64,000 nucleotides of DNA from Mesorhizobium sp. CA8 (GTDB taxonomy: Bacteria > Pseudomonadota > Alphaproteobacteria > Rhizobiales > Rhizobiaceae). The stretch is from assembly GCF_020164955.1 (NCBI RefSeq), contig NZ_JAIUHG010000015.1:62001-126000 (forward strand), given 5' to 3'. The position numbers were made by a program, and so were the translations under genes. Shown here one piece after another: positions 1 to 64,000 of the stretch. A model generated the notes under the pieces. It saw nothing but the letters and a program-made list of their open reading frames with translations. It was not told the origin of the DNA and searched no databases. Numbering within the stretch: position 1 is the first letter of the stretch; the number at the start of each line of letters is the position of its first letter.

Positions 1-628
1 CGTTGCGGTTCTTGAAGAGATCGAAGGCGAAGGCGCCGACCATTGTGGGCATGGCGAGGAAAAAGGAGAACTCGGCCGCCGCGCGCTTGTCGACGCCCAT
101 CAGCAGCGCGCCGACGATGGTCGAGCCGGAGCGCGAGGTGCCGGGGATCAGCGATAGGCATTGGAACAGGCCGATCTTGAGGTAAACGCTCAATGGGAAG
201 CGCGCGACATCGTGGAAGCGCGGCTTGAAGGTGATGCGGTCGACGATAAGCAGCACCACGCCGCCAATGATCAGCATGATGCAGATCAGCCGGGGCGATT
301 CGAACAGGATTGTCTTGATGACATCATGCGCCAGCGCGCCGATCACCGCAGCCGGCAGGAAGGCAATCAGGATGCCGATGACGAAATGCCGGGTCTGCGG
401 GTCGCTGGGCAGCTTGACCAGCATCTGCCAGAGCTTGCTGAAATAGACGCTGAGGATCGCCAGGATCGCGCCAAGCTGAATCAGGATCTCGAAGGCCTTG
501 CCGGTGGAATGGAAACCAAGGAAATGGCCGGCAAGCAGGATGTGGCCGGTCGAGGACACCGGGATGAACTCGGTCAGGCCCTCCAGCAGCCCAAGCAGCA
601 GCGCTTCGACGATGGTCTGGCTTTCCAT
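1..628 (-). CDS. uppP: Undecaprenyl-diphosphatase UppP (BacA), C-terminus cut by window edge
   Basis: Integral membrane phosphatase that recycles undecaprenyl diphosphate to the monophosphate carrier for peptidoglycan and other envelope polymers; it also gives bacitracin tolerance. The frame is open from the ATG at 628 to the window edge, giving about 209 of the usual 265-275 residues. Both family signatures are visible: [14 protein letters not shown] (residues 16-29) with its conserved Glu, Ser and His, and [10 protein letters not shown] (162-171) with the catalytic-region Arg. Several hydrophobic helices lie between them. It is divergently oriented from the GST-like gene. Family identity is certain; only the far C-terminus is missing. 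Confidence 0.95.
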
Positions 629-789
629 GGCAACCTCTGCTTTTGAATGACGGCTAAGGGAAGGGCTTGCTTGTCATGGGGCGGAAGTCCCCCTATAGGT
701 CGCAGCACCATGACAGTCCCTGGAATCGGGCGGCCAAGACTTACCGGCGCGGCCGGCCAATTGCCAGTGCGCCCTATCATCGCGGAACC

Positions 790-1482
790 ATGCTGACGCT
801 TTTCCATCATCCCATGTTCGCCACCTGCCGGTTCGTGCGCCTCGCTTTCGGCGAGTATGGCGAGGAGCTGGCGCTGATCGAGGAAAAGCCTTGGACCCGG
901 CGCAAGGAGTTTCTGGCGCTGAACCCCGCCGGCACGCTGCCGATCCTGCTCGCCGAAGGCGACGTGCCGATCGTCGGGGCCATGGTGATCGCCGAATATC
1001 TGGATGAGACGCGCGGCGTGTTGAAGCGCGACAAGCGGCTGTTCGCAGAGGACCCGATGCAGCGCGCCGAAATCCGCCGGCTGACCGACTGGTATCTGGC
1101 GAAGGCCGAAAGCGAAGTCACGCGGCATCTGGTGCGCGAGCGCGTATTGAAGCCGGTCATGCCGGAAACCGCCGGCGGCGGCTCACCGGATTCGGCCGCG
1201 ATCCGCGCCGCGCGCGCCAACATCCGCCAGCACATGAAATACACCAACTGGCTGGCCGGCACGCGCCATTGGCTGGCCGGCAACAAGGTGACCTATGCCG
1301 ATCTCGCGGCGGCGGCGACGCTTTCGGTGCTCGACTATCTCGGCGAGATCGATTGGCGCGAGCATGGCGCCGCGCGCGAATGGTACACACGGGTGAAATC
1401 ACGGCCGTCGTTCCGGCCGCTGCTCTCCGACCGGGTACGCGGCCTGTCGCCGGTATCGCATTATGCGGACCTCGACTTCTGA
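790..1482 (+). CDS. fzlA: Glutathione S-transferase-fold protein, probable FtsZ-binding FzlA ortholog
   Basis: 230-residue GST-fold protein with a thioredoxin-like N-terminal half ([11 protein letters not shown] and EYLDETRG regions) and an alpha-helical C-terminal half. The ATG at 790 is chosen because MLTLFHHPM is the normal start of this family; an upstream in-frame start would add about 40 low-complexity residues. The C-terminal block [11 protein letters not shown] and the tail HYADLDF match what I recall of alphaproteobacterial FzlA, a GST-like protein that binds FtsZ filaments and sets constriction rate in Caulobacter. GST fold is secure; the FzlA assignment rests on memory of the family. 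The last 20 bases overlap the start of queG, so the two are probably translationally coupled. Confidence 0.7.
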
Positions 1483-2608
1483 AACCTTACGCGCGCTGAT
1501 CGAGGCGGAGGCGCGCCGCGCCGGCTTCGAGGCGGTTGCCGTGACTAGGCCGGACGCGATCCCGCTGGCGCCCGCGCGCTTGGCCGAATTCGTCTCGGAC
1601 CGTTTCCATGGCTCGATGGAGTGGATCGCCGAGACGCTTCAGCGCCGGGCCGAGCCCTCGGCGCTGTGGCCGGAGGTGCGCTCGATCATCGTTCTCGCCA
1701 TGAATTACGGCCCGGACCGCGATCCGCGCGATGTTCTCGCAAAATCCGACCGCGGCGCGATCTCGGTCTACGCGCAAAACCGCGACTATCATGACGTGAT
1801 GAAGGGCCGGCTAAAGAACATCGCCGGCAAGATCGTGGCGAAGGCCGGCGGCGATGTGAAGGTGTTTGTCGATACAGCACCCGTGATGGAAAAGCCGTTG
1901 GCGGAAGCGGCCGGCCTCGGCTGGCAGGGCAAGCACACCAATCTGGTCAGCCGCGCGCATGGATCGTGGCTGTTCCTCGGCACGATCTTCACCACGGCCG
2001 AGCTGGAGCCGGACAAACCTGAGATCGACCATTGCGGTTCCTGCCGCGCCTGTCTCGACGTATGCCCGACCGACGCGTTTCCCGCGCCCTACCGGCTCGA
2101 TGCGCGGCGCTGCATCTCCTACCTGACCATCGAGAACAAGGGGGCGATCCCGCGCGAATTCCGCGAGGCGATCGGCAACCGCATCTATGGCTGCGACGAT
2201 TGCCTGGCCGCCTGCCCCTGGAACAAATTCGCCCGCGCGGCTTCGGAGGCGAAGCTTGCCGCGCGCACCGATCTGCGCGAGCCGCCGCTTTCGGAGCTGT
2301 TGCTCCTCGACGATGCAGGGTTTCGCTCATTCTTCTCGGGCTCGCCGATCAAGCGCATCGGCCGCGACCGTTTCATCCGCAATGTGCTGATTGCCGCCGG
2401 CAATTCGGGCGACGCTTCGCTATCGCCCATTGCGCGCCGCCTGCTGGGCGACGCCTCGCCGCTGGTGCGGGGTGCGGCAATCTGGGCTCTGTCGCGACTG
2501 CTCTCCAAGGGCGAGTTTGGCAGCCTTGCCGCGACCGCTGCGAAAACCGAGACCGATGCGACGGTGCGGGAGGAATGGCTGGGAGCGCTGGCCATGAAGG
2601 CCGATTGA
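1463..2608 (+). CDS. queG: Epoxyqueuosine reductase QueG
   Basis: Cobalamin- and iron-sulfur-dependent enzyme that reduces epoxyqueuosine to queuosine at the wobble base of GUN tRNAs, the last step of queuosine synthesis. 381 residues, normal for the longer family form. Two ferredoxin-like [4Fe-4S] clusters are visible: [12 protein letters not shown] (about residue 190) and [11 protein letters not shown] (about 243). The C-terminal 60 residues form a HEAT-like repeat ([15 protein letters not shown]). It starts 20 bases inside the upstream GST-like gene and is followed after 13 bases by an SDR gene, so the three probably form one transcription unit. Confidence 0.95.
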
Positions 2609-2621
2609 AGGGGATTCCTTG

Positions 2622-3524
2622 ATGGGCGAAAGACGCTTCTTCATCTTTGGCGCCGGCTATTCGGCCAAGGCTTTCGCGCGGGCCAACGAGCGACGCGCGT
2701 TGGTCTCCGGCACGACCCGGGCGCCGGAAAAGTTCGAGGCGCTGCGATCGGCCGGCATCGAGCCGCTGCAATTCGACGGCGCGCTGTCGCCCGAGCTCCG
2801 CGACGCGCTTGCCAAAACCACGCATCTCATCGTCTCGATCGCTCCCGACGAGGGCGGCGATCCGGTGCTCAACGCCGCCGGCGATGCCGTCAAGGAAAAG
2901 ATGCCGGCGCTGGAGTGGATCGGCTATCTCTCGACCGTCGGCGTCTACGGCGATCATGGCGGCGCCTGGGTGGACGAGACCAGCGACTGCCGGCCGATGT
3001 CGAAGCGTTCGACGATGCGGGTGGCGGCCGAACAGGAATGGCTGAAGCTTGGCCGGGAGATCGGCAAGCCGGTGGCGATCCTGCGGCTTTCCGGCATCTA
3101 CGGGCCGGGGCGCAATGCGCTGGCCAATCTCGAGGACGGCACGGCGCGGCGGCTGGTCAAAAGGGACCAAGTGTTCAACCGCATCCATTGCGACGACATC
3201 GCCGGCGCGCTCTGGCATCTTGCCGAAAAGAATCTCGGCGGGATCTTCAACGTCACAGATGACGAGCCGGCGCCGCCGCAGGATGTCGTCGCTTACGCCG
3301 CCGGGCTGATGGGTGTCACACCGCCGCCGGAAATTCCCTTCGAGACCGCCCAACTTTCGCCCATGGCGCGGTCTTTCTATGGCGAGAACAAGCGCGTCGC
3401 GAATCAGGCGATCAAGGCGGCCGGCTACCGCTTCCGGTTTCCCAACTACCGGGTGGCGCTGGAGCGGATGTGGGCCGAAGGCAACTGGCGGGACGGAGAG
3501 CCGCGTAGCTCGATGAGAAGATGA
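2622..3524 (+). CDS. NAD(P)-binding SDR-family epimerase/dehydratase-like protein
   Basis: 300-residue Rossmann-fold protein of the extended/atypical short-chain dehydrogenase superfamily. The nucleotide-binding motif FGAGYSAKAFA lies at residues 9-19; STVGVYG and LRLSGIYGPGRN are the usual substrate-side motifs. The Tyr-x3-Lys pair is not obvious, as is common in atypical SDRs such as YeeZ. The ATG at 2622 is preferred over the TTG three bases upstream. Substrate unknown. It directly follows queG in the same direction. What else it could be: a nucleotide-sugar epimerase, but no sugar gene is nearby. Confidence 0.8.
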   Translation: MGERRFFIFGAGYSAKAFARANERRALVSGTTRAPEKFEALRSAGIEPLQFDGALSPELRDALAKTTHLIVSIAPDEGGDPVLNAAGDAVKEKMPALEWIGYLSTVGVYGDHGGAWVDETSDCRPMSKRSTMRVAAEQEWLKLGREIGKPVAILRLSGIYGPGRNALANLEDGTARRLVKRDQVFNRIHCDDIAGALWHLAEKNLGGIFNVTDDEPAPPQDVVAYAAGLMGVTPPPEIPFETAQLSPMARSFYGENKRVANQAIKAAGYRFRFPNYRVALERMWAEGNWRDGEPRSSMRR

Positions 3525-3665
3525 CGCCGGAGTGAAGCGGTCGGACGAGACATCGTGTTCTACTGCTTTGATCGATGCGGGACGGGCGGCGTGGTATGAT
3601 TCGTCCCTGGCCGGGTTCGCCTGGCCATACGGCAAAGGGGTAGACTGGAGAGGGAACCCAGCCTC

Positions 3666-4745
3666 ATGAATTTGCGATCGCTGCCTGACCGCAAGCCGTT
3701 CCTGACTGCCGCGCTGGCGCTGGTGGCCCTGGCCGCGCTGGCGGCCGTCGCCATTTCGGCCGAACCCCGCGCCAAGGAGTTGTTCGGCGCCCGAAAACTG
3801 CCGGCCGTGGCGCCCGCGCAATCCTTCGGCTTCTACTCCAAAGGCTGCTTCACCGGCGGCGTGGCGCTGCCGATGGACGGCCCGACCTGGGAAGTGATGC
3901 GCCCGTCGCGCAACCGGCGCTGGGGCCATCCGGCGATGATTGCGCTGATCGAAAAGCTTTCGCGCGATGCTCAGGCCGACGGCTGGCCGGGGCTTCTGGT
4001 CGGCGACGTCTCGCAGCCGCGCGGCGGACCGATGATGACCGGCCACGCCTCGCATCAGATCGGGCTCGACGCCGATATCTGGCTGACGCCGATGCCGAAG
4101 CGGCCGCTGACCATCGCGCAGCGCGAGACTATGAGCGCGACGCTGATGGTCGACGAGAAGACGCATCTGGTGAAGGATGCGCTGTGGACGCCGGCGCATA
4201 CGCGGCTTTTGAAACGCGCGGCGAGCTACCCAGAGGTCGAGCGCATCCTGGTCAATCCCGGTATCAAGAAGAAGCTCTGCGACACCGTCAGCAGCGACCG
4301 CTCCTGGCTGCGTAAGATCCGGCCGTTCTGGGGCCATGACTATCATTTCCATATGCGCATCGGCTGCCAGCCTGGCTCGCCCTTCTGCAAGGGGCAGGAA
4401 GCGACGCCGGGCGACGACGGCTGCGGCAAGCCGCTGGCCTGGTGGTTCACCGAGGAGCCGTGGCGGCCGAACAAGAACCCGGATGCGCCCAAGGCGCGCG
4501 ACCTGATGACGATGGCCAACCCGCCGAAGCAATGCCAGGACGTGGTCAACGCACCGGACGCGCCATCGCTGGAGGCGGTGACCTATCATGGCGGCGGCGC
4601 CGCGATCGCCGTGGCCGAACCGCAGCCGACCGAGCCGGCGGAGACGATCTCCAGCGGCAACGCCGCAATCCCGGCGGCGGCAAGCGCTTTCGCGCCGACG
4701 CCAAAGATCGGCATCCCGCTGCCGCGTCCACGGCCGGGGAACTGA
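3666..4745 (+). CDS. mepA: Penicillin-insensitive murein endopeptidase MepA
   Basis: Periplasmic zinc metallopeptidase of the LAS superfamily that cleaves D-Ala-meso-DAP cross-links in peptidoglycan. A signal/anchor segment occupies residues about 11-32. Zinc ligands are visible in GHASHQIGLDADIWL (about residue 125) and the C-terminal GHDYHFHMRIGC (about 223); QPRGGPMMTGHAS is the family signature. At 359 residues it is longer than E. coli MepA (about 274), the excess being a low-complexity Ala/Pro-rich tail after about residue 290. Monocistronic in appearance: about 140 bases upstream without a gene and a paired repeat downstream. Confidence 0.93.
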   Translation: MNLRSLPDRKPFLTAALALVALAALAAVAISAEPRAKELFGARKLPAVAPAQSFGFYSKGCFTGGVALPMDGPTWEVMRPSRNRRWGHPAMIALIEKLSRDAQADGWPGLLVGDVSQPRGGPMMTGHASHQIGLDADIWLTPMPKRPLTIAQRETMSATLMVDEKTHLVKDALWTPAHTRLLKRAASYPEVERILVNPGIKKKLCDTVSSDRSWLRKIRPFWGHDYHFHMRIGCQPGSPFCKGQEATPGDDGCGKPLAWWFTEEPWRPNKNPDAPKARDLMTMANPPKQCQDVVNAPDAPSLEAVTYHGGGAAIAVAEPQPTEPAETISSGNAAIPAAASAFAPTPKIGIPLPRPRPGN

Positions 4746-4754
4746 GGCCCTGGG

Positions 4755-4911
4755 TAATCTCCCCCCTTGAGGGGGAGATGTCGCCGAAGGCGACAGAGGG
4801 GTCGCCGAGCATAAAGCGCCAGCGTCTTCCGCGACGAAAGACAACGCTGGCGATCTATGTGAGACGGCCCCCTCTGGCCGCTTTGCGGCCATCTCCCCCT
4901 CAAGGGCGAAG
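4755..4911. repeat. Family C paired palindromic repeat (CTCCCC type)
   Basis: Two inverted arms, 4755-4801 (TCTCCCCCCTTGAGGGGGAG then GTCGCCGAAGGCGAC, each a hairpin) and 4867-4911, enclose a core of about 65 bases that itself has a CCAGCGT/ACGCTGG hairpin. The remainder of the 300-base gap between mepA and glk (4746-5045) shows no other feature. Confidence 0.85.
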
Positions 4912-5045
4912 AGGGCGCCGGCGAGCCAGGAGTTCAAGCCTGACGCCGAACCCGCTTCCCCTTTGCGGGGTCATGCGCTAGTCAATCGATTGAAATGGGC
5001 GATTGAAGACGCCGCAGGGGCGCCACAACGAGGACGATCAAGAGC

Positions 5046-6065
5046 ATGGCAGGCGAAGACGAGAAGGGACTGCGGTTTCCGGTCCTGATCGGTGACATTG
5101 GCGGCACCAATGCGCGCTTCTCGATCGTGCTCGACGCCAATTCGGAAGCGACAGAGCCGCAGATCGTCCAGACGGCGAATTTCAAGATAATCGACGAGGC
5201 GATCCAGGCGGCGGTGCTCGACCGTTCGTCCATCCGGCCGAACTCGGCCGTGCTGGCGGTCGCCGGGCCGGTCGACGGCGACGAGATCCCGCTCACGAAC
5301 TGCCCCTGGGTCGTAAAACCCCGGCAGATGCTTGCCAATCTGGGCCTGGGCGAGGTCGTCGTGCTCAACGATTTCGAAGCGCAGGCGCTGGCGGTGGTAG
5401 CGCTCGGCGAGGAGCATATGGAAAAGATCGGCGGCGGCGCGCCGGAACCCCATGCAAGCCGCGTCGTGCTCGGCCCCGGCACGGGCCTTGGCGTCGCCGG
5501 GCTGATCTATGCGCTCAACCACTGGATCCCGGTGCCGGGCGAGGGCGGGCATATGGATATCGGCCCGCGCACACCGCGCGACTTCGCGGTGTTCCCGCAT
5601 ATCGACAAGCTCGAAGGCCGCATCTCCGGCGAGCAGATCCTGTGCGGACGCGGGTTGGTCAACGTCTACCGCGCCGTGGCCAGGACGGACGGCAAGCCGA
5701 CGCCCTTGACGACGCCGGCCGAGATCACCGCGGCCGCGCTCGCCAAAACCGATCCGGTGGCGGAGGAGGCGCTGGAACTGTTCGTCACCTGCCTCGGCCG
5801 CACGGCCGGGGATCTGGCGCTGGTGTTCATGGGCCGCGGCGGGGTGTTCCTCACCGGCGGCATCGCGCAAAAGATCGTGCCGGCGCTGAAGGAAGGCAAT
5901 TTCCGCGCCGCCTTCGAGGACAAGGCGCCGCACAGCGCGCTGATGCGCGAAATGCCGGTCTATGTCATCACCCATCCGCTGGCGGCGCTGCTCGGCCTTG
6001 CCGCCTATGCCAGGACGCCTTCGCTGTTCGGCGTGCAGACGGCGGGACGGTACTGGCGCGCCTGA
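5046..6065 (+). CDS. glk: Glucokinase
   Basis: Cytosolic ATP:glucose 6-phosphotransferase feeding the Entner-Doudoroff and pentose phosphate routes. 339 residues, typical for the proteobacterial Glk family. The N-terminal phosphate loop [13 protein letters not shown] is at residues 14-26; [25 protein letters not shown] and [11 protein letters not shown] are the interdomain and sugar-binding motifs. ATG at 5046 gives the expected N-terminus. It sits alone behind a repeat-filled gap; a 130-base gap separates it from the ABC exporter gene. Confidence 0.95.
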
Positions 6066-6198
6066 TCGCGCCCGGTTTCGGGATATCGACCGGGCGCCGC
6101 GACGAAGTTTCGCCATAGGCAAGCCGTAGCCGGGGCGTTAAGAGGATGCCGGAAATGCGGCCCATCCGACACGCGGAAAACCACGAAGCGCCCCTGAT

Positions 6199-8070
6199 TT
6201 GACTGTTCAAACTTCCCTTAAACTGAAAGTTCAGCCCGCCGAGGTCAGCGCGGTGCTGCGCCGCATCCTGGCCGAAAACGGCAGGGAATACCGCTGGACC
6301 TATGTCGTCGCCGTCGCCTGCCTGCTGATCGTCTCCGGCACCACCGCCTTCACGGCGTGGATCATGGCCCCGATGATCAACCAGATCTTCTACGAACGGC
6401 GCAGCGACATGATCGTCTGGATCTGCGCCGGTTTCATGGGCGCCTCCCTGCTGCGCGGCTTCGCCGGCTACGGCCAGGCCGTGGCGCTGGCCAGAATCGG
6501 CAACAATCTGGTCGCCCGCTATCAGAAGCGCAGCTTCGACCATCTGATGAAGCTCGGCGTCCACTTCTTCAACGAGACCCGTTCCGGCCGGCTGGCGGCG
6601 CAGGTCAACGAGAATGTCGGCGGCATTCGCGACCTGCTGTCGCTGACGCTGACCTCCATCAGCCGCGACGCGGTCTCGCTGGTCGCGCTTGTCGGCGTGA
6701 TGATCTACCAGGACCCGGTGTTGTCGCTCAGCTCGCTGCTGATCGGGCCGCCGCTTATCTGGGCCGTCGTCTACATCACCCGCCGGCTGCGGCGGATCAA
6801 CCGGGAATCGGTGCTGATCAACTCGCGGCTGAACGGGTCGGTGCAGGAGGCCACGCAAGGCATCGCCATCGTCAAGGCCTTCACCCTGGAGGACGAGCTG
6901 GCGCGCCGCATCGGCATCATGGCCGACGCCGCCGAGCAGCGTAACAACAAGATCGCCCGCGTCGCGGAGCGGCTGTCGCCGATTTCCGAGATTCTGGGCG
7001 GCCTCGCCATTACCGCCGTGCTGGCCTATTCCGGCTATCGGGCGCTGGTGCTCGGACAACCGCCGGGCGCGGTGTTCTCCTTCATCACCGCGCTGATCAT
7101 GGCCTACGACCCGGCAAGGCGCCTGGCGCGCACGCAGGTCGGCATGGAACGCGCGCTGGTCAATGCGCGCATGATCTACGAGCTGCTCGATCTCGAGCCG
7201 AAGCAGAGCGACGCCCCCGATGCGGTCGAGGCGAAGGTCACCACCGGCGAGGTGCGCTTCAACAATGTGACATTCGGCTACAGCGCCGACACGCCGGTGT
7301 TGCGGGATCTGAGCTTTACCGCGGCGGCCGGCAAGGTCACGGCCATCGTCGGCGCCTCGGGTGCCGGCAAGTCGACGATAGTGGCGCTGCTGCAGCGCTT
7401 CTACGACGTCGACAAGGGCTCGATCGAGGTCGACGGCCAGGATATCGCCAAGGTCACCAAGCATTCGCTGCGCCAATCGATCGCCTATGTGGCGCAGGCG
7501 CCTTATCTCTTCGAGGGCACGATCCGCGACAATATCCGCTACGGCCGGCTGTCGGCCACCGACGCCGAGATCGAGCAGGCTGCGAAACAGGCGGCCGCCG
7601 ACGAGTTCATCCGCCAGCAGCCGCAAGGCTACGACACGCCGGTCGGCGAAGGCGGCTCGACGCTTTCCGGCGGCCAGCGCCAGCGCGTGTCGATTGCGCG
7701 CGCCATCGTGCGCCACGCGCCGATCCTTTTGCTCGACGAGGCGACCTCGGCGCTCGACAACGAGGCCGAGGCGCGCGTCCAGGAAGCGCTGACCCATGTG
7801 ATGGAGGGGCGCACGACGATCGTGATCGCGCACCGGCTTTCGACCGTGGTCAATGCCGACCACATCATCGTGCTGGAAGAGGGGCGGCTGGTCGAGGAAG
7901 GCACGCACGCCTCGCTGATGGCGGACCCGCACAGCATCTATGCCCGCTTCCACCGGATCCAGGGCAAGAAAGGCTTGGGGCTTGTCGACGACGTCAAGGC
8001 AAGCCAGACTTCGGCCCAAACTCCCGCACCGCGCAGCCGCGCGAAGAAAACCGTCAGGAGAAGCGCATGA
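6199..8070 (+). CDS. MsbA-like ABC exporter (fused membrane and ATPase domains)
   Basis: 623-residue half-transporter: an N-terminal six-helix ABC type-1 exporter domain (about 30-330) and a C-terminal nucleotide-binding domain with Walker [10 protein letters not shown] (about 385), signature LSGGQRQR (about 490) and Walker [13 protein letters not shown]. This architecture is that of the lipid A/multidrug exporter family (MsbA, LmrA); in Rhizobiales such proteins are usually annotated as lipid or drug exporters and the cargo cannot be read from sequence. No in-frame ATG lies near the N-terminus, so a TTG start at 6199 is used; this is less certain than the rest. The stop overlaps the dapB start (ATGA), indicating translational coupling. 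Confidence 0.88.
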
Positions 8071-8888
8071 GTGAAGCCGGCGATATGGGCCTGGTGGTGG
8101 TGGGCGCCGCCGGCCGCATGGGCCAGACGCTGATCCGCGCCATCCACTCCATGCCCGGCGCGCGCGTCGCCGCCGCGATCGAGCGGCCAGACTCGGGCCA
8201 TCTCGGCAAGGATGCCGGCGAGCTTGCCGGCATCGGCATCATCAACGTGCCGATCGTCGACGACCCGCTGCCGGCCTTCGCCAAGGCCGACGGTGTGCTC
8301 GATTTCACCGCTCCGAGCGCGAGCGTCGAATTCGCCGGCTATACCGCGCAGGCGCGCATCGTCCATGTCATCGGCACCACCGGCTGCTCGGCCGAGGACA
8401 ATGCGAAGATCGCCGCCGCCGCGCGCCATGCGACGATCGTCAAATCCGGCAATATGAGCCTCGGCGTCAATCTTTTGGCCGTGCTGGTCGAGCAGGCGGC
8501 GAAGGCGCTCGACCCTGAGGATTTCGACATCGAGATCCTGGAAATGCACCATCGCCACAAGGTGGACGCGCCGTCCGGCACGGCGCTGCTGCTCGGCGAG
8601 GCGGCGGCGAAGGGGCGCGGCATCGACCTTGCCGAGAACAGCGTGCGGGTGCGCGACGGCCATACCGGCGTGCGCAAGGCCGGCTCGATCGGCTTCGCGA
8701 CGCTGCGCGGCGGCTCCGTCGTCGGCGACCACAGCGTGATCCTTGCCGGCACCGGTGAGCGCATCACGCTGTCCCACCATGCCGAGGACCGGGCCATCTT
8801 CGCCCGCGGCGCCGTCAAGGCTGCGCTTTGGGCGCGCGGCAAAAAACCCGGGCTTTATTCCATGCGGCACGTGCTCGGCTTGAGCTGA
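8067..8888 (+). CDS. dapB: 4-hydroxy-tetrahydrodipicolinate reductase
   Basis: NAD(P)H-dependent reductase of the diaminopimelate/lysine pathway. 273 residues. The nucleotide-binding motif [12 protein letters not shown] is at residues 10-20; the family signature with the catalytic His/Lys region, [15 protein letters not shown], lies at about residues 158-172. Start overlaps the stop of the ABC exporter gene by 4 bases; gpmA follows 36 bases downstream, so exporter-dapB-gpmA are probably co-transcribed. Confidence 0.97.
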
Positions 8889-8924
8889 GGCGTCTCTCTT
8901 CCGCAAAATCTCGAAGGAGCAAAC

Positions 8925-9545
8925 ATGTCGGGAACTCTCGTGCTCGTGCGCCACGGCCAGAGCGAATGGAACCTGAAGAACCTGTTCACCGGCTGGCGCG
9001 ACGTCGACCTGACCGACCAGGGCACCGCCGAGGCGCTCGCGGCCGGCGAGAAGCTCAAGGCGCGCGGCCTGAAATTCGACATCGCCTACACGTCTGCCTT
9101 GAAGCGGGCGCAGAAGACCTGCCAGCACATTCTCGACATCGTCGGCCAGAGCGAGCTCAAGACGATCCGCGACCAGGCGCTGAACGAGCGCGACTATGGC
9201 GATCTCTCCGGCCTCAACAAGGACGACGCGCGCAAGAAGTGGGGCGAGGAGCAGGTGCATATCTGGCGCCGCTCCTACGACATCGCGCCGCCCGGCGGCG
9301 AAAGCCTGAAGGACACCGGCGCGCGCGTGTGGCCCTATTACCTGCACGAGGTGCAGCCGCATGTACTGCGCGGCGAGACGGTACTGGTCGCCGCGCACGG
9401 CAATTCGCTGCGCGCGCTGATCATGGCGCTGGACGGCAAGTCAGGCGATGAGATCGTCAAGCTCGAGCTCGGCACCGGCGTGCCGGTGATCTACAAGCTC
9501 CACGCCGATTCCACCGTTGCAAAGAAAGAAGTGCTGGAGGGGTGA
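8925..9545 (+). CDS. gpmA: 2,3-bisphosphoglycerate-dependent phosphoglycerate mutase
   Basis: Glycolytic enzyme interconverting 3- and 2-phosphoglycerate through a phosphohistidine. 206 residues, the short form usual in alphaproteobacteria (E. coli GpmA is 250). The phosphohistidine motif VRHGQSEWN is at residues 8-16 with His10; the second catalytic His lies in [10 protein letters not shown] (about 158). A good ribosome site (AAGGAG, about 8 bases upstream) supports the ATG at 8925. Confidence 0.95.
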
Positions 9546-9585
9546 GGCAAGCCGGCTCAGGCAATGCGGTCTCGAAAAAAGCGCG

Positions 9586-9613
9586 TTGACACATATCGCT
9601 TGCCCGCTTACAT
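9586..9613 (+). promoter_or_regulatory. Sigma-70-type promoter of tRNA-Leu
   Basis: A perfect -35 hexamer TTGACA (9586-9591), a 16-base spacer and a -10-like TTACAT (9608-9613) end 12 bases before the first base of the mature tRNA, so the tRNA is likely transcribed from its own promoter with a very short leader. Confidence 0.65.
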
Positions 9614-9625
9614 GAGCGCCCACCA

Positions 9626-9710
9626 GCCCAGATGGCGGAATTGGTAGACGCGCACGGTTCAGGTCCGTGTTCCGCAAGGAGTGGAGGTTCGAGTCCTCTT
9701 CTGGGCACCA
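9626..9710 (+). tRNA. tRNA-Leu, anticodon CAG
   Basis: 85 bases including an encoded CCA. The acceptor stem GCCCAGA pairs with TCTGGGC; the D-loop carries TTGGTAGACGCG; the anticodon arm CACGG-TTCAGGT-CCGTG places CAG at 9660-9662; a class II variable arm is followed by the T-arm with GGTTCGAGTCC. The long variable arm and the anticodon both specify leucine (CUG codons). Confidence 0.97.
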
Positions 9711-9865
9711 TCTCATCCCGACTGCCAACGGGATAGCTTGTGAGATTCACGGCATTCACAATTACCCCTGGCCTCTGAGTTGCAGGCCGTGGGCCAACCT
9801 CCCTTCCGGCCAGCCCCCCAACAAACCGCTTCAAACACATCGCCCCTGACGCTACGGTCCGTCTC

Positions 9866-11539
9866 ATGGCCCCTTCCGTCAGCCCGACCATCGCCGCGCG
9901 CCGCGACCAAATGTTTCCGATCCTCACCGACGCAGACATCGAGCGCATGCGCCGGTTCGGCGAGCCACGTGCCTATGCCGCCGGCGATCGCATCGTGACC
10001 GCCGGCACGGTTTCGCCAGGCGTGATCCTCATCCTGTCGGGCAAGGTCGACATCACCGAGGCCGGCGGGCTTGGCCCGCGCGAGGCGATCATCACCTACG
10101 GCCCCGGCAACTTTGTCGGCGAGCTGGCGCAGTTGTCGAACCGGCCGTCGCTGGTCAATGCCGAGGCGAACGGACCGGTCGAGGCGATCGTCATCCCCTC
10201 GCAGCGGCTGCGCGACCTGATGGTGCAGGAGGCCAATCTCGGCGAGCGCGTCATGCGCGCGCTGATCCTGCGCCGTGTCGGCCTGCTCGAAAGCGGCGTC
10301 AGCGGGCCGGTCGTGATCGGCCCGCCGGGCAATGGCGACGTGCTGCGGCTGCAGGGTTTCCTGCGGCGCAGCGGACTTCCCCATCGTGCTCTCGATTCCG
10401 ACACCGACCCTTGCGCGAAAACGCTGATCGAGCGCTTTCACGTCGACCCGCACCACTTGCCGATCGTGCTCTGTCCGAACGGCAAGCTGATGCACAATCC
10501 GGGCGAGACCGAGCTTGCCCGCTGTGTCGGCCTGCTGCGGCCGATCGACGCCGATAAGGTCTATGACGTGGCGATCGTCGGCGCCGGGCCGGCGGGGCTG
10601 GCGGCCGCGGTCTATGCCGCCTCGGAAGGGCTGTCGACCATCGTGCTCGATTGCCGCGCCTTCGGCGGGCAGGCGGGCGCCTCGGCGCGGATCGAAAACT
10701 ATCTCGGCTTCCCGACTGGTATCACCGGCATGGCGCTGATGGCGCGCGCCTACAACCAGGCGCAGAAATTCGGCGTCGAGATGGTCATCCCCGACGAGGC
10801 GAAGCTGCTCGACGACGCCGGCGACGGCGCCCGCTACCAGCTTGCCATCGGCGACGGCCAGAGCGTGCGCTCACGCGCGGTGGTGATCGCCAGCGGCGCG
10901 CGCTACCGCCGCCTTGACATCGCGAACCTCGCGCAATTCGAGGGAACCTCAGTGCATTACTGGGCTTCGCCGATCGAGGCGCGGCTTTGCCAAGAGCAGG
11001 AGGTGGCGCTGGTCGGCGCAGGCAATTCGGCGGGACAGGCGGCCGTCTATCTGGCGAGCCAGGTGCGCAAGGTGACGCTGCTGGCGCGCCGCGACAGCCT
11101 CGACGCCACCATGTCGCGCTATCTGGTCGAGCGCATCGCGGCGCAGCCCAACATCGAGGTGCTGACGGAGACCGAGATCGCGGCGCTGGAGGGCCAAGAC
11201 GGCAATCTGGAAGCGCTGCGCTGGCGCAACCGGACGACCGGCGAAGAGACGACGCGCGCCATCCGCCACCTCTTCCTGTTCATCGGTGCCGACCCGAACA
11301 CCGACTGGCTGGCGAATTGCAACGTGGCGCTGGACGCCAAGGGTTTCGTGCGCACCGGGCCGGACGTGGCGCCGGGCCGCGGCCTGATGGAGACCAGCCG
11401 CAGCGGCGTGTTCGCCATCGGCGACGTGCGCTGCGGCTCGACCAAGCGTGTCGCGGCCGCCGTCGGCGAGGGCGCGCAGGTGGTGGCGGCGCTCCATGGC
11501 TATCTGGCGCAAAATGCCGAACCGGCGAGGAGACCGTGA
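9866..11539 (+). CDS. Cyclic-nucleotide-binding domain plus thioredoxin-reductase-like flavoprotein lacking the CxxC
   Basis: 557 residues in three parts: an N-terminal CRP/FNR-type cNMP-binding barrel (about 15-140), a middle thioredoxin-like segment with no CxxC (about 150-230), and a C-terminal two-dinucleotide-domain flavoprotein of thioredoxin-reductase type (FAD motif AIVGAGPAGLAAAVYAA about 235; NAD(P)H motif VALVGAGNSAGQAA about 380; C-terminal GVFAIGDVRCGSTKRVAAAVGEG). Where true thioredoxin reductases carry the redox-active CATC, this protein reads HYWASP, so it cannot act as a classical thioredoxin-disulfide reductase; an FAD-dependent NAD(P)H oxidoreductase is more likely. Its stop overlaps the UBP zinc-finger gene start. 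The electron acceptor and the domain's ligand are not known. Confidence 0.85.
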   Translation: MAPSVSPTIAARRDQMFPILTDADIERMRRFGEPRAYAAGDRIVTAGTVSPGVILILSGKVDITEAGGLGPREAIITYGPGNFVGELAQLSNRPSLVNAEANGPVEAIVIPSQRLRDLMVQEANLGERVMRALILRRVGLLESGVSGPVVIGPPGNGDVLRLQGFLRRSGLPHRALDSDTDPCAKTLIERFHVDPHHLPIVLCPNGKLMHNPGETELARCVGLLRPIDADKVYDVAIVGAGPAGLAAAVYAASEGLSTIVLDCRAFGGQAGASARIENYLGFPTGITGMALMARAYNQAQKFGVEMVIPDEAKLLDDAGDGARYQLAIGDGQSVRSRAVVIASGARYRRLDIANLAQFEGTSVHYWASPIEARLCQEQEVALVGAGNSAGQAAVYLASQVRKVTLLARRDSLDATMSRYLVERIAAQPNIEVLTETEIAALEGQDGNLEALRWRNRTTGEETTRAIRHLFLFIGADPNTDWLANCNVALDAKGFVRTGPDVAPGRGLMETSRSGVFAIGDVRCGSTKRVAAAVGEGAQVVAALHGYLAQNAEPARRP

Positions 11540-11844
11540 TGGACGAATGCAGGCACACCAAGGACATCAAAAAGGTCACGCCGAGCGCGCTGGGCTGCGA
11601 GGAATGCCTGAAGAGCGGCTCCTGGTGCGTGCATCTCAGGCTCTGCCGCACCTGCGGCCATGTCGGCTGCTGCGACGACTCGCCCAACCGCCACGCGACA
11701 AAGCATTTTCATGCCACGCGGCATCCGATCATCGAGGGCTACGACCCGCCGGAAGGCTGGGGCTGGTGCTTCGTCGACGAGGTGTTCATCGACCTCGAAG
11801 GCGATACGACGACGCAGAACGGGCCGATCCCGAAGTTTGTTTGA
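11539..11844 (+). CDS. UBP-type zinc-finger domain protein
   Basis: 101 residues, essentially a single zf-UBP (PF02148-type) module: early Cys/His (ECRHT), CEECLKSGSWCVHLRLC, RTCGHVGCCDDSP, and paired His in HATKHFHATRHPI. In eukaryotes this fold binds free ubiquitin C-termini; its bacterial role is unknown. The ATG is shared with the stop of the preceding flavoprotein gene (GTGATG), so the two are translationally coupled and probably work together. Confidence 0.85.
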   Translation: MDECRHTKDIKKVTPSALGCEECLKSGSWCVHLRLCRTCGHVGCCDDSPNRHATKHFHATRHPIIEGYDPPEGWGWCFVDEVFIDLEGDTTTQNGPIPKFV

Positions 11845-11878
11845 CGGCGCCGGGCAAGCCGGCGGCCAAGCGTCCGGT

Positions 11879-12061
11879 TTAACGCACCGAGCTCGTCACG
11901 GTCGGATCGACGGCGTCGGGAACGGATTTTCGCTCATTGCCGGCGACGAGACCGATGAGGAGGAGGCTGAGCACAACCGGCACAAACAGGATAGCGACGC
12001 GCGCCTGCACGTAAAAGATAGCACGCCATTCATTTCGCTTTTCGGGGCTGTCGTTCATCAT
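11879..12061 (-). CDS. Small single-pass membrane protein, unknown function
   Basis: 60 residues from the ATG at 12061: a charged N-terminus (MMNDSPEKRNEW), one strongly hydrophobic segment (VAILFVPVVLSLLLIGLV, about 24-41) and a short polar tail. Convergent to the zinc-finger gene. It is not recognised as a named family; the hydrophobic segment and absence of an alternative gene support it as real. A second ATG immediately downstream could also be used. Confidence 0.55.
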   Translation of the reverse strand: MMNDSPEKRNEWRAIFYVQARVAILFVPVVLSLLLIGLVAGNERKSVPDAVDPTVTSSVR

Positions 12062-12164
12062 GCTCGCTCTGTCTTTGCCTCCCGGGGGAGGGACATAGAG
12101 AGGAAGCGTTAAACATCTCCTTCCGATTCGGTTAACACGGCGATCTGCGTTAATCGCAAAAGGG

Positions 12165-12326
12165 CAGCGCTCCCCCTCTCCGTCCGCTGCGCGGCCACCT
12201 CTCCCCCACTTTGTGGGGGCAAGGAAACGCCAATCGCCTAGGCAGCGCCCTTCGCAAGGGTTCCTCGCCCCCGCCAAAGGCGGGGGAGAGGTGGCTCGGC
12301 GAAGCCGAGACGGAGAGGGGAGCGCC
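12165..12326. repeat. Family C paired palindromic repeat
   Basis: Inverted arms 12165-12221 and 12264-12326, both carrying CTCCCC/GGGGAG hairpins and CCTCTCCGTC or GACGGAGAGG edges. Together they fill most of the 320-base gap 12062-12383; the rest (12062-12164) contains two TTAA words 14 bases apart and nothing else recognisable. Confidence 0.8.
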
Positions 12327-12383
12327 CTATGCGATTGGATGCCGGATGCGCTTCCGATCGGCCCGAAAGTCCGCCTCCGCCGA

Positions 12384-13190
12384 TCAAACGGCAGGCAGCG
12401 CGAAAAGCCTCCCACCCGCCGGCACGATGTCGTCGATGCCGGCAAGGCGCAGGCAATGCCAGGCCATGGCGTGGTTGGAGGAGGTGACCGGAATGCCGAT
12501 GCGCCGCTCCAGCTCGGCGACCGCTTCCGCTACGCGCAGGCTGGTGCAGGAGATGAAGATCGCGTCCACCCCCGGCACGGCGGCCATGCGCTCTGCCGCC
12601 GACTCAATCGAGGCGAGCGAGATGCGGGCAGCCTCGCGGTCGTCGCGCCGGTCGAAAGTGGCGACGGCTGATATGTCGAGGCCGCGGCCGGTGAAATAGC
12701 GGAGCAGGCCCTGGTTGATCTCGGGTGCATAAGGGGTCAGCAGGCCGATGCCCCTGGCGCCGAGCGCCTTGAAGGCGGCCAAAGCGCCGGTGACCGGCGT
12801 GGTGCAGGCGACGCCCGGCCGCGCCTTGCGGATCTCGGCGAAGACGGCTTCCTCGCCGAGCGTCATGGTGGCCGAGGTGCAGCCGAAGCCTACGACGTCG
12901 AGCGGGATGCTGGGCAGGATCAGATCGACGGTCGGCGTGATGCGCGGGCCGATGGCGCGCAAAGTATCGGGCGTAATGTCGTTGTCGTTGAACAGGCGCG
13001 CCTCGTAGAAGGCGACGCCCGGAATGCGGATCAGCGCGCGGAACTCGTGCTCCAGCGTCTGGTCGGTGGCAAGGATCGCCAAGCCGATCGCCGCGCGCGA
13101 GGCGAGGCCGCCGTCGATCTCCGACGGAAGGACGCCCAAATCGATCGGCCCTGGCGATTGCGGGCGGGTAGCGGCCGCGCTGACAGACAT
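12384..13190 (-). CDS. Asp/Glu racemase-superfamily protein (maleate isomerase / arylmalonate decarboxylase-like)
   Basis: 268 residues. The superfamily's two catalytic cysteines are visible in symmetry-related positions: Cys104 in GFGCTSATM and Cys215 in IFISCTSLR. Arylmalonate decarboxylases have only one of them, while maleate cis-trans isomerases and racemases have two, so an isomerase or racemase activity is more likely. N-terminal residues PIDLGVLPSE fit the maleate isomerase group. It ends 41 bases upstream (in map order) of dadA, read in the same direction, so dadA is transcribed first and the two may be one operon for D-amino acid or dicarboxylate metabolism. Substrate not determined. 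Confidence 0.8.
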   Translation of the reverse strand: MSVSAAATRPQSPGPIDLGVLPSEIDGGLASRAAIGLAILATDQTLEHEFRALIRIPGVAFYEARLFNDNDITPDTLRAIGPRITPTVDLILPSIPLDVVGFGCTSATMTLGEEAVFAEIRKARPGVACTTPVTGALAAFKALGARGIGLLTPYAPEINQGLLRYFTGRGLDISAVATFDRRDDREAARISLASIESAAERMAAVPGVDAIFISCTSLRVAEAVAELERRIGIPVTSSNHAMAWHCLRLAGIDDIVPAGGRLFALPAV

Positions 13191-13231
13191 GGCATTCCCT
13201 TTCCTGCTCGATCCCCTCCGGGATCATGCTC

Positions 13232-14473
13232 TCAGTTCAAAATTCCGTCCATCGAGATCGCCGGCTTGCGGCCGGCGATCAGGTCGGCGGTAATGCGGGC
13301 CGAGCCATGCGACATGGTCCAGCCGATATGGCCGTGCCCGGTGTTGAGATAGAGATTGCTGAGGCGGCGCCGGCCAAATTCAGGCAGATTGTTGGGCGTC
13401 ATCGGCCGCAGGCCCGCCCACATCTCGGCGCGGTCGTAGTCGGCGCCTTCGGGATAGAGCTCCTCGGTCACCCCTTTCATGAAGGCGAAATCGGCCGGTT
13501 TGTGGCTGGTATCGTAACCGGCGAACTCGGCCGTAGCGGTGACGCGCAGCCGGTCGCCGAAGCGCGACACGGCGACCAGATTGTGCTCGTCGATCGCGGC
13601 GATGGTCGGCGGCCGCGGCTGGTTGCCGATCGGAATGGTCAGCGAATAGCCCTTGATCGGATAGATCGGCAAGCTGATGCCGACGGTGCTCGCGACCAGC
13701 GGGCTGTAGGAGCCGAGCGCCAGCACATAGGCGTCGCCCTTGACGCTTCCCTTGTCGGTCAGCACCCGGGCGACATCGTCGCCGGACGTCTCGATGCCGG
13801 TGATGGTCGTGCCGGTGCGGATCTCGCCGCCGCGCGCGGCCACTTTTGCCGCCAGCGCGCGGGTGAATTTCGCCGGATCGCCGGTCTCGTCGGTCGGACA
13901 ATGGATGCCGCCGGCGATTTTTTCCTTGGCGGAAGCCAGCGCCGGATCGAGGGCGACGATGGCGTCGCGGTCGAGCACCTTGATCAGCTGGCCGTCGGAT
14001 TCCAGCAGCTTCATATGCTCGACGCCTTTGTCGAGCGCCTGCTGGCTGCGATAGAAATAGAGGATGCCGCGATCGTTGCGGTCATAGTCTATCGCCTCGT
14101 CGGCGACGACCTCGTGCAGCACGGATTGCGAATAGACGGCGAGCCGATGCTTAAGCAGCGTGTTGCGCCTGGCCTTTTCGGCCGTGCATTCCATCAGGAA
14201 CAGCCATGACCAGCTGTAGAGCCGCGGATCGGCCGAAAGCTTGAAGCGCAGCGCCTGGTCTTTCAGCACCAGTGATTTCAACAGGATCATCGGCGCCCTG
14301 GGCGAGGACCAGACGAAGGAATGCCCCGGCGCGATCATGCCGGCATTGCCCCAGCTGGTTTCGGCGGCGACTTCGGCGCGCCGCTCGAGGATGACGACCT
14401 CGTGCCCGTCCTTCTGCAGCTGATAGGCCGTGGTGACACCGACCACGCCGCCACCCAACACGATCACGCGCAT
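13232..14473 (-). CDS. dadA: D-amino acid dehydrogenase (small subunit type)
   Basis: FAD-dependent membrane-associated oxidase that converts D-amino acids (classically D-Ala) to 2-oxo acids, passing electrons to the respiratory chain. 413 residues from the ATG at 14473, chosen because MRVIVLGGGVVGVTTAYQL puts the FAD dinucleotide motif at the N-terminus as in the family. Other family blocks are present: TSWGNAGMI, GDAYVLALGSYSP, PIYPIKGYSLTI and the C-terminal LNTGHGHIGWTMSHGS. Paired with the downstream racemase-superfamily gene. No alanine racemase dadX is nearby. Confidence 0.92.
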   Translation of the reverse strand: MRVIVLGGGVVGVTTAYQLQKDGHEVVILERRAEVAAETSWGNAGMIAPGHSFVWSSPRAPMILLKSLVLKDQALRFKLSADPRLYSWSWLFLMECTAEKARRNTLLKHRLAVYSQSVLHEVVADEAIDYDRNDRGILYFYRSQQALDKGVEHMKLLESDGQLIKVLDRDAIVALDPALASAKEKIAGGIHCPTDETGDPAKFTRALAAKVAARGGEIRTGTTITGIETSGDDVARVLTDKGSVKGDAYVLALGSYSPLVASTVGISLPIYPIKGYSLTIPIGNQPRPPTIAAIDEHNLVAVSRFGDRLRVTATAEFAGYDTSHKPADFAFMKGVTEELYPEGADYDRAEMWAGLRPMTPNNLPEFGRRRLSNLYLNTGHGHIGWTMSHGSARITADLIAGRKPAISMDGILN

Positions 14474-14596
14474 GGCGCCTCCGGAGATCGCAAGTTGGGG
14501 CAGTTTAGAGGGTGGATGGCGGCGCGCAATGGCACACATACCGAGAGGTCAGCGGGACAGCGCCCCTCGTAGTCAGGGCGATGCAAATGGCGCTTC

Positions 14597-14659
14597 GTCA
14601 TTCTAGGGCGGAGCAAGGAGCGAAGCGACGCGCGCAGACCCTAGAATCCATGCCATGAC
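14597..14659. repeat. Family A arm, left end of the GIY-YIG cassette
   Basis: 63 bases, itself an imperfect palindrome bounded by ATTCTAGGG and CCCTAGAAT with a GC-rich interior, followed by CCATGCCATGAC. It is the inverted copy of 15038-15100 with 2 mismatches in 63. Confidence 0.92.
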
Positions 14660-14721
14660 ATTGGCCATAGAATGCAACGGTCCGGAATAGCGGCTGGCAA
14701 TGGCGCCAGATAGGTCGCGAC

Positions 14722-15009
14722 ATGACAGGTTACGTCTACATGACCGCAAGCCAGAAGGGCGGCACGATCTATATCGGTGTCACCAATGACCTTGCGCGTC
14801 GCATGCCTGAGCACAACAATGGCCAAGGTTCCAGCTTCACCAGCCGTTACGGTGTGCAGCGTCTCGTCTGGTACGAGGAATATTTCGACATCGCTGATGC
14901 CATCCAGCGTGAGACGTCACTGAAACGCTGGCCTCGCCGATGGAAGGTCGAGCTGATAGAGAATGCCAACCCGGAATGGTTCGAGCTGTTTCGCGGGATC
15001 GGCTGGTGA
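14722..15009 (+). CDS. GIY-YIG nuclease domain protein
   Basis: 95 residues, the size of stand-alone GIY-YIG proteins (UPF0213/YhbQ-like, UvrC-N-terminal fold). The motif is seen as YVYM (4-7) and IYIGVT (16-21), with the conserved Arg at 26/27 (LARRM), and Glu and hydrophobic positions in YEEYFDIADAIQRETSLKRW; the C-terminal WFELFRGIGW is typical of the rhizobial group. The protein is expected to be a metal-dependent DNA nuclease. Uniquely in this window the gene lies between two inverted family A arms (14597-14659 and 15038-15100), so gene and arms form a 504-bp unit. Confidence 0.88.
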   Translation: MTGYVYMTASQKGGTIYIGVTNDLARRMPEHNNGQGSSFTSRYGVQRLVWYEEYFDIADAIQRETSLKRWPRRWKVELIENANPEWFELFRGIGW

Positions 15010-15037
15010 GCGTTCTGAACCGTGGTAGCTCTCAACC

Positions 15038-15100
15038 GTCACGGCATGGATTCTAGGGTCTTCGCGCGTCGCTTCGCTCCTTGCTCCGCCCTAGAATGAC
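15038..15100. repeat. Family A arm, right end of the GIY-YIG cassette
   Basis: 63-base inverted copy of the left arm at 14597-14659 (61 of 63 identical after reverse-complementing). It starts 28 bases after the GIY-YIG stop codon. Confidence 0.92.
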
Positions 15101-15123
15101 GAAGGACAGGTTGGCGAGACAAC

Positions 15124-15283
15124 ACCCCCTCTGCCCTGCCGGGCATCTCCCCTGCAAGGGGGGAGATTAGCAGCTCCGCCGGCGGCGCCTTTCCTGCAAC
15201 GTCGATGATTCGCGAAAGCGGTCGCGACATCCAATCTCCCCCCTTGCGGGGGAGATGGCCAGCAGGCCAGAGGGGGGTGTGAC
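15124..15283. repeat. Family C paired palindromic repeat
   Basis: Inverted arms 15124-15171 and 15235-15283 (CCCCCTCTGCCCTGCCGGGC and its partner ending CCAGAGGGGGG) around a core of about 63 bases. With the family A arm it fills the 304-base gap 15010-15313. Confidence 0.85.
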
Positions 15284-15313
15284 GGAACTCGACGACTGCC
15301 CCCAAGACCTCAC

Positions 15314-16480
15314 CTACCCCAGTGCCTGCTCCAGATCCGCGATCAGATCATCGCCGTCCTCGATCCCACACGACAGCCGCACCAGGGAATCCGATATCCC
15401 GATCGCACCGCGCTTTTCCGCTGGGATCGAGCCATGCGTCATCAGCGCCGGGTGCTCGATCAGGCTTTCGACGCCGCCCAGGCTTTCGGCCAAAGTGAAG
15501 AGCTGCGTACGTTCGAGGAAGCGTTTTGTTCCCGTCAGGTCGCGGTCGAGGTCGACCGAGATCATGCCGCCGAAGGCGTGCATTTGCTGGACGGCGATGG
15601 AATGCTGCGGGTGGCTGGCGAGGCCGGGATAGATGACCCGGCGGACATCTCTTCGCGTTTCCAGCCATTGCGCTATTTTCAGGCCGTTGGCCGAATGACG
15701 CTCCATCCTGAGCGCCAGGGTTTTTATACCGCGCAGCGCCAGAAAACTGTCGAACGGGCCGGAAATGGCGCCGATGGCGTTCTGCAGAAATTTCAGCTGG
15801 GCGGCGAGGTCCTTGTTGTCGCCGACGACCGCCACGCCGCCGACCATGTCGGAATGGCCGTTGAGATATTTCGTCGTCGAATGCACGACGATGTCGATGC
15901 CGAGCTCCAGCGGGCGCTGGATATAGGGGCTGCAGAAGGTGTTGTCGGCGACGGTGAGCAGCCCCTTGCGTTTGGCCAGGGCGGCGACCGCTTCGAGATC
16001 GACGATGCGCAGCAGCGGGTTGGTCGGCGTCTCGACCCAGAGCAGTTTTGTTTCCGGGCGGATCGCAGCCTCGACCGCGGCGAGGTCGGTGAAGTCGGCA
16101 AAACTCACCTGGAGGCCTGCCGAGCGCTTGCGCACCCGCTCCATCAGGCGGAACGAGCCGCCATAGATGTCGTCGGTGGCGACGATATGGGCGCCGGCAT
16201 CGAGGAGCTCGAGCACCGTGCCGATCGCCGCCAGGCCGGAGGCGAAGGCGAAAGCAGCCGAGCCGCTCTCGAGGTCTGCCACCGCGCGCTCGAAGGCAAA
16301 GCGCGTCGGGTTCTGGCTGCGGGCGTACTCAAAACCCTTGTGCACGCCGGGCGACTGCTGGCGGTAGGTGGAGGTGGCATAGATCGGCACCATCACGGCG
16401 CCGGTCAGCGGATCGTGGCTCTGGCCGCCATGGATGGCGCGGGTGGAAAAGGCCAGGCGGTTCTTGCCGTTCGAAGTCAT
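15314..16480 (-). CDS. Cystathionine gamma-lyase/gamma-synthase family PLP enzyme
   Basis: 388 residues, Cys/Met-metabolism PLP fold type I. Family blocks: YARSQNPTRFAFERAVADLE, FASGLAAI, ETPTNPLL, and the PLP-lysine motif HSTTKYLNGHSD. The C-terminal PGLASHPQH and FGGMISVDL also fit. Gamma-lyase, gamma-synthase and beta-lyase are hard to separate by sequence; the ATGA overlap with the upstream cystathionine beta-synthase gene argues for the gamma-lyase role in reverse transsulfuration (homocysteine to cystathionine to cysteine). Confidence 0.9.
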   Translation of the reverse strand: MTSNGKNRLAFSTRAIHGGQSHDPLTGAVMVPIYATSTYRQQSPGVHKGFEYARSQNPTRFAFERAVADLESGSAAFAFASGLAAIGTVLELLDAGAHIVATDDIYGGSFRLMERVRKRSAGLQVSFADFTDLAAVEAAIRPETKLLWVETPTNPLLRIVDLEAVAALAKRKGLLTVADNTFCSPYIQRPLELGIDIVVHSTTKYLNGHSDMVGGVAVVGDNKDLAAQLKFLQNAIGAISGPFDSFLALRGIKTLALRMERHSANGLKIAQWLETRRDVRRVIYPGLASHPQHSIAVQQMHAFGGMISVDLDRDLTGTKRFLERTQLFTLAESLGGVESLIEHPALMTHGSIPAEKRGAIGISDSLVRLSCGIEDGDDLIADLEQALG

Positions 16481-17913
16481 CTTGCGCGGCGCCTCAGATG
16501 GTTGATCAGGTCGATACGAGTTATCAGGCCGATGAACTCTTCGCCATCGAAGACGATGGCGACCTCGTTGCGGTCGAAGACAGGCAGCAGCGCGTCCAGC
16601 GTCTGATTGGCCTGCAGCGTGTGCAGGTTCGACGTCATGGCCGTGCGCACCGGCGCGTTGAAACGGTCCCAGCGGCCGTCATAGGGTCCGTCGACCTTGG
16701 CTAAAATATCGCTCTCGTCGACTATGCCGACCAGCCTGCCTTCGTCCAGCACCGGCAGCTGCGAGACGTCGGAACGGCGCATGCGGCCATAGGCGTTGAG
16801 CAGGCTTTCCTCCGGGCCGACGGTCACGATGTCGCCGGTGCGCGGCGAGCGCATGACCAGGTCGCGCAGATCGCCATGCTGTTCCTGGTCGGCAAGGCCC
16901 TGCTCGGCCAGCCAGATATCGTCGAAGACTTTCGAAAGATATTTGTTGCCGCTGTCGCAGACGAAAGTGACGACGCGCTTGGGCACCGTCTGCTCGCGGC
17001 AATAGCGAAGTGCCGCCGACAGCAGCGTGCCCGAGGACGAGCCGGCCAGGATGCCTTCCCTGGACAACAGATCGCGCACCGCAAGCATGCTTTGCTTGTC
17101 AGGAATGGAGTAGGCCTTTTTCACCAGAGAGAGATCGGCATTGGGCGGCACGAAATCCTCGCCGATGCCTTCGACGGTCCAGCTGCCGGCCTCTTCCATC
17201 TTGCCGGTCTTGATCAGCGGCGCCAGCACCGAGCCGACCGGATCGGCCAGCACCATCTCGGTCTTCGGCGAGTGTTTCGTAAAAAAGCGGCCGAGGCCGG
17301 TGAGCGTGCCGCCGGAGCCGACGCCGACCACTACAGCGTCGACATCGCCTTCGAGCTGCGAAAAGATCTCCGGGCCGGTCGTCGTCTCATGCGCCAACGG
17401 GTTGGCCGGGTTGGCGAACTGGTTGGCATAGAAGGCGCCGGGCAGCTCGGCGGCGATCTTCTCGGCCATGTCCTGGTAATATTCGGGATGGCCCTTGCCG
17501 ACATCGGAGCGGGTCATGCGCACCTCGGCGCCCAGCGCGCGCAGATGCTGGATCTTCTCGCGCGACATCTTGTCGGGCACAACGAGGATGATGCGGTAGC
17601 CTTTCGGGATGCCGACCTGGGCGAGGCCGAGGCCGGTGTTGCCGGCCGTGGCCTCGACGATGGTGCCGCCGCGCCTCAACTTGCCCGCCTTCTCGGCGGC
17701 GGCAATCATCGACAGCGCGATGCGGTCTTTGATCGAGCCGCCCGGATTCTGGCTTTCGAGCTTGATGAACAGGCGGCACTTGCCGGTGTCGAATTTGGTC
17801 AGCTCGACGATCGGCGTCTGGCCGATCAGGTCGAGCACCGAAGCGTAAGGCGGACGAAGTCTCGACAGGCTGATGTGCGCGCCCTTCGGCGCCGCTTTTG
17901 TCTGCTCGCTCAT
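16477..17913 (-). CDS. Cystathionine beta-synthase
   Basis: 478 residues from the ATG at 17913 (MSEQTKAAPK). N-terminal PLP fold type II domain with Lys62 in GGSIKDRIA and the phosphate loop EATAGNTGLGLA; C-terminal tandem CBS (Bateman) domains from about residue 350, which in the eukaryotic enzyme bind S-adenosylmethionine and here probably an adenylate-type ligand. It condenses serine (or O-acetylserine) with homocysteine. It lies first in a two-gene operon with the gamma-lyase, overlapping it by 4 bases. No heme-binding N-terminal extension is present. Cysteine synthase activity is a possible alternative, but the Bateman pair favours CBS. Confidence 0.92.
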   Translation of the reverse strand: MSEQTKAAPKGAHISLSRLRPPYASVLDLIGQTPIVELTKFDTGKCRLFIKLESQNPGGSIKDRIALSMIAAAEKAGKLRRGGTIVEATAGNTGLGLAQVGIPKGYRIILVVPDKMSREKIQHLRALGAEVRMTRSDVGKGHPEYYQDMAEKIAAELPGAFYANQFANPANPLAHETTTGPEIFSQLEGDVDAVVVGVGSGGTLTGLGRFFTKHSPKTEMVLADPVGSVLAPLIKTGKMEEAGSWTVEGIGEDFVPPNADLSLVKKAYSIPDKQSMLAVRDLLSREGILAGSSSGTLLSAALRYCREQTVPKRVVTFVCDSGNKYLSKVFDDIWLAEQGLADQEQHGDLRDLVMRSPRTGDIVTVGPEESLLNAYGRMRRSDVSQLPVLDEGRLVGIVDESDILAKVDGPYDGRWDRFNAPVRTAMTSNLHTLQANQTLDALLPVFDRNEVAIVFDGEEFIGLITRIDLINHLRRRAR

Positions 17914-18116
17914 CTTGAGTGCTCCATCGAAGCAGTTCGAGGCGGATGTCGGCAATCTCGCGCGGGAAGCCGCGGGAATCCATTCCGGTTTCGCGGATCG
18001 CGCGCCCTGTCTTTTCCAGCCCTTTTCATCAGGAAAGAAGATAGATCGTGCCAATCCGGCGGCGAGTGGAGGAATGGAATTTCACGGACGCGTCGTCTGT
18101 CCCCTCAAGCGGGAAA

Positions 18117-18515
18117 CTACGCAACCGCCGCCTGGCCCTCGATCTCGATCAGGAAGTCCGGATTGCCGAAGCCCACAACGCGCAGCACCTTCATGATGGG
18201 CGGCGGAGCACGGTTGGCCCAGAACGCCATCCAGGCGCCAAAGCCCGGAGCGATATCCTGGTCGCCAGCGACATAGACCGACAGGCTGACGAGATTCTCC
18301 AGCTTTGCTCCGCCAGCTTCCAGCACCTTGGCCAGATTGGCCAGCGCCTGCGTCGTCTGCGCCGCGAGATCGCCCTTGCCGACGATGTTGCCCTCGCCAT
18401 CGACGCCGTTCTGCCCTCCGACCAACACGATGCGTGCGGAAGCAGGCAGCGACACGCCTTGCGAATAGGCGGGGTTGCTGTGCATGCCTCGCGGGTTCAA
18501 CCTTTCGATGGTCAC
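18117..18515 (-). CDS. RidA/YjgF family protein
   Basis: 132 residues of the YjgF/YER057c/UK114 family, trimeric proteins that hydrolyse reactive enamine/imine intermediates released by PLP enzymes. Family blocks: AYSQGV, GQNGVDGEGNIVGKGDLAAQT, and the C-terminal IEIEGQA. The canonical Arg in the C-terminal half, needed for imine hydrolysis, is replaced in context by a MKVLRVVGFG region, so true RidA activity is uncertain. Its position upstream of two PLP enzymes in the same direction fits an enamine-scavenging role. Confidence 0.85.
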   Translation of the reverse strand: MTIERLNPRGMHSNPAYSQGVSLPASARIVLVGGQNGVDGEGNIVGKGDLAAQTTQALANLAKVLEAGGAKLENLVSLSVYVAGDQDIAPGFGAWMAFWANRAPPPIMKVLRVVGFGNPDFLIEIEGQAAVA

Positions 18516-18686
18516 TCTCGTTCCTCCATGCCGGCAATGACCGGCCGCCTTCGCCTCAAATCAAGCGACACAGAGGACCAGCTCAAGGGGCTGTTCAACG
18601 CACCATATCGTTCGTTGCCGATGCCGATTCCATCATGCTAGCCGAATGAAGCGCGGGGGCGGACAGCAAGTGCCAAGGAGCGGCCG

Positions 18687-19016
18687 ATGAAGATTCTTGC
18701 TTATGACAATTTCAAGGCCGGCGTCACGCTCGACGATCTCAGGCCCTATCTGCGCGACGAGGTCTCGAATGTATGGCGGCTGTGGAAGCAAGGCATCGTG
18801 CGCGAGAACTATGCGCGCGCCGATGTCGGCGGCGTCATCATCGTCTTCGAGCTCGACAGCATCGAGCAGGCCATGCGCTATACCGATGATTTCCCGCTCT
18901 CCAAGGCCGGGCTGCTGGAATGGCATTTCATCGCTTTCGACGCGCCGCTGCCGCTGGAATTCCTGTTCGACCCGACCGTCGACATCGCCAAACCCTGGGA
19001 TCGGACGGCGGCATGA
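18687..19016 (+). CDS. Small dimeric alpha/beta-barrel-like protein, unknown function
   Basis: 109 residues. The pattern (short beta strand MKILAYDNF, helix LRPYLRDEVSNVWRLWKQGIV, strand VGGVIIVFEL, helix IEQAMRYTDDFPL) resembles muconolactone-isomerase-like ferredoxin folds, but no catalytic motif is recognised. A ribosome site AAGGAG precedes the ATG. The stop overlaps the start of the isochorismatase-fold gene (ATGA), so the two proteins are produced together and probably act on one pathway. Confidence 0.75.
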   Translation: MKILAYDNFKAGVTLDDLRPYLRDEVSNVWRLWKQGIVRENYARADVGGVIIVFELDSIEQAMRYTDDFPLSKAGLLEWHFIAFDAPLPLEFLFDPTVDIAKPWDRTAA

Positions 19017-19660
19017 TCTGCTCCGGCGAAGGCATCGAGATTCCGCAGCGCCTGGCCGAATGGTGCGATCCGCGCCGCATGGCGCTGGTCGTCTACGACA
19101 TGCAGGTCGGCATCTGCCGCCAGGTCGAAGGCGCTGCGGCGATCGTCGAACGCACCGGCACGGCATTGGAAGCGGCGCGCTCGGCAGGCATGCGGGTAGC
19201 ATTCACGCGTCATTTGTCGCTGCCGAAAAAATGGATGGGCGCCACGCAGCTGCGCACCGCCATGGCCTGGCAGCGGTGCGATAGCCCCGACGCGGTCCAG
19301 CCATGGTTCCCGCGCGACGCTGAGGCGACGCGGATCGTGCCGGAACTCGCCCCGCGCGCGGACGAGGCGGTGTTCGACAAGCTGACCCTCTCGGCCTTCG
19401 ATTCCACGCCGCTCGGCTTTGCGCTGCGTGACTGCGGCGTCCGTGCGGTGGCGCTCGCCGGGATCGCCATGGAGATCGGCATCGAGCCGACGGCGCGCCA
19501 GGCGACCGACAACGGCTTCGTCGCCGTGGTGATCGAGGACGCCTGCGGCTTCGGCAATGGCGAAGCGCGCGACCGCTCGATGGCGACGCTGCGCTTTGTT
19601 GGCGAAGCCGTCGTCACCGACGTCGCGGGCTTTCGCGGCGCGCTTGCCGATGCTGTTTGA
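19013..19660 (+). CDS. Isochorismatase-fold hydrolase with Gly in place of the catalytic Cys
   Basis: 215 residues. The conserved Asp (VVYDMQVG, about 22-29) and Lys (FDKLTLSAF, about 119) of the family are present. At the third catalytic position, where Cys-type amidases read TNVCVES, this protein reads MEIGIEP. Isochorismatases proper (EntB, PhzD) also have Gly there and hydrolyse a vinyl ether rather than an amide, so the chemistry may be closer to those. No siderophore or phenazine genes are nearby. ATG at 19013 is used because it overlaps the preceding stop. Confidence 0.82.
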   Translation: MICSGEGIEIPQRLAEWCDPRRMALVVYDMQVGICRQVEGAAAIVERTGTALEAARSAGMRVAFTRHLSLPKKWMGATQLRTAMAWQRCDSPDAVQPWFPRDAEATRIVPELAPRADEAVFDKLTLSAFDSTPLGFALRDCGVRAVALAGIAMEIGIEPTARQATDNGFVAVVIEDACGFGNGEARDRSMATLRFVGEAVVTDVAGFRGALADAV

Positions 19661-19668
19661 TTTAGGGC

Positions 19669-19757
19669 TAGAGCTTTGTTTTACGCAATTGCGGACAGAA
19701 AGCTACGGCGAAGCCGCCGAGCCCAACCGCTGCGCACTTTTCCCGGAATTGCTTTAG
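19669..19757. repeat. Family D repeat, copy 1
   Basis: About 89 bases from CTAGAGC to GCTTTAG with inverted ends (ACGCAATTGCGGA facing TCCCGGAATTGC) and an interior GCTACGGCGAAGCCGCC hairpin. It is shared with 20986-21077 and 24272-24344. Its right edge supplies the stop codon of the HxlR-family gene. Confidence 0.82.
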
Positions 19758-20107
19758 GCCGCGGCTTCGATGTCGGTGCGGAAGCGCACGCCCTCCGCGC
19801 GGCCATGCAGGATGCCCCAATCGTAGAGCGCCTGCAGCGCCGCGGCGAGGTCACGGCCGCGCTCGGTCAGCGCGTAGCGCGCCTTGCCATCCGGCGAGGT
19901 TTCGAGCGTGACGAAGCCGATCTCGACAAGATCGGCCAGGCGCTGCGTCAGCATCTTGTCGGAAAGCGCAGGGATCAGCCGGCGCAGTTCGGAATAGCGC
20001 AGCGGTCCTTGCTTGATCCGCGCAATGATCACCGTCTTCCATTTGCCGCCGAGCGCGTCGAGCGCGAACTCGACCGGGCAGCCATAGAGTCTACCGCGTT
20101 GTGTCAT
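19754..20107 (-). CDS. HxlR-family transcriptional regulator
   Basis: 117-residue winged helix-turn-helix protein of the HxlR class (typical 100-140). Family signature: CPVEFALDALGGKWKTVII at residues 10-28, including the early Cys that serves as redox or electrophile sensor in related YodB/HypR/QorR, then LRYSELRRLIPALSDKML. It is divergent from the DJ-1-family gene with a 111-base shared intergenic region, the usual layout for a regulator and its target. Confidence 0.9.
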   Translation of the reverse strand: MTQRGRLYGCPVEFALDALGGKWKTVIIARIKQGPLRYSELRRLIPALSDKMLTQRLADLVEIGFVTLETSPDGKARYALTERGRDLAAALQALYDWGILHGRAEGVRFRTDIEAAA

Positions 20108-20218
20108 GCGCCGATCCTAGGCAAGGGCCGCGCGCGGCAAAAGCGGAATTTACCCCGCCATGTGGCCAGATTGCCGTGCCTGGCTTTGTCGGCGACGACT
20201 TCATAAAGGGAGAGCAAA

Positions 20219-20989
20219 ATGAGTGTTCGGGACCCCAATCCGGTCAATGCACGAAAGCCGAAGCGGGTGGCGATCGTGATCGCCAGTCCGTCCGTCTCGA
20301 CCATAACGGGGTGGCCGGTCGGCTTCTGGTGGAGCGAGCTCACCCATCCCTGGTTCGCTTTCACCGAGCGCGGCTACGAGGTCGAAATTTTTTCGCCCGA
20401 TGGCGGCAAATGCGAAGCCGACGCGCTGAGCGATCCGCGCGATCCGTCGGGCTATTCGGAAACCGATCTCATCTCGCTGGGTTTCATTTCGAACCCAAAG
20501 CTCCAAGCGATGGTCGACAACACGCGGCCGGTGGCCGAGATCGATGTCGCTCGCTTCGACGCCATCGTCGTCGCCGGCGGCCAGTCGCCGATGTTCACCT
20601 ATGAGGGCGCGACCGGTCTCCAGCAGACCTTCGTCGCCTTCCACGAGGCCGGCAAGGTGGCCGCCGCGCTCTGCCACGGCACCGCCATCCTGCGCTATGC
20701 CAGGCGCGCCGACGGATCGCTGCTTGCCGCGGGCAAGACGGTGACCGGCTTTGCCAATGCCGAGGAGGATTTTGCCGACAACGCCACCTGGGCGATGGGG
20801 GCACTCGAACGCGGCAAGCATTTGATGCCGTGGCGGATCGAGGACGAGCTCAAGGCGATCGGCGCCAATTATATCCAGGCCGGGTTGTGGCGCGGCTTTG
20901 CCGTGCGCGACGGCAACCTCGTCACCGGGCAGCAGAATTTTTCCGGCGCCGAAACCGCGCGCGTCGTCTGTGAGGCGCTGGGCGGCTAG
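20219..20989 (+). CDS. DJ-1/PfpI superfamily protein (class I glutamine amidotransferase-like)
   Basis: 256 residues. The nucleophile elbow is visible as AALCHGTAIL with Cys152 followed by His; the upstream acidic region FSPDGGKCEADAL is shared with Hsp31/glyoxalase III-like members. Likely roles are detoxification of reactive carbonyls or protein deglycation; the precise activity cannot be read from sequence. The gene is divergent from an HxlR regulator with a Cys near its N-terminus, which fits induction by electrophiles. The stop codon TAG lies in the left edge of a family D repeat. Confidence 0.82.
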   Translation: MSVRDPNPVNARKPKRVAIVIASPSVSTITGWPVGFWWSELTHPWFAFTERGYEVEIFSPDGGKCEADALSDPRDPSGYSETDLISLGFISNPKLQAMVDNTRPVAEIDVARFDAIVVAGGQSPMFTYEGATGLQQTFVAFHEAGKVAAALCHGTAILRYARRADGSLLAAGKTVTGFANAEEDFADNATWAMGALERGKHLMPWRIEDELKAIGANYIQAGLWRGFAVRDGNLVTGQQNFSGAETARVVCEALGG

Positions 20990-21077
20990 AGTTTTTTGTT
21001 TTTACGCAATTGTGGACGGAAGGCTACGGCGAAGTCGCCGAGCCCAGCCGCTACGCACCTTTCCTGGAATTGCTCCA
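20986..21077. repeat. Family D repeat, copy 2
   Basis: About 92 bases starting with CTAGAG and containing ACGCAATTGTGGACGGA, GCTACGGCGAAGTCGCCGAG and TCCTGGAATTGCTC. It fills the gap between the DJ-1-family gene and the convergent flavoprotein gene. Confidence 0.82.
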
Positions 21078-21085
21078 GCTCTGCC

Positions 21086-22426
21086 TTATCCCAGCAACTG
21101 CTTGCTCAGCTTCGCGCACTGCACGCGGATGTCGGGAATGGCGTCGATCTCGAAGAAGGTGCCGCGCGTCAGCGGGCCGACGGCGAGCAGCTTCGACGAC
21201 ACCGTGCCGTCGGCCGCGATCAGCTCGCATTTCGCGGTGACATCGAGGCCGAGGCGCAGCGGGTCGGGCCGCGCCAGGCCGCGCTCGATCAGCGAGCGCA
21301 CGACACCGTTGGACGTCCTCGAACTATCGCGGGCGATGCCCATGCAATCATAGAGGCGGGTGACCTCCAAGGTCTCGACATCCTGCGTGCCGCGCGGCTG
21401 GATCTTCACGACGAAGCCATCGTTCGGTTCTATCTCCACCACCCTGCCGGCGACGAGGCGGATGCGGCCTGAGCTGACCGCTTCGGTGACGCGCGCGTAG
21501 ACTTCCGGCGCCATGCGGTGGCGGTGGATGTCCCACCAGGCCTTGGTGTGCTCGACGAAGCGGCGTTTGGCCGAGGACGGCCAGTTCTGCCAGATCGTCT
21601 GGTTGAAGGGTCTGAGACCATCGACGACGTCGCGCCAGTCGCCGCCCGCCTTCTGGGTCTCGCGGATCAGATTGCGGAACCAGCCGACGAAATAGGAAAG
21701 CTGGGTGCCGAGCGGGATATCGGCGATATCGAGCTTGATCGGGTTGCCCTTGCGATGCGGCGAGGGCAGCAGGCCGCGCCGCGACACCGCGACGATGGCG
21801 CCGCGATGGCCGCGTTGTTCGAGCGACAGGAAAGCGTCGACCATGCTCAAGCCCGTGCCGAGCAGCAGGACGGCGGCTTGCGGATCGAGCGCGGTATCGG
21901 CCTCCGTCCCCATGCGGATGGCATGGCCCTGGAAGGCGCCGGGCTGCTCGTCATGGCCGGTGGCCAAAACGGCGAGATGCGCCACGACGCTGGTGCCGTT
22001 GGCGAGCGCGACCTCGACACCCGACGGTGTCGGCGAGATCGACAGGCTCTCCTCGCGGATCAGCCTGAGACGCCCGGTCTCGCGCTCGCGCTCCTCGAGG
22101 CTCTCGAGCACGTCCTGCAGATAGCGGGCGTAAAGGCTGCGCGGCGCATAGAACGGCCCCTGGTCCGGCTTGGCGAGACCACGCTTCAGGACCCAGCGCG
22201 CGAAATGGGTCGGGTCGTCGGCATAAGCGCTCATGCCGGAGGCGTTGACGTTGAGCACATGCGCCGAAAGCAGCGTCGAATAGGCCATGCCCTGGCCGAA
22301 ATGCGGCCGCTTCTCGATCAGAGTGACGCGCAGGTCCGGATTGGGCGACTTCAACAGATGCGCGGCCAGCACGACGCCGCTGGCGCCGCCGCCGACAATG
22401 ATGATGGAATTGGCGCGTCCAACCAT
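21086..22426 (-). CDS. FAD/NAD(P)-binding flavoprotein (PF13454-type)
   Basis: 446 residues beginning with an FAD dinucleotide-binding motif (IIIVGGGASGVVLAAHLL, residues 8-25) followed by LIEKRPHFGQGMAYS, the signature of the FAD-NAD(P)-binding family that includes sulfur- and hydroxylation-linked oxidoreductases. A second dinucleotide motif, AAVLLLGTGLSMVDAFLSL, lies at about 183-201. The substrate is not known. It is divergent from the sulfonate operon, separated by 690 bases that include a repeat pair and a possible 26-residue leader ORF. Confidence 0.8.
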   Translation of the reverse strand: MVGRANSIIIVGGGASGVVLAAHLLKSPNPDLRVTLIEKRPHFGQGMAYSTLLSAHVLNVNASGMSAYADDPTHFARWVLKRGLAKPDQGPFYAPRSLYARYLQDVLESLEERERETGRLRLIREESLSISPTPSGVEVALANGTSVVAHLAVLATGHDEQPGAFQGHAIRMGTEADTALDPQAAVLLLGTGLSMVDAFLSLEQRGHRGAIVAVSRRGLLPSPHRKGNPIKLDIADIPLGTQLSYFVGWFRNLIRETQKAGGDWRDVVDGLRPFNQTIWQNWPSSAKRRFVEHTKAWWDIHRHRMAPEVYARVTEAVSSGRIRLVAGRVVEIEPNDGFVVKIQPRGTQDVETLEVTRLYDCMGIARDSSRTSNGVVRSLIERGLARPDPLRLGLDVTAKCELIAADGTVSSKLLAVGPLTRGTFFEIDAIPDIRVQCAKLSKQLLG

Positions 22427-22454
22427 GACTGCTACCCGAAACGTGACGGAGCGA

Positions 22455-22535
22455 TCAGTGGGCGGCGAACGCCGCGGGCGGCCTCGGCTGCAGGCCGCGA
22501 ACGATCGCCGGAACGGTCTTCAGAGGGTCGCGCAT
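22455..22535 (-). CDS. Possible 26-residue leader peptide
   Basis: ATG at 22535 with GGAG ten bases upstream, reading MRDPLKTVPAIVRGLQPRPP and ending AAFAAH before TGA, 28 bases ahead of the flavoprotein gene. An AT-rich promoter-like stretch (about 22556-22580) lies upstream. It could be a translated leader controlling the flavoprotein gene, or chance. No Cys or Met run suggests a specific amino-acid sensor. Confidence 0.3.
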   Translation of the reverse strand: MRDPLKTVPAIVRGLQPRPPAAFAAH

Positions 22536-22694
22536 CGTTCTCTCACTCCCAATGTTGATAAGATTACTATACTAAGCAGCCCGGGCACGAAACCGCAGTT
22601 CCAATTGCCGCGCCATTTGCGGCATGGATTTGCCGAGATGGGATGATGAGCGGATTTTTCGTTCGACTGGCATCCGGCGGCCTACTACATCTTC

Positions 22695-22900
22695 GTCATT
22701 CTAGGGCGGAGCGACGCGAAGCGGAGCGTAGACCCTGGAATCCATGACGTTACCTTCGCGAGAGATGCAGCGGTTGAGAATGGAACTCCGTCGAACCTGT
22801 CTGAAAAGATAGTTCTGCACCGCCGCATCGCTCCTGTGTCACGGCATGGATTCTAGGGTCTGCGCGCGTCGCTTCGCTCCTTGCTCCGCCCTAGAGTGAC
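22695..22900. repeat. Family A inverted pair without a gene
   Basis: Left arm 22695-22748 and right arm 22838-22900 are inverted family A copies; the 89-base core has no open reading frame. This is the layout of the GIY-YIG cassette at 14597-15100 minus the gene. Confidence 0.88.
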
Positions 22901-23118
22901 GACCTGAGGGACGGCTCCGCCAATCCCAAGGGCGACCGAAGGTGCAGCAGGCGTCCTCCCCCGCTATCCGCGACCGTCCTTTTGCGCCCATTCCGTCGGT
23001 ACCCGGTGACACTTTTCCAACAATGCGCCCTTCGTTGGAAGGATGTAACTCTACAAACTAAATAGAATTAGCAGACGATAGAAAGGCAATCCAGTTTCAG
23101 GGGTTATGGAGCCTTTCA
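22901..23118 (+). promoter_or_regulatory. Upstream control region of tauA
   Basis: Contains a perfect 7-bp inverted repeat TTCCAAC (23015-23021) / GTTGGAA (23034-23040), then a LysR-type dyad CTCTA-N9-TAGAA at 23049-23067, which matches the dyad upstream of ssuA in 18 of 22 core positions. The dyad centre lies about 60 bases before the tauA ATG. With the leader ORF and the repeat pair, this accounts for the 692-base gap 22427-23118. Confidence 0.55.
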
Positions 23119-24132
23119 ATGTCAATCCTTTCACGACGCGTTCTGCTTTTCTCGTCGGCGGCGCTTGCCACCGCCACCTTGCTCGGTCCGGCCAGCGCCG
23201 AGGATTTCAAGATCACCATCGGCTACCAGACGGTGGTCGAGCCTTCGAAGGTGCCGCAGGCCAACGGCGCCTATGAAAAGGCGACCAAGGCCGCGATCGA
23301 CTGGCGCAAGTTCGATTCCGGTGCCGACGTGATCGCCGCGATCGCCTCCGGCTCGGTCGATATCGGCTATGTCGGCTCGAGCCCGCTGGCCGCGGCCGCC
23401 AGCCGCGAATTACCGATTGAGACCATCTTCGTCGTCGGCCTGATCGGCCCGTCGGAAGCGCTGGTTGCCCGCAACGGCTCAGGCATCGAGAAGGTCGCCG
23501 ACCTCGCCGGCAAGAAGGTCGCCGTGCCGTTCGTCTCGACCACGCATTACAGCCTGCTCGCGGCGCTGAAGCATGAAGGCGTCCACCCGAAGTCGGTGCA
23601 AATCCTGAATCTGAGGCCGCCGGAGATCGCCGCCGCCTTCGCGCGCGGCGACATCGACGCAGCCTATGTCTGGGATCCGGCCCTCGGCCAGGTCAAGACG
23701 TCCGGCAAGGTGGTGCTGGACTCCTCGCAGGTGGCCGCCTGGGGCGCGCCGACCTTCGATGCGTGGATCGTGCGCAGCGATTTTGCCGAAAAGCACCCCG
23801 AGGCCGTGAGCGATTTCGTCAAGGTGACCGGCAAGGCCTATGCGCAGTTCCTCGCCAAGCCGAAGGCGTGGTCGGTGTCTTCGCCGGAGGCCGGCAAGAT
23901 CGCCAAGCTCACCGGCGCCAAGCTGGAGGAGGTGCCGGAACTGCTCAAGGGCTATGTCTTCCCGTCGCTCGAAGAGCAGGCTTCGGACAAGTTCCTCGGC
24001 GGCGCAACCGTCAAGGCCGTCGCGGCGACGTCGGCCTTCCTCAAGGAGCAGGGCAAGGTCGATGCCGTGCTGCCCGACTATTCGAAATATGTGACGGCGA
24101 AATATGCCAGCGAGGCGCTCGCCTCGAATTGA
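23119..24132 (+). CDS. tauA: Taurine/sulfonate ABC transporter substrate-binding protein
   Basis: 337 residues; signal peptide about 1-27 ending at PASAED. Periplasmic binding protein of the TauA/SsuA family: ITIGYQTVVEPSKVPQANG, DSGADVIAAIASGSVDIGYVGSSP and YVWDPALGQVK are the sulfonate-binding family blocks. It delivers taurine or a related sulfonate to the TauBC transporter encoded downstream. A 230-base gap containing a family D repeat separates it from tauB, which may reduce downstream expression relative to the binding protein. Confidence 0.92.
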   Translation: MSILSRRVLLFSSAALATATLLGPASAEDFKITIGYQTVVEPSKVPQANGAYEKATKAAIDWRKFDSGADVIAAIASGSVDIGYVGSSPLAAAASRELPIETIFVVGLIGPSEALVARNGSGIEKVADLAGKKVAVPFVSTTHYSLLAALKHEGVHPKSVQILNLRPPEIAAAFARGDIDAAYVWDPALGQVKTSGKVVLDSSQVAAWGAPTFDAWIVRSDFAEKHPEAVSDFVKVTGKAYAQFLAKPKAWSVSSPEAGKIAKLTGAKLEEVPELLKGYVFPSLEEQASDKFLGGATVKAVAATSAFLKEQGKVDAVLPDYSKYVTAKYASEALASN

Positions 24133-24271
24133 GCTTTCTCCATGCAATTCCCGGAGGGATGACCGCCTTTCCGGGGATTGTCCGAAGCGCGGCGCCTTCT
24201 TCCCTGGCCTTGCGCTTGCCTGTCCCGAAACCGCTTACGAGGCGCGGCTTCGGGGCAGGCGCCCTTTCTCG

Positions 24272-24344
24272 TTTAACGCAATTCCGGACGCAAGCTACGG
24301 CGAAGCCGCCGGGCCCAAGCGTTTCACACTTCCTGGAATTGCTT
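24272..24344. repeat. Family D repeat, copy 3 (inside the tau operon)
   Basis: 73 bases with inverted ends GCAATTCCGGA and TCCTGGAATTGC around GCTACGGCGAAGCCGCC. A further partial GCAATTCCCGGAG lies at 24144-24156, so the tauA-tauB gap (24133-24364) may hold an additional degenerate half copy. Nothing else is seen in the gap. Confidence 0.8.
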
Positions 24345-24364
24345 GGCAGCAGAGGCAGAACCCA

Positions 24365-25138
24365 ATGCCGCATCTTACCCTCGATAAGGTCAGCGTCCAT
24401 TATAACGGCCAGCCGGCACCGGCGGTCGAGCGCGTTTCGCTCGACGTCGGCAAGGGCGATTTCGTCGTGCTGGTCGGCCGTTCCGGCTGCGGCAAGACCT
24501 CGCTGCTCAACGTCGCCGCCGGCCTGGTCGAGCCCGCGGCTGGTCTGGCCACGGTTGGCGGCCGGCCGATCACCGGGCCCGGGCCGAACCGCGCCGTGGT
24601 GTTCCAGAACGATGCTTTGTTCCCCTGGCTGACGGCGCGGGAAAACGTCGCCTTCGCGCTCAGGCTGCGCGGTGTGTCGGCCGACAAGCGGGCGCGCCGC
24701 GCCGACGAATTGCTGTCGCTGGTCAAGCTCGGCGATGCCGGCGACAAGCGCGTCTGGGAGCTTTCCGGCGGCATGCGCCAGCGCGTCGGCCTTGCCCGCG
24801 CTTTGGCCGCCGAACCCGAATTCCTGCTGCTCGACGAGCCGCTCGGCGCGCTCGACGCGCTGACGCGCGAGCGCATGCAGACGACGCTGATCGATCTGTG
24901 GGCCGCAAGCAAGGTCGGCGTGCTGATGGTGACGCACGGTATCGAGGAGGCGCTGGTGCTGGCCACCCGGATCGTCGTGCTGGCGCCGGCACCGGGGCAC
25001 GTCGTGCGGAGTTTCGAAACCTGTTTCGGCCGCCGCTACGCGGCCGGCAAGCCGATCCGCGCGATCAAGGCGGATCCGGCCTTTGCCGCGGCACGTGCGG
25101 AGTTGACCGATGCGATCTTCGAGGGAGAAGCTGCATGA
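24365..25138 (+). CDS. tauB: Taurine/sulfonate ABC transporter ATP-binding protein
   Basis: 257 residues from the ATG at 24365 (an upstream extension in frame is repeat-derived). Walker A VGRSGCGKTSLL, Q-loop VFQNDALFPW, signature LSGGMRQRVGLARAL and Walker B FLLLDEPLGALD are intact; the Q-loop F/LPW and the GALDALTRE block are typical for nitrate/sulfonate/taurine importers. It energises TauC. Stop overlaps the tauC start (ATGA). Confidence 0.94.
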   Translation: MPHLTLDKVSVHYNGQPAPAVERVSLDVGKGDFVVLVGRSGCGKTSLLNVAAGLVEPAAGLATVGGRPITGPGPNRAVVFQNDALFPWLTARENVAFALRLRGVSADKRARRADELLSLVKLGDAGDKRVWELSGGMRQRVGLARALAAEPEFLLLDEPLGALDALTRERMQTTLIDLWAASKVGVLMVTHGIEEALVLATRIVVLAPAPGHVVRSFETCFGRRYAAGKPIRAIKADPAFAAARAELTDAIFEGEAA

Positions 25139-25995
25139 GCGTCGACGCCTATAGCGAACGCGCGAAAGCTAAGGCCGGCGAGACCGAGGGATTTTCGGTA
25201 CCATGGTCGCGGCCGCGGCCGAAACGGACGGCCGTTTCAGCCAGGCTCGTCAGCGCGATCACCATCCTCGTGCTGCTCGCCGCCTGGACGGTGTCGGCCT
25301 CGCTGCAGCTGGTGCCGCCGGTTTTCCTGCCCTCGCCGGCGGCTGTCTGGGCCAAGTTCGTCATCGTCGCCCGCGACGGTTTCATCGACGCGACGCTGCT
25401 CCAGCACGTCGTCGCGTCACTCTGGCGCGTGTTCGCGGCGCTGATCGCCGCGATCCTCGTCGGCGTCCCGGTCGGCCTCGCCATCGGCATCAGCCGGGTC
25501 GGGCGCGGCGTGTTCGATCCGCTGCTCGAATTCCTGCGGCCGATCCCGCCGCTCGCCTATCTGCCGCTGATCATCATCTGGTTCGGCATCGGCGAGCCGT
25601 CGAAGATCCTGGTGATCGCCATCGCCATGCTCGCGCCGGTCGCGCTGTCGACCGCCGCCGGCGTGCGGGGTGTTTCGCGCGAGCGCGTCGACGCGGCGCG
25701 ATCGCTCGGCGCCACCCGAGCCCAGGTCATCCGCCATGTGATTCTGCCCAGCGCGCTGCCTTCGATCCTCACCGGCCTGCGCATCGCGCTCGGCGCCGGC
25801 TGGTCAACGCTGGTGGCGGCCGAGCTGGTGGCGGCGACGCGCGGGCTCGGCTTCATGATCCAGTCGGCGGCCCAGTTCCTGGTCACCGACGTGGTGGTGA
25901 TGGGCATTCTGGTGATCGCGATTATCGCCTTTGCCCTGGAATTCGTCATCCGCCGGATCGAGCGGGTCCTGGTGCCCTGGGCGGGGCGGGAATGA
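25135..25995 (+). CDS. tauC: Taurine/sulfonate ABC transporter permease
   Basis: 286 residues with about six membrane helices after a polar N-terminal 30 residues. The binding-protein-dependent permease loop, GVSRERVDAARSLGATRAQV with the EAA-type G, lies in the middle third; FLPSPAAVW and PPLAYLPLIIIWFGIGE are sulfonate/taurine permease signatures. Translationally coupled to tauB. It ends on a stop that overlaps an alternative start of the small downstream gene. Confidence 0.94.
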   Translation: MSVDAYSERAKAKAGETEGFSVPWSRPRPKRTAVSARLVSAITILVLLAAWTVSASLQLVPPVFLPSPAAVWAKFVIVARDGFIDATLLQHVVASLWRVFAALIAAILVGVPVGLAIGISRVGRGVFDPLLEFLRPIPPLAYLPLIIIWFGIGEPSKILVIAIAMLAPVALSTAAGVRGVSRERVDAARSLGATRAQVIRHVILPSALPSILTGLRIALGAGWSTLVAAELVAATRGLGFMIQSAAQFLVTDVVVMGILVIAIIAFALEFVIRRIERVLVPWAGRE

Positions 25996-26018
25996 ACGCA
26001 AGCGAAAGGAGAAAGACG

Positions 26019-26219
26019 ATGACCCATTCCACCGCAGTGCTGTTCGCGCATGTCGGCACATGGCTGTTGCGTCTGCCGCCGAGCGAAAAGCGCCTGGAAG
26101 ACAAGCGGCCGCAGGACGAGCCGAAATCGCCGACCCCGGTGCTGTTTGCCGGCGAACGCGACCGCCTGCCGCCGCGCGACGAGAGCTTCTACTGGGCCTG
26201 GCAGTACTGGTCGCAATGA
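26019..26219 (+). CDS. Small soluble protein at the end of the tau operon, unknown function
   Basis: 66 residues from the ATG at 26019, preceded by AAAGGAGAAAG; an alternative ATG at 25992 overlaps the tauC stop. The N-terminus (MTHSTAVLFAHVGTWLLRL) is moderately hydrophobic, the middle is charged (EKRLEDKRPQDEPKS) and the end is Trp/Tyr-rich (DESFYWAWQYWSQ). No family is recognised. Its position between two sulfonate operons and its strong ribosome site suggest a real gene linked to sulfonate use. Confidence 0.6.
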   Translation: MTHSTAVLFAHVGTWLLRLPPSEKRLEDKRPQDEPKSPTPVLFAGERDRLPPRDESFYWAWQYWSQ

Positions 26220-26295
26220 CAGGCCGCAGCGGCGTTCCCTGTTCCAGGCGGACCGGCGCGTGGCGGCGGAGCCGGTTGTGGAAAAACGATTCCAG

Positions 26296-26345
26296 CTTGC
26301 GCCGCGAACTCGCAAGATCATTCCTCTACTAACTTTATAGAGTTA
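26296..26345 (+). promoter_or_regulatory. Operator-like dyads upstream of ssuA
   Basis: A perfect inverted repeat CTTGCG-N9-CGCAAG (26296-26316) followed by CTCTA-N9-TAGAG (26324-26342), which has LysR-type T-N11-A spacing and closely matches the element before tauA. It ends about 60 bases before the ssuA ATG. Confidence 0.55.
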
Positions 26346-26401
26346 CCTAACCTGACCTCATTCCAAACGGCCCCACAGCCGGGCCATCGAAGGAGAGGAT
26401 C

Positions 26402-27367
26402 ATGTTCAATCTGACGAGACGCGCTTTCGGCCTGCTGGCAGCGGCGGCCCTTGCCGCATCTTTTGGGACGACATCTTTCGGCGCCGCGGCGCCGGACCTC
26501 AAGGCGTTCAACATCGGCTACCAGAAGGCCGGCCTGCCGGTGATCGCCCGGCAGCAGCAGATCATCGAAAAGGCATTGGCCGACAAGGGTGTGGCGGTGA
26601 AATGGGTCGAGTTCACCGCCGGCCCGCCACTGGTGGAAGCCTTGAATGTCGGGGCCATCGATGTCGGCTGGACTGGCGACGCGCCGCCGATCTTCGGCCA
26701 GTCGGCCGGCGCCAACATCGTCTATGCGGCGGCGCTGCCCTCCAATGGCGACGGCGAAGCGATCTTCGTCAAGCCGACCTCGCCGACCCAGTCGCTGGCC
26801 GATCTCAAGGGCAAGCGCATCGGCGTCGGCAAGGGCACCAGCGCGCATAATCTCCTGGTCGCGGCGCTGGAGAAGACGGGCATCTCCTTCGACCAGGTCA
26901 CGCCGGTCTATCTCAGCCCGGCGGACGCGGCCGCCGCTTTCGCCAGCGACCAGATCGACGCCTGGGCGGTGTGGGATCCGTTCTTCGCCATCGCCGAGAC
27001 CCGCTACCAGCCACGCGTGCTTGCCCGCTCCAGCGACGTGCTCAAGGTCAACACCTATTTCCTCGCCAACAAGGATTTCGCCAAGGCGCATCCGGATTTC
27101 GTCTCGACGACGATCGCCGCGCTTGGCGACGCGGCGAAATGGGCCGACCAGAACCGCGACAAGGTGGCTGAGGCGCTGCATGAGGTGACCGGCGTGCCGC
27201 TCGATGCGCAGACCATCGCCGCCAACCGCTCCAAATTCGGCATCTACCCGATCACCGACGAGATCGTCGCCGGCCAGCAGGCGACGGCCGACCGCTTCTT
27301 CAAGCTTGGGCTGATCCCGAAAGCCGTGCGCATATCCGACGCCGTCTGGACCGCGCCGGGCAACTGA
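26402..27367 (+). CDS. ssuA: Aliphatic sulfonate ABC transporter substrate-binding protein
   Basis: 321 residues with a signal peptide ending near FGAAAPD (about residue 30). SsuA-family blocks: [46 protein letters not shown] and [11 protein letters not shown]. Ribosome site AAGGAGAGG precedes the ATG. First gene of an ssuADCB operon for uptake and oxidative desulfonation of alkanesulfonates under sulfate limitation. A terminator-like hairpin follows immediately, which may keep the binding protein in excess over the downstream products. Confidence 0.93.
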
Positions 27368-27384
27368 GCCCTGTCACCGCGCCG

Positions 27385-27416
27385 GGCGGCGAACGCCAGG
27401 CGCCGCCTTTGTTTTC
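27385..27416 (+). terminator. Attenuating hairpin between ssuA and ssuD
   Basis: A perfect 7-bp stem GGCGGCG (27385-27391) / CGCCGCC (27401-27407) with a 9-base loop, followed by TTTGTTTTC. Within an operon this would reduce read-through rather than end it. Confidence 0.6.
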
Positions 27417-27441
27417 GTCCGTCTTCTCCCGGGTATCAGCC

Positions 27442-28599
27442 ATGACCGCATCATCAAGCCCGCTCGATTTCTTCTGGTTCATCCCCACGCATGGCGACGG
27501 TTCCTATCTCGGCACCGAGAAGCAGCAGCGTCCGCCCGAATTCGGCTACTTCAAGGAGATCGCGCAGGCGGTCGACAGGCTGGGTTTCCCCGGCGTGCTG
27601 TTGCCCACCGGGCAGAACTGCGAGGATTCCTGGATCACCGCCGCCGGCCTTGCGACGCTGACCGAAAGGCTGAAATTCCTTGTCGCGCTGAGGCCCGGCG
27701 TGACGCTGCCGACCTTCGCGGCGCGCCAGACCGCGGCGCTCGACCGGCTGAGCAACGGCCGCCTGCTGCTCAATGTCGTGGTCGGCGGCAATCCGACCGA
27801 GCTTGCCGGCGACGGCGTGTTCCTGCCGCATGACGAGCGTTATGCGCAGGCGCAGGAATTCCTCACCATCTGGCGCGGCCTGGTGTCCGGCGAGCGGGTG
27901 AATTTCGACGGCAGATATTACCGCGTCGAGAACGGCCGCCTCGATCTCTTGCCGCTGCAGGAGCGGCCGCCGCTTTATTTCGGTGGCTCGTCCGACGCCG
28001 GCCAGGAGCTCGCGGCCGACCTCGTCGACATGTATCTAACCTGGGGCGAGCTGCCGGCGCAGGTCGCCGGCAAGATCGCCTCGGCGCGCGAGAAGGCGGC
28101 GCGGCGCGGCCGCAAACTGCGTTTCGGCATCAGGCTGCATTTCATCGTGCGCGAGACCGAGGACGAGGCCTGGCGCGCCGCCGAGCGGCTGATCAGCCAT
28201 GTTACCGACGCGCAGATCGAAAACGCGCAGGCGCGTTTCCTCAAGGAGATGGACTCGGTCGGGCAGCGGCGCATGGCCGAACTGCATGGCGGCCGGCGCG
28301 ACCGGCTCGTCGTCTCGCCGAATCTGTGGGCCGGCGTGGGACTTGTGCGCGGCGGCGCCGGCACGGCGCTGGTCGGCACGCCGGAGCAGATCACTGAGCG
28401 CATCGGCGAATACCAGGCGATCGGCATCGACACCATCATCGGCTCCGGCTATCCGCATCTCGAGGAAGCCTACCGCGTCGCCGAACTCCTGTTCCCGCGG
28501 CTCGGCCTCGGCACGCAGCGGCAGCGGGCGCACAAGGACATCGCCAACGAATTCACCGTCGGCTTCCACGGCGCCGGCCGACTGCAGGCGGCGTCGTGA
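27442..28599 (+). CDS. ssuD: FMNH2-dependent alkanesulfonate monooxygenase
   Basis: 385 residues from the ATG at 27442, chosen because family proteins start with a short leader before [12 protein letters not shown]. Bacterial luciferase-like TIM-barrel enzyme that splits C-S bonds of alkanesulfonates into sulfite and an aldehyde using FMNH2 and O2. Family blocks: [57 protein letters not shown] and the C-terminal [20 protein letters not shown]. The FMN reductase (SsuE) is not encoded in this operon and must come from elsewhere. Confidence 0.95.
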
Positions 28600-29375
28600 G
28601 GCTTGCCGCGCGTCTTGCCCACAACGGCGCGGCCGGCTGGCTGCTGCCGGCGGCAATCATCGCCGGCTGGGAAGCCGCCGCGCGCGCCGGCTTGATCCCG
28701 GCCAATGTGCTGCCGGCGCCGAGCGCGGTGGCCGAGGCCTTCTGGCGGCTGACGCTGTCGGGCGAACTGATCCGCAACATCGGCGTCTCCACTTTGCGCG
28801 CGCTGTCGGGCTTCGCCATCGGCGGCTCGATCGGCTTCGCGCTCGGCCTCGCCAACGGATTGTCGACGCTGAGCCGCGGCCTCACCGACACCACGCTGCA
28901 GATGATCCGCAACGTCCCGCATCTGGCGCTGATCCCGCTCGTCATCCTGTGGTTCGGCATCGACGAGGAGGCCAAGCTCTTCCTGGTGGCGCTCGGCGTG
29001 TTCTTCCCGATCTATGTCAACACGCTGCTCGGCATCCAGAGCGTCGATCCGCAGCTGGTCGAGATGGGCCGGGTCTACGGGCTCGACCGGCGCGCCTTGT
29101 TCTTGCGCGTGATCCTGCCCGGCGCGCTGCCCTCGATCTTCGTCGGCCTGCGCTATGCGCTGGGCATCATGTGGCTGACGCTGATCGTCGCCGAGACGAT
29201 CTCGGCCAGTTCCGGCCTCGGCTACATGGCCATGCAGGCGCGCGAGTTCCTGCTGATCGATGTCGTGGTGCTGTCGATCCTGATCTATGCGCTGCTCGGC
29301 AAGCTCGCCGACAGCCTGGCCCGCCTGCTCGAGCGCCTGTCGCTCGGCTGGCATCCCGCCTTCCAGAAAGGGTGA
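28596..29375 (+). CDS. ssuC: Aliphatic sulfonate ABC transporter permease
   Basis: 259 residues, about six membrane helices. The GTG start overlaps the ssuD stop (GTGA). Family blocks: [38 protein letters not shown] and the permease loop [20 protein letters not shown]. It forms the membrane pore with SsuB as ATPase. Confidence 0.94.
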
Positions 29376-29383
29376 GAACAAAG

Positions 29384-30181
29384 ATGCCGGCCGCCACCCT
29401 GACTGCACGTTCCCTCATCGCGGCGCCCGCGCATGCGCGGGCGATCGGCTCGGTCGGGGGCCGCCGGGCCTTCGCCTTCAAGGAGGTGGGGAAACGTTTC
29501 GGTGACAAGATCGTCCTCGACGGCATCAGCCTCGACGTGCGGGCCGGACAATTCCTGGCCGTCATCGGCAAAAGCGGCTGCGGCAAGAGCACGCTGCTTC
29601 GGCTGCTGGCCGGGCTCGACCGCCCGAGCAGCGGTTCAGTGACCCTCTCGGACGAGGAAGGTCACAGCCGCACGCGCTTCATGTTCCAGGAACCGCGCTT
29701 GCTGCCCTGGACCAGCGTGGTGAAAAATGTCGAGATCGGACTGACCGGCATCGCCGGCGGCACCGAGGCCAGGCAGCGGGCGCTTGCCATGCTGGACGAG
29801 GTCGGGCTCGCCGATCGCGCCGGCGAGTGGCCGTCGGTGCTGTCGGGCGGTCAAAAACAGCGCGTGGCGCTTGCCCGCGCGCTGGTCGGCCAGCCGCAGA
29901 TCCTGGCGCTGGACGAGCCGCTCGGCGCGCTGGACGCGCTGACCCGCATCGAGATGCAGCAGCTTCTGGAGCGCATATGGCTCGACCAGAAGTTCACCGC
30001 CGTGCTGGTGACGCATGATGTCGGCGAAGCCGTCGCTTTGGCCGACCGCGTCGTGGTGATCAGCGCCGGCAAGATCGCTTTCGACCTCGACGTGGCGGTG
30101 GCACGGCCGCGGCGGCACGGTTCGGCGGAGCTTGCCCGGATCGAAGGCGCCATCCTGGACCAGCTGTTCGGCCGGGTTTGA
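29384..30181 (+). CDS. ssuB: Aliphatic sulfonate ABC transporter ATP-binding protein
   Basis: 265 residues from the ATG at 29384. Walker A IGKSGCGKSTLLRLL, Q-loop FQEPRLLPW, signature LSGGQKQRVALARAL and Walker B ILALDEPLGALDALTRIEMQ. The N-terminal 30 residues before FKEVGKRFGDKIV are low in conservation, as in other SsuB proteins. Last gene of the ssu operon. Confidence 0.94.
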   Translation: MPAATLTARSLIAAPAHARAIGSVGGRRAFAFKEVGKRFGDKIVLDGISLDVRAGQFLAVIGKSGCGKSTLLRLLAGLDRPSSGSVTLSDEEGHSRTRFMFQEPRLLPWTSVVKNVEIGLTGIAGGTEARQRALAMLDEVGLADRAGEWPSVLSGGQKQRVALARALVGQPQILALDEPLGALDALTRIEMQQLLERIWLDQKFTAVLVTHDVGEAVALADRVVVISAGKIAFDLDVAVARPRRHGSAELARIEGAILDQLFGRV

Positions 30182-30228
30182 GCGCGGCGCCGGCGTCGGC
30201 CGGCAATTCAAAAATCACATGCGCAAGA

Positions 30229-30414
30229 TCAGATGCGCGAGCGGTTCGCCCAGCGCAGCCCGACCAAGCCGACCAGCAAGGTGACGAGGCCGATATAGAG
30301 CCATTGCGCCTGCCCGGTCATGAAGCTGCCCTTGACCAGACCGAGGCCTTGCAGCGACCACAGCACACCCACAGACAGCACAATCAGCGCCAGCACAAAT
30401 CTGATCAATCGCAT
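30229..30414 (-). CDS. Small two-helix membrane protein, unknown function
   Basis: 61 residues from the ATG at 30414: helix 1 IRFVLALIVLSVGVLWSL (about 4-21), a short Gly/Gln linker, helix 2 WLYIGLVTLLVGLVGLRWA (about 38-56), then a basic tail. The pattern is common among rhizobial uncharacterised small membrane proteins. Convergent to ssuB. The upstream gap 30415-30723 (309 bases) contains the palindrome GGAACGTTCC (30533-30542) and no recognised gene. Confidence 0.65.
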   Translation of the reverse strand: MRLIRFVLALIVLSVGVLWSLQGLGLVKGSFMTGQAQWLYIGLVTLLVGLVGLRWANRSRI

Positions 30415-30723
30415 CGGATTGACCCTCTTCTAAAGTCGATCCTGAACAGCAACGGGGACGCAACAAAGACGCTGAGGAATCGAAACAGTTCGGTTCCTCT
30501 GTAGTGCAAATTCTGCAGACCGATCTTGCCCGGAACGTTCCCGGATGCCGGTCCGATATTCCTTAAGAATACGGCCCTCCGGCTTCAGAAATATCATGAC
30601 AAACTGTTTCGCGGCGACTCCAAACGTGTGCCGCCGCCATGGAACCGCCAGAACGCTGCCGCATTTCCCGCCTCATTCGGCACCTAGGCGGGGCTATTCG
30701 ATCAACGGAGCCTCCCCCAAAGC

Positions 30724-31086
30724 ATGAAGAAAACCAACCGGACCGCGCTTGTCGCGGTAACGATCGCGGCTGGCCTGATGGCTGGCGCCTCGTCCGCCTC
30801 CTCCGCCGCCGCGCAGTGCGGTCGCGCTTCCTGGTATGCGCTGCATTCCAGAACCGCCTCAGGGGAACGCATGAACCCCTCGGCACTGACCGCCGCCCAC
30901 CGCTCCCTGCCCTTCGGCACCAAGCTCAGGGTCACCAACAAGAACAACGGCCGCAGCGTGGTCGTGCGCATCAACGATCGCGGTCCGTTCGTGAGGGGAC
31001 GCATGCTCGATCTGTCCCGCGGCGCCGCCAGCGAGCTCGGCTTCATCGGTTCGGGCCACACCGCAGTCTGTATGGCGCGCGTCTGA
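30724..31086 (+). CDS. RlpA-like double-psi beta-barrel secreted protein
   Basis: 120 residues: a signal peptide about 1-31 (ending SSAAAQ) and one DPBB domain with the RlpA signature [38 protein letters not shown] and [20 protein letters not shown]. Full-length RlpA is a septal lytic transglycosylase that cleaves denuded glycan strands. This protein lacks both a lipobox Cys at the cleavage site and a C-terminal SPOR domain, so it is a minimal soluble RlpA-like form. Confidence 0.88.
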
Positions 31087-31433
31087 TCCGGCTCTGAATC
31101 GAAAACGGAGCCTGGGCTCGACCGAGCCGCCTCGCGCTTTTTCGGCACCACGCTCTTGCTGTCGCACCACGATCCAAGGCGAGCCTGCGGGTCCCGGATC
31201 GTGGCCGGTGTCCGGCATGAGGGGCCGGACACATATCCTTCACACTTCGGCACTGCACACTGAGCCGGCTCCACCGTTCGAGGCTGATTCTCAACAGGTT
31301 AAACCAAAGAAGCATTCGTCAGACAAAATGACGTATTGCATCGCAACAATATCTTGCTAACCTCGCCGGGAGACATTCAAGGCTCGGCGCTGTTCGTCGT
31401 CCTTTTGGTCGTCGGACGGCAGCGAGGTTCGCG
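31087..31433. other. Non-coding gap between rlpA-like gene and phaZ
   Basis: No gene seen. Contains a perfect 9-bp stem-loop GTGTCCGGC (31208-31216) / GCCGGACAC (31224-31232) without a T-run, and the palindrome TTGCATCGCAA (31336-31346) in an AT-rich stretch about 90 bases before phaZ. Confidence 0.5.
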
Positions 31434-32711
31434 ATGTTCTACCAGCTCTACGAACTGAACCATGCGGCGCTGCAGCCGGCCCGTCTCTATGCCGACGCGG
31501 TGCGGCTCTTCTACTCCAACCCGCTCAATCCGATTTCCCACACACCCTTCGGCCGCTCGGTGGCTGCGACCGCCGAGCTCTTCGAGCGCACCACCCGGCG
31601 CTATGGCAAGCCGCAATTCGGCCTCGACAAGACCGTGGTCGACTGGAAAAACGTCGACGTCACGGAAAAGACGGTCTGGTCGAAGCCCTTCTGCAACCTC
31701 ATCCGTTTCGAGCGCGCGCTGCCCGCCGGCCGCAAGCCCGACCCGAAGCTTTTGATCGTGGCGCCGATGTCGGGCCATTATGCGACGCTGCTGCGCGGCA
31801 CGGTCGAGGCGATGCTGCCCCATGCCGACGTGCACATCACCGACTGGGTCGATGCCCGCATGGTGCCGGTCTCGCAAGGCAGCTTCGATCTCGACGACTA
31901 TATCGACTATGTCATCGACATGTTCCACGCGCTCGGCCCCGACACGCATGTGATGGCCGTGTGCCAGCCTTCCGTTCCAGTGCTGGCGGCGGTCTCGGTG
32001 ATGGAGAAGCGCGGCGACCCGTTCGTGCCCTCGACCATGACGCTGATGGGCGGTCCGGTCGACACCCGCCGCAATCCGACCGCGGTCAATCTCCTGGCCG
32101 AGGAAAAAGGCAGCGACTGGTTCCGCGACAATGTCATCATGCAGGCGCCGTGGCCGGTGCCAGGCTTCGGCCGCGAGGTCTATCCGGGTTTCCTGCAGCT
32201 TTCGGGCTTCATGAGCATGAACCTCGATCGCCATATCATCGCCCACAAGGATTTCTTCATGCACCTTGTGAAGCATGACGGTGACAGCGCCGAGAAGCAC
32301 CGCGACTTCTACGACGAATATCTTGCGGTGATGGACCTGACGGCGGAGTTCTACCTGCAGACGGTCGACACCGTGTTCGTGCGCCACGCTTTGCCGAAAG
32401 GCGAGATGACGCATCGCGGCGAGCCGGTCGATCCGAGGGCGATCCGCAACGTCGCGCTTTTGACCATCGAAGGCGAGAACGACGACATTTCCGGACTCGG
32501 CCAGACCCAGGCCGCGCATGACCTTTGCGTCAACGTCCCGGCCGACAAAAAAGCGCATTACATGCAGCCGGCCGTCGGCCATTACGGCGTATTCAACGGC
32601 TCGCGCTTCCGCTCGGAGATCGTGCCGCGCATCGTCGACTTCACTTCCAGCTATGGCCGCCAGAACCGGGTGGCGACAAAGCCGAAGCTGGTCCGTTCCG
32701 CAAAAAGCTGA
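31434..32711 (+). CDS. phaZ: Intracellular polyhydroxyalkanoate depolymerase
   Basis: 425 residues, the size of intracellular short-chain PHA depolymerases of rhizobia and Cupriavidus (PHB_depo, alpha/beta hydrolase). The nucleophile-elbow equivalent reads VMAVCQPSVP with Cys177 instead of Ser, as in Cupriavidus PhaZa1; other blocks are LLIVAPMSGHYATLLRGTV, TDWVDARMVP and HYGVFNGSRFRSEI near the C-terminal catalytic His. It mobilises stored polyhydroxybutyrate. It stands alone, away from phaC/phaAB genes. Confidence 0.93.
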   Translation: MFYQLYELNHAALQPARLYADAVRLFYSNPLNPISHTPFGRSVAATAELFERTTRRYGKPQFGLDKTVVDWKNVDVTEKTVWSKPFCNLIRFERALPAGRKPDPKLLIVAPMSGHYATLLRGTVEAMLPHADVHITDWVDARMVPVSQGSFDLDDYIDYVIDMFHALGPDTHVMAVCQPSVPVLAAVSVMEKRGDPFVPSTMTLMGGPVDTRRNPTAVNLLAEEKGSDWFRDNVIMQAPWPVPGFGREVYPGFLQLSGFMSMNLDRHIIAHKDFFMHLVKHDGDSAEKHRDFYDEYLAVMDLTAEFYLQTVDTVFVRHALPKGEMTHRGEPVDPRAIRNVALLTIEGENDDISGLGQTQAAHDLCVNVPADKKAHYMQPAVGHYGVFNGSRFRSEIVPRIVDFTSSYGRQNRVATKPKLVRSAKS

Positions 32712-32713
32712 AC

Positions 32714-32763
32714 GGCGCAACTCCTTCGTTCCGCCGCCGCCCGGCGGCTGGCGGTGTTGCGCC
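32714..32763 (+). terminator. Stem-loop after phaZ
   Basis: GGCGCAAC (32714-32721) pairs with GTTGCGCC (32756-32763) around an inner GCCGCC/GGCGGC stem. There is no T-run, so it may be a transcript-end or stability hairpin rather than a classical terminator. Confidence 0.4.
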
Positions 32764-32837
32764 CATGCCTCTGTTGCGAAAGTGTCGCTACGGGATCGTC
32801 CAGGTAACCATGCCGTCAAACTGGCCGTCGTCTCTAA

Positions 32838-32875
32838 TTGACACGGACTGTAAATCGCCCTTAACGTTTCGTTAA
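32838..32875 (+). promoter_or_regulatory. Promoter with overlapping CtrA box
   Basis: TTGACA (32838-32843), 17-base spacer, TTAACG as -10 (32861-32866). The -10 lies inside TTAA-N7-TTAA (32861-32875), the full CtrA consensus of alphaproteobacteria. It ends 20 bases before the peptidase gene start, suggesting cell-cycle control by CtrA. Confidence 0.6.
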
Positions 32876-32895
32876 TAAAGAACAGGGCGGGGGCA

Positions 32896-33513
32896 ATGAC
32901 TTCCTCAGCGATGACGCGGATACTGCGCCTATGCGCAGCCGCAGGACTGGCGATCTCTGCGCATTGGGCGGCGCCGGCATGGGCGGCGGGCGCAATGTCC
33001 ACGGGCGGCCTAACGTCGCAGCCGATCGGCCATTATGATTTCTGCAAGTCGCATCCGAGCGAATGCAACATCCGCCCGGTCGATCTCGATCCGGCCAGGA
33101 TGACGGATAGCCTGTGGCGCCGGCTGATCAGCGTGACGGCCAAGGTCAACGCCGCCGTCAAGCCGATGAGCGACCTCGATCACTATGGCAAGGACGAAGT
33201 CTGGGCCTATCCGGACGACGGCTATGGCGATTGCGAGGACTATGTGCTGGAAAAGCGCCGCCAGCTCTACCGAATGGGCATGTCGCTGGCGGACCTTTTG
33301 ATCACCGTCGTGCGCAAGCCCGATGGCGAAGGCCATTCGGTGCTGACGGTGCGCACCGACAAGGGCGACTACGTTCTCGACAATCTGACCGACAAGATCA
33401 AAGCCTGGGACGCGACCGGCTATCGCTTCCTCAAGCGCCAGGCGATCGACAACACCGGACGCTGGGTCTCGATCCGCGACGGCCAGCAGGTGCTTGTCGG
33501 TTCCGTGCAGTAG
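32896..33513 (+). CDS. Bacterial transglutaminase-like cysteine peptidase (BTLCP, PF06035 type)
   Basis: 205 residues with a signal peptide about 1-34 (ending AWAAG). Catalytic triad candidates: Cys in DGYGDCEDYVLEKRRQL (about 113), His in GHSVLTVRT (about 149) and Asp in DYVLDN (about 165). The family includes the periplasmic adhesin protease LapG, but no LapD or large adhesin gene is near, and rhizobia carry several paralogs of unknown substrate. Start chosen at the first ATG, 20 bases after the CtrA/-10 element; an internal ATG would shorten the signal peptide. Confidence 0.88.
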   Translation: MTSSAMTRILRLCAAAGLAISAHWAAPAWAAGAMSTGGLTSQPIGHYDFCKSHPSECNIRPVDLDPARMTDSLWRRLISVTAKVNAAVKPMSDLDHYGKDEVWAYPDDGYGDCEDYVLEKRRQLYRMGMSLADLLITVVRKPDGEGHSVLTVRTDKGDYVLDNLTDKIKAWDATGYRFLKRQAIDNTGRWVSIRDGQQVLVGSVQ

Positions 33514-33624
33514 GCGAAAGCCTCAGGCTCACGCACTTCGAAATTTTTCTCGACTCCATGAACCGTTTCCGTTCGGCCGGCGACACATAGCCGTGGACGA
33601 CAAACCCAACCATGGAGAATTTCA

Positions 33625-33873
33625 ATGACTGCTTGCCTGCGAAACACTTTGCTTGCGGCCATCGCCGCGTCGGCCCTGAGCGGATCGGCCCTGGCGGACG
33701 AGACCACCAAAAGCTGCGCCAAGACCAGTCTCAACGACCTGTGGAGCGGCCGCTGCTGCAGCGTCAGCTCCGCGAACTGCCTTGGCGGCGGCAATGGTGG
33801 CCGCGATCATCAGGGCCATCAAGGCAATGGCGGCCGGGGCAGCACCAATGGCGGCAGCGCCGGCAAACCCTGA
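33625..33873 (+). CDS. Small secreted Gly/Asn-rich protein, unknown function
   Basis: 82 residues: signal peptide about 1-24 (ending GSALAD), a Cys cluster (SCAKTSLNDLWSGRCCSVSS, then NC) and a Gly/Asn/His-rich tail (GGGNGGRDHQGHQGNGG). The four cysteines in the mature part may form disulfides. An AT-rich leader and GGAGA ribosome site (about 33611) precede the ATG. It is not recognised as a named family. Confidence 0.6.
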   Translation: MTACLRNTLLAAIAASALSGSALADETTKSCAKTSLNDLWSGRCCSVSSANCLGGGNGGRDHQGHQGNGGRGSTNGGSAGKP

Positions 33874-33945
33874 TCTCAAGACTTCAGACAGAGCCGAACC
33901 AAGCGCCAGCGGACAATGCGATCCGCTGGTGCCAGACACCTGGAA

Positions 33946-34314
33946 TTATGGACGCCGGCCAAGAGCCGTGCGGATCGATGCGCTGAGGCGGCGCAGTTCC
34001 GCCTCATCGAGCCTCTCGATGCTCTCGGCGAGCAGATTGGCCAGCTCGGTCGCCGCCGGCGACAGGCCGGACGTGTCGATCCTGACCCTGGGATGCGAGC
34101 TTTCCGCGAGCCGGGCTAGGTCCTCCGCATCGTCCCAGATGATATTGAAATAACCGATGATCTTCTGGATCAGGGTCCAGGTCGGCGCGCCGCGGCGGCC
34201 GTGCTCGAGCGCCGACAGATAGGCGGCGCTGACGCCGATGGCTTCGGCCATCGCCTTCTGGCTGACGCCGCGCTCGGCGCGCAGCGCCCTGAGCTTCTCG
34301 CCGAACGGGGTCAC
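33946..34314 (-). CDS. XRE-family helix-turn-helix regulator
   Basis: 122 residues from a GTG at 34314 (TPFGEKLRALRAERGVSQKA), which lies 10 bases after the Smr-gene stop; longer reading into the Smr gene is possible but the extra residues look like antisense noise. The Cro/CI-type HTH is RGVSQKAMAEAIGVSAAYLSALEHGRRGAP (about residues 14-43); a helical C-terminal half follows with LARLAESSHPRVRIDTSGLSP. Transcribed downstream of mltA and the Smr gene. Target unknown. Confidence 0.82.
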   Translation of the reverse strand: MTPFGEKLRALRAERGVSQKAMAEAIGVSAAYLSALEHGRRGAPTWTLIQKIIGYFNIIWDDAEDLARLAESSHPRVRIDTSGLSPAATELANLLAESIERLDEAELRRLSASIRTALGRRP

Positions 34315-34324
34315 ACCGGTCGCC

Positions 34325-34849
34325 TCATGGACGCGTCCGCCGCAGCCGAACATAGAGAGCGCCCGAGCCGCCATGGTTGCGGGCGGCATGGTCGTGGCTG
34401 GAAACGAGGTGGCGGAAGGCGGGCGTCGACAGCCAGGCCGGCACGGCGCGGCGCAGGATGCCGTCGCCGCCCGAGGACGATCCCTTGCCGGTGATGATCA
34501 GCACGTAGCGGACGCCGCCGGCATGTGCGCGGTTGAGGAAGGTCAGCAGCAGCGAATAGGCCTCGTCCTGCGTCATGCCGTGCAGGTCGACGCGGCCTTC
34601 GATCGGCAGCCGGCCTTTCTCCAACTTGTGCAGCGTCTGGTCGTCGAGCGAGTGCGCCACATGCGGGGTCTTCGGCTTGGCGGCCACGGCCGCGACGCCA
34701 TTGGCGGCAGGCCGCGGCGGCTCGGGCTTGGGCTCGACGATGTCGGGGATCTCGACGGCGGTCTTGCCCTTCAGCGGCCGGGCCGAGCGGGCGACCAGGT
34801 TCCACAGGATGCGGTCGTCGTCGCTGAGATGGTCGTCACGGCGGCTCAC
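34325..34849 (-). CDS. Smr/MutS2-type domain protein
   Basis: 174 residues. A C-terminal Smr domain (about 85-170) carries RVDLHGMTQDEAYSLL and VLIITGKGSSSGGDGILRR, the two signature motifs (DLHG and TGKG) of Smr nucleases acting on branched DNA or RNA. The N-terminal 80 residues are Pro/Lys-rich and probably disordered. Its start overlaps the stop of mltA by 4 bases. The mltA-smr pairing is common in Rhizobiales. Confidence 0.9.
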   Translation of the reverse strand: MSRRDDHLSDDDRILWNLVARSARPLKGKTAVEIPDIVEPKPEPPRPAANGVAAVAAKPKTPHVAHSLDDQTLHKLEKGRLPIEGRVDLHGMTQDEAYSLLLTFLNRAHAGGVRYVLIITGKGSSSGGDGILRRAVPAWLSTPAFRHLVSSHDHAARNHGGSGALYVRLRRTRP

Positions 34850-35949
34850 CGGGTCGCTCCATGCAGAAGCGCACGCGGCACCAGCGCATAGAAGTCGGCC
34901 GCGTTGCGGACCACGCCGGCGATTTCGCCGGCGGCACCGCCGGAGCCGGCGAAGAGATCGCCCCGCGCGGGTCCGGTGATGGCCGAGCCGGTGTCCTGCG
35001 CGATCATCAGCCTCCGGAACGGTTTTTCATCGAAGGCGGTGAGGGTCGGCGCATCGATGTAGAAGGGCGTGCCGAATGTGTGCAGCAGGCGGTCGACCGC
35101 GACCGAGCGGCCCGGCGTCAGCGGCACCTTGGCAGCGGCGATCGGACCAAGCGCGGCGTCATCGACCGCGGCCTCGCGGAAGAAGATATAAGAGCGGTTC
35201 TGCCAGAGGATCTCGTCGACCCGGTCGGGATGCGCCTTGAACCAGGCACGGATCGACTGCATCGTCACCTTTTCCAGCGGGATTTCGCCGAGATCGCTCA
35301 AGATCTTGCCCGGGCCGGTGAAGCGCTGGCCGGACTTCGCGGCATAGGTGACGCGGGCGAGCCTGCCGTCGGTCATCTTCAGGCGCGCAGCGCCCTGCAC
35401 ATGGATGAAGAAGGCGTCGACCTTCTCGGCGAGCCAGGCGATTTCGAGATTTTTGCCAGCGAGCGCGCCGCGCTCGATTTCGCCGCGGTCGAAATATTCG
35501 ACCGGAACACCATCCGTCCGGCGGGCGAAGGCCAGATAGGCATCCATGCCGGCCGGCCGGTTGCCGTCGTCGACGTCGATCAGGTCGGAGGGGCGGGACA
35601 GCAACGGCACGGTGAACCGCCCGGTCCTGACCGGCGAGGCCTCGACCTCGGGTTCGTAGAAGCCGGTGACGAGACCCGAGCCGTTTTCAGCCTTGACCAG
35701 CATCGGTACGAAATGCCGCTCGAAGAAGGATCGCGCCTCGGACCTGCCCGGCGCCGAAACGGCGCGCGCCTCGGCATAGGCATCGGCAAACGCATTGAAA
35801 TCGACGCCAAGCGATCCGGTCCGGTAGGGTTTTATCGGCGCCTGGAAAGCCGAGCGGCGAAACGCAGCGAAGGCTGCAGTATGATCATCCCCGCGCCACC
35901 CGGGCAGGTCGTCAAAAGATTTTTCGCTGAGTATGGGAGAGAGCGGCAC
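34846..35949 (-). CDS. mltA: Membrane-bound lytic murein transglycosylase A
   Basis: 367 residues with MltA and 3D domains: VTGFYEPEVEASPVRTGRF, FFIHVQGAARLKM and the C-terminal MIAQDTGSAITGPARGDLF motif with the catalytic Asp region. It cleaves the MurNAc-GlcNAc glycosidic bond with formation of 1,6-anhydromuramic acid. No clear signal peptide or lipobox follows the ATG at 35949, so either an upstream start is missed or export is atypical. Downstream of timA in the same direction. Confidence 0.9.
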   Translation of the reverse strand: MPLSPILSEKSFDDLPGWRGDDHTAAFAAFRRSAFQAPIKPYRTGSLGVDFNAFADAYAEARAVSAPGRSEARSFFERHFVPMLVKAENGSGLVTGFYEPEVEASPVRTGRFTVPLLSRPSDLIDVDDGNRPAGMDAYLAFARRTDGVPVEYFDRGEIERGALAGKNLEIAWLAEKVDAFFIHVQGAARLKMTDGRLARVTYAAKSGQRFTGPGKILSDLGEIPLEKVTMQSIRAWFKAHPDRVDEILWQNRSYIFFREAAVDDAALGPIAAAKVPLTPGRSVAVDRLLHTFGTPFYIDAPTLTAFDEKPFRRLMIAQDTGSAITGPARGDLFAGSGGAAGEIAGVVRNAADFYALVPRALLHGATR

Positions 35950-35971
35950 GACCGAGCCCCGCCGCCTGGAT

Positions 35972-36691
35972 CTAGTCTTCTTCTTCGGTGGCGACGAGCT
36001 TCCAGTTCGGGTCGCGCGAGCGGGTGTCGCGGGCGAAGGTCCAGACGTCCTTGACCTCGGCCACCGTCTCCGGGTCGCCGTCGATCACGGCGCCGGCCTG
36101 GTCGCGGGTCGCCGAGATCAGCTCGGAGACGACGCGCAGCGTGATATGCGCTTCCGAGCCCTTCATTTCGGCGGCGACGATATCGGCCTTGTCGATGCCG
36201 ACGAAGGAGGACTGGATTTTTTCCGACTTCGCCTCGCGTTCGCCGATCGCGGCGACGAAGCCGTCATAGACTTCGCGCGACAGGAGATTCTTCAGCGTCT
36301 TACGGTCGCCGTCGGCATAGGCCATGACGATCATCTCATAGGCCATCTTGGCGCCGTCGACGAAGGTCTTGGGATCGAAGGACGGATCATTGTCCTTGAT
36401 CGTGCGCAGGCCCCTGTTGAGGTCGGTATCCGGCTTGGCGAAGGCGTCGATCGCGGCATAGGTGTCGGCCGCGGGTTCGCCCGGCATGCGCTTGCGCGGC
36501 AGCGACACGACATTTTCAGGCTTCTGCCCCGCATCGGCCTCGCGCGTGCGGCTCGCCGAATAGGGATCGAAGGGCGGGCGTTCGTTTCCAGTGCGACGTC
36601 CAAGCACGTTGCGCAGCTGGAAAAAGATCACAACCGCCGCAATCAAAAAGAAAATCGTGCCGAAGTCGAAGAAACCCATAATTTCCGCCAA
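35972..36691 (-). CDS. Tim44/TimA-family membrane-anchored protein
   Basis: 239 residues: one N-terminal membrane helix (FGTIFFLIAAVVIFFQL, about 10-26), a Pro/Arg-rich linker, and a C-terminal Tim44-like domain (about 95-235) including AYEMIVMAYADGDRKTLKNLLS and the closing DPNWKLVATEEED. Bacterial TimA is the alphaproteobacterial relative of mitochondrial Tim44. An alternative ATG at 36679 (MGFFDFG) is equally plausible. Divergent from fxsA with secB beyond, a layout conserved in Rhizobiales that hints at a link to protein export. Confidence 0.88.
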   Translation of the reverse strand: MAEIMGFFDFGTIFFLIAAVVIFFQLRNVLGRRTGNERPPFDPYSASRTREADAGQKPENVVSLPRKRMPGEPAADTYAAIDAFAKPDTDLNRGLRTIKDNDPSFDPKTFVDGAKMAYEMIVMAYADGDRKTLKNLLSREVYDGFVAAIGEREAKSEKIQSSFVGIDKADIVAAEMKGSEAHITLRVVSELISATRDQAGAVIDGDPETVAEVKDVWTFARDTRSRDPNWKLVATEEED

Positions 36692-36883
36692 CTCGATCCC
36701 TGTCCTTGCCGCACCGGCGTAAACCCCTCGGGGATCGCGGTCGCATAGCGTTCAACACCCAAAGCATATAGAACGGCAGGCGCTATCATTCAAATCAAAG
36801 GCAGCCATACCTATCTAAAGGCGCCAAGGCCAGCGGCGATTGTCCGCGAGCGCCGCAAAAGAAGAAAGCGATCGGTCGAGACT

Positions 36884-37378
36884 TTGCGCATTTCCTTCAT
36901 TCCGTTGTTCCTGCTGTTGCTGCCGCTGCTGGAGATCGCCGGCTTCGTCGTCGTCGGCCGCGAAATCGGCGCTTTGGCGACGGTCGGGCTGGTCATCCTG
37001 TCCAGCGTCGCCGGCAGCCTGCTGCTTCGGCATCAGGGTTTCGGCGTCATGGCGCGGGTGCGGACGGAAATGGATGCCGGGCGCGACCCCAGCCGCCAGC
37101 TCGCGCATGGCGCGATGATCGTGCTTGCGGCGATCCTTCTGATCATCCCGGGCTTCATCACCGACATCTTCGCCATTCTTCTCTTGTTGCCGCCGCTGCG
37201 GGACTTCGCCTGGCGCCTGCTCAAGAACCGCATCGTCATGGCGACCAGCTTCGGCAGCGGCTTTTCGGCCCGCCGGCGCGACAACGTCATCGACCTCGAC
37301 GACAGCGACTATTCGCGCGACGATTATCCGAACCGGCCGGACCACAATTCGCCCTGGCGGCGGCTGAAAAACGATTAG
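36884..37378 (+). CDS. fxsA: FxsA-family membrane protein
   Basis: 164 residues. The hydrophobic N-terminal two-thirds include FIPLFLLLLPLLEIAGFVVVG, LVILSSVAGSLLLRHQGFG and IVLAAILLIIPGFITDIF, the family blocks of FxsA (suppressor of F exclusion of phage T7); the cytoplasmic tail is rich in Arg/Asp. No in-frame ATG precedes the first helix, so TTG at 36884 is used. About 190 bases separate it from the divergent timA gene; a CCCCTCGGGG hairpin lies there. Confidence 0.85.
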   Translation: MRISFIPLFLLLLPLLEIAGFVVVGREIGALATVGLVILSSVAGSLLLRHQGFGVMARVRTEMDAGRDPSRQLAHGAMIVLAAILLIIPGFITDIFAILLLLPPLRDFAWRLLKNRIVMATSFGSGFSARRRDNVIDLDDSDYSRDDYPNRPDHNSPWRRLKND

Positions 37379-37496
37379 TCCCGGACCTGTCGCCGATAGG
37401 GGCGGCAAAACTTGTTTTGTCCGGCCGAGCATGGTAGCGAACCCGCGATTTCAATCCGGTCAGCAATGCTGCCCAGGCAAAAGGACTTAAAGGCTC

Positions 37497-38006
37497 ATGG
37501 CCAGCAACGATGACGCGGCGACCGGCGCCGCCAACGGCAACGGCAACGGCACCCAGAACCAGCCCTCGCTCAATGTGCTTGCGCAATATGTGAAGGACCT
37601 GTCCTTCGAGAGCCCCGGCGCGCCCAATTCGCTGCGTGGCCGCGACAAGGCTCCGGGCATCGCCATCAATGTCAACGTCAACGCCAACCCGCTTTCGGAC
37701 AAGCAGTTCGACGTCAATCTGACGCTGAACGCCAAGGCTTCCTTCGACCAGGAAGTGCTGTTCAATGTCGAGCTGGTCTATGGCGGCGTCTTTGCCATTT
37801 CGGGCTTCCCGCAGGAACACATGCTGCCGCTGCTCTTCATCGAATGCCCGCGGCTGCTGTTCCCCTTTGCCCGCCAGATCATCGCCGACGCCACCCGCAA
37901 TGGCGGCTTCCCGCCGCTGATGCTCGACCCGATCGACTTCGCGCAGATGTTCCAGCAGAGGATTGCCGAGGATCAGGCTGCGGCGAGCAAAGTCCAGGTG
38001 AGCTGA
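37497..38006 (+). CDS. secB: Protein-export chaperone SecB
   Basis: 169 residues (E. coli 155) with an Asn/Gly-rich N-terminal extension. The SecB fold blocks are clear: [37 protein letters not shown], and [20 protein letters not shown] followed by [13 protein letters not shown]. The homotetramer keeps preproteins unfolded for SecA. Followed by a strong intrinsic terminator at 38033-38062. Confidence 0.97.
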
Positions 38007-38032
38007 GGCGAACGACGCCATACCACTTCGAG

Positions 38033-38062
38033 AGCCCGGCTTCGCGCCGGGCTGTTTTGTTT
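38033..38062 (+). terminator. Rho-independent terminator of secB
   Basis: A perfect 8-bp stem AGCCCGGC (38033-38040) / GCCGGGCT (38046-38053), loop TTCGC, then GTTTTGTTT. Confidence 0.85.
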
Positions 38063-38097
38063 AGACGTCGGAGATTGGCGAAAACCTCCGCGCGGTC

Positions 38098-38252
38098 GTC
38101 ATTCCAGGGCGGAGCAAGGAGCGGAGCGACGCGCGCAGACCCTGGAATCCATGCCGTTAAGCCAATGCGTTGCAACGGTTACAGAATTCTGCTCCGTTGC
38201 ACCCTACGGCAACGGGCACGGCATGGATACTCGGGTCAAGCCCGAGTATGAC
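38098..38252. repeat. Mixed family A / family B inverted pair
   Basis: Left family A arm (38098-38160, CCAGGG variant), a 55-base core with GCGTTGCAACGG and ACAGAATTCTG, and a right family B arm (38216-38252) with ACTCGGGTCAAGCCCGAGT. Its mirror image in layout and core is at 57335-57490. Confidence 0.88.
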
Positions 38253-38304
38253 GACGTCACGGAGGTTTTGGCCAATCTCCAACGTCAGCGCCAACAGCGC
38301 CCGC

Positions 38305-39009
38305 TCAAGCCACCGCCACCTTGAGCCACAGCGCCTTTTCGCCCAGCGTCGAAACCAGCCCGGCATGCGCCGCGCGGTCCGCTTCGCTCAGCCGCGGCGG
38401 CAGGGCGATGGGCCGGGCGCCGATGGAGATGTCGATATCGGCCACCTCGCCGGCGCCGTTCATCTGCACGGCCACGGATTCCAGAACCAGCGCCGCCTGT
38501 TTGCCGCCGATGAGCTCGATATAGACCTCGGCCAGCAATTCGGAGTCGAGCAACGCGCCGTGCTTGGTGCGGCGTGTGTTGTCGATGCCGTAGCGCCGGC
38601 AGAGCGCATCGAGCGAGTTTGGGCCCATCGGATGCTTGCGGCGGGCCAAAGCGAGCGTGTCGACGATGCGGCCGGGATCGATGGCCGGATGGTCGAGCCG
38701 GCTATATTCGAGGTTGAGGAAGCCGAGGTCGAAGGTGGCGTTGTGCGCGATCAGCTTGGCGCCGTCGGTGAAGGCCAGCCACTCATCGACGATTTCGGCG
38801 AAGGTCGGCTTGCCGACCAGGTCGGCGGCGCTGATCCCATGCACGGCCTGCGCCTCGGCGTGGATGGCGCGCCCTTGCGGATTGATGAATTTGTGGAAGG
38901 TGCGGCCGGTCGGGAAACGGTTGACCAGCTCGACGCCGCCGAGCTCGATAATGCGGTCGTCGCGCAAATCGAGGCCAGTGGTTTCCGTATCGAAGATGAT
39001 TTCACGCAT
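38305..39009 (-). CDS. dnaQ: DNA polymerase III epsilon subunit (proofreading exonuclease)
   Basis: 234 residues from the ATG at 39009. DEDDh exonuclease motifs: ExoI FDTETTGLD (5-13), ExoII in HNATFDLGFLN (about 95), and ExoIII with the catalytic His/Asp in TKHGALLDSELLAEVY (about 155). The C-terminal segment would bind the alpha subunit. The dnaQ-coaE-aroE-maf order next to the origin is typical of alphaproteobacteria. Confidence 0.96.
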   Translation of the reverse strand: MREIIFDTETTGLDLRDDRIIELGGVELVNRFPTGRTFHKFINPQGRAIHAEAQAVHGISAADLVGKPTFAEIVDEWLAFTDGAKLIAHNATFDLGFLNLEYSRLDHPAIDPGRIVDTLALARRKHPMGPNSLDALCRRYGIDNTRRTKHGALLDSELLAEVYIELIGGKQAALVLESVAVQMNGAGEVADIDISIGARPIALPPRLSEADRAAHAGLVSTLGEKALWLKVAVA

Positions 39010-39086
39010 TCGAATCAGTTCGCTTCCCAAGCGAGCAGAATCATACACCAGAACAAAATGGCAATGGGGGCTGGTGACGGCCTGAC

Positions 39087-39190
39087 GCATGACCTCCGAA
39101 AATCGGAATCGATTTTCGGAAAAGGATCATGCGCGAAATCAAAGCGTTACAGCGTCCTTGCGCGTCCGAACGGACGCGCGGCGCTGTAAT
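39087..39190. repeat. Family E double-hairpin repeat between coaE and dnaQ
   Basis: Perfect 10-bp inverted repeat CCGAAAATCG-GAAT-CGATTTTCGG (39096-39119), then AAAAGGATCATGC, then a nested hairpin TTACAGCG ... CGCTGTAA (39147-39189) with a GCGCGTCCG/CGGACGCGC inner stem. Related GGATCATGC words occur at about 13223 and 44330. Confidence 0.75.
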
Positions 39191-39191
39191 G

Positions 39192-39797
39192 TCAGGAGCC
39201 GGCTTTGCCGGACTTTTCCCCTGAGAGTTCGGCGATGATCGCCTCGACCGCCTTTCGCGCCGCATCGAAGCCATGGCCGGTGTCGATGACGAAATCGGCC
39301 TGGCGGCGCTTTTCGGCGTCGGGCACCTGCTTGGCGAGGATGGACGAAAACTTCTCCTCGTCCATGCCGGGCCTGGCGAGCACGCGCTGGCGCTGGATCT
39401 CGGGCGACGCGGTGACGACCACGACCTTGTCGACGCGGTTGCGGCCGCCGGTTTCGAACAGCAACGGGATGTCGAGCACGGCGAGCGGCGCGCCGGCGGC
39501 GCGATGTCTCGCCAGAAACGCATCGGCGTCGGCGCGCACCAGCGGGTGAATGATCGCCTCGAGCTGCTTCAGCGCAGCTGGATCGGTGAGCACTTTTCCG
39601 GCGAGCTTCGCGCGATCGACCGCGCCTGCCTGCGTCGTGCCCGGGAAAGCCGCTTCGACCAAAGGCGCTGCCTTGCCGGAATAAAGGCGATGCACCGTCT
39701 CATCCGAATCATGCACAGGCACGCCGGCCTCGGCGAACATTTTCGCCGTGGCGGACTTGCCCATGCCGATCGATCCGGTGAGGCCGAGCACGATCAT
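39192..39797 (-). CDS. coaE: Dephospho-CoA kinase
   Basis: 201 residues. P-loop [11 protein letters not shown] at residues 5-15; [10 protein letters not shown] and [11 protein letters not shown] are family motifs. It catalyses the last step of CoA synthesis. The ATG at 39797 overlaps the aroE stop (ATGA); the long open frame upstream is an aroE shadow. Confidence 0.96.
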
Positions 39798-40630
39798 CAA
39801 TGGCCCTCGATGTCGGCAACGATCATGCGCCGCAATTCGGGCGTGACATCTGGCTTCCGGCCGAACCAGCGCTCGAAGCCGGGCACGGCCTGATGCAGCA
39901 GCATGCCGAGCCCATCGACGGTCTTCAGGCCGCGCGCCCTGGCCGCGGCAAGCAAAGGCGTTTCGAGCGGCACATAGACAATGTCGGTGACGATGGTGTG
40001 GCCGGGCAACGCGCTCGGCTCGGCGGCGAGGGCTTCGTTGCCATGCATGCCAAGCGCCGTGGTGTTGATGAGCAGGCCGGCATCGGCAAGCAGCTCGCGG
40101 ACCGCGCCCGCGCCGTGCGCCGAAACGCCGGCGCCGAAGTGGCGGCTGAGTTCCTCGGCTCTCGCGAGCGTCCGATTGACGATGCGGATATCCTTGATGC
40201 CACGCTCTTTCAGCGCATGGATGACCGCGCGGGAGGCGCCGCCGGCGCCCAGAACCACGGCCGGCCCATTGGCAGCCCAGCCCGGCGCATGGTCGTCGAG
40301 GTTGGCGGCGAAGCCGTAGCCGTCCGTGTTGCCGCCCCAGAGAAGGCCATCTTCGAACCACAGCGTGTTGACGGCGCCGATCGCGTCGGCCGCATGGTCT
40401 CGGCGGGCCACTCCGGCGAAAGCGGCTTCCTTGTGCGGAATGGTGACATTGCCGCCACGGTAGCCGTTCTCGCCGAGGGATTTCAGGAAGGCGGCGAAAT
40501 CCGCCGGCGCGACGTCGATCGCTTCATAGCTGCCGTCGATGCCATATTGCGCCAGCCAATAACCATGGATCTTCGGCGAGCGCGAATGGGCGATCGGATG
40601 TCCGGTGACAAAAGCTTTTGCCTCAGCCAT
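39797..40630 (-). CDS. aroE: Shikimate dehydrogenase
   Basis: 277 residues. Substrate-binding [11 protein letters not shown] and [10 protein letters not shown] with the catalytic Lys; NADP domain [13 protein letters not shown] and NRT; C-terminal [22 protein letters not shown]-dependent reduction of 3-dehydroshikimate in aromatic amino acid synthesis. It overlaps maf by 8 bases upstream and coaE by 4 bases downstream (in its reading direction, maf precedes it). Confidence 0.97.
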
Positions 40631-41222
40631 CGATCGCTCCCAATCCGCGCAATTCCTTCAGCAACGGCAAAAGCGGCAGGCCGACGATGGTGAAATAGTC
40701 GCCCTCGATCTTCTCGAACAGCTGGATGCCTTCGCCTTCGATCTGATAGGCGCCGACGCTGGACAGCGCCTTGGCGCCGACGCGGGCCAGGTGCCGGCCG
40801 ATGAAGGCAGGATCGAGCTTGCGCATGGTCAGGCTGGCGACGCCGACATGACGCCACAGCACCTGGCCGTCGCGGCAAAGCACGGCGGCGCTGTTCAATT
40901 GATGCGTCTTGCCGGAGAGCGCGAGCAGGTGGCGGCGAGCGCCTTCCATGTCGGCGGGCTTATGAAAAATCTCGTCGCCCAGCGACAGGGTCTGGTCGCA
41001 GCCGAGCACGAGGGAAGCTGGCCTGCGCTCGCTGACGTCGGTCGCCTTGGCCTCGGCCAGGATCGACGCGACATCCTCCGGCGAAACGCCGCTGTCCTTC
41101 AGCGGAGCCTCGAGCGCGCGCTCGTCGACATTTGCCGGCACCGCCTCGATGTCGAGGCCGGCATTGACGAGCATCGCCTTGCGGTACGGGCTGCCCGAAG
41201 CGAGGATGATTTTCTCGGCCAT
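40623..41222 (-). CDS. maf: Maf-family nucleoside-triphosphate pyrophosphatase
   Basis: 199 residues. [13 protein letters not shown] at the N-terminus, [12 protein letters not shown], and [18 protein letters not shown] with the conserved Asp and Lys are Maf/HAM1-type house-cleaning pyrophosphatase motifs, acting on modified or canonical NTPs. It starts the maf-aroE-coaE-dnaQ run. Confidence 0.93.
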
Positions 41223-41250
41223 GATGGTTCATCCAACGATTGCGACCCGT

Positions 41251-41444
41251 CCGACACCCCTCATCCGTCTCGGCGCTGTCGCGCCGATCCACCTTCTCCC
41301 ACAAGGGGAGAAGGAAAGTCCTGGGCCATCGCCGCTGCAAAACCGCTATCTAGTGGTAATTGCGGGATGCCGGTGCCGCGTTCTTCCTTCTCCCCTTGTG
41401 GGAGAAGGTGGCCGAGCGAAGCTCGGTCGGATGAGGGGTGTTGG
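41251..41444. repeat. Family C paired repeat (CTTCTCCC variant)
   Basis: Inverted arms 41251-41315 (CACCCCTCATCCGTCTCGGC, CTTCTCCCACAAGGGGAGAAG) and 41382-41444 fill the gap between maf and ppsR. Confidence 0.85.
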
Positions 41445-41471
41445 ACGGAGTGCTCACCTATGTCGCTTGCC

Positions 41472-42293
41472 CTAGCGCGTCTTGCCCCGAAGGGCAACGA
41501 TGGCGGCCGCCGTTTCCTCGATGGAGCGGCGGCTGACATCGATCATCGGCCAGCCATGCCTCGTGCAGAGCTGGCGGGCATAGGCCAGCTCCTCGTTGAT
41601 GGCGGCGCGGTCGACATAGTCGGTCGGCACGAAGGCGGCGCTGTTGCCGAGAATGCGGTTCTGCCTCACATGCGAGATACGCTCGGCCGTGGCGACCAGG
41701 CCGACGACCAAAGGCGTCTTGGCGACGATCAGGCTTTCGGGCAGCGGCACGCCGAGCACGATCGGGATGTTGGCGGTCTTGATGCCGCGATTGGCGAGAT
41801 AGATGCTGGTCGGCGTCTTCGAGGTGCGCGAGATGCCGATCAGCACGACATCGGCATCGTCCATATTGGCCGGGAGCTGGCCGTCATCATGCTCCATGGT
41901 GAAGTTCAAGGCATCGATGCGGCGGAAATACTCGGCGTCGAGCACGTGCTGGGCGCCGACGCGGCGGCCGGCCGGCGTGCCGAGATAGGACTGGAAGACG
42001 GTGAGCACCGGTTCCAGCACCGAGACGCAAGGCAGGCCCATCGCCGCGCAGCGCTCGTCGATCGAGCGGGCGAGCTTCTGGTCGACGACCGTGTAGAGGA
42101 TGATGCCGGGCTCCTCCTCGATGTCATCGAAGACCTTGGCGACCTGCTTCTCAGTGCGGATCAGCGGATAGATATGCTCGATGGCGCGCGCGTCCTTGTA
42201 TTGCGCGGACGCCGCGCGGCCGGCCGCCAGCAGCGTCTCGCCGGTGGCGTCGGAGATCAGGTGCAGGTGGAAGAAGCTCTGAGGTTTGTTCAC
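41472..42293 (-). CDS. ppsR: Bifunctional kinase/pyrophosphorylase regulating PEP synthase or PPDK (DUF299)
   Basis: 273 residues from a GTG at 42293. The P-loop [15 protein letters not shown] (153-167) and N-terminal [13 protein letters not shown] are DUF299 signatures. Family members switch pyruvate-phosphate dikinase or PEP synthetase on and off by ADP-dependent phosphorylation and Pi-dependent dephosphorylation. The gene corresponds to RP001/CC0001-type gene that flanks the replication origin in Rickettsia and Caulobacter. A DnaA-box-like TTGTTCACA overlaps its start codon. Confidence 0.94.
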
Positions 42294-42670
42294 AGGGATG
42301 GGTCCAGGCTGTGGGCAATTGTGGACAAGGCTGGATGGGCAGGCCTCGGCTAAGCAAACGACTGTATCAGATGGCCGCTTGTCCACAATTCGACCCGCTG
42401 TAGGCTTTGTCGCGGCGCTGGGGACAAAACCGGGGATCAACTTTTGTTGGCCGATTTCGTCCACAGCACGGAGTTCGGAACGGAAAGCCCAAGCTTTTGA
42501 CTCCAAAGCCTGAATCCGCTTTGTCCCCAGAGCCATCCAAATTGCGAAAGCGAGTACGCGACAATATGCTGACTGGCCTTTTCGAGCCGCAGGCTGGACA
42601 GGTCGCAACCATCACAACCAACAGACTCTTAGAATCAGAAGACTCTTTTAAAATAGATATTTGATTTAAA
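42286..42670. other. Predicted chromosomal replication origin (oriC)
   Basis: Non-coding gap of 400 bases between ppsR and hemE, the position of Cori in Caulobacter and of the Sinorhizobium chromosomal origin. DnaA-box-like 9-mers: TTGTTCACA 42286; TTGCCCACA (minus) 42310; TTGTCCACA (minus) 42320; TTGTCCACA (plus) 42379; TTGTCCCCA (minus) 42419; TCGTCCACA 42457; TTGTCCCCA 42521. An AT-rich stretch at about 42623-42670 next to hemE could be the unwinding element. Five GANTC methylation sites lie at 42499, 42512, 42624, 42632 and 42641. Confidence 0.88.
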
Positions 42671-42693
42671 GGGACCGGAGAGGGCAGCGCAGG

Positions 42694-43722
42694 ATGGCTG
42701 GGAAACGGATCATGCTGGACGTCCTCAAGGGCGAGACGGTTTCACCGCCGCCGCTCTGGATGATGCGTCAGGCAGGCCGCTATCTTCCGGAGTATCGCGA
42801 GACCAGGAAGCGAGCGGGATCCTTCCTCGATCTCTGCTACGATCCGGACCTCGCCGTCGAGGTGACGCTGCAGCCGATCGAACGCTTCGGCTTCGACGCC
42901 TCGATCCTGTTCTCCGACATTCTCGTCGTGCCCAATGCCCTGGGACGCGAGGTTCGCTTCGAGGAAGGCCGCGGCCCGATCCTGAAGCCGATCTCGGCTG
43001 CCGAGATTGCAGCATTGAACGGCGATGTGTTTCACGTGAATCTCGAACCGGTCTATGAGACCGTGCGCCGGTTGCGGGCGAAACTGCCCAACGAGACGAC
43101 GCTGATCGGCTTCTGCGGAGCGCCCTGGACGGTGGCGACCTATATGATTGCCGGGCACGGCACGCCCGACCAGGGACCGGCGCGGCTTTTCGCCTATCGC
43201 GAGCCCGAAGCCTTTGCCAAGCTTTTGAAGACACTGGCCGATCATTCGGCCGCCTATCTGATCCGCCAGATCGAAGCCGGCGCCGATGCGGTGCAGATTT
43301 TCGATTCGTGGTCGGGCGTGCTGGACGAACCGTCCTTCGAGGCCTTCTGCGTCGAACCGGTGGCCAAGATCGTTCGTCAGGTGAAAGCGGTTTACCCCGA
43401 TGTGCCGGTGATCGGCTTTCCGAAGGGAGCCGGCGAACGCTATCGCGACTATAGGAAGAAGACCGGCATTGCCGGCCTCGGCCTCGACTGGACCGTGCCT
43501 TTGTCGATGGCGAAGGAATTGCAGCGTGACGGCGCGGTGCAAGGCAATCTCGATCCGCTGCGCCTGGTCGCCGGCGGCGAGGCGCTGGCCGACGGAGTCG
43601 ATGCCATTTTGAGGAACTTGGGTGGCGGGCCGCTGATCTTCAATCTCGGCCACGGCATCACGCCGGAAACGCCGGTGGCGCATGTCGAGGCGATGGTCAA
43701 GATGGTGAGGGGCCAGCGATGA
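42694..43722 (+). CDS. hemE: Uroporphyrinogen decarboxylase
   Basis: 342 residues. Signature [20 protein letters not shown] near the N-terminus (about 18-37), [13 protein letters not shown] (about 141), and FPKGAG. It converts uroporphyrinogen III to coproporphyrinogen III in heme synthesis. It lies immediately beside the predicted origin and contains a parS-like palindrome (43028-43043) that encodes VFHVN. Overlaps hemJ by 4 bases. Confidence 0.97.
43028..43043. other. parS-like site inside hemE
   Basis: TGTTTCACGTGAATCT, 14 of 16 matches to the ParB palindrome TGTTTCACGTGAAACA. It is about 360 bases from the AT-rich part of the origin. Confidence 0.6.
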
Positions 43723-44264
43723 ACAACGAGAGCAGCGCGAGCAGCGGGAACAGCACTGGCCAGGCGATGAAGCGCATGGTGATCGGCATTGCCCTGCTCG
43801 TCGTGGCGACGGCGCTTCTCTATGTCGTGGCCGGCGACGGCTTCTATCTCTGGGCGAAGGCGATCCATGTGATCGCGGTCATCTCCTGGATGGCCGGCAT
43901 GCTCTATCTGCCCAGGCTGTTCGTCTATCACGTCGATGCCGAGAAAGGCTCGGTCCAGTCCGAGACCTTCAAGGTGATGGAACGCCGGCTGCTCAGGGCC
44001 ATCATCAATCCGGCGATGATCGTGACCTGGGTGTTCGGGCTTTGGCTGGCCTGGAAAGGCTTTGCATTCCAGGGCGGCTGGCTGCACGCCAAGATCGCGC
44101 TGGTGCTCGTCCTGTCGGGCCTGCATGGCTATCTCGCCGGCGCGGTCAGGAAATTCGCCGAGGACAAGAACGAAAAACCGGCGCGGCACTGGCGGATCGT
44201 CAACGAGATCCCCACATTGTTGATGATCGTCATCGTCATCCTGGTGATCGTGAAGCCGTTCTAG
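43719..44264 (+). CDS. hemJ: Protoporphyrinogen IX oxidase HemJ
   Basis: 181 residues, four to five membrane helices after an Asn/Ser-rich N-terminus. [30 protein letters not shown] is the HemJ signature with the essential His and conserved Trp; a second conserved region is GLWLAWKG and the C-terminal [12 protein letters not shown]. It carries out the penultimate step of heme synthesis in most alphaproteobacteria. Start overlaps the hemE stop (ATGA). Confidence 0.95.
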
Positions 44265-44267
44265 ATC

Positions 44268-44341
44268 AGGAGCATGGTTTTTTCCGAAAGCCGGTTCCCA
44301 CTTTTAGCTCACGCTGACCCCGATTCGGGGATCATGCTTTA
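44268..44341. repeat. Family E-related repeat
   Basis: Contains GGAGCATGG, CCGAAAGCCGG, and CCCCGATTCGGGGATCATGC, similar to the element at 39087-39190. It lies between hemJ and rho; the rest of the 254-base gap (to 44518) is the presumed rho leader without recognised structure. Confidence 0.55.
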
Positions 44342-44518
44342 GCTTCCCCCGGCCCAGCCAGGATCCGCAAAAGGCGGCTTGCTCTTTCAGGCGACCGACG
44401 ATAAAAGACGGGTCTTCCTTCCCGTCATGCGCCGCCCCTTTCACTCGCTTTCGGCCGCGCCCGGCATTTGTCGTATTCAGCCGATTTTTCTCCCCAAAGC
44501 CTACCCAGAGTCTATCTA

Positions 44519-45784
<1,266 letters not shown>

Positions 45785-45792
45785 TTGGGCGG

Positions 45793-45899
45793 CCCTTCCC
45801 CCCTTGTGGGGGATGGTGTCGCCGAAGGCGACGGATGAGGGGTGCTCCAGGGAAAGCCAGCGTCTCACTCCGCTGGAACACCCCTCATCCGTCTCGGCG

Positions 45900-45909
<10 letters not shown>
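45793..45909. repeat. Family C paired repeat between rho and the convergent gene
   Basis: Arms with CCCCTTGTGGGGGATGG / GTCGCCGAAGGCGACGGATG and CCCCTCATCCGTCTCGGCGC face each other around CCAGCG...CGCTGG. The right arm runs into and supplies the stop codon (TAG, 45900-45902) of the thioredoxin-domain gene. Confidence 0.82.
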
Positions 45910-47951
<2,042 letters not shown>

Positions 47952-48025
47952 AGGCTAAAAGTGCGAAGCGGTTTCGGCCGCATCATGCTCTACCTTTAAT
48001 CTAGGCGGTTCGGCAGGTCCGGCAA

Positions 48026-49345
48026 ATGATTTCGCCAATGGTTTCGAAGGATTCGATCGTAGCTCTATCCAGCGGCCGCTTGCCTGCCGGGATAGCCGTC
48101 ATCCGTATTTCCGGCCCCAAGACTCGATTCGTGGTCGAAACGATCGCGGGGCCTGTTAAGGATCGGTTTACCAACTTGCGGACGCTCAGGGCGTCCGATG
48201 GCTCCACGATCGACCACGGCCTCGTTCTGTTCTTCCCAGGACCCGGTAGCTTTACTGGCGAGGACGTCGCCGAATTCCAGGTCCATGGCAGCCGCGCCGT
48301 CGCGGCCAAGATGCTGGAGACGATCACCGGCTTCGAGGGCGTCAGGCACGCCGAGCCGGGCGAATTCACCCGGCGCGCCTTTCTCAACGGCAGGCTGGAT
48401 TTGGTGGAGACGGAGGCATTGGCCGATCTGGTCAATGCCGAGACGGAGGCGCAACGCCGCTTCGCCCTGCGCAATGCCGAAGGCGTGCAGAGCGAACTCT
48501 ACTCGAACTGGCGCCGCCGGCTGATCCATGCGCGAGCCATGATCGAAGCGGAGATCGATTTCGCCGACGAGGAGGATGTGCCAGGCTCCGTTTCGGATGC
48601 GGTCTGGTCAGACGTGTCGGCAATGATTGGAGAAATCGAGCGTCATATCGAAGGGTTCAAGGCCGCAGAGATCATTCGCGACGGTTTCGAAGTCGTGATC
48701 CTCGGCGCCCCGAATGCCGGCAAGTCCAGCCTGTTCAACGCCTTGGCGCGGCGGGAGGCGGCGATCGTCACCGACGAGCCGGGCACGACGCGCGATCTAC
48801 TCGAGGTCGTAATGGACCTCAATGGGCTGAAGGTGCGGCTTGTCGATACGGCCGGGCTGCGGGAGGCTGCGAACAAGGTCGAGTCGATCGGCATCGAAAG
48901 AGCGCGGGCCAAGGCTGATGTGGCGGATCTCGTTCTGCTGCTGGAGGACATGGCAGAGCCGGCGCCTCTTAGGGGTATCCCAGATGGGGCTCCGTTGCTG
49001 AGGATCGGGACGAAGTCGGATATCGCCGAGATCGGCAGTGGTGCCTACGATTTGGTGATTTCTTCCAAGGACGGCAGCGGTCTGGACCGCCTCCTGAACG
49101 AGATCGGAGCCCGCGCCGCCGCCGCGGTTGGCGAGGCGGGCGACGTCATGCCATCCAGGCTGCGTCATGTAGAGTTGCTCAAAGAGGCATTGCATTTCCT
49201 GCGGGCGGCGCTGTCGGGCCAAAGCCAGGAGCTGCGCGCCGAGGAACTGCGGCTGGCGGCCGAGCGCCTTGGGCGAATCATCGGTGCGGTCGATGTCGAA
49301 GATTTGCTCGACGTCATCTTTTCGCAGTTCTGCATCGGCAAGTGA
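48026..49345 (+). CDS. mnmE: tRNA-modifying GTPase MnmE (TrmE)
   Basis: 439 residues. N-terminal folate-binding domain (AVIRISGP), helical domain interrupted by a G domain: G1 GAPNAGKSSL (about 226), G2/G3 TDEPGTTRD and DTAGLR, G4-like GTKSD, and the invariant C-terminal FCIGK (435-439). With MnmG it installs the 5-aminomethyl-type group on wobble U34. The ATG at 48026 is used; 48038 is an alternative. The TGA stop is the first three bases of a parS site. Confidence 0.97.
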   Translation: MISPMVSKDSIVALSSGRLPAGIAVIRISGPKTRFVVETIAGPVKDRFTNLRTLRASDGSTIDHGLVLFFPGPGSFTGEDVAEFQVHGSRAVAAKMLETITGFEGVRHAEPGEFTRRAFLNGRLDLVETEALADLVNAETEAQRRFALRNAEGVQSELYSNWRRRLIHARAMIEAEIDFADEEDVPGSVSDAVWSDVSAMIGEIERHIEGFKAAEIIRDGFEVVILGAPNAGKSSLFNALARREAAIVTDEPGTTRDLLEVVMDLNGLKVRLVDTAGLREAANKVESIGIERARAKADVADLVLLLEDMAEPAPLRGIPDGAPLLRIGTKSDIAEIGSGAYDLVISSKDGSGLDRLLNEIGARAAAAVGEAGDVMPSRLRHVELLKEALHFLRAALSGQSQELRAEELRLAAERLGRIIGAVDVEDLLDVIFSQFCIGK

Positions 49346-49358
49346 TTCACGTGAAACA
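49343..49358. other. parS site 1 (overlaps mnmE stop)
   Basis: TGATTCACGTGAAACA, 15 of 16 to the ParB consensus TGTTTCACGTGAAACA. The first three bases are the mnmE stop codon. Confidence 0.85.
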
Positions 49359-49380
49359 CTGGCGCGCCCCTGCCCGGCAG

Positions 49381-49396
49381 TGACTCACGTGAAACA
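49381..49396. other. parS site 2
   Basis: TGACTCACGTGAAACA, 14 of 16 to the consensus. Spaced 38 bases from sites 1 and 3 on either side. Confidence 0.8.
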
Positions 49397-49418
49397 CTGA
49401 TGCGATTTACCGGATCGA

Positions 49419-49434
49419 TGTTTCACGTGAAACG
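49419..49434. other. parS site 3
   Basis: TGTTTCACGTGAAACG, 15 of 16 to the consensus. Start-to-start distances from site 1 to 2 and 2 to 3 are both 38 bases. Confidence 0.88.
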
Positions 49435-49504
49435 CCTTCGTCCTTGACAGCAGGTGACAGCGGGGACATGTGTCGGGCAATCTCTGAAAGCGGATTGTTG
49501 GAAA

Positions 49505-51379
49505 ATGACCGATCACTATGATGTGGTGGTGGTGGGCGGCGGCCATGCCGGATGCGAGGCGGCGAGTGCTGCCGCGCGCGCCGGCGCCAGGACCGCGCTG
49601 GTGACGCTGCGCTTCGAGACAATCGGCGTCATGTCCTGCAATCCGGCGATCGGCGGTCTCGGCAAGGGACATCTCGTGCGTGAGATCGATGCCATGGACG
49701 GGCTGATGGGGCGCATCGCCGACGCCGCCGGCATTCAGTTCCGCCTGCTCAACCGCCGCAAGGGCCCCGCGGTCCGTGGTCCGCGCACCCAGGCCGACCG
49801 CAAGCTCTATCGGCTTGCCATGCAGGCCGCGATCAGCGAACAGGCCAATCTCGATGTGGTCGAGGGCGAAGTCCTTGACCTCGAGATCGAAGACGGTCGC
49901 GTCGCGGCGGTGCTGGTTTCGGGCGACCGGCGGCTGGCCTGCGGCGCGGTCGTGCTGACCACCGGCACCTTCCTGCGCGGGCTGATCCATATCGGCGAGA
50001 AGAAGATCGTCGCCGGCCGGATGAACGAGCAGGCGAGCCACGGGCTGTCGGCCACCATGGCGCGCGCGCGCTTCAAGCTCGGGCGCCTGAAGACCGGAAC
50101 CCCCCCTCGCCTCGACGGCCGCACCATCGACTGGGCCTCGCTGGAAAGCCAGGCCGCGGACGAGGATCCGGTGCCGTTCTCACTGATGACGGACGCAATC
50201 GCCAATCCGCAGATCCATTGCGGCATTACCCGTACCATGCCGGCGACGCATGAGCTGATCCGCGCCAATCTCGGCCGCTCGGCGATGTATTCTGGTACGA
50301 TCGAAGGCGTCGGGCCGCGCTACTGCCCGTCGATCGAGGACAAGATCGTCAAGTTCGGCGACCGCGAAGGCCATCAGATTTTCCTCGAGCCGGAAGGCCT
50401 CGACGACGACACCGTCTACCCGAACGGCATCTCGACCTCGCTGCCCGAAGATGTGCAACGCGAGATCCTGAAGACCATTCCCGGGCTGGAAAAGGCAACC
50501 ATGCTGCAGCCGGGCTACGCGATCGAATATGACCATGTCGATCCGCGCGAGCTGAAGACGACGCTGGAGACGAAGCGGGTCGCCGGCCTTTTCCTGGCCG
50601 GGCAGATCAACGGCACGACCGGTTATGAAGAGGCCGGCGCGCAAGGGTTGCTTGCCGGCATCAACGCGGCGCGGACGGCATCTGGCGATGAGGCGGTCGT
50701 GCTCAGCCGCACCGAGGCCTATATCGGCGTGATGGTCGATGACCTGACCAGCCGCGGTATCGCCGAGCCCTATCGCATGTTCACCTCGCGCGCCGAGTTC
50801 AGGCTTTCCCTGCGGGCCGACAATGCCGACGAGCGGCTGACGCCGCTGGCGGAAAAGCTTGGCATCGCGTCGTCGGAACGGCTGCAGCGTTTCGGCGGGA
50901 TGGCGCAGAAGCTCGACGAGGCGCGGGCCTTGGCCAAGTCGGCTACCTGGACGCCTAACGAGGCGGCGCGGCATGGGCTTGAGATCAACAAAGACGGCGT
51001 GCGTCGCTCGGCTTACGAGCTTCTGGCGCATCCGGGCGTCGGCATGGCCTGGCTCAGTCGCGTCGAGCCGCGCTTTGCAAATCTCGACGCCAAGACCGCC
51101 GAGCGGCTCGAAACCGAAGCGAAATATTCGGTTTACCTCGATCGCCAGAAGACCGATGTCGCGCAGATCAGGCACGAGGAATCGCGGCTTATCCCGGAGG
51201 CGATCGACTTTTCTGAGGTGCCGGGCCTGTCGAACGAGCTGAAGCAGAAGATGAAGACGCGCCAGCCGCGTTCGATTGCCGATGCGCAGCGCATGGAAGG
51301 CATGACGCCGGCGGCGCTTGCCATCATTGTCGCACATGTCCGCAATGCCGAGCTAGCCGCGCGAAGGTCTGTGGCGTGA
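49505..51379 (+). CDS. mnmG: tRNA uridine-5-carboxymethylaminomethyl modification enzyme MnmG (GidA)
   Basis: 624 residues from the ATG at 49505, which places [18 protein letters not shown] at residues 7-24 as in the family. Other signatures: [41 protein letters not shown], and [19 protein letters not shown]- and NADH-dependent partner of MnmE. Overlaps rsmG (GTGA). Confidence 0.98.
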
Positions 51380-52017
51380 GTTCGGATGCCTGGGCGGACC
51401 TGCAGAAAGCAGCGGGACCGGTTTCACGTGAAACATTCGGGCGCCTGCAGGCCTTCGAGCAGCTGTTCCTGAAATGGAACCGCAGCATCAATCTGGCGGC
51501 GCCGTCGACGCTGGACGATGTCTGGCGCCGGCATATCCTGGACAGCGCCCAGCTCGCGCGAATCGCGCCCGCCGCGACACGCTGGGTCGACCTCGGCTCG
51601 GGCGGCGGGTTTCCCGGATTGGTGCTTGGCTTCCTTCTGGCCGAGCGTCCCGGCGCCTCGATCGATCTGGTCGAAAGCAACCGCAAGAAAGCGTCGTTCC
51701 TGCAGTCGGTCATTGGCCAGTTCAACCTTCCTGCACGCGTTCTGGCCAAGCGTATTGGCGACAGCTATGCGCTTGTTTCCGCGCCGGAAATCGTCACGGC
51801 GCGGGCGCTGGCCGCGCTTCCGGATCTGCTCAATCTGGCAGCGCCTTGGCTCACCAAAGGAGCGCGCGCGCTGTTCCACAAAGGCCGGGATTACCGGGCC
51901 GAAGTGGAAGAAAGCACTCACCGCTGGGCCTTCGATCTGGTAGAACATTCGAGTATGACCGACCCACTCGGTGTCATCCTCGAAATCACTGACTTGCGCC
52001 CGGCGAAACAGCAATGA
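51376..52017 (+). CDS. rsmG: 16S rRNA (guanine527-N7)-methyltransferase RsmG (GidB)
   Basis: 213 residues from a GTG that overlaps the mnmG stop. SAM-binding motif [16 protein letters not shown] (about 71-86), and [21 protein letters not shown] is the family N-terminal block. Codons 16-20 (VSRET) are written by a parS palindrome at 51420-51435, as in other alphaproteobacterial rsmG genes. Start overlaps parA at its end. Confidence 0.97.
51420..51435. other. parS site 4 (inside rsmG)
   Basis: GGTTTCACGTGAAACA, 15 of 16 to the consensus with the full palindromic core. It encodes VSRET in the rsmG frame. Confidence 0.88.
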
Positions 52018-52832
52018 ATTACTGGCATAAGCCCATGAGCACAGCACCGCGTATCATCACCGTCGCCAACCAGAAAGGCGGCGTCGGCAAGACGACGACT
52101 GCCATCAATCTGGCCACGGCGCTGGCAGCGATCGGCGAGCGCGTGCTGATCGTCGATCTCGATCCGCAGGGCAATGCCAGCACGGGGCTCGGCATCGACC
52201 GCAAGGACCGCACGGTTTCTTCCTATGATGTGCTGACCGGCGAGCTCGAGCTGGAGGCGGCTGCCGTGCCGACGGCGGTGCCGGGCCTGTCCATCGTGCC
52301 CTCGACACTCGACCTGCTCGGCATCGAGATGGAGATCGCCTCGGCCCCTGACCGCGTGCTCAGGCTGCGCAATGCGCTGCGCGCTGCGGCCGAACGCTCG
52401 GCGCCGTTCGGCTACGTGCTCATCGACTGCCCGCCCTCGCTCAATCTCTTGACTTTGAATTCAATGGCGGCAGCCGATTCCGTTCTCGTGCCGCTGCAAT
52501 GCGAATTCTTCGCGCTGGAAGGTCTCAGCCAGTTGCTGGAGACGGTCGAGCAGGTGCGCCATACGATCAATCCGGACCTCACGATCCAGGGCATCGTGCT
52601 CACCATGTATGACGGGCGCAACAACCTCGCCAACCAGGTGGTGCAGGATGTGCGCACCCATATGGGCGACAAGGTGTATGAGACGATCATTCCGCGCAAT
52701 GTGCGCGTTTCCGAAGCGCCGTCCTACGGCAAGCCGGCGATCCTCTACGATCTGAAATGCTCGGGCAGCCAGGCCTATCTGCAGCTCGCCTCCGAGGTGA
52801 TCCGCCGCGAGCGCAAGCTGCGCGCGGCCTGA
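52014..52832 (+). CDS. parA: Chromosome-partitioning ATPase ParA (Soj)
   Basis: 272 residues. Deviant Walker A KGGVGKTT at residues 21-28, [13 protein letters not shown], and IDCPPSL. ATP-dependent non-specific DNA-binding dimer that pulls ParB-parS complexes. The ATG at 52014 overlaps the rsmG stop; an ATG at 52035 (MSTAPRIIT) is an alternative. parB follows after 62 bases. Confidence 0.97.
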
Positions 52833-52894
52833 AGGCTCGCCCTGCGGTCTTGGTTAATCCGCCGATTCGATTCCGAAACGATCTGGACACTGTA

Positions 52895-53791
<897 letters not shown>

Positions 53792-53871
53792 GCGGCTGCC
53801 GCGTAACGATATTCGCCGGCATCTGAGGTTTTGGCTTAAGGCTGCATACGCCTGATATATTGGTGATAGAC

Positions 53872-53902
53872 AGGGCTGGCGCTTTTTGCCGGCCCTTTTT
53901 TT
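53872..53902 (+). terminator. Rho-independent terminator after parB
   Basis: AGGGCTGGC (53872-53880) pairs with GCCGGCCCT (53888-53896) around GCTTTTT, followed by a run of seven T. Confidence 0.82.
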
Positions 53903-53935
53903 GGCGGCGGTGGCTGCGAAGGCGGCGGAGGCGGC

Positions 53936-54248
53936 TAATCTCCTCGCCTTGTGGGGAGATGCCCGGCAGGGCAGAGGGGGCGCGACGGAACGCTCTACAT
54001 CTCCTGAAGCGAGCCAAGGACGAGCGGCGCAGACATTAAGGTGACTGGCGTGACTGATCAGGCCGAGGCTTGATTGCCACGTGGTTCCCCCAATCCGTCC
54101 CTGCTTCGCAGCGCCACCTTTCCCCCCTCCGGAGGGAAAGGAAGGGAGCGTTCCTGGACAGGCGTTGACGGTAAAAAGGCTTGGCGCCTTCCTCTACCCG
54201 TCGGTCGGGGAGAGGTGGCTCGGCGAAGCCGAGACGGAGTGTGGGGTC
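53936..54248. repeat. Family C repeats in the parB-DUF1326 gap
   Basis: A single arm at 53936-53980 (TCCTCGCCTTGTGGGGAG, CCCGGCAGGGC) and a pair at about 54088-54248 (CCTTTCCCCCCTCCGGAGGG and CGGGGAGAGGTGGCTCGGCG). The rest of the 856-base gap 53792-54647 contains the parB terminator and the dyad TTAGT-CCAA-ACTAA (54509-54522); no gene remnant is recognised. Confidence 0.75.
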
Positions 54249-54647
54249 GACCAGCGCAGCATAAGACAATACATGCGCCAAGCTCCCACGTCGCCCAAAA
54301 CCAGCGGCTTGGAAATGTGCGCATGCCGTAGCGAAAAAGGGGAGATCAGCCGGCATCGCGGTTTTCGCCAATCACAGGCGGCGACCGACGCTACATTGCG
54401 GCCGCGGCTCTTTATCCGGCCGCGCTTGATCGTTGCCTGGACGAGAAGGTGTTGGATTCAGCGCCGGCGCCCTCCGCTTGACAGCCTAGGGCAACGGCGT
54501 ACCTTGTATTAGTCCAAACTAAATCATGCCCTGGCGTGCCGATCAGTCGCGATGAGGGCTATCTGCCGTTCCGATCGTGTTCGTGGAAACGGCACCGCCC
54601 CGCCGAAGCGATGTGCCCGACGCGCCTGACGCAAACGGGAGGTGGAA

Positions 54648-55274
54648 ATGGCGGTCAGTTGGCGATTGTCCGGAAATTATTTCGAGAACTGCAGCTGCGA
54701 TGTCGTGTGTCCGTGCCTGCTGTCCACCAAGGCGCAGCTGACATCGAAGCCGACGAAAGGCGTTTGCGACGTCGCTCTGGTCTTTCATATCGACAAGGGC
54801 AATTACGGCGACGTCCAATTGGATGGGCTCAACGTCGCGATGGTTGCGCACACGCCGGGTCCCATGGCGGACGGCAATTGGACGGCCGCCGCCTATATCG
54901 ACGAACGCGCGAATGACAGGCAAACAGAAGCGCTGGGCGCCATCTTCACCGGTGCGGCCGGTGGGCCGATGGCTGCTTTGGCGCCGATGATCAGCACCAA
55001 CCTCGGAGCCAAGAAGGTGCCGATCACATACCAGGTCGACGGCAAGAAGCGGTCGGTGGAGATTGCCGGCGTGATGCAGCTCGCGGTCGAACCGCTGCCG
55101 ACAATGCGTGAGGATGGCGAGATGTGGGTGGCCTCCGGCCATCCCGTCAATCCTGACTGGCTCGGTCTGGCAATGGGGATGGAAGGCAATACTTTCAGCG
55201 ATCATGGCATGAGTTGGGACAACTCCCGCCGGAACGGACACTACGCCCCGATCAACTGGTCCGGCCAGCAGTAG
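54648..55274 (+). CDS. DUF1326 domain protein
   Basis: 208 residues from the ATG at 54648 (ribosome site GGGAGGTGG). The N-terminal metal-binding-like motif NYFENCSCDVVCPCL (about 11-25) carries four Cys in a CxCx3CxC arrangement, typical of DUF1326. The remainder is beta-rich. Function not established. It pairs with the DUF2182 membrane protein 34 bases downstream, a pairing seen in many proteobacteria, and suggests metal or thiol chemistry at the membrane. Confidence 0.85.
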   Translation: MAVSWRLSGNYFENCSCDVVCPCLLSTKAQLTSKPTKGVCDVALVFHIDKGNYGDVQLDGLNVAMVAHTPGPMADGNWTAAAYIDERANDRQTEALGAIFTGAAGGPMAALAPMISTNLGAKKVPITYQVDGKKRSVEIAGVMQLAVEPLPTMREDGEMWVASGHPVNPDWLGLAMGMEGNTFSDHGMSWDNSRRNGHYAPINWSGQQ

Positions 55275-55308
55275 TTCTTGCTGCGCATAGTCGGGACGAG
55301 CATCGCCG

Positions 55309-56094
55309 ATGCTGACGTTGCAGCGAAACATTGTCCTCGCGCTGCTGATCGCAGCCGCAGCGGCGGCGTGGGCCGTGCTTGTCCGGCAGCAGACGGGCAT
55401 GGACGCGGGCATGCGCATGGACATGTACTCACCCACCATGGGCATGACGGCCGCGCTCTTTGTTGCCGTCTGGTTGATCATGATGATTGCCATGATGTTT
55501 CCGGCGGCCGCGCCAATGATCCTGACCTTTCACCAGGTCCAGAGCGGCAAACGGGGGCGCGGCCAGGCGTTTGTCTCGACCTGGGTGTTCGTGGCCGGGT
55601 ACATGCTGGTTTGGGCGTCGACGGGCGTTCTCGCCTTTGCCGGCGCGGCGGGCGCGGAGATGCTTGCTGCGCATGCGGGATTGGCCGCAGCGACAGCCGC
55701 GCGCATCGGCGGCGCGTTGCTGATGGTGGCGGGCGCCTATCAACTCTCCCCGTTGAAAGATCTGTGCCTCGCCAAATGCCGCTCGCCGATCGGTTTCATC
55801 CTGACCTCATGGCGCGATGGGCGCTGGGGGGCGGTGCGCATGGGCCTGCAGCATGGGCTCTTTTGCCTGGGCTGTTGCTGGCTGTTGTTTCTCGCCCTGT
55901 TTCCGCTCGGGATCATGAACGTCGCTGCAATGGCTGTGGTCACGCTGCTGGTCTTTGCGGAGAAGACGCTCCCGTATGGAGAGCGGATAGCGAAGGTGTC
56001 GGGCGTCGCCCTGCTTCTTTACGGCGCGGCGGTGCTGGTCTTTCCGCAGGCGCTGCCAACCTTCCAGCCGGTGGACACGATGACGATGAACTGA
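55309..56094 (+). CDS. DUF2182 family integral membrane protein
   Basis: 261 residues with about six to seven membrane helices. Metal-binding-like features: a Met-rich external segment (MDAGMRMDMYSPTMGM, about 31-46), WLIMMIAMMFPAAAPM, and paired Cys motifs LKDLCLAKC and HGLFCLGCCW. The family (COG5486) is annotated as predicted metal-binding membrane protein. Probably co-transcribed with the DUF1326 gene and acting as its membrane partner; copper or mercury handling is a guess from the Met/Cys content. Confidence 0.85.
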   Translation: MLTLQRNIVLALLIAAAAAAWAVLVRQQTGMDAGMRMDMYSPTMGMTAALFVAVWLIMMIAMMFPAAAPMILTFHQVQSGKRGRGQAFVSTWVFVAGYMLVWASTGVLAFAGAAGAEMLAAHAGLAAATAARIGGALLMVAGAYQLSPLKDLCLAKCRSPIGFILTSWRDGRWGAVRMGLQHGLFCLGCCWLLFLALFPLGIMNVAAMAVVTLLVFAEKTLPYGERIAKVSGVALLLYGAAVLVFPQALPTFQPVDTMTMN

Positions 56095-56182
56095 TCGGAG
56101 GCGACCCTCGGACGAAAGGATCGCCGCGCACGGATCGCCAGCGTTATCGCTCGTGCCGGAACGCGTTGACGCCTCACGCGAG

Positions 56183-56231
56183 GCCCCCTCTGTCGCCTGC
56201 GGCGACATCTCCCCCTCAAGGGGGGAGATCA
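56183..56231. repeat. Family C single arm at the 3' end of holA
   Basis: CCCCCTCTGTCGCCTGCGGC then CTCCCCCTCAAGGGGGGAG. The adjoining TCA at 56229-56231 is the holA stop on the minus strand. Confidence 0.82.
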
Positions 56232-57275
56232 GCCGCGTTGCCCCAGCCTCGCGCTTTCGATGGCGATGCCGAGCAGCGCCTGCCGGGCCAGCGCTTCCGA
56301 CAGATCGGGTCGTTTGCGTGTCTGCAGAACAGCCGTCTGCAGTCGGCCCAGCGCGCGGCCGAGCGCCTCGCTGTTCCAGCGTTCCAGCGTCTTTTCCACC
56401 AGCTTGCGACGCAAGAAGAAGACGGGCGGCCGGGCGCCGGCGACGACCGAGGCGGCATTGCGGCCGCCGGTCTCCATCTGAGCGCGCATCAGCTGGATCG
56501 CCTGCAATTGCCGCATCGCCGAGGACAGCACCAGGAAGGGATGGCCGCCCGATTGGCAGTGGCGGTTGAAGGCGATGTCGAAGTCGCCGGCCTTGCCGTC
56601 CAGCATGGCGTCGACCGCGGCGTCGAAGGAAGCGCCGGAGACATCGCCGGACAGCGCGTTGACGTCGTCGACGTCGATTTCCTTGTGGCCGTGCGCATAA
56701 AGCACCAGCTTCTCGATCTCGCCGCGCGAGGCAAGCCGATCGCCGCCGAGATTGCGCCGCAGCGCCTGGCGCGCGTCCAGCGTCATCGACATGCCGGCCT
56801 TGCGCAGTTCGTCGTCGATCACCGTATCCAGGTCGCGGGCCTCATCAGCGTAGCAGGGCAAGGCGATCGCGTTGCCCGCGGCCTCGACGATGGCCCTGAG
56901 GCCCGTGCCTTTCTTCAGGTCGCCGGCCTCGATGAGGATGATGGCGTCGCGCGCGGGCTCGGCGGTCAGCGCCTTGATGTCGTCGGCCAGCGCCTTCTGG
57001 CCGCTGGCGTTGCGCACCCAAAGCAGCCGCCGGTCGGAAAACATCGGCACCGTGCGCGCTTCGTCGAGCAGGCGGCCTTCGTCGCGGTCGACTTCGGCGC
57101 CGTCCAGCCTGACGACGGAGAACGGGTCGTCGAGCGGCAGGCCGGTTTTCGCGGCGAAGGTTTTCGCCCGCTCGGCGACAAGGCCGCGGTCTGGACCGTA
57201 AAGCAGGACGATTCCCATGGCCGGATCCGGCCTCGCCAGCCACGAATCGACCTCGTATCCCTTCTTCTGTGCCAT
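56229..57275 (-). CDS. holA: DNA polymerase III delta subunit
   Basis: 348 residues. AAA+-like clamp-loader subunit: ends of domain I PDPAMGIVLLYGPDRGLVAERA, LDGAEVDRDEGRLLDEARTVPMF, LGGDRLASRGEIEKLVLYA, and the C-terminal helical collar. It opens the beta clamp. In Rhizobiales it commonly stands near parB, as here, but lptE and leuS, its usual upstream neighbours, are absent: the bkd operon begins there instead. Confidence 0.95.
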   Translation of the reverse strand: MAQKKGYEVDSWLARPDPAMGIVLLYGPDRGLVAERAKTFAAKTGLPLDDPFSVVRLDGAEVDRDEGRLLDEARTVPMFSDRRLLWVRNASGQKALADDIKALTAEPARDAIILIEAGDLKKGTGLRAIVEAAGNAIALPCYADEARDLDTVIDDELRKAGMSMTLDARQALRRNLGGDRLASRGEIEKLVLYAHGHKEIDVDDVNALSGDVSGASFDAAVDAMLDGKAGDFDIAFNRHCQSGGHPFLVLSSAMRQLQAIQLMRAQMETGGRNAASVVAGARPPVFFLRRKLVEKTLERWNSEALGRALGRLQTAVLQTRKRPDLSEALARQALLGIAIESARLGQRG

Positions 57276-57334
57276 GCCAGGTGGGTTAGCACGGGGCGGA
57301 GGCCGAGTGAACGGAGAAGCGGCCGGCCTCTCTC

Positions 57335-57490
57335 GTCATTCTCGGGCTTGACCCGAGAATCCATGCCGTGACCTCTGTCGAGGGCGCAAGGGTGCAGAAT
57401 ATTCTGTAACTGCTGCAACGCCTTAACGCCACGGCATGGATTCTAGGGTCTACGCGCGTCGCTCCGCTCCTTGCTCCGCCTTAGAATGAC
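57335..57490. repeat. Mixed family B / family A inverted pair
   Basis: Left family B arm 57335-57372 (ATTCTCGGGCTTGACCCGAG), core with CAGAATATTCTGTAAC and CTGCAACGC, right family A arm 57428-57490. It is the mirror image of 38098-38252 and shares its core. Confidence 0.88.
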
Positions 57491-59051
<1,561 letters not shown>

Positions 59052-59053
59052 TC

Positions 59054-60067
59054 ATGCCCAGGCGTACAATGATCGAGGCGATCCGTGACGCCATGGACGT
59101 ATCGATGGGGCGCGACAGCCAAGTCATCGTCTATGGCGAGGATGTCGGCTTTTTCGGCGGCGTCTTCCGCGCCACGCAAGGCTTGCAGGCCAAATACGGC
59201 AAGAGCCGCTGCTTCGACGCGCCGATCAGCGAGTCCGGCATCGTCGGTTCGGCCATCGGCATGGCCGCCTATGGGCTGCGGCCTTGCGTCGAGGTGCAGT
59301 TTGCCGACTATGTTTACCCGGCCTACGACCAGATCGTATCGGAGGCGGCGCGCTTGCGTTACCGTTCGAACGGCGACTTCACCTGCCCGATCGTGGTGCG
59401 CATGCCGACCGGCGGCGGCATTTTCGGCGGCCAGACGCACAGCCAGAGCCCGGAAGCGCTGTTCACCCATGTCTCGGGCCTGAAGGTGATCGTGCCCTCC
59501 AATCCGCACGACGCCAAGGGATTGCTGATCGCGGCGATCGAGGATCCGGATCCGGTGATCTTCCTCGAGCCGAAGCGGCTCTATAACGGCCCGTTCGACG
59601 GCCACCACGACAAACCGGTGACGCCATGGTCGAAGCATGAGCTCGGCGAGGTCGCCGATGGTCATTACACGATCCCGCTCGGCAAGGCGGCGATACGCAG
59701 GCAAGGCTCGGCGGTCACCGTGCTCGCTTACGGCACGATGGTCTATGTCGCGCAGGCAGCGGCCGAGGAGACCGGCATCGACGCCGAGGTGATCGACCTC
59801 AGGACGCTGCTGCCGCTCGATCTTGAGGCGATCGTCGCATCGGTGAAGAAGACCGGTCGCTGCGTCGTCGTGCACGAGGCGACGCTGACCTCCGGCTTCG
59901 GCGCCGAGCTGGCGGCGCTGGTGCAGGAGAACTGCTTCTATCATCTGGAAGCGCCGGTGGCGCGGGTCGCCGGCTGGGACACGCCCTATCCGCATGCGCA
60001 GGAATGGGATTATTTCCCCGGTCCGGCGCGAGTCGGGCGCGCGCTGATCGAAACATTGGAAGCTTAG
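59054..60067 (+). CDS. bkdA2: Branched-chain 2-oxoacid dehydrogenase E1 beta subunit
   Basis: 337 residues, ATG 2 bases after the E1 alpha stop. YGEDVGFFGGVFRATQGL, FDAPISESGIVGSAIGMA, EVQFADYVYPAYDQI and RMPTGGGIFGGQTHSQSPE are family blocks; the C-terminal transketolase domain has HEATLTSGFGAELAA. It forms the alpha2beta2 E1 that transfers the acyl group to E2. Confidence 0.96.
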   Translation: MPRRTMIEAIRDAMDVSMGRDSQVIVYGEDVGFFGGVFRATQGLQAKYGKSRCFDAPISESGIVGSAIGMAAYGLRPCVEVQFADYVYPAYDQIVSEAARLRYRSNGDFTCPIVVRMPTGGGIFGGQTHSQSPEALFTHVSGLKVIVPSNPHDAKGLLIAAIEDPDPVIFLEPKRLYNGPFDGHHDKPVTPWSKHELGEVADGHYTIPLGKAAIRRQGSAVTVLAYGTMVYVAQAAAEETGIDAEVIDLRTLLPLDLEAIVASVKKTGRCVVVHEATLTSGFGAELAALVQENCFYHLEAPVARVAGWDTPYPHAQEWDYFPGPARVGRALIETLEA

Positions 60068-60084
60068 AGGGGGGGAGGCCTGAG

Positions 60085-61473
60085 ATGGGCGAGCACGTCA
60101 TAAAGCTTCCCGATGTCGGCGAAGGCGTCGCCGAGGCCGAGCTTGTCGAGTGGCACGTCAAGGTCGGCGACCTTGTGCGCGAGGACACGGTTCTCGCCGC
60201 CGTCATGACCGACAAGGCAACCGTCGAAATCCCCTCGCCGGTCGACGGCGAGATCCTGTGGCTGGGCGCCGAGATCGGCGACACGGTGGCGATCGGCTCG
60301 CCGATCGTGCGGCTGAAGGTGGCCGGCGAAGGCAATGTGAAAAACACGTCGCCAGGCGAGAGTGGTGCCGACGGCATGCCCGCTGGGGCGAGCCATGGCG
60401 ATCGTCTTCCCCTCCAGCCTGCGCAAGACGCAGCGCCGCCATCCTCGGGCTTGTCCCGAGGATCCGCTGGTTCCCCGGAACTGGCGGCGTCGCATCCACG
60501 CAGGTCGGCAGATCCTCGGGACAAGCCCGAGGATGACGGCGTTAAAAAGAATCGCGCCATGCTCAGCCTTTCGGGCGAGCCGCGCGCGGAGGGCAAGAAG
60601 CCGCTTGCCTCGCCTGCCGTCCGCCTGCGCGCCAAGGAAGCCGGCATCGATCTGCGCCAAGTGACGGGCAGCGGTCCGGCCGGGCGCATCAGCCATGAGG
60701 ACATCGACGCGTTCCTCGCGCGCGGCCCGCAAGTCGCCCGCCCCACCGGACTTGCCCGGAAGGACGGCGTCGAGGACATCAAGGTCGTCGGTCTCCGGCG
60801 CAAGATCGCCGAAAAGATGTCGCTGGCGAAATCGCGCATCCCGCATATCACCTATGTCGAGGAGATCGACGTCACCGCATTGGAAGAATTGCGGGCAACC
60901 CTCAACAAGGAGAAGCGCGGCGCCAAGGGGACGGAAAGGCCCAAGCTGACGCTGCTGCCATTCCTGATGCGGGCGATGGTTAAGGCGATTGGCGAGCAGC
61001 CGAACCTCAACGCCTTGTTCGACGACGATGCCGGCATCATCCACCGATATGAAGGCATCCACATCGGCATCGCCGCGCAGACGACGAACGGGCTGGTGGT
61101 GCCGGTCGTGAAACATGCCGAGGCGCGCGACCTGTGGGATTGTGCGGCAGAGGTCAACCGGCTGGCCGATGCGGCCAAGGCCGGCACGGCGAGCCGCGAG
61201 GAGCTTTCCGGCTCGACCATCACCATCACCTCGCTCGGCGCCATGGGCGGCTTGGCGACGACGCCGGTCATCAACTACCCGGAAGTGGCGATCGTCGGCG
61301 TCAACAAGATGATGGTGCGGCCGGTGTGGGACGGCACGCAGTTCATCCCGCGCAAGATGATGAACCTGTCGTCCAGCTTCGACCACCGCGTCATCGACGG
61401 CTGGGATGCCGCGGTGTTCGTGCAGCGCATCAAGGCGCTGCTGGAGACGCCGGCGCTGATCTTTGTGGATTGA
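60085..61473 (+). CDS. bkdB: Branched-chain 2-oxoacid dehydrogenase E2 (dihydrolipoyl acyltransferase) with an in-frame repeat insertion
   Basis: 462 residues from the ATG at 60085. Lipoyl domain 1-80 with the lipoylated Lys44 in MTDKATVEIP; peripheral subunit-binding domain about 174-211 (LASPAVRLRAKEAGIDLRQV); acyltransferase domain about 225-462 ending with the catalytic DHRVIDGWDAA. The linker between lipoyl and binding domains contains a family B inverted repeat pair read in frame (about residues 119-151, SSGLSRGS ... DPRDKPEDDG). Linkers tolerate length change, so the enzyme is expected to work. Confidence 0.95.
   Translation: MGEHVIKLPDVGEGVAEAELVEWHVKVGDLVREDTVLAAVMTDKATVEIPSPVDGEILWLGAEIGDTVAIGSPIVRLKVAGEGNVKNTSPGESGADGMPAGASHGDRLPLQPAQDAAPPSSGLSRGSAGSPELAASHPRRSADPRDKPEDDGVKKNRAMLSLSGEPRAEGKKPLASPAVRLRAKEAGIDLRQVTGSGPAGRISHEDIDAFLARGPQVARPTGLARKDGVEDIKVVGLRRKIAEKMSLAKSRIPHITYVEEIDVTALEELRATLNKEKRGAKGTERPKLTLLPFLMRAMVKAIGEQPNLNALFDDDAGIIHRYEGIHIGIAAQTTNGLVVPVVKHAEARDLWDCAAEVNRLADAAKAGTASREELSGSTITITSLGAMGGLATTPVINYPEVAIVGVNKMMVRPVWDGTQFIPRKMMNLSSSFDHRVIDGWDAAVFVQRIKALLETPALIFVD
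60438..60537. repeat. Family B inverted pair inside bkdB
   Basis: Arms 60438-60470 (CATCCTCGGGCTTGTCCCGA) and 60509-60537 (TCGGGACAAGCCCGAGGATG) in inverted orientation around about 38 bases. The same palindrome type forms one arm of the elements at 38216-38252 and 57335-57372. Confidence 0.9.
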
Positions 61474-61492
61474 ACATGACAATGGTCGCAAA

Positions 61493-61628
61493 GACCCCCT
61501 CACCCGGATTGCCAGCCGAATTGCGAAGAGCAATTCGGGGCAATCCGACCTCTCCCCGAGGGGAGAGGAGGTCGCCGGCGCCTCCACTTGGGGAGAAGGT
61601 GGCCGCGAAGCGGCCGGATGAGGGGGTC
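61493..61628. repeat. Family C paired repeat inside the bkd operon
   Basis: ACCCCCTCACCCGGATTGCC ... GACCTCTCCCCGAGGGGAGAGG ... CCGGATGAGGGGGT, with a GCCGAATTGC/GCAATTCGG hairpin inside. It fills the E2-E3 gap (61474-61654) and would appear as structure in the operon transcript. Confidence 0.8.
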
Positions 61629-61654
61629 TCCTCCAACCCAAATGGCGTGGCCCC

Positions 61655-63052
61655 ATGAAAGAAATCTCCTGCAAGCTGCTTGTCATCGGCGCCGGGCCGG
61701 GCGGCTATGTCTGCGCCATTCGCGCCGGACAGCTCGGCGTCGACACGGTCATCGTCGAGTTCGGCAAGCCGGGCGGCACCTGCCTCAATGCCGGCTGCAT
61801 CCCGTCCAAGGCGCTCATCCATGCCGCGGAAGAGTTCGGGAAAATTGCGCATATGGCCGGCGGCAAGGATCCGCTGGGCATCAAGGTCGGTGCGCCGACG
61901 CTCGACCTGACCAAGACCATAGCATGGAAAGACGGCATCGTTAGCCGGCTCAACAGCGGCGTGGCCGGACTTTTGAAAAAGGCCAAGGTGAAAACCGTGC
62001 AAGGCTGGGCGACGTTCCGGGACGGCAAGACCGTCGAGGTCGAGACCGAGACCGGCACGCAGGTCATCCACGCGGAGACCGTGGTGATCGCCACCGGCTC
62101 GGCGCCGGTCGAATTGCCGTTCCTGCCTTTCGGCGGCCCGGTCATCTCGTCCACCGAGGCGCTGTCGCTCAGCGAAGTGCCGGAGAAGCTCGCGGTCGTC
62201 GGCGGCGGCTATATCGGGTTGGAGCTCGGCATGGCCTTCGCCAAGATGGGCGCCAAGGTCACCGTGGTCGAAGCCCTGCCGCGCGTGCTCACCCAATATG
62301 ATGCGGAACTCACCCGACCCGTGCTTAAGCGGCTTGGCGAGCTCGGCGTCGAGGTGATGCTGGGCGTCAAGGCCAAGGGATTGTCGACCAAGGGCGATGC
62401 GCTGCTGGTCGAAACCGCCGAGGGCAAGAACGCCAAGGTCACCGCCGGCAGGATCCTGGTCACGGTCGGCCGCAAGCCGCTGACCGAAGGCTGGGGTTTG
62501 GATCAGATCGACCTCGACATGGCAGGAAAATTCATCCGCATCGACGACCAGTGCCGCACCTCGATGCGCGGCATTTTTGCCATCGGCGACGTCACCGGCG
62601 AGCCGATGCTGGCGCATCGGGCGATGGCGCAGGGCGAGATGGTGGCCGAGATCGTCGCCGGTCATAAAAGAAGCTGGGACAAGCGCGCCATTCCCGCGAT
62701 CTGCTTCACCGATCCGGAGCTGGTCGCCGCCGGTCTCACGCCGGAAGAGGCGAAAGCGTTCGCCGGCGAGATCAAGATCGGGCAGTTCCCCTTCGCCGCC
62801 AACGGCCGCGCGATGACGACGCAGGGCGAGGACGGGTTTGTGCGAGTCGTGGCGCGTGCCGACAACCATCTGGTGCTGGGCATCCAGGCGGTCGGGCAGG
62901 GCGTGTCGGAACTGGCGGCGGCGTTCGGCCTGGCGCTCGAGATGGGCGCGCGGCTGGAAGACATCGCCGGCACCATCCATGCGCATCCCAGCCAAGGCGA
63001 AGGCTTCCAGGAAGCGGCGCTGAAGGCGCTGGGCCACGCGCTGCATGTTTAG
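61655..63052 (+). CDS. lpdV: Dihydrolipoyl dehydrogenase (E3 of the branched-chain complex)
   Basis: 465 residues. FAD motif LLVIGAGPGGYVCAIRA, redox-active disulfide GGTCLNAGCIPSKALIH (Cys43, Cys48), NAD motif VVGGGYIGLELGMAFAKMG, and the C-terminal dimer-interface HAHPSQGEGFQEAALKAL with the catalytic His-Pro (here HAHPS) and Glu. It reoxidises the dihydrolipoyl group of E2. Last gene of the operon. Confidence 0.96.
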   Translation: MKEISCKLLVIGAGPGGYVCAIRAGQLGVDTVIVEFGKPGGTCLNAGCIPSKALIHAAEEFGKIAHMAGGKDPLGIKVGAPTLDLTKTIAWKDGIVSRLNSGVAGLLKKAKVKTVQGWATFRDGKTVEVETETGTQVIHAETVVIATGSAPVELPFLPFGGPVISSTEALSLSEVPEKLAVVGGGYIGLELGMAFAKMGAKVTVVEALPRVLTQYDAELTRPVLKRLGELGVEVMLGVKAKGLSTKGDALLVETAEGKNAKVTAGRILVTVGRKPLTEGWGLDQIDLDMAGKFIRIDDQCRTSMRGIFAIGDVTGEPMLAHRAMAQGEMVAEIVAGHKRSWDKRAIPAICFTDPELVAAGLTPEEAKAFAGEIKIGQFPFAANGRAMTTQGEDGFVRVVARADNHLVLGIQAVGQGVSELAAAFGLALEMGARLEDIAGTIHAHPSQGEGFQEAALKALGHALHV

Positions 63053-63060
63053 GGCAGCGT

Positions 63061-63216
63061 AATCTCCCCCCTTGAGGGGGAGATGGCCGGCAGGCCAGAG
63101 GGGGTCGGTGCGACTGGATGCGACCTCCCTTGCGGACAGATGGAGGTTAGCGCTCCACGCGCGGGGACCCCCTCTGTCGCCTTCGGCGACATCTCCCCCT
63201 CGAGGGGGGAGATTAT
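63061..63216. repeat. Family C paired repeat after lpdV
   Basis: Arms 63061-63106 (TCTCCCCCCTTGAGGGGGAG, CCGGCAGGCC) and 63168-63216 (CCCCCTCTGTCGCCTTCGGC, CTCCCCCTCGAGGGGGGAG) around a core of about 60 bases, filling the gap between two convergent genes. Confidence 0.88.
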
Positions 63217-63221
63217 ACAGC

Positions 63222-64000
63222 TCAGCTCGCCAGCCGGCTGACCATCTCGTGCTGGGCGTAGGCGCGGCCGAAGCGGTTGGCTAGGAAGGCGTCGAGGGCG
63301 ATGTCTTCCTGGCGGACAAAACCCTTCGCCGGCAGGCTGCCGTCGGCCAGCATGTCGAGCGCGGCGCAGATACCTGAGGCGGTGGTGATCTGGATGGCGC
63401 TGCGCACGATGCTGCCGACGCGCTGCGAATAGATCTTGTTGGCGTAGGTCTCCTGCAGCAGGCGGCCGTTGCGGCGGCCCGAAACGGTGACGAAGACGAT
63501 GACCACGTCCTGCAGCGTCGCCGGCAGGGCGCTCTCGAAGATGTCCTTCAGCACGTCCCGGCGGTGGCGGAGCCCAAGGTCGTTGAGCAGCGCCTTCATG
63601 ATCGCGGCGTGACCGGGATAGCGGATGGTGCGGTAGTTCAGCGTGCGCACCTTGCCCTTCAGCGTCTCGGCCAAAGTGCCGAGGCCGCCGGAGGTGTTGA
63701 AGGCCTCATAGGTGACGCCGTCGAGCGAGAATTCCTCGCGCTCCTCCAGCGGCGGCACCTCGATCAGCTCGCCCTCGACGATCGCCTCGCAGGGCTCGCA
63801 ATATTCGTTGATGACACCGTCGGTGCTCCAGGTGAGGTTGTAGTTCAGCGCGTTGGACGGATATTGCGGCAGCGCGCCGACGCGCATGCGCACGCTTTCC
63901 AGCGTGTCGAAGCGGCTGGCGAGGTCGTTGGCCACGATCGAGATGAAGCCCGGCGCCAGGCCGCATTGCGGGATGAAGGCGCTTTTGGCGTCACGCGCCA
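63222..64000 (-). CDS. Saccharopine dehydrogenase-family oxidoreductase, N-terminus cut by window edge
   Basis: The frame is open from the stop at 63222 to the window end: 258 residues of the C-terminal half, beginning with FIPQCGLAPGFISIVANDLA, the second-domain signature of the saccharopine/lysine 6-dehydrogenase family, then RMRVGALPQYPSNALNYN and FNTSGGLGTLAETL. Which substrate it oxidises (saccharopine, lysine or a carboxyspermidine-type compound) cannot be told from this part. The stop lies at the edge of a family C repeat. Confidence 0.88.
   Translation of the reverse strand, partial: ARDAKSAFIPQCGLAPGFISIVANDLASRFDTLESVRMRVGALPQYPSNALNYNLTWSTDGVINEYCEPCEAIVEGELIEVPPLEEREEFSLDGVTYEAFNTSGGLGTLAETLKGKVRTLNYRTIRYPGHAAIMKALLNDLGLRHRRDVLKDIFESALPATLQDVVIVFVTVSGRRNGRLLQETYANKIYSQRVGSIVRSAIQITTASGICAALDMLADGSLPAKGFVRQEDIALDAFLANRFGRAYAQHEMVSRLAS

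Follow-up and report, generated by a model that had tools for sequence, protein, structure and literature searches.

A GIY-YIG nuclease gene between inverted CGTC-tagged palindromes as a putative REPIN-like unit of Mesorhizobium

REPINs consist of high-copy paired palindromes, with gene-less dependents and with a gene that is flanked by the same palindromes. A pairing of a different enzyme with a repeat is said to exist in Neisseria, where a 2025 study by Chenal and colleagues in Nat Commun reportedly identified Ssn as site-specific single-strand GIY-YIG nucleases, acting on the NTS/dRS3 repeat and modulating transformation. The CGTC REPs were described by Di Nocera et al. (2013; PMC3733652). 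According to the available part of that paper, they have a CGTC, TGTC, or CCTC tag, a stem of 8-9 bp that starts with AT, a loop of mostly 4-5 nt (some members have other loops), and a CCA tail, and they are mostly paired. The same part places them mainly in Alphaproteobacteria, where they are common, as well as in Neisseria and Rickettsia, equates neisserial CGTC-1 with dRS3, and names Neisseria, Azospirillum lipoferum, Novosphingobium aromaticivorans, and Sinorhizobium meliloti as carriers; within it, no dedicated transposase gene was found for the superfamily in 2013. In the accessible part of another paper (PMC12306157), CGTC was found once, in the reference list. A literature search limited to titles and abstract openings returned nothing that linked GIY-YIG genes to CGTC REPs, and we make no claim that the pairing is unpublished.

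We analyzed a GIY-YIG gene and its flanking palindromes in a window, meaning the whole stretch of 64,000 nucleotides of Mesorhizobium DNA under study (Table 1). An inverted-repeat search of the window confirmed the inverted arms around the gene that a sequence-only reading had described; they are 67 nt each, 97% complementary, and 378 nt apart, and the 63-nt arms of that reading are their core. Each arm was laid out as CTTCGTC, ATTCTAGGG, a loop of about 31 nt, CCCTAGAAT, and CCAT, and the internal palindrome proposed for each arm was real, its 9-bp stem lying between CGTC and CCAT. A single arm folded with no excess stability over dinucleotide shuffles (z -0.5 and -0.3). The GIY-YIG gene had been called the only gene between the arms, and it was indeed the sole forward ORF of at least 60 aa there and also the longest; two reverse ORFs of 61 and 62 aa overlapped the inter-arm stretch. 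The protein matched PF01541 (GIY-YIG) over residues 3-75 (E 4.2e-17) and, by sequence, the UPF0213 GIY-YIG structures 1zg2 (E 2.2e-7) and 1ywl (E 2.5e-5), with no match in NCBIfam or in PHROG, the latter ruling out a phage family. Y17, R27, E64, and N83, catalytic residues by analogy with the GIY-YIG family, were invariant across 16 aligned sequences, and the structure prediction (mean pLDDT 58) was too low for use. The neighbor at 13232-14539 (reverse) is presumably FAD-oxidoreductase-like and that at 15314-16480 (reverse) presumably cystathionine-lyase-like, both names being inferred from the translations. A known RNA family was rejected, as only a tRNA was detected in the window at gathering score, and plasmid spread of this very unit was rejected as well, no plasmid record matching it at 1e-20.

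Table 1. Coordinates of the unit, its parts, and related palindromes in the window
Feature	Position	Strand	Remark
Whole unit, proposed autonomous element	14593..15104	+	512 bp
Left arm, CGTC-tagged palindrome	14593..14659	+	tag CTTCGTC, stem ATTCTAGGG/CCCTAGAAT, tail CCAT
95-aa GIY-YIG nuclease gene	14722..15009	+	ORF and PF01541 match
Right arm, inverted copy	15038..15104	-	outward-pointing tag
Second, unrelated inverted repeat, GGGGGAGAT...CAGAGGGGG family	15125..15276	.	close beside the unit
Gene-less inverted arm pair, REPIN-like relative of the unit	22692..22902	.	about 211 bp
Gene-less pair, diverged	38097..38253	.	unlike arms ATTCCAGGG / ATACTCGGG
Gene-less diverged inverted pair	57334..57490	.	
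Lone CGTC hairpin	60512..60538	-	ATCCTCGGG

Compared with REPIN/RAYT systems, the locus was alike in its high-copy paired palindromes, its gene-less dependents, and its gene placed between the same palindromes, but GIY-YIG stands here in place of an HUH/Y1 transposase and the tag is CGTC instead of GTAG. The unit works like a REPIN system but is no RAYT system, two defining features being unmet. Like Ssn, the enzyme is a small GIY-YIG protein, and its N. gonorrhoeae relative lies among dRS3-type hairpins (the Ssn sequence itself was not compared); unlike Ssn, in Mesorhizobium it is part of a discrete unit that has long arms, occurs in many copies, is accompanied by dependents, and is polymorphic in its sites. 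The sequence-only reading knew of no characterized system of this kind, which needs correction in that the paired class has probably been described already in Neisseria, as Ssn. If the Ssn relatives include these proteins, the nuclease-repeat pairing would be known, and what is new would be the anatomy of the mobile unit, the dependents that lack the gene, the polymorphism of the sites, and the residues linked to arm type. With the CGTC REP superfamily, the arms shared an unpaired CGTC tag at one end, a stem (ATTCTAGGG/CCCTAGAAT) that begins with AT, falls in the 8-9 bp range, and is followed by CCAT, and a high copy number, often as outward pairs. They differed in their loop length, mostly 4-5 nt in the available part of PMC3733652, and in having a GIY-YIG gene as the usual neighbor, where that part of the paper has no dedicated transposase gene. 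The assignment to a REPIN-like family was supported, with the correction that the arms are those of the published CGTC REP superfamily (PMC3733652, as far as its available text goes) and not RAYT-paired GTAG REPs.

A contig scan found 239 relatives of the gene, and the best 80 were kept (by record title, 74 Mesorhizobium, 3 Aminobacter, 1 Oryzicola, and 2 'Bacterium'). Inverted arms with a score of at least 35 flanked the gene in 74 of these best 80 loci, usually at about -130..-64 and +32..+98 relative to the gene; two of the six loci without qualifying arms were near a contig end. Same-type units within one genome (20 pairs; one genome's pair was left out, its locus being too short) were 82-95% identical, while their 290-bp flanks were 47-64% identical, against a baseline of 53% for unrelated sequence with the same aligner. 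These similar units with discrete ends lie amid unrelated flanks, and the unit has therefore dispersed; judged from these alignments, the unit of about 505 bp is a dispersed family in Mesorhizobium. There were no identical copies among the 20 pairs, the closest being 95% identical, and no movement was seen. The dN/dS ratio was about 0.05 over the 2139 pairs kept after pairs with dS up to 0.05 or undefined had been left out, dS being near 1 and the estimate hence rough; by this measure, the protein is under purifying selection.

We found the gene at E 1e-8 in 52 of 99 genus genomes; a genome could have as many as nine matches, and broken copies were numerous. Arms occurred with the gene in 50 genomes and without it in 40, and the genomes without arms were split 2/7 (one-sided Fisher p 0.058). 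After-the-fact removal of two divergent matches (41% and 56% identity) gave 50/40 versus 0/9 (p 0.0012), but p 0.058 is the unselected figure and the lower value follows this post hoc dropping. The number of gene matches correlated with that of arm candidates (Spearman 0.52), the median being 48 arm candidates with the gene and 25 without (p 2e-4); these arm counts are first-look candidates, not scored copies. Since the gene was missing at E 1e-8 from 40 of the 90 arm-bearing genomes, the arms persist without it.

That arms recur in the window without the gene was borne out by three pairs and one lone hairpin (Table 1). The best other arms in the same genome matched at about 1e-22 to 1e-26, and the arm pattern, with one mismatch allowed, had 35 copies there and 0 when reversed, a recurrence far beyond chance. 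The pattern had 89-190 copies in six other genomes, all picked for arm richness, and 0 copies in seven genomes that an earlier search had selected as arm-free; because these seven were preselected for absence, the zeros are not independent evidence. When the 504-bp unit was compared with its own genome, at least 115 matching pieces were obtained and 40 of 61 first-look places were scored, revealing a single intact unit, another that is degenerate (C45:263518-264011, 75%), and numerous arms. Nineteen places were extracted as inverted pairs; both stems were readable by rule in 14, and the stems were unlike in 8 of these 14 gene-less pairs. Seven genus regions (447,555 bp, window included) held 25 outward arm pairs, one of 56 bp and the others in two size classes, 16 of 156-220 bp and 8 of 491-517 bp. 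The gene was inside all eight long pairs (in pieces in G124) and in neither the 16 shorter ones nor the 56-bp pair, and a ninth gene copy, in G036, lay between arms of which one fails the stem rule. At one locus (L142, genome G131), a window-type arm was paired with a short-loop arm, ATACTCGGGCTTGACCTGAGTAT, and this hybrid suggests recombination between REP families.

Of 146 genus genomes, 64 contained the flank that lies upstream of the window unit, and the comparison covered 30 loci. As the sequence-only reading had anticipated, relatives differed at this site. Gene and arms were present in eight loci (the own genome, G023, G059, G132, G114, G048, G036, and G137), with a lone palindrome in G106, an unlike-arm pair in G131, and no arm match in the other 20, many of which carry a GGGGGAGAT-type repeat at that point. 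The second repeat of the window, which reads GGGGGAGAT ... GGCAGG.CAGAGGGGG, fills the intergenic point of the unit in many relatives instead. At the orthologous site in G137 (L149), about 0.9 kb of other sequence separates the left arm from the GIY-YIG gene, and the unit may have received an insertion there. The site at 38097-38253 held a gene-less pair in the own genome and in G048, and a 517-bp gene-bearing unit in G036. Another pair, in G023, had no counterpart in G048 or G124, where about ten bases take its place, and in the other three regions the sequence there was different. Since these intergenic points are also occupied by other palindromes, it was difficult to identify clean empty sites.

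Units were often neighbored by other palindromic repeats. A GGCAGG.CAGAG-type palindrome was found in 15 of 46 flanks of ATTCTAGGG-type units versus 0 of 46 control stretches, and a GATTGGC-type repeat in 25 of 96 flanks of other unit types versus 5 of 96 controls; these motifs were chosen after the flanks had been seen, and the controls were not matched for coding. The bases before the tag were C-rich and ended in CTT (72 loci; -3 C 0.81, -2 T 0.92, -1 T 0.99). At the same 72 loci, no 6-nt direct repeat was observed (control mean 0.0) and direct repeats of 3-5 nt were within the range of shuffles, 8 of the 80 loci having been left out for tags not both delimited or for short flanks. A classical insertion sequence was ruled out by this lack of target site duplication.

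Arm type and protein were then compared in the 68 units with both arms readable (12 of the 80 loci were left out); 23 had ATTCTAGGG in both arms, 27 ATCCTAGGG, and 5 ATCCACGGG, and 13 were mixed or other. All 23 proteins of ATTCTAGGG type had A25 and T65, while the full-length proteins of ATCCTAGGG type had G25 in 25 of 25 and K65 in 24 of 25. Two or three arm types coexisted in seven of eight genomes listed, and every readable unit in these eight except L076 had a matched pair of its own type (L056 was unreadable). Protein distance correlated with arm distance (Mantel r 0.24 left, 0.45 right), values reached by none of 2000 permutations. The match of arm type and residue is linkage by descent and by itself no proof of recognition. 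Only 24 of 68 left arms had the right arm of the same unit as their best match, which counts against tight homogenization. Residues 25 and 65 are candidate specificity residues, and nature offers many nuclease-repeat pairs with different stems.

Beyond the genus, a profile built from 16 proteins detected relatives, with a cut-off of 1e-10, in 102 of 337 class genomes and 105 of 398 phylum genomes. CGTC hairpins lay near these genes, their stems varying by locus and often agreeing on both sides. The flank-to-flank inverted repeat was above the maximum of 153 mispaired controls in 27 of 51 loci (two of the 27 are Mesorhizobium; 2 of 53 loci were dropped for short flanks). At 51 loci outside the genus (two Mesorhizobium loci left out), we counted 3.05 hairpins/kb within 300 bp versus 0.20 beyond 600 bp, with 19 loci outward on both sides, 17 with some, and 15 with no tagged hairpin nearby. 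Under another hairpin rule, the densities were 4.00 versus 0.25/kb at 20 loci, nearly all paralogue sets (11/7/2 for both sides outward/some/none), 4.26 versus 0.37/kb at 27 loci outside the class (11/15/1), and 3.33 versus 0.67/kb at 13 further class loci (4/4/5). In DNA outside ORFs of 120 codons at 60 loci, the values were 6.51 versus 0.34/kb (99 versus 3 hairpins, so that the far-intergenic figure rests on only 3). Elsewhere in the phylum, including N. gonorrhoeae, CGTC REPs are thus about 20 times as dense beside related genes as in the intergenic background. The tallies are not fully independent, as L226 and L157 are the same gene, as are L234 and L192, and L249 and L250, which hold two genes each, were each counted as one. 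Coincidence of gene and arms was ruled out by the 74 of 80 relatives, the mispaired flank controls, and the intergenic control; with the eight of eight long pairs and the intergenic densities, GIY-YIG genes proved far commoner beside arms than background, as the sequence-only reading required.

Relatives were present in 33 plasmid-collection records, from which twelve named loci were picked for variety. One or more tagged hairpins lay within 300 bp in 10 of the twelve, including N. gonorrhoeae (six hairpins), Azospirillum lipoferum, Novosphingobium aromaticivorans, and Sinorhizobium meliloti; the case of Rhizobium tumorigenes was weak. In N. gonorrhoeae, the relative shares 47% identity with the query across 98% of its length. 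No tagged hairpin was found at the two of these twelve loci that came from other phyla (Planktothrix and Spirosoma), and the pairing of gene and REP was observed within the phylum only. Distant relatives mostly numbered one to a few genes per genome, and paralogues in one genome had different REPs. Of the other GIY-YIG genes in the window's own genome, L010 had no hairpin in its locus and L011 had one, some 900 bp away. On the A. lipoferum plasmid AZO_p3 (L307), a related gene with CGTC hairpins lies between sufB and sufC of an Fe-S assembly cluster, and on the Planktothrix agardhii plasmid p1 (L310), the hairpin-free gene lies between an MmeI-type restriction gene and DISARM drmA. The 'plasmid' records of N. 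gonorrhoeae (L306, 2.17 Mb) and Aeromonas caviae (L313, 4.9 Mb) are chromosome-sized and may be misfiled.

We further searched eight arm-bearing genomes for PF01797 (Y1/RAYT transposase) and found it in none, the control search being positive in 5 of 14 genomes. RAYT-driven spread was thereby rejected for these eight genomes, and in the absence of a Y1 transposase, the only kind sought, the GIY-YIG gene is the best candidate. The reading toward which we lean, with some reserve, is that a REPIN-like selfish CGTC REP family has the 512-bp unit as its gene-bearing member, which spreads by arm cutting and copying repair. The GIY-YIG protein would recognize the CGTC-tagged hairpin of its own arms when single-stranded, on the lagging strand or extruded, and would cut there. 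Host repair of the cut, templated by another copy or by an excised strand, may then insert the unit, or an arm pair without the gene, within or next to other palindromes, and the gene-less pairs of 156-220 bp would be dependents. The cutting, the single-strand preference, the repair step, and the movement of the unit are all inferred, the single-strand preference by analogy with what is reported for Ssn of Neisseria. It speaks against this reading that GIY-YIG enzymes are not known to join DNA by themselves. As far as sequence goes, the arm-gene tie and the site differences supported the unit as the autonomous member of such a family. Several points count against a selfish unit: the lack of seen movement, the 40 of 90 arm-bearing genomes free of the gene, the 15 of 51 hairpin-free loci outside the genus together with Planktothrix and Spirosoma, the unlike stems in 8 of 14 own-genome pairs, the 24 of 68 self-matching arms, and the lone arm that is not unusually stable.

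A further such point, the many distant relatives with one to a few genes beside REPs, fits a host-serving single-strand nuclease of the Ssn kind, which would cut REPs on single strands that enter the cell or become exposed and would thereby tune recombination or DNA uptake. Its own REPs would then adjoin the gene through joint inheritance of gene and targets, not through movement of a unit. This explanation draws on the frequent position of those few genes beside the REP type, in N. gonorrhoeae among others, and on the action reportedly exerted by Ssn on NTS/dRS3 and on transformation. We consider it unlikely while still credible, for the Mesorhizobium gene has been repeatedly dispersed with its arms to unrelated sites and left many broken copies, which is the behavior of selfish DNA, and the paralogues of one genome lie beside different REPs. 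Single-strand excision and insertion in the manner of IS200/IS605 or RAYT, with GIY-YIG replacing the HUH transposase and without copying repair, would account for the palindromic ends, the absence of target duplication, and the shared C-rich context before the tag. It is improbable, as GIY-YIG chemistry is not known to make a covalent protein-DNA link for re-joining the ends, and as the alternation of gene-bearing and gene-less states at one site is a better fit to conversion. That the gene is a mere passenger of arms moved by another transposase is hardly tenable, for all that it is missing at E 1e-8 from 40 of 90 arm-bearing genomes, because it occupies eight of eight long pairs, no Y1 was found in eight arm-bearing genomes (other transposases are not excluded), and the same association, with different stems, is seen in several of the phylum's classes.

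On the reading of a selfish family that spreads by arm cutting and copying repair, the unit would be a selfish element of simple build whose enzyme is not a transposase. We also advance, tentatively and as slightly less likely than not, the broader proposal that GIY-YIG nucleases are the dedicated mobilizers of CGTC REPs across Proteobacteria and perhaps beyond. They would form a second REP system, independently evolved in parallel to the GTAG REPs and their RAYTs, of which the Mesorhizobium units would be true autonomous elements that act by hairpin cutting and copying repair. The CGTC REPs were left without an enzyme in 2013, as far as the available part of PMC3733652 goes. As the enzyme so far lacking for the spread or management of these repeats, the GIY-YIG nuclease is a good candidate, and a protein of 95 residues with matched hairpins makes this a testable answer.
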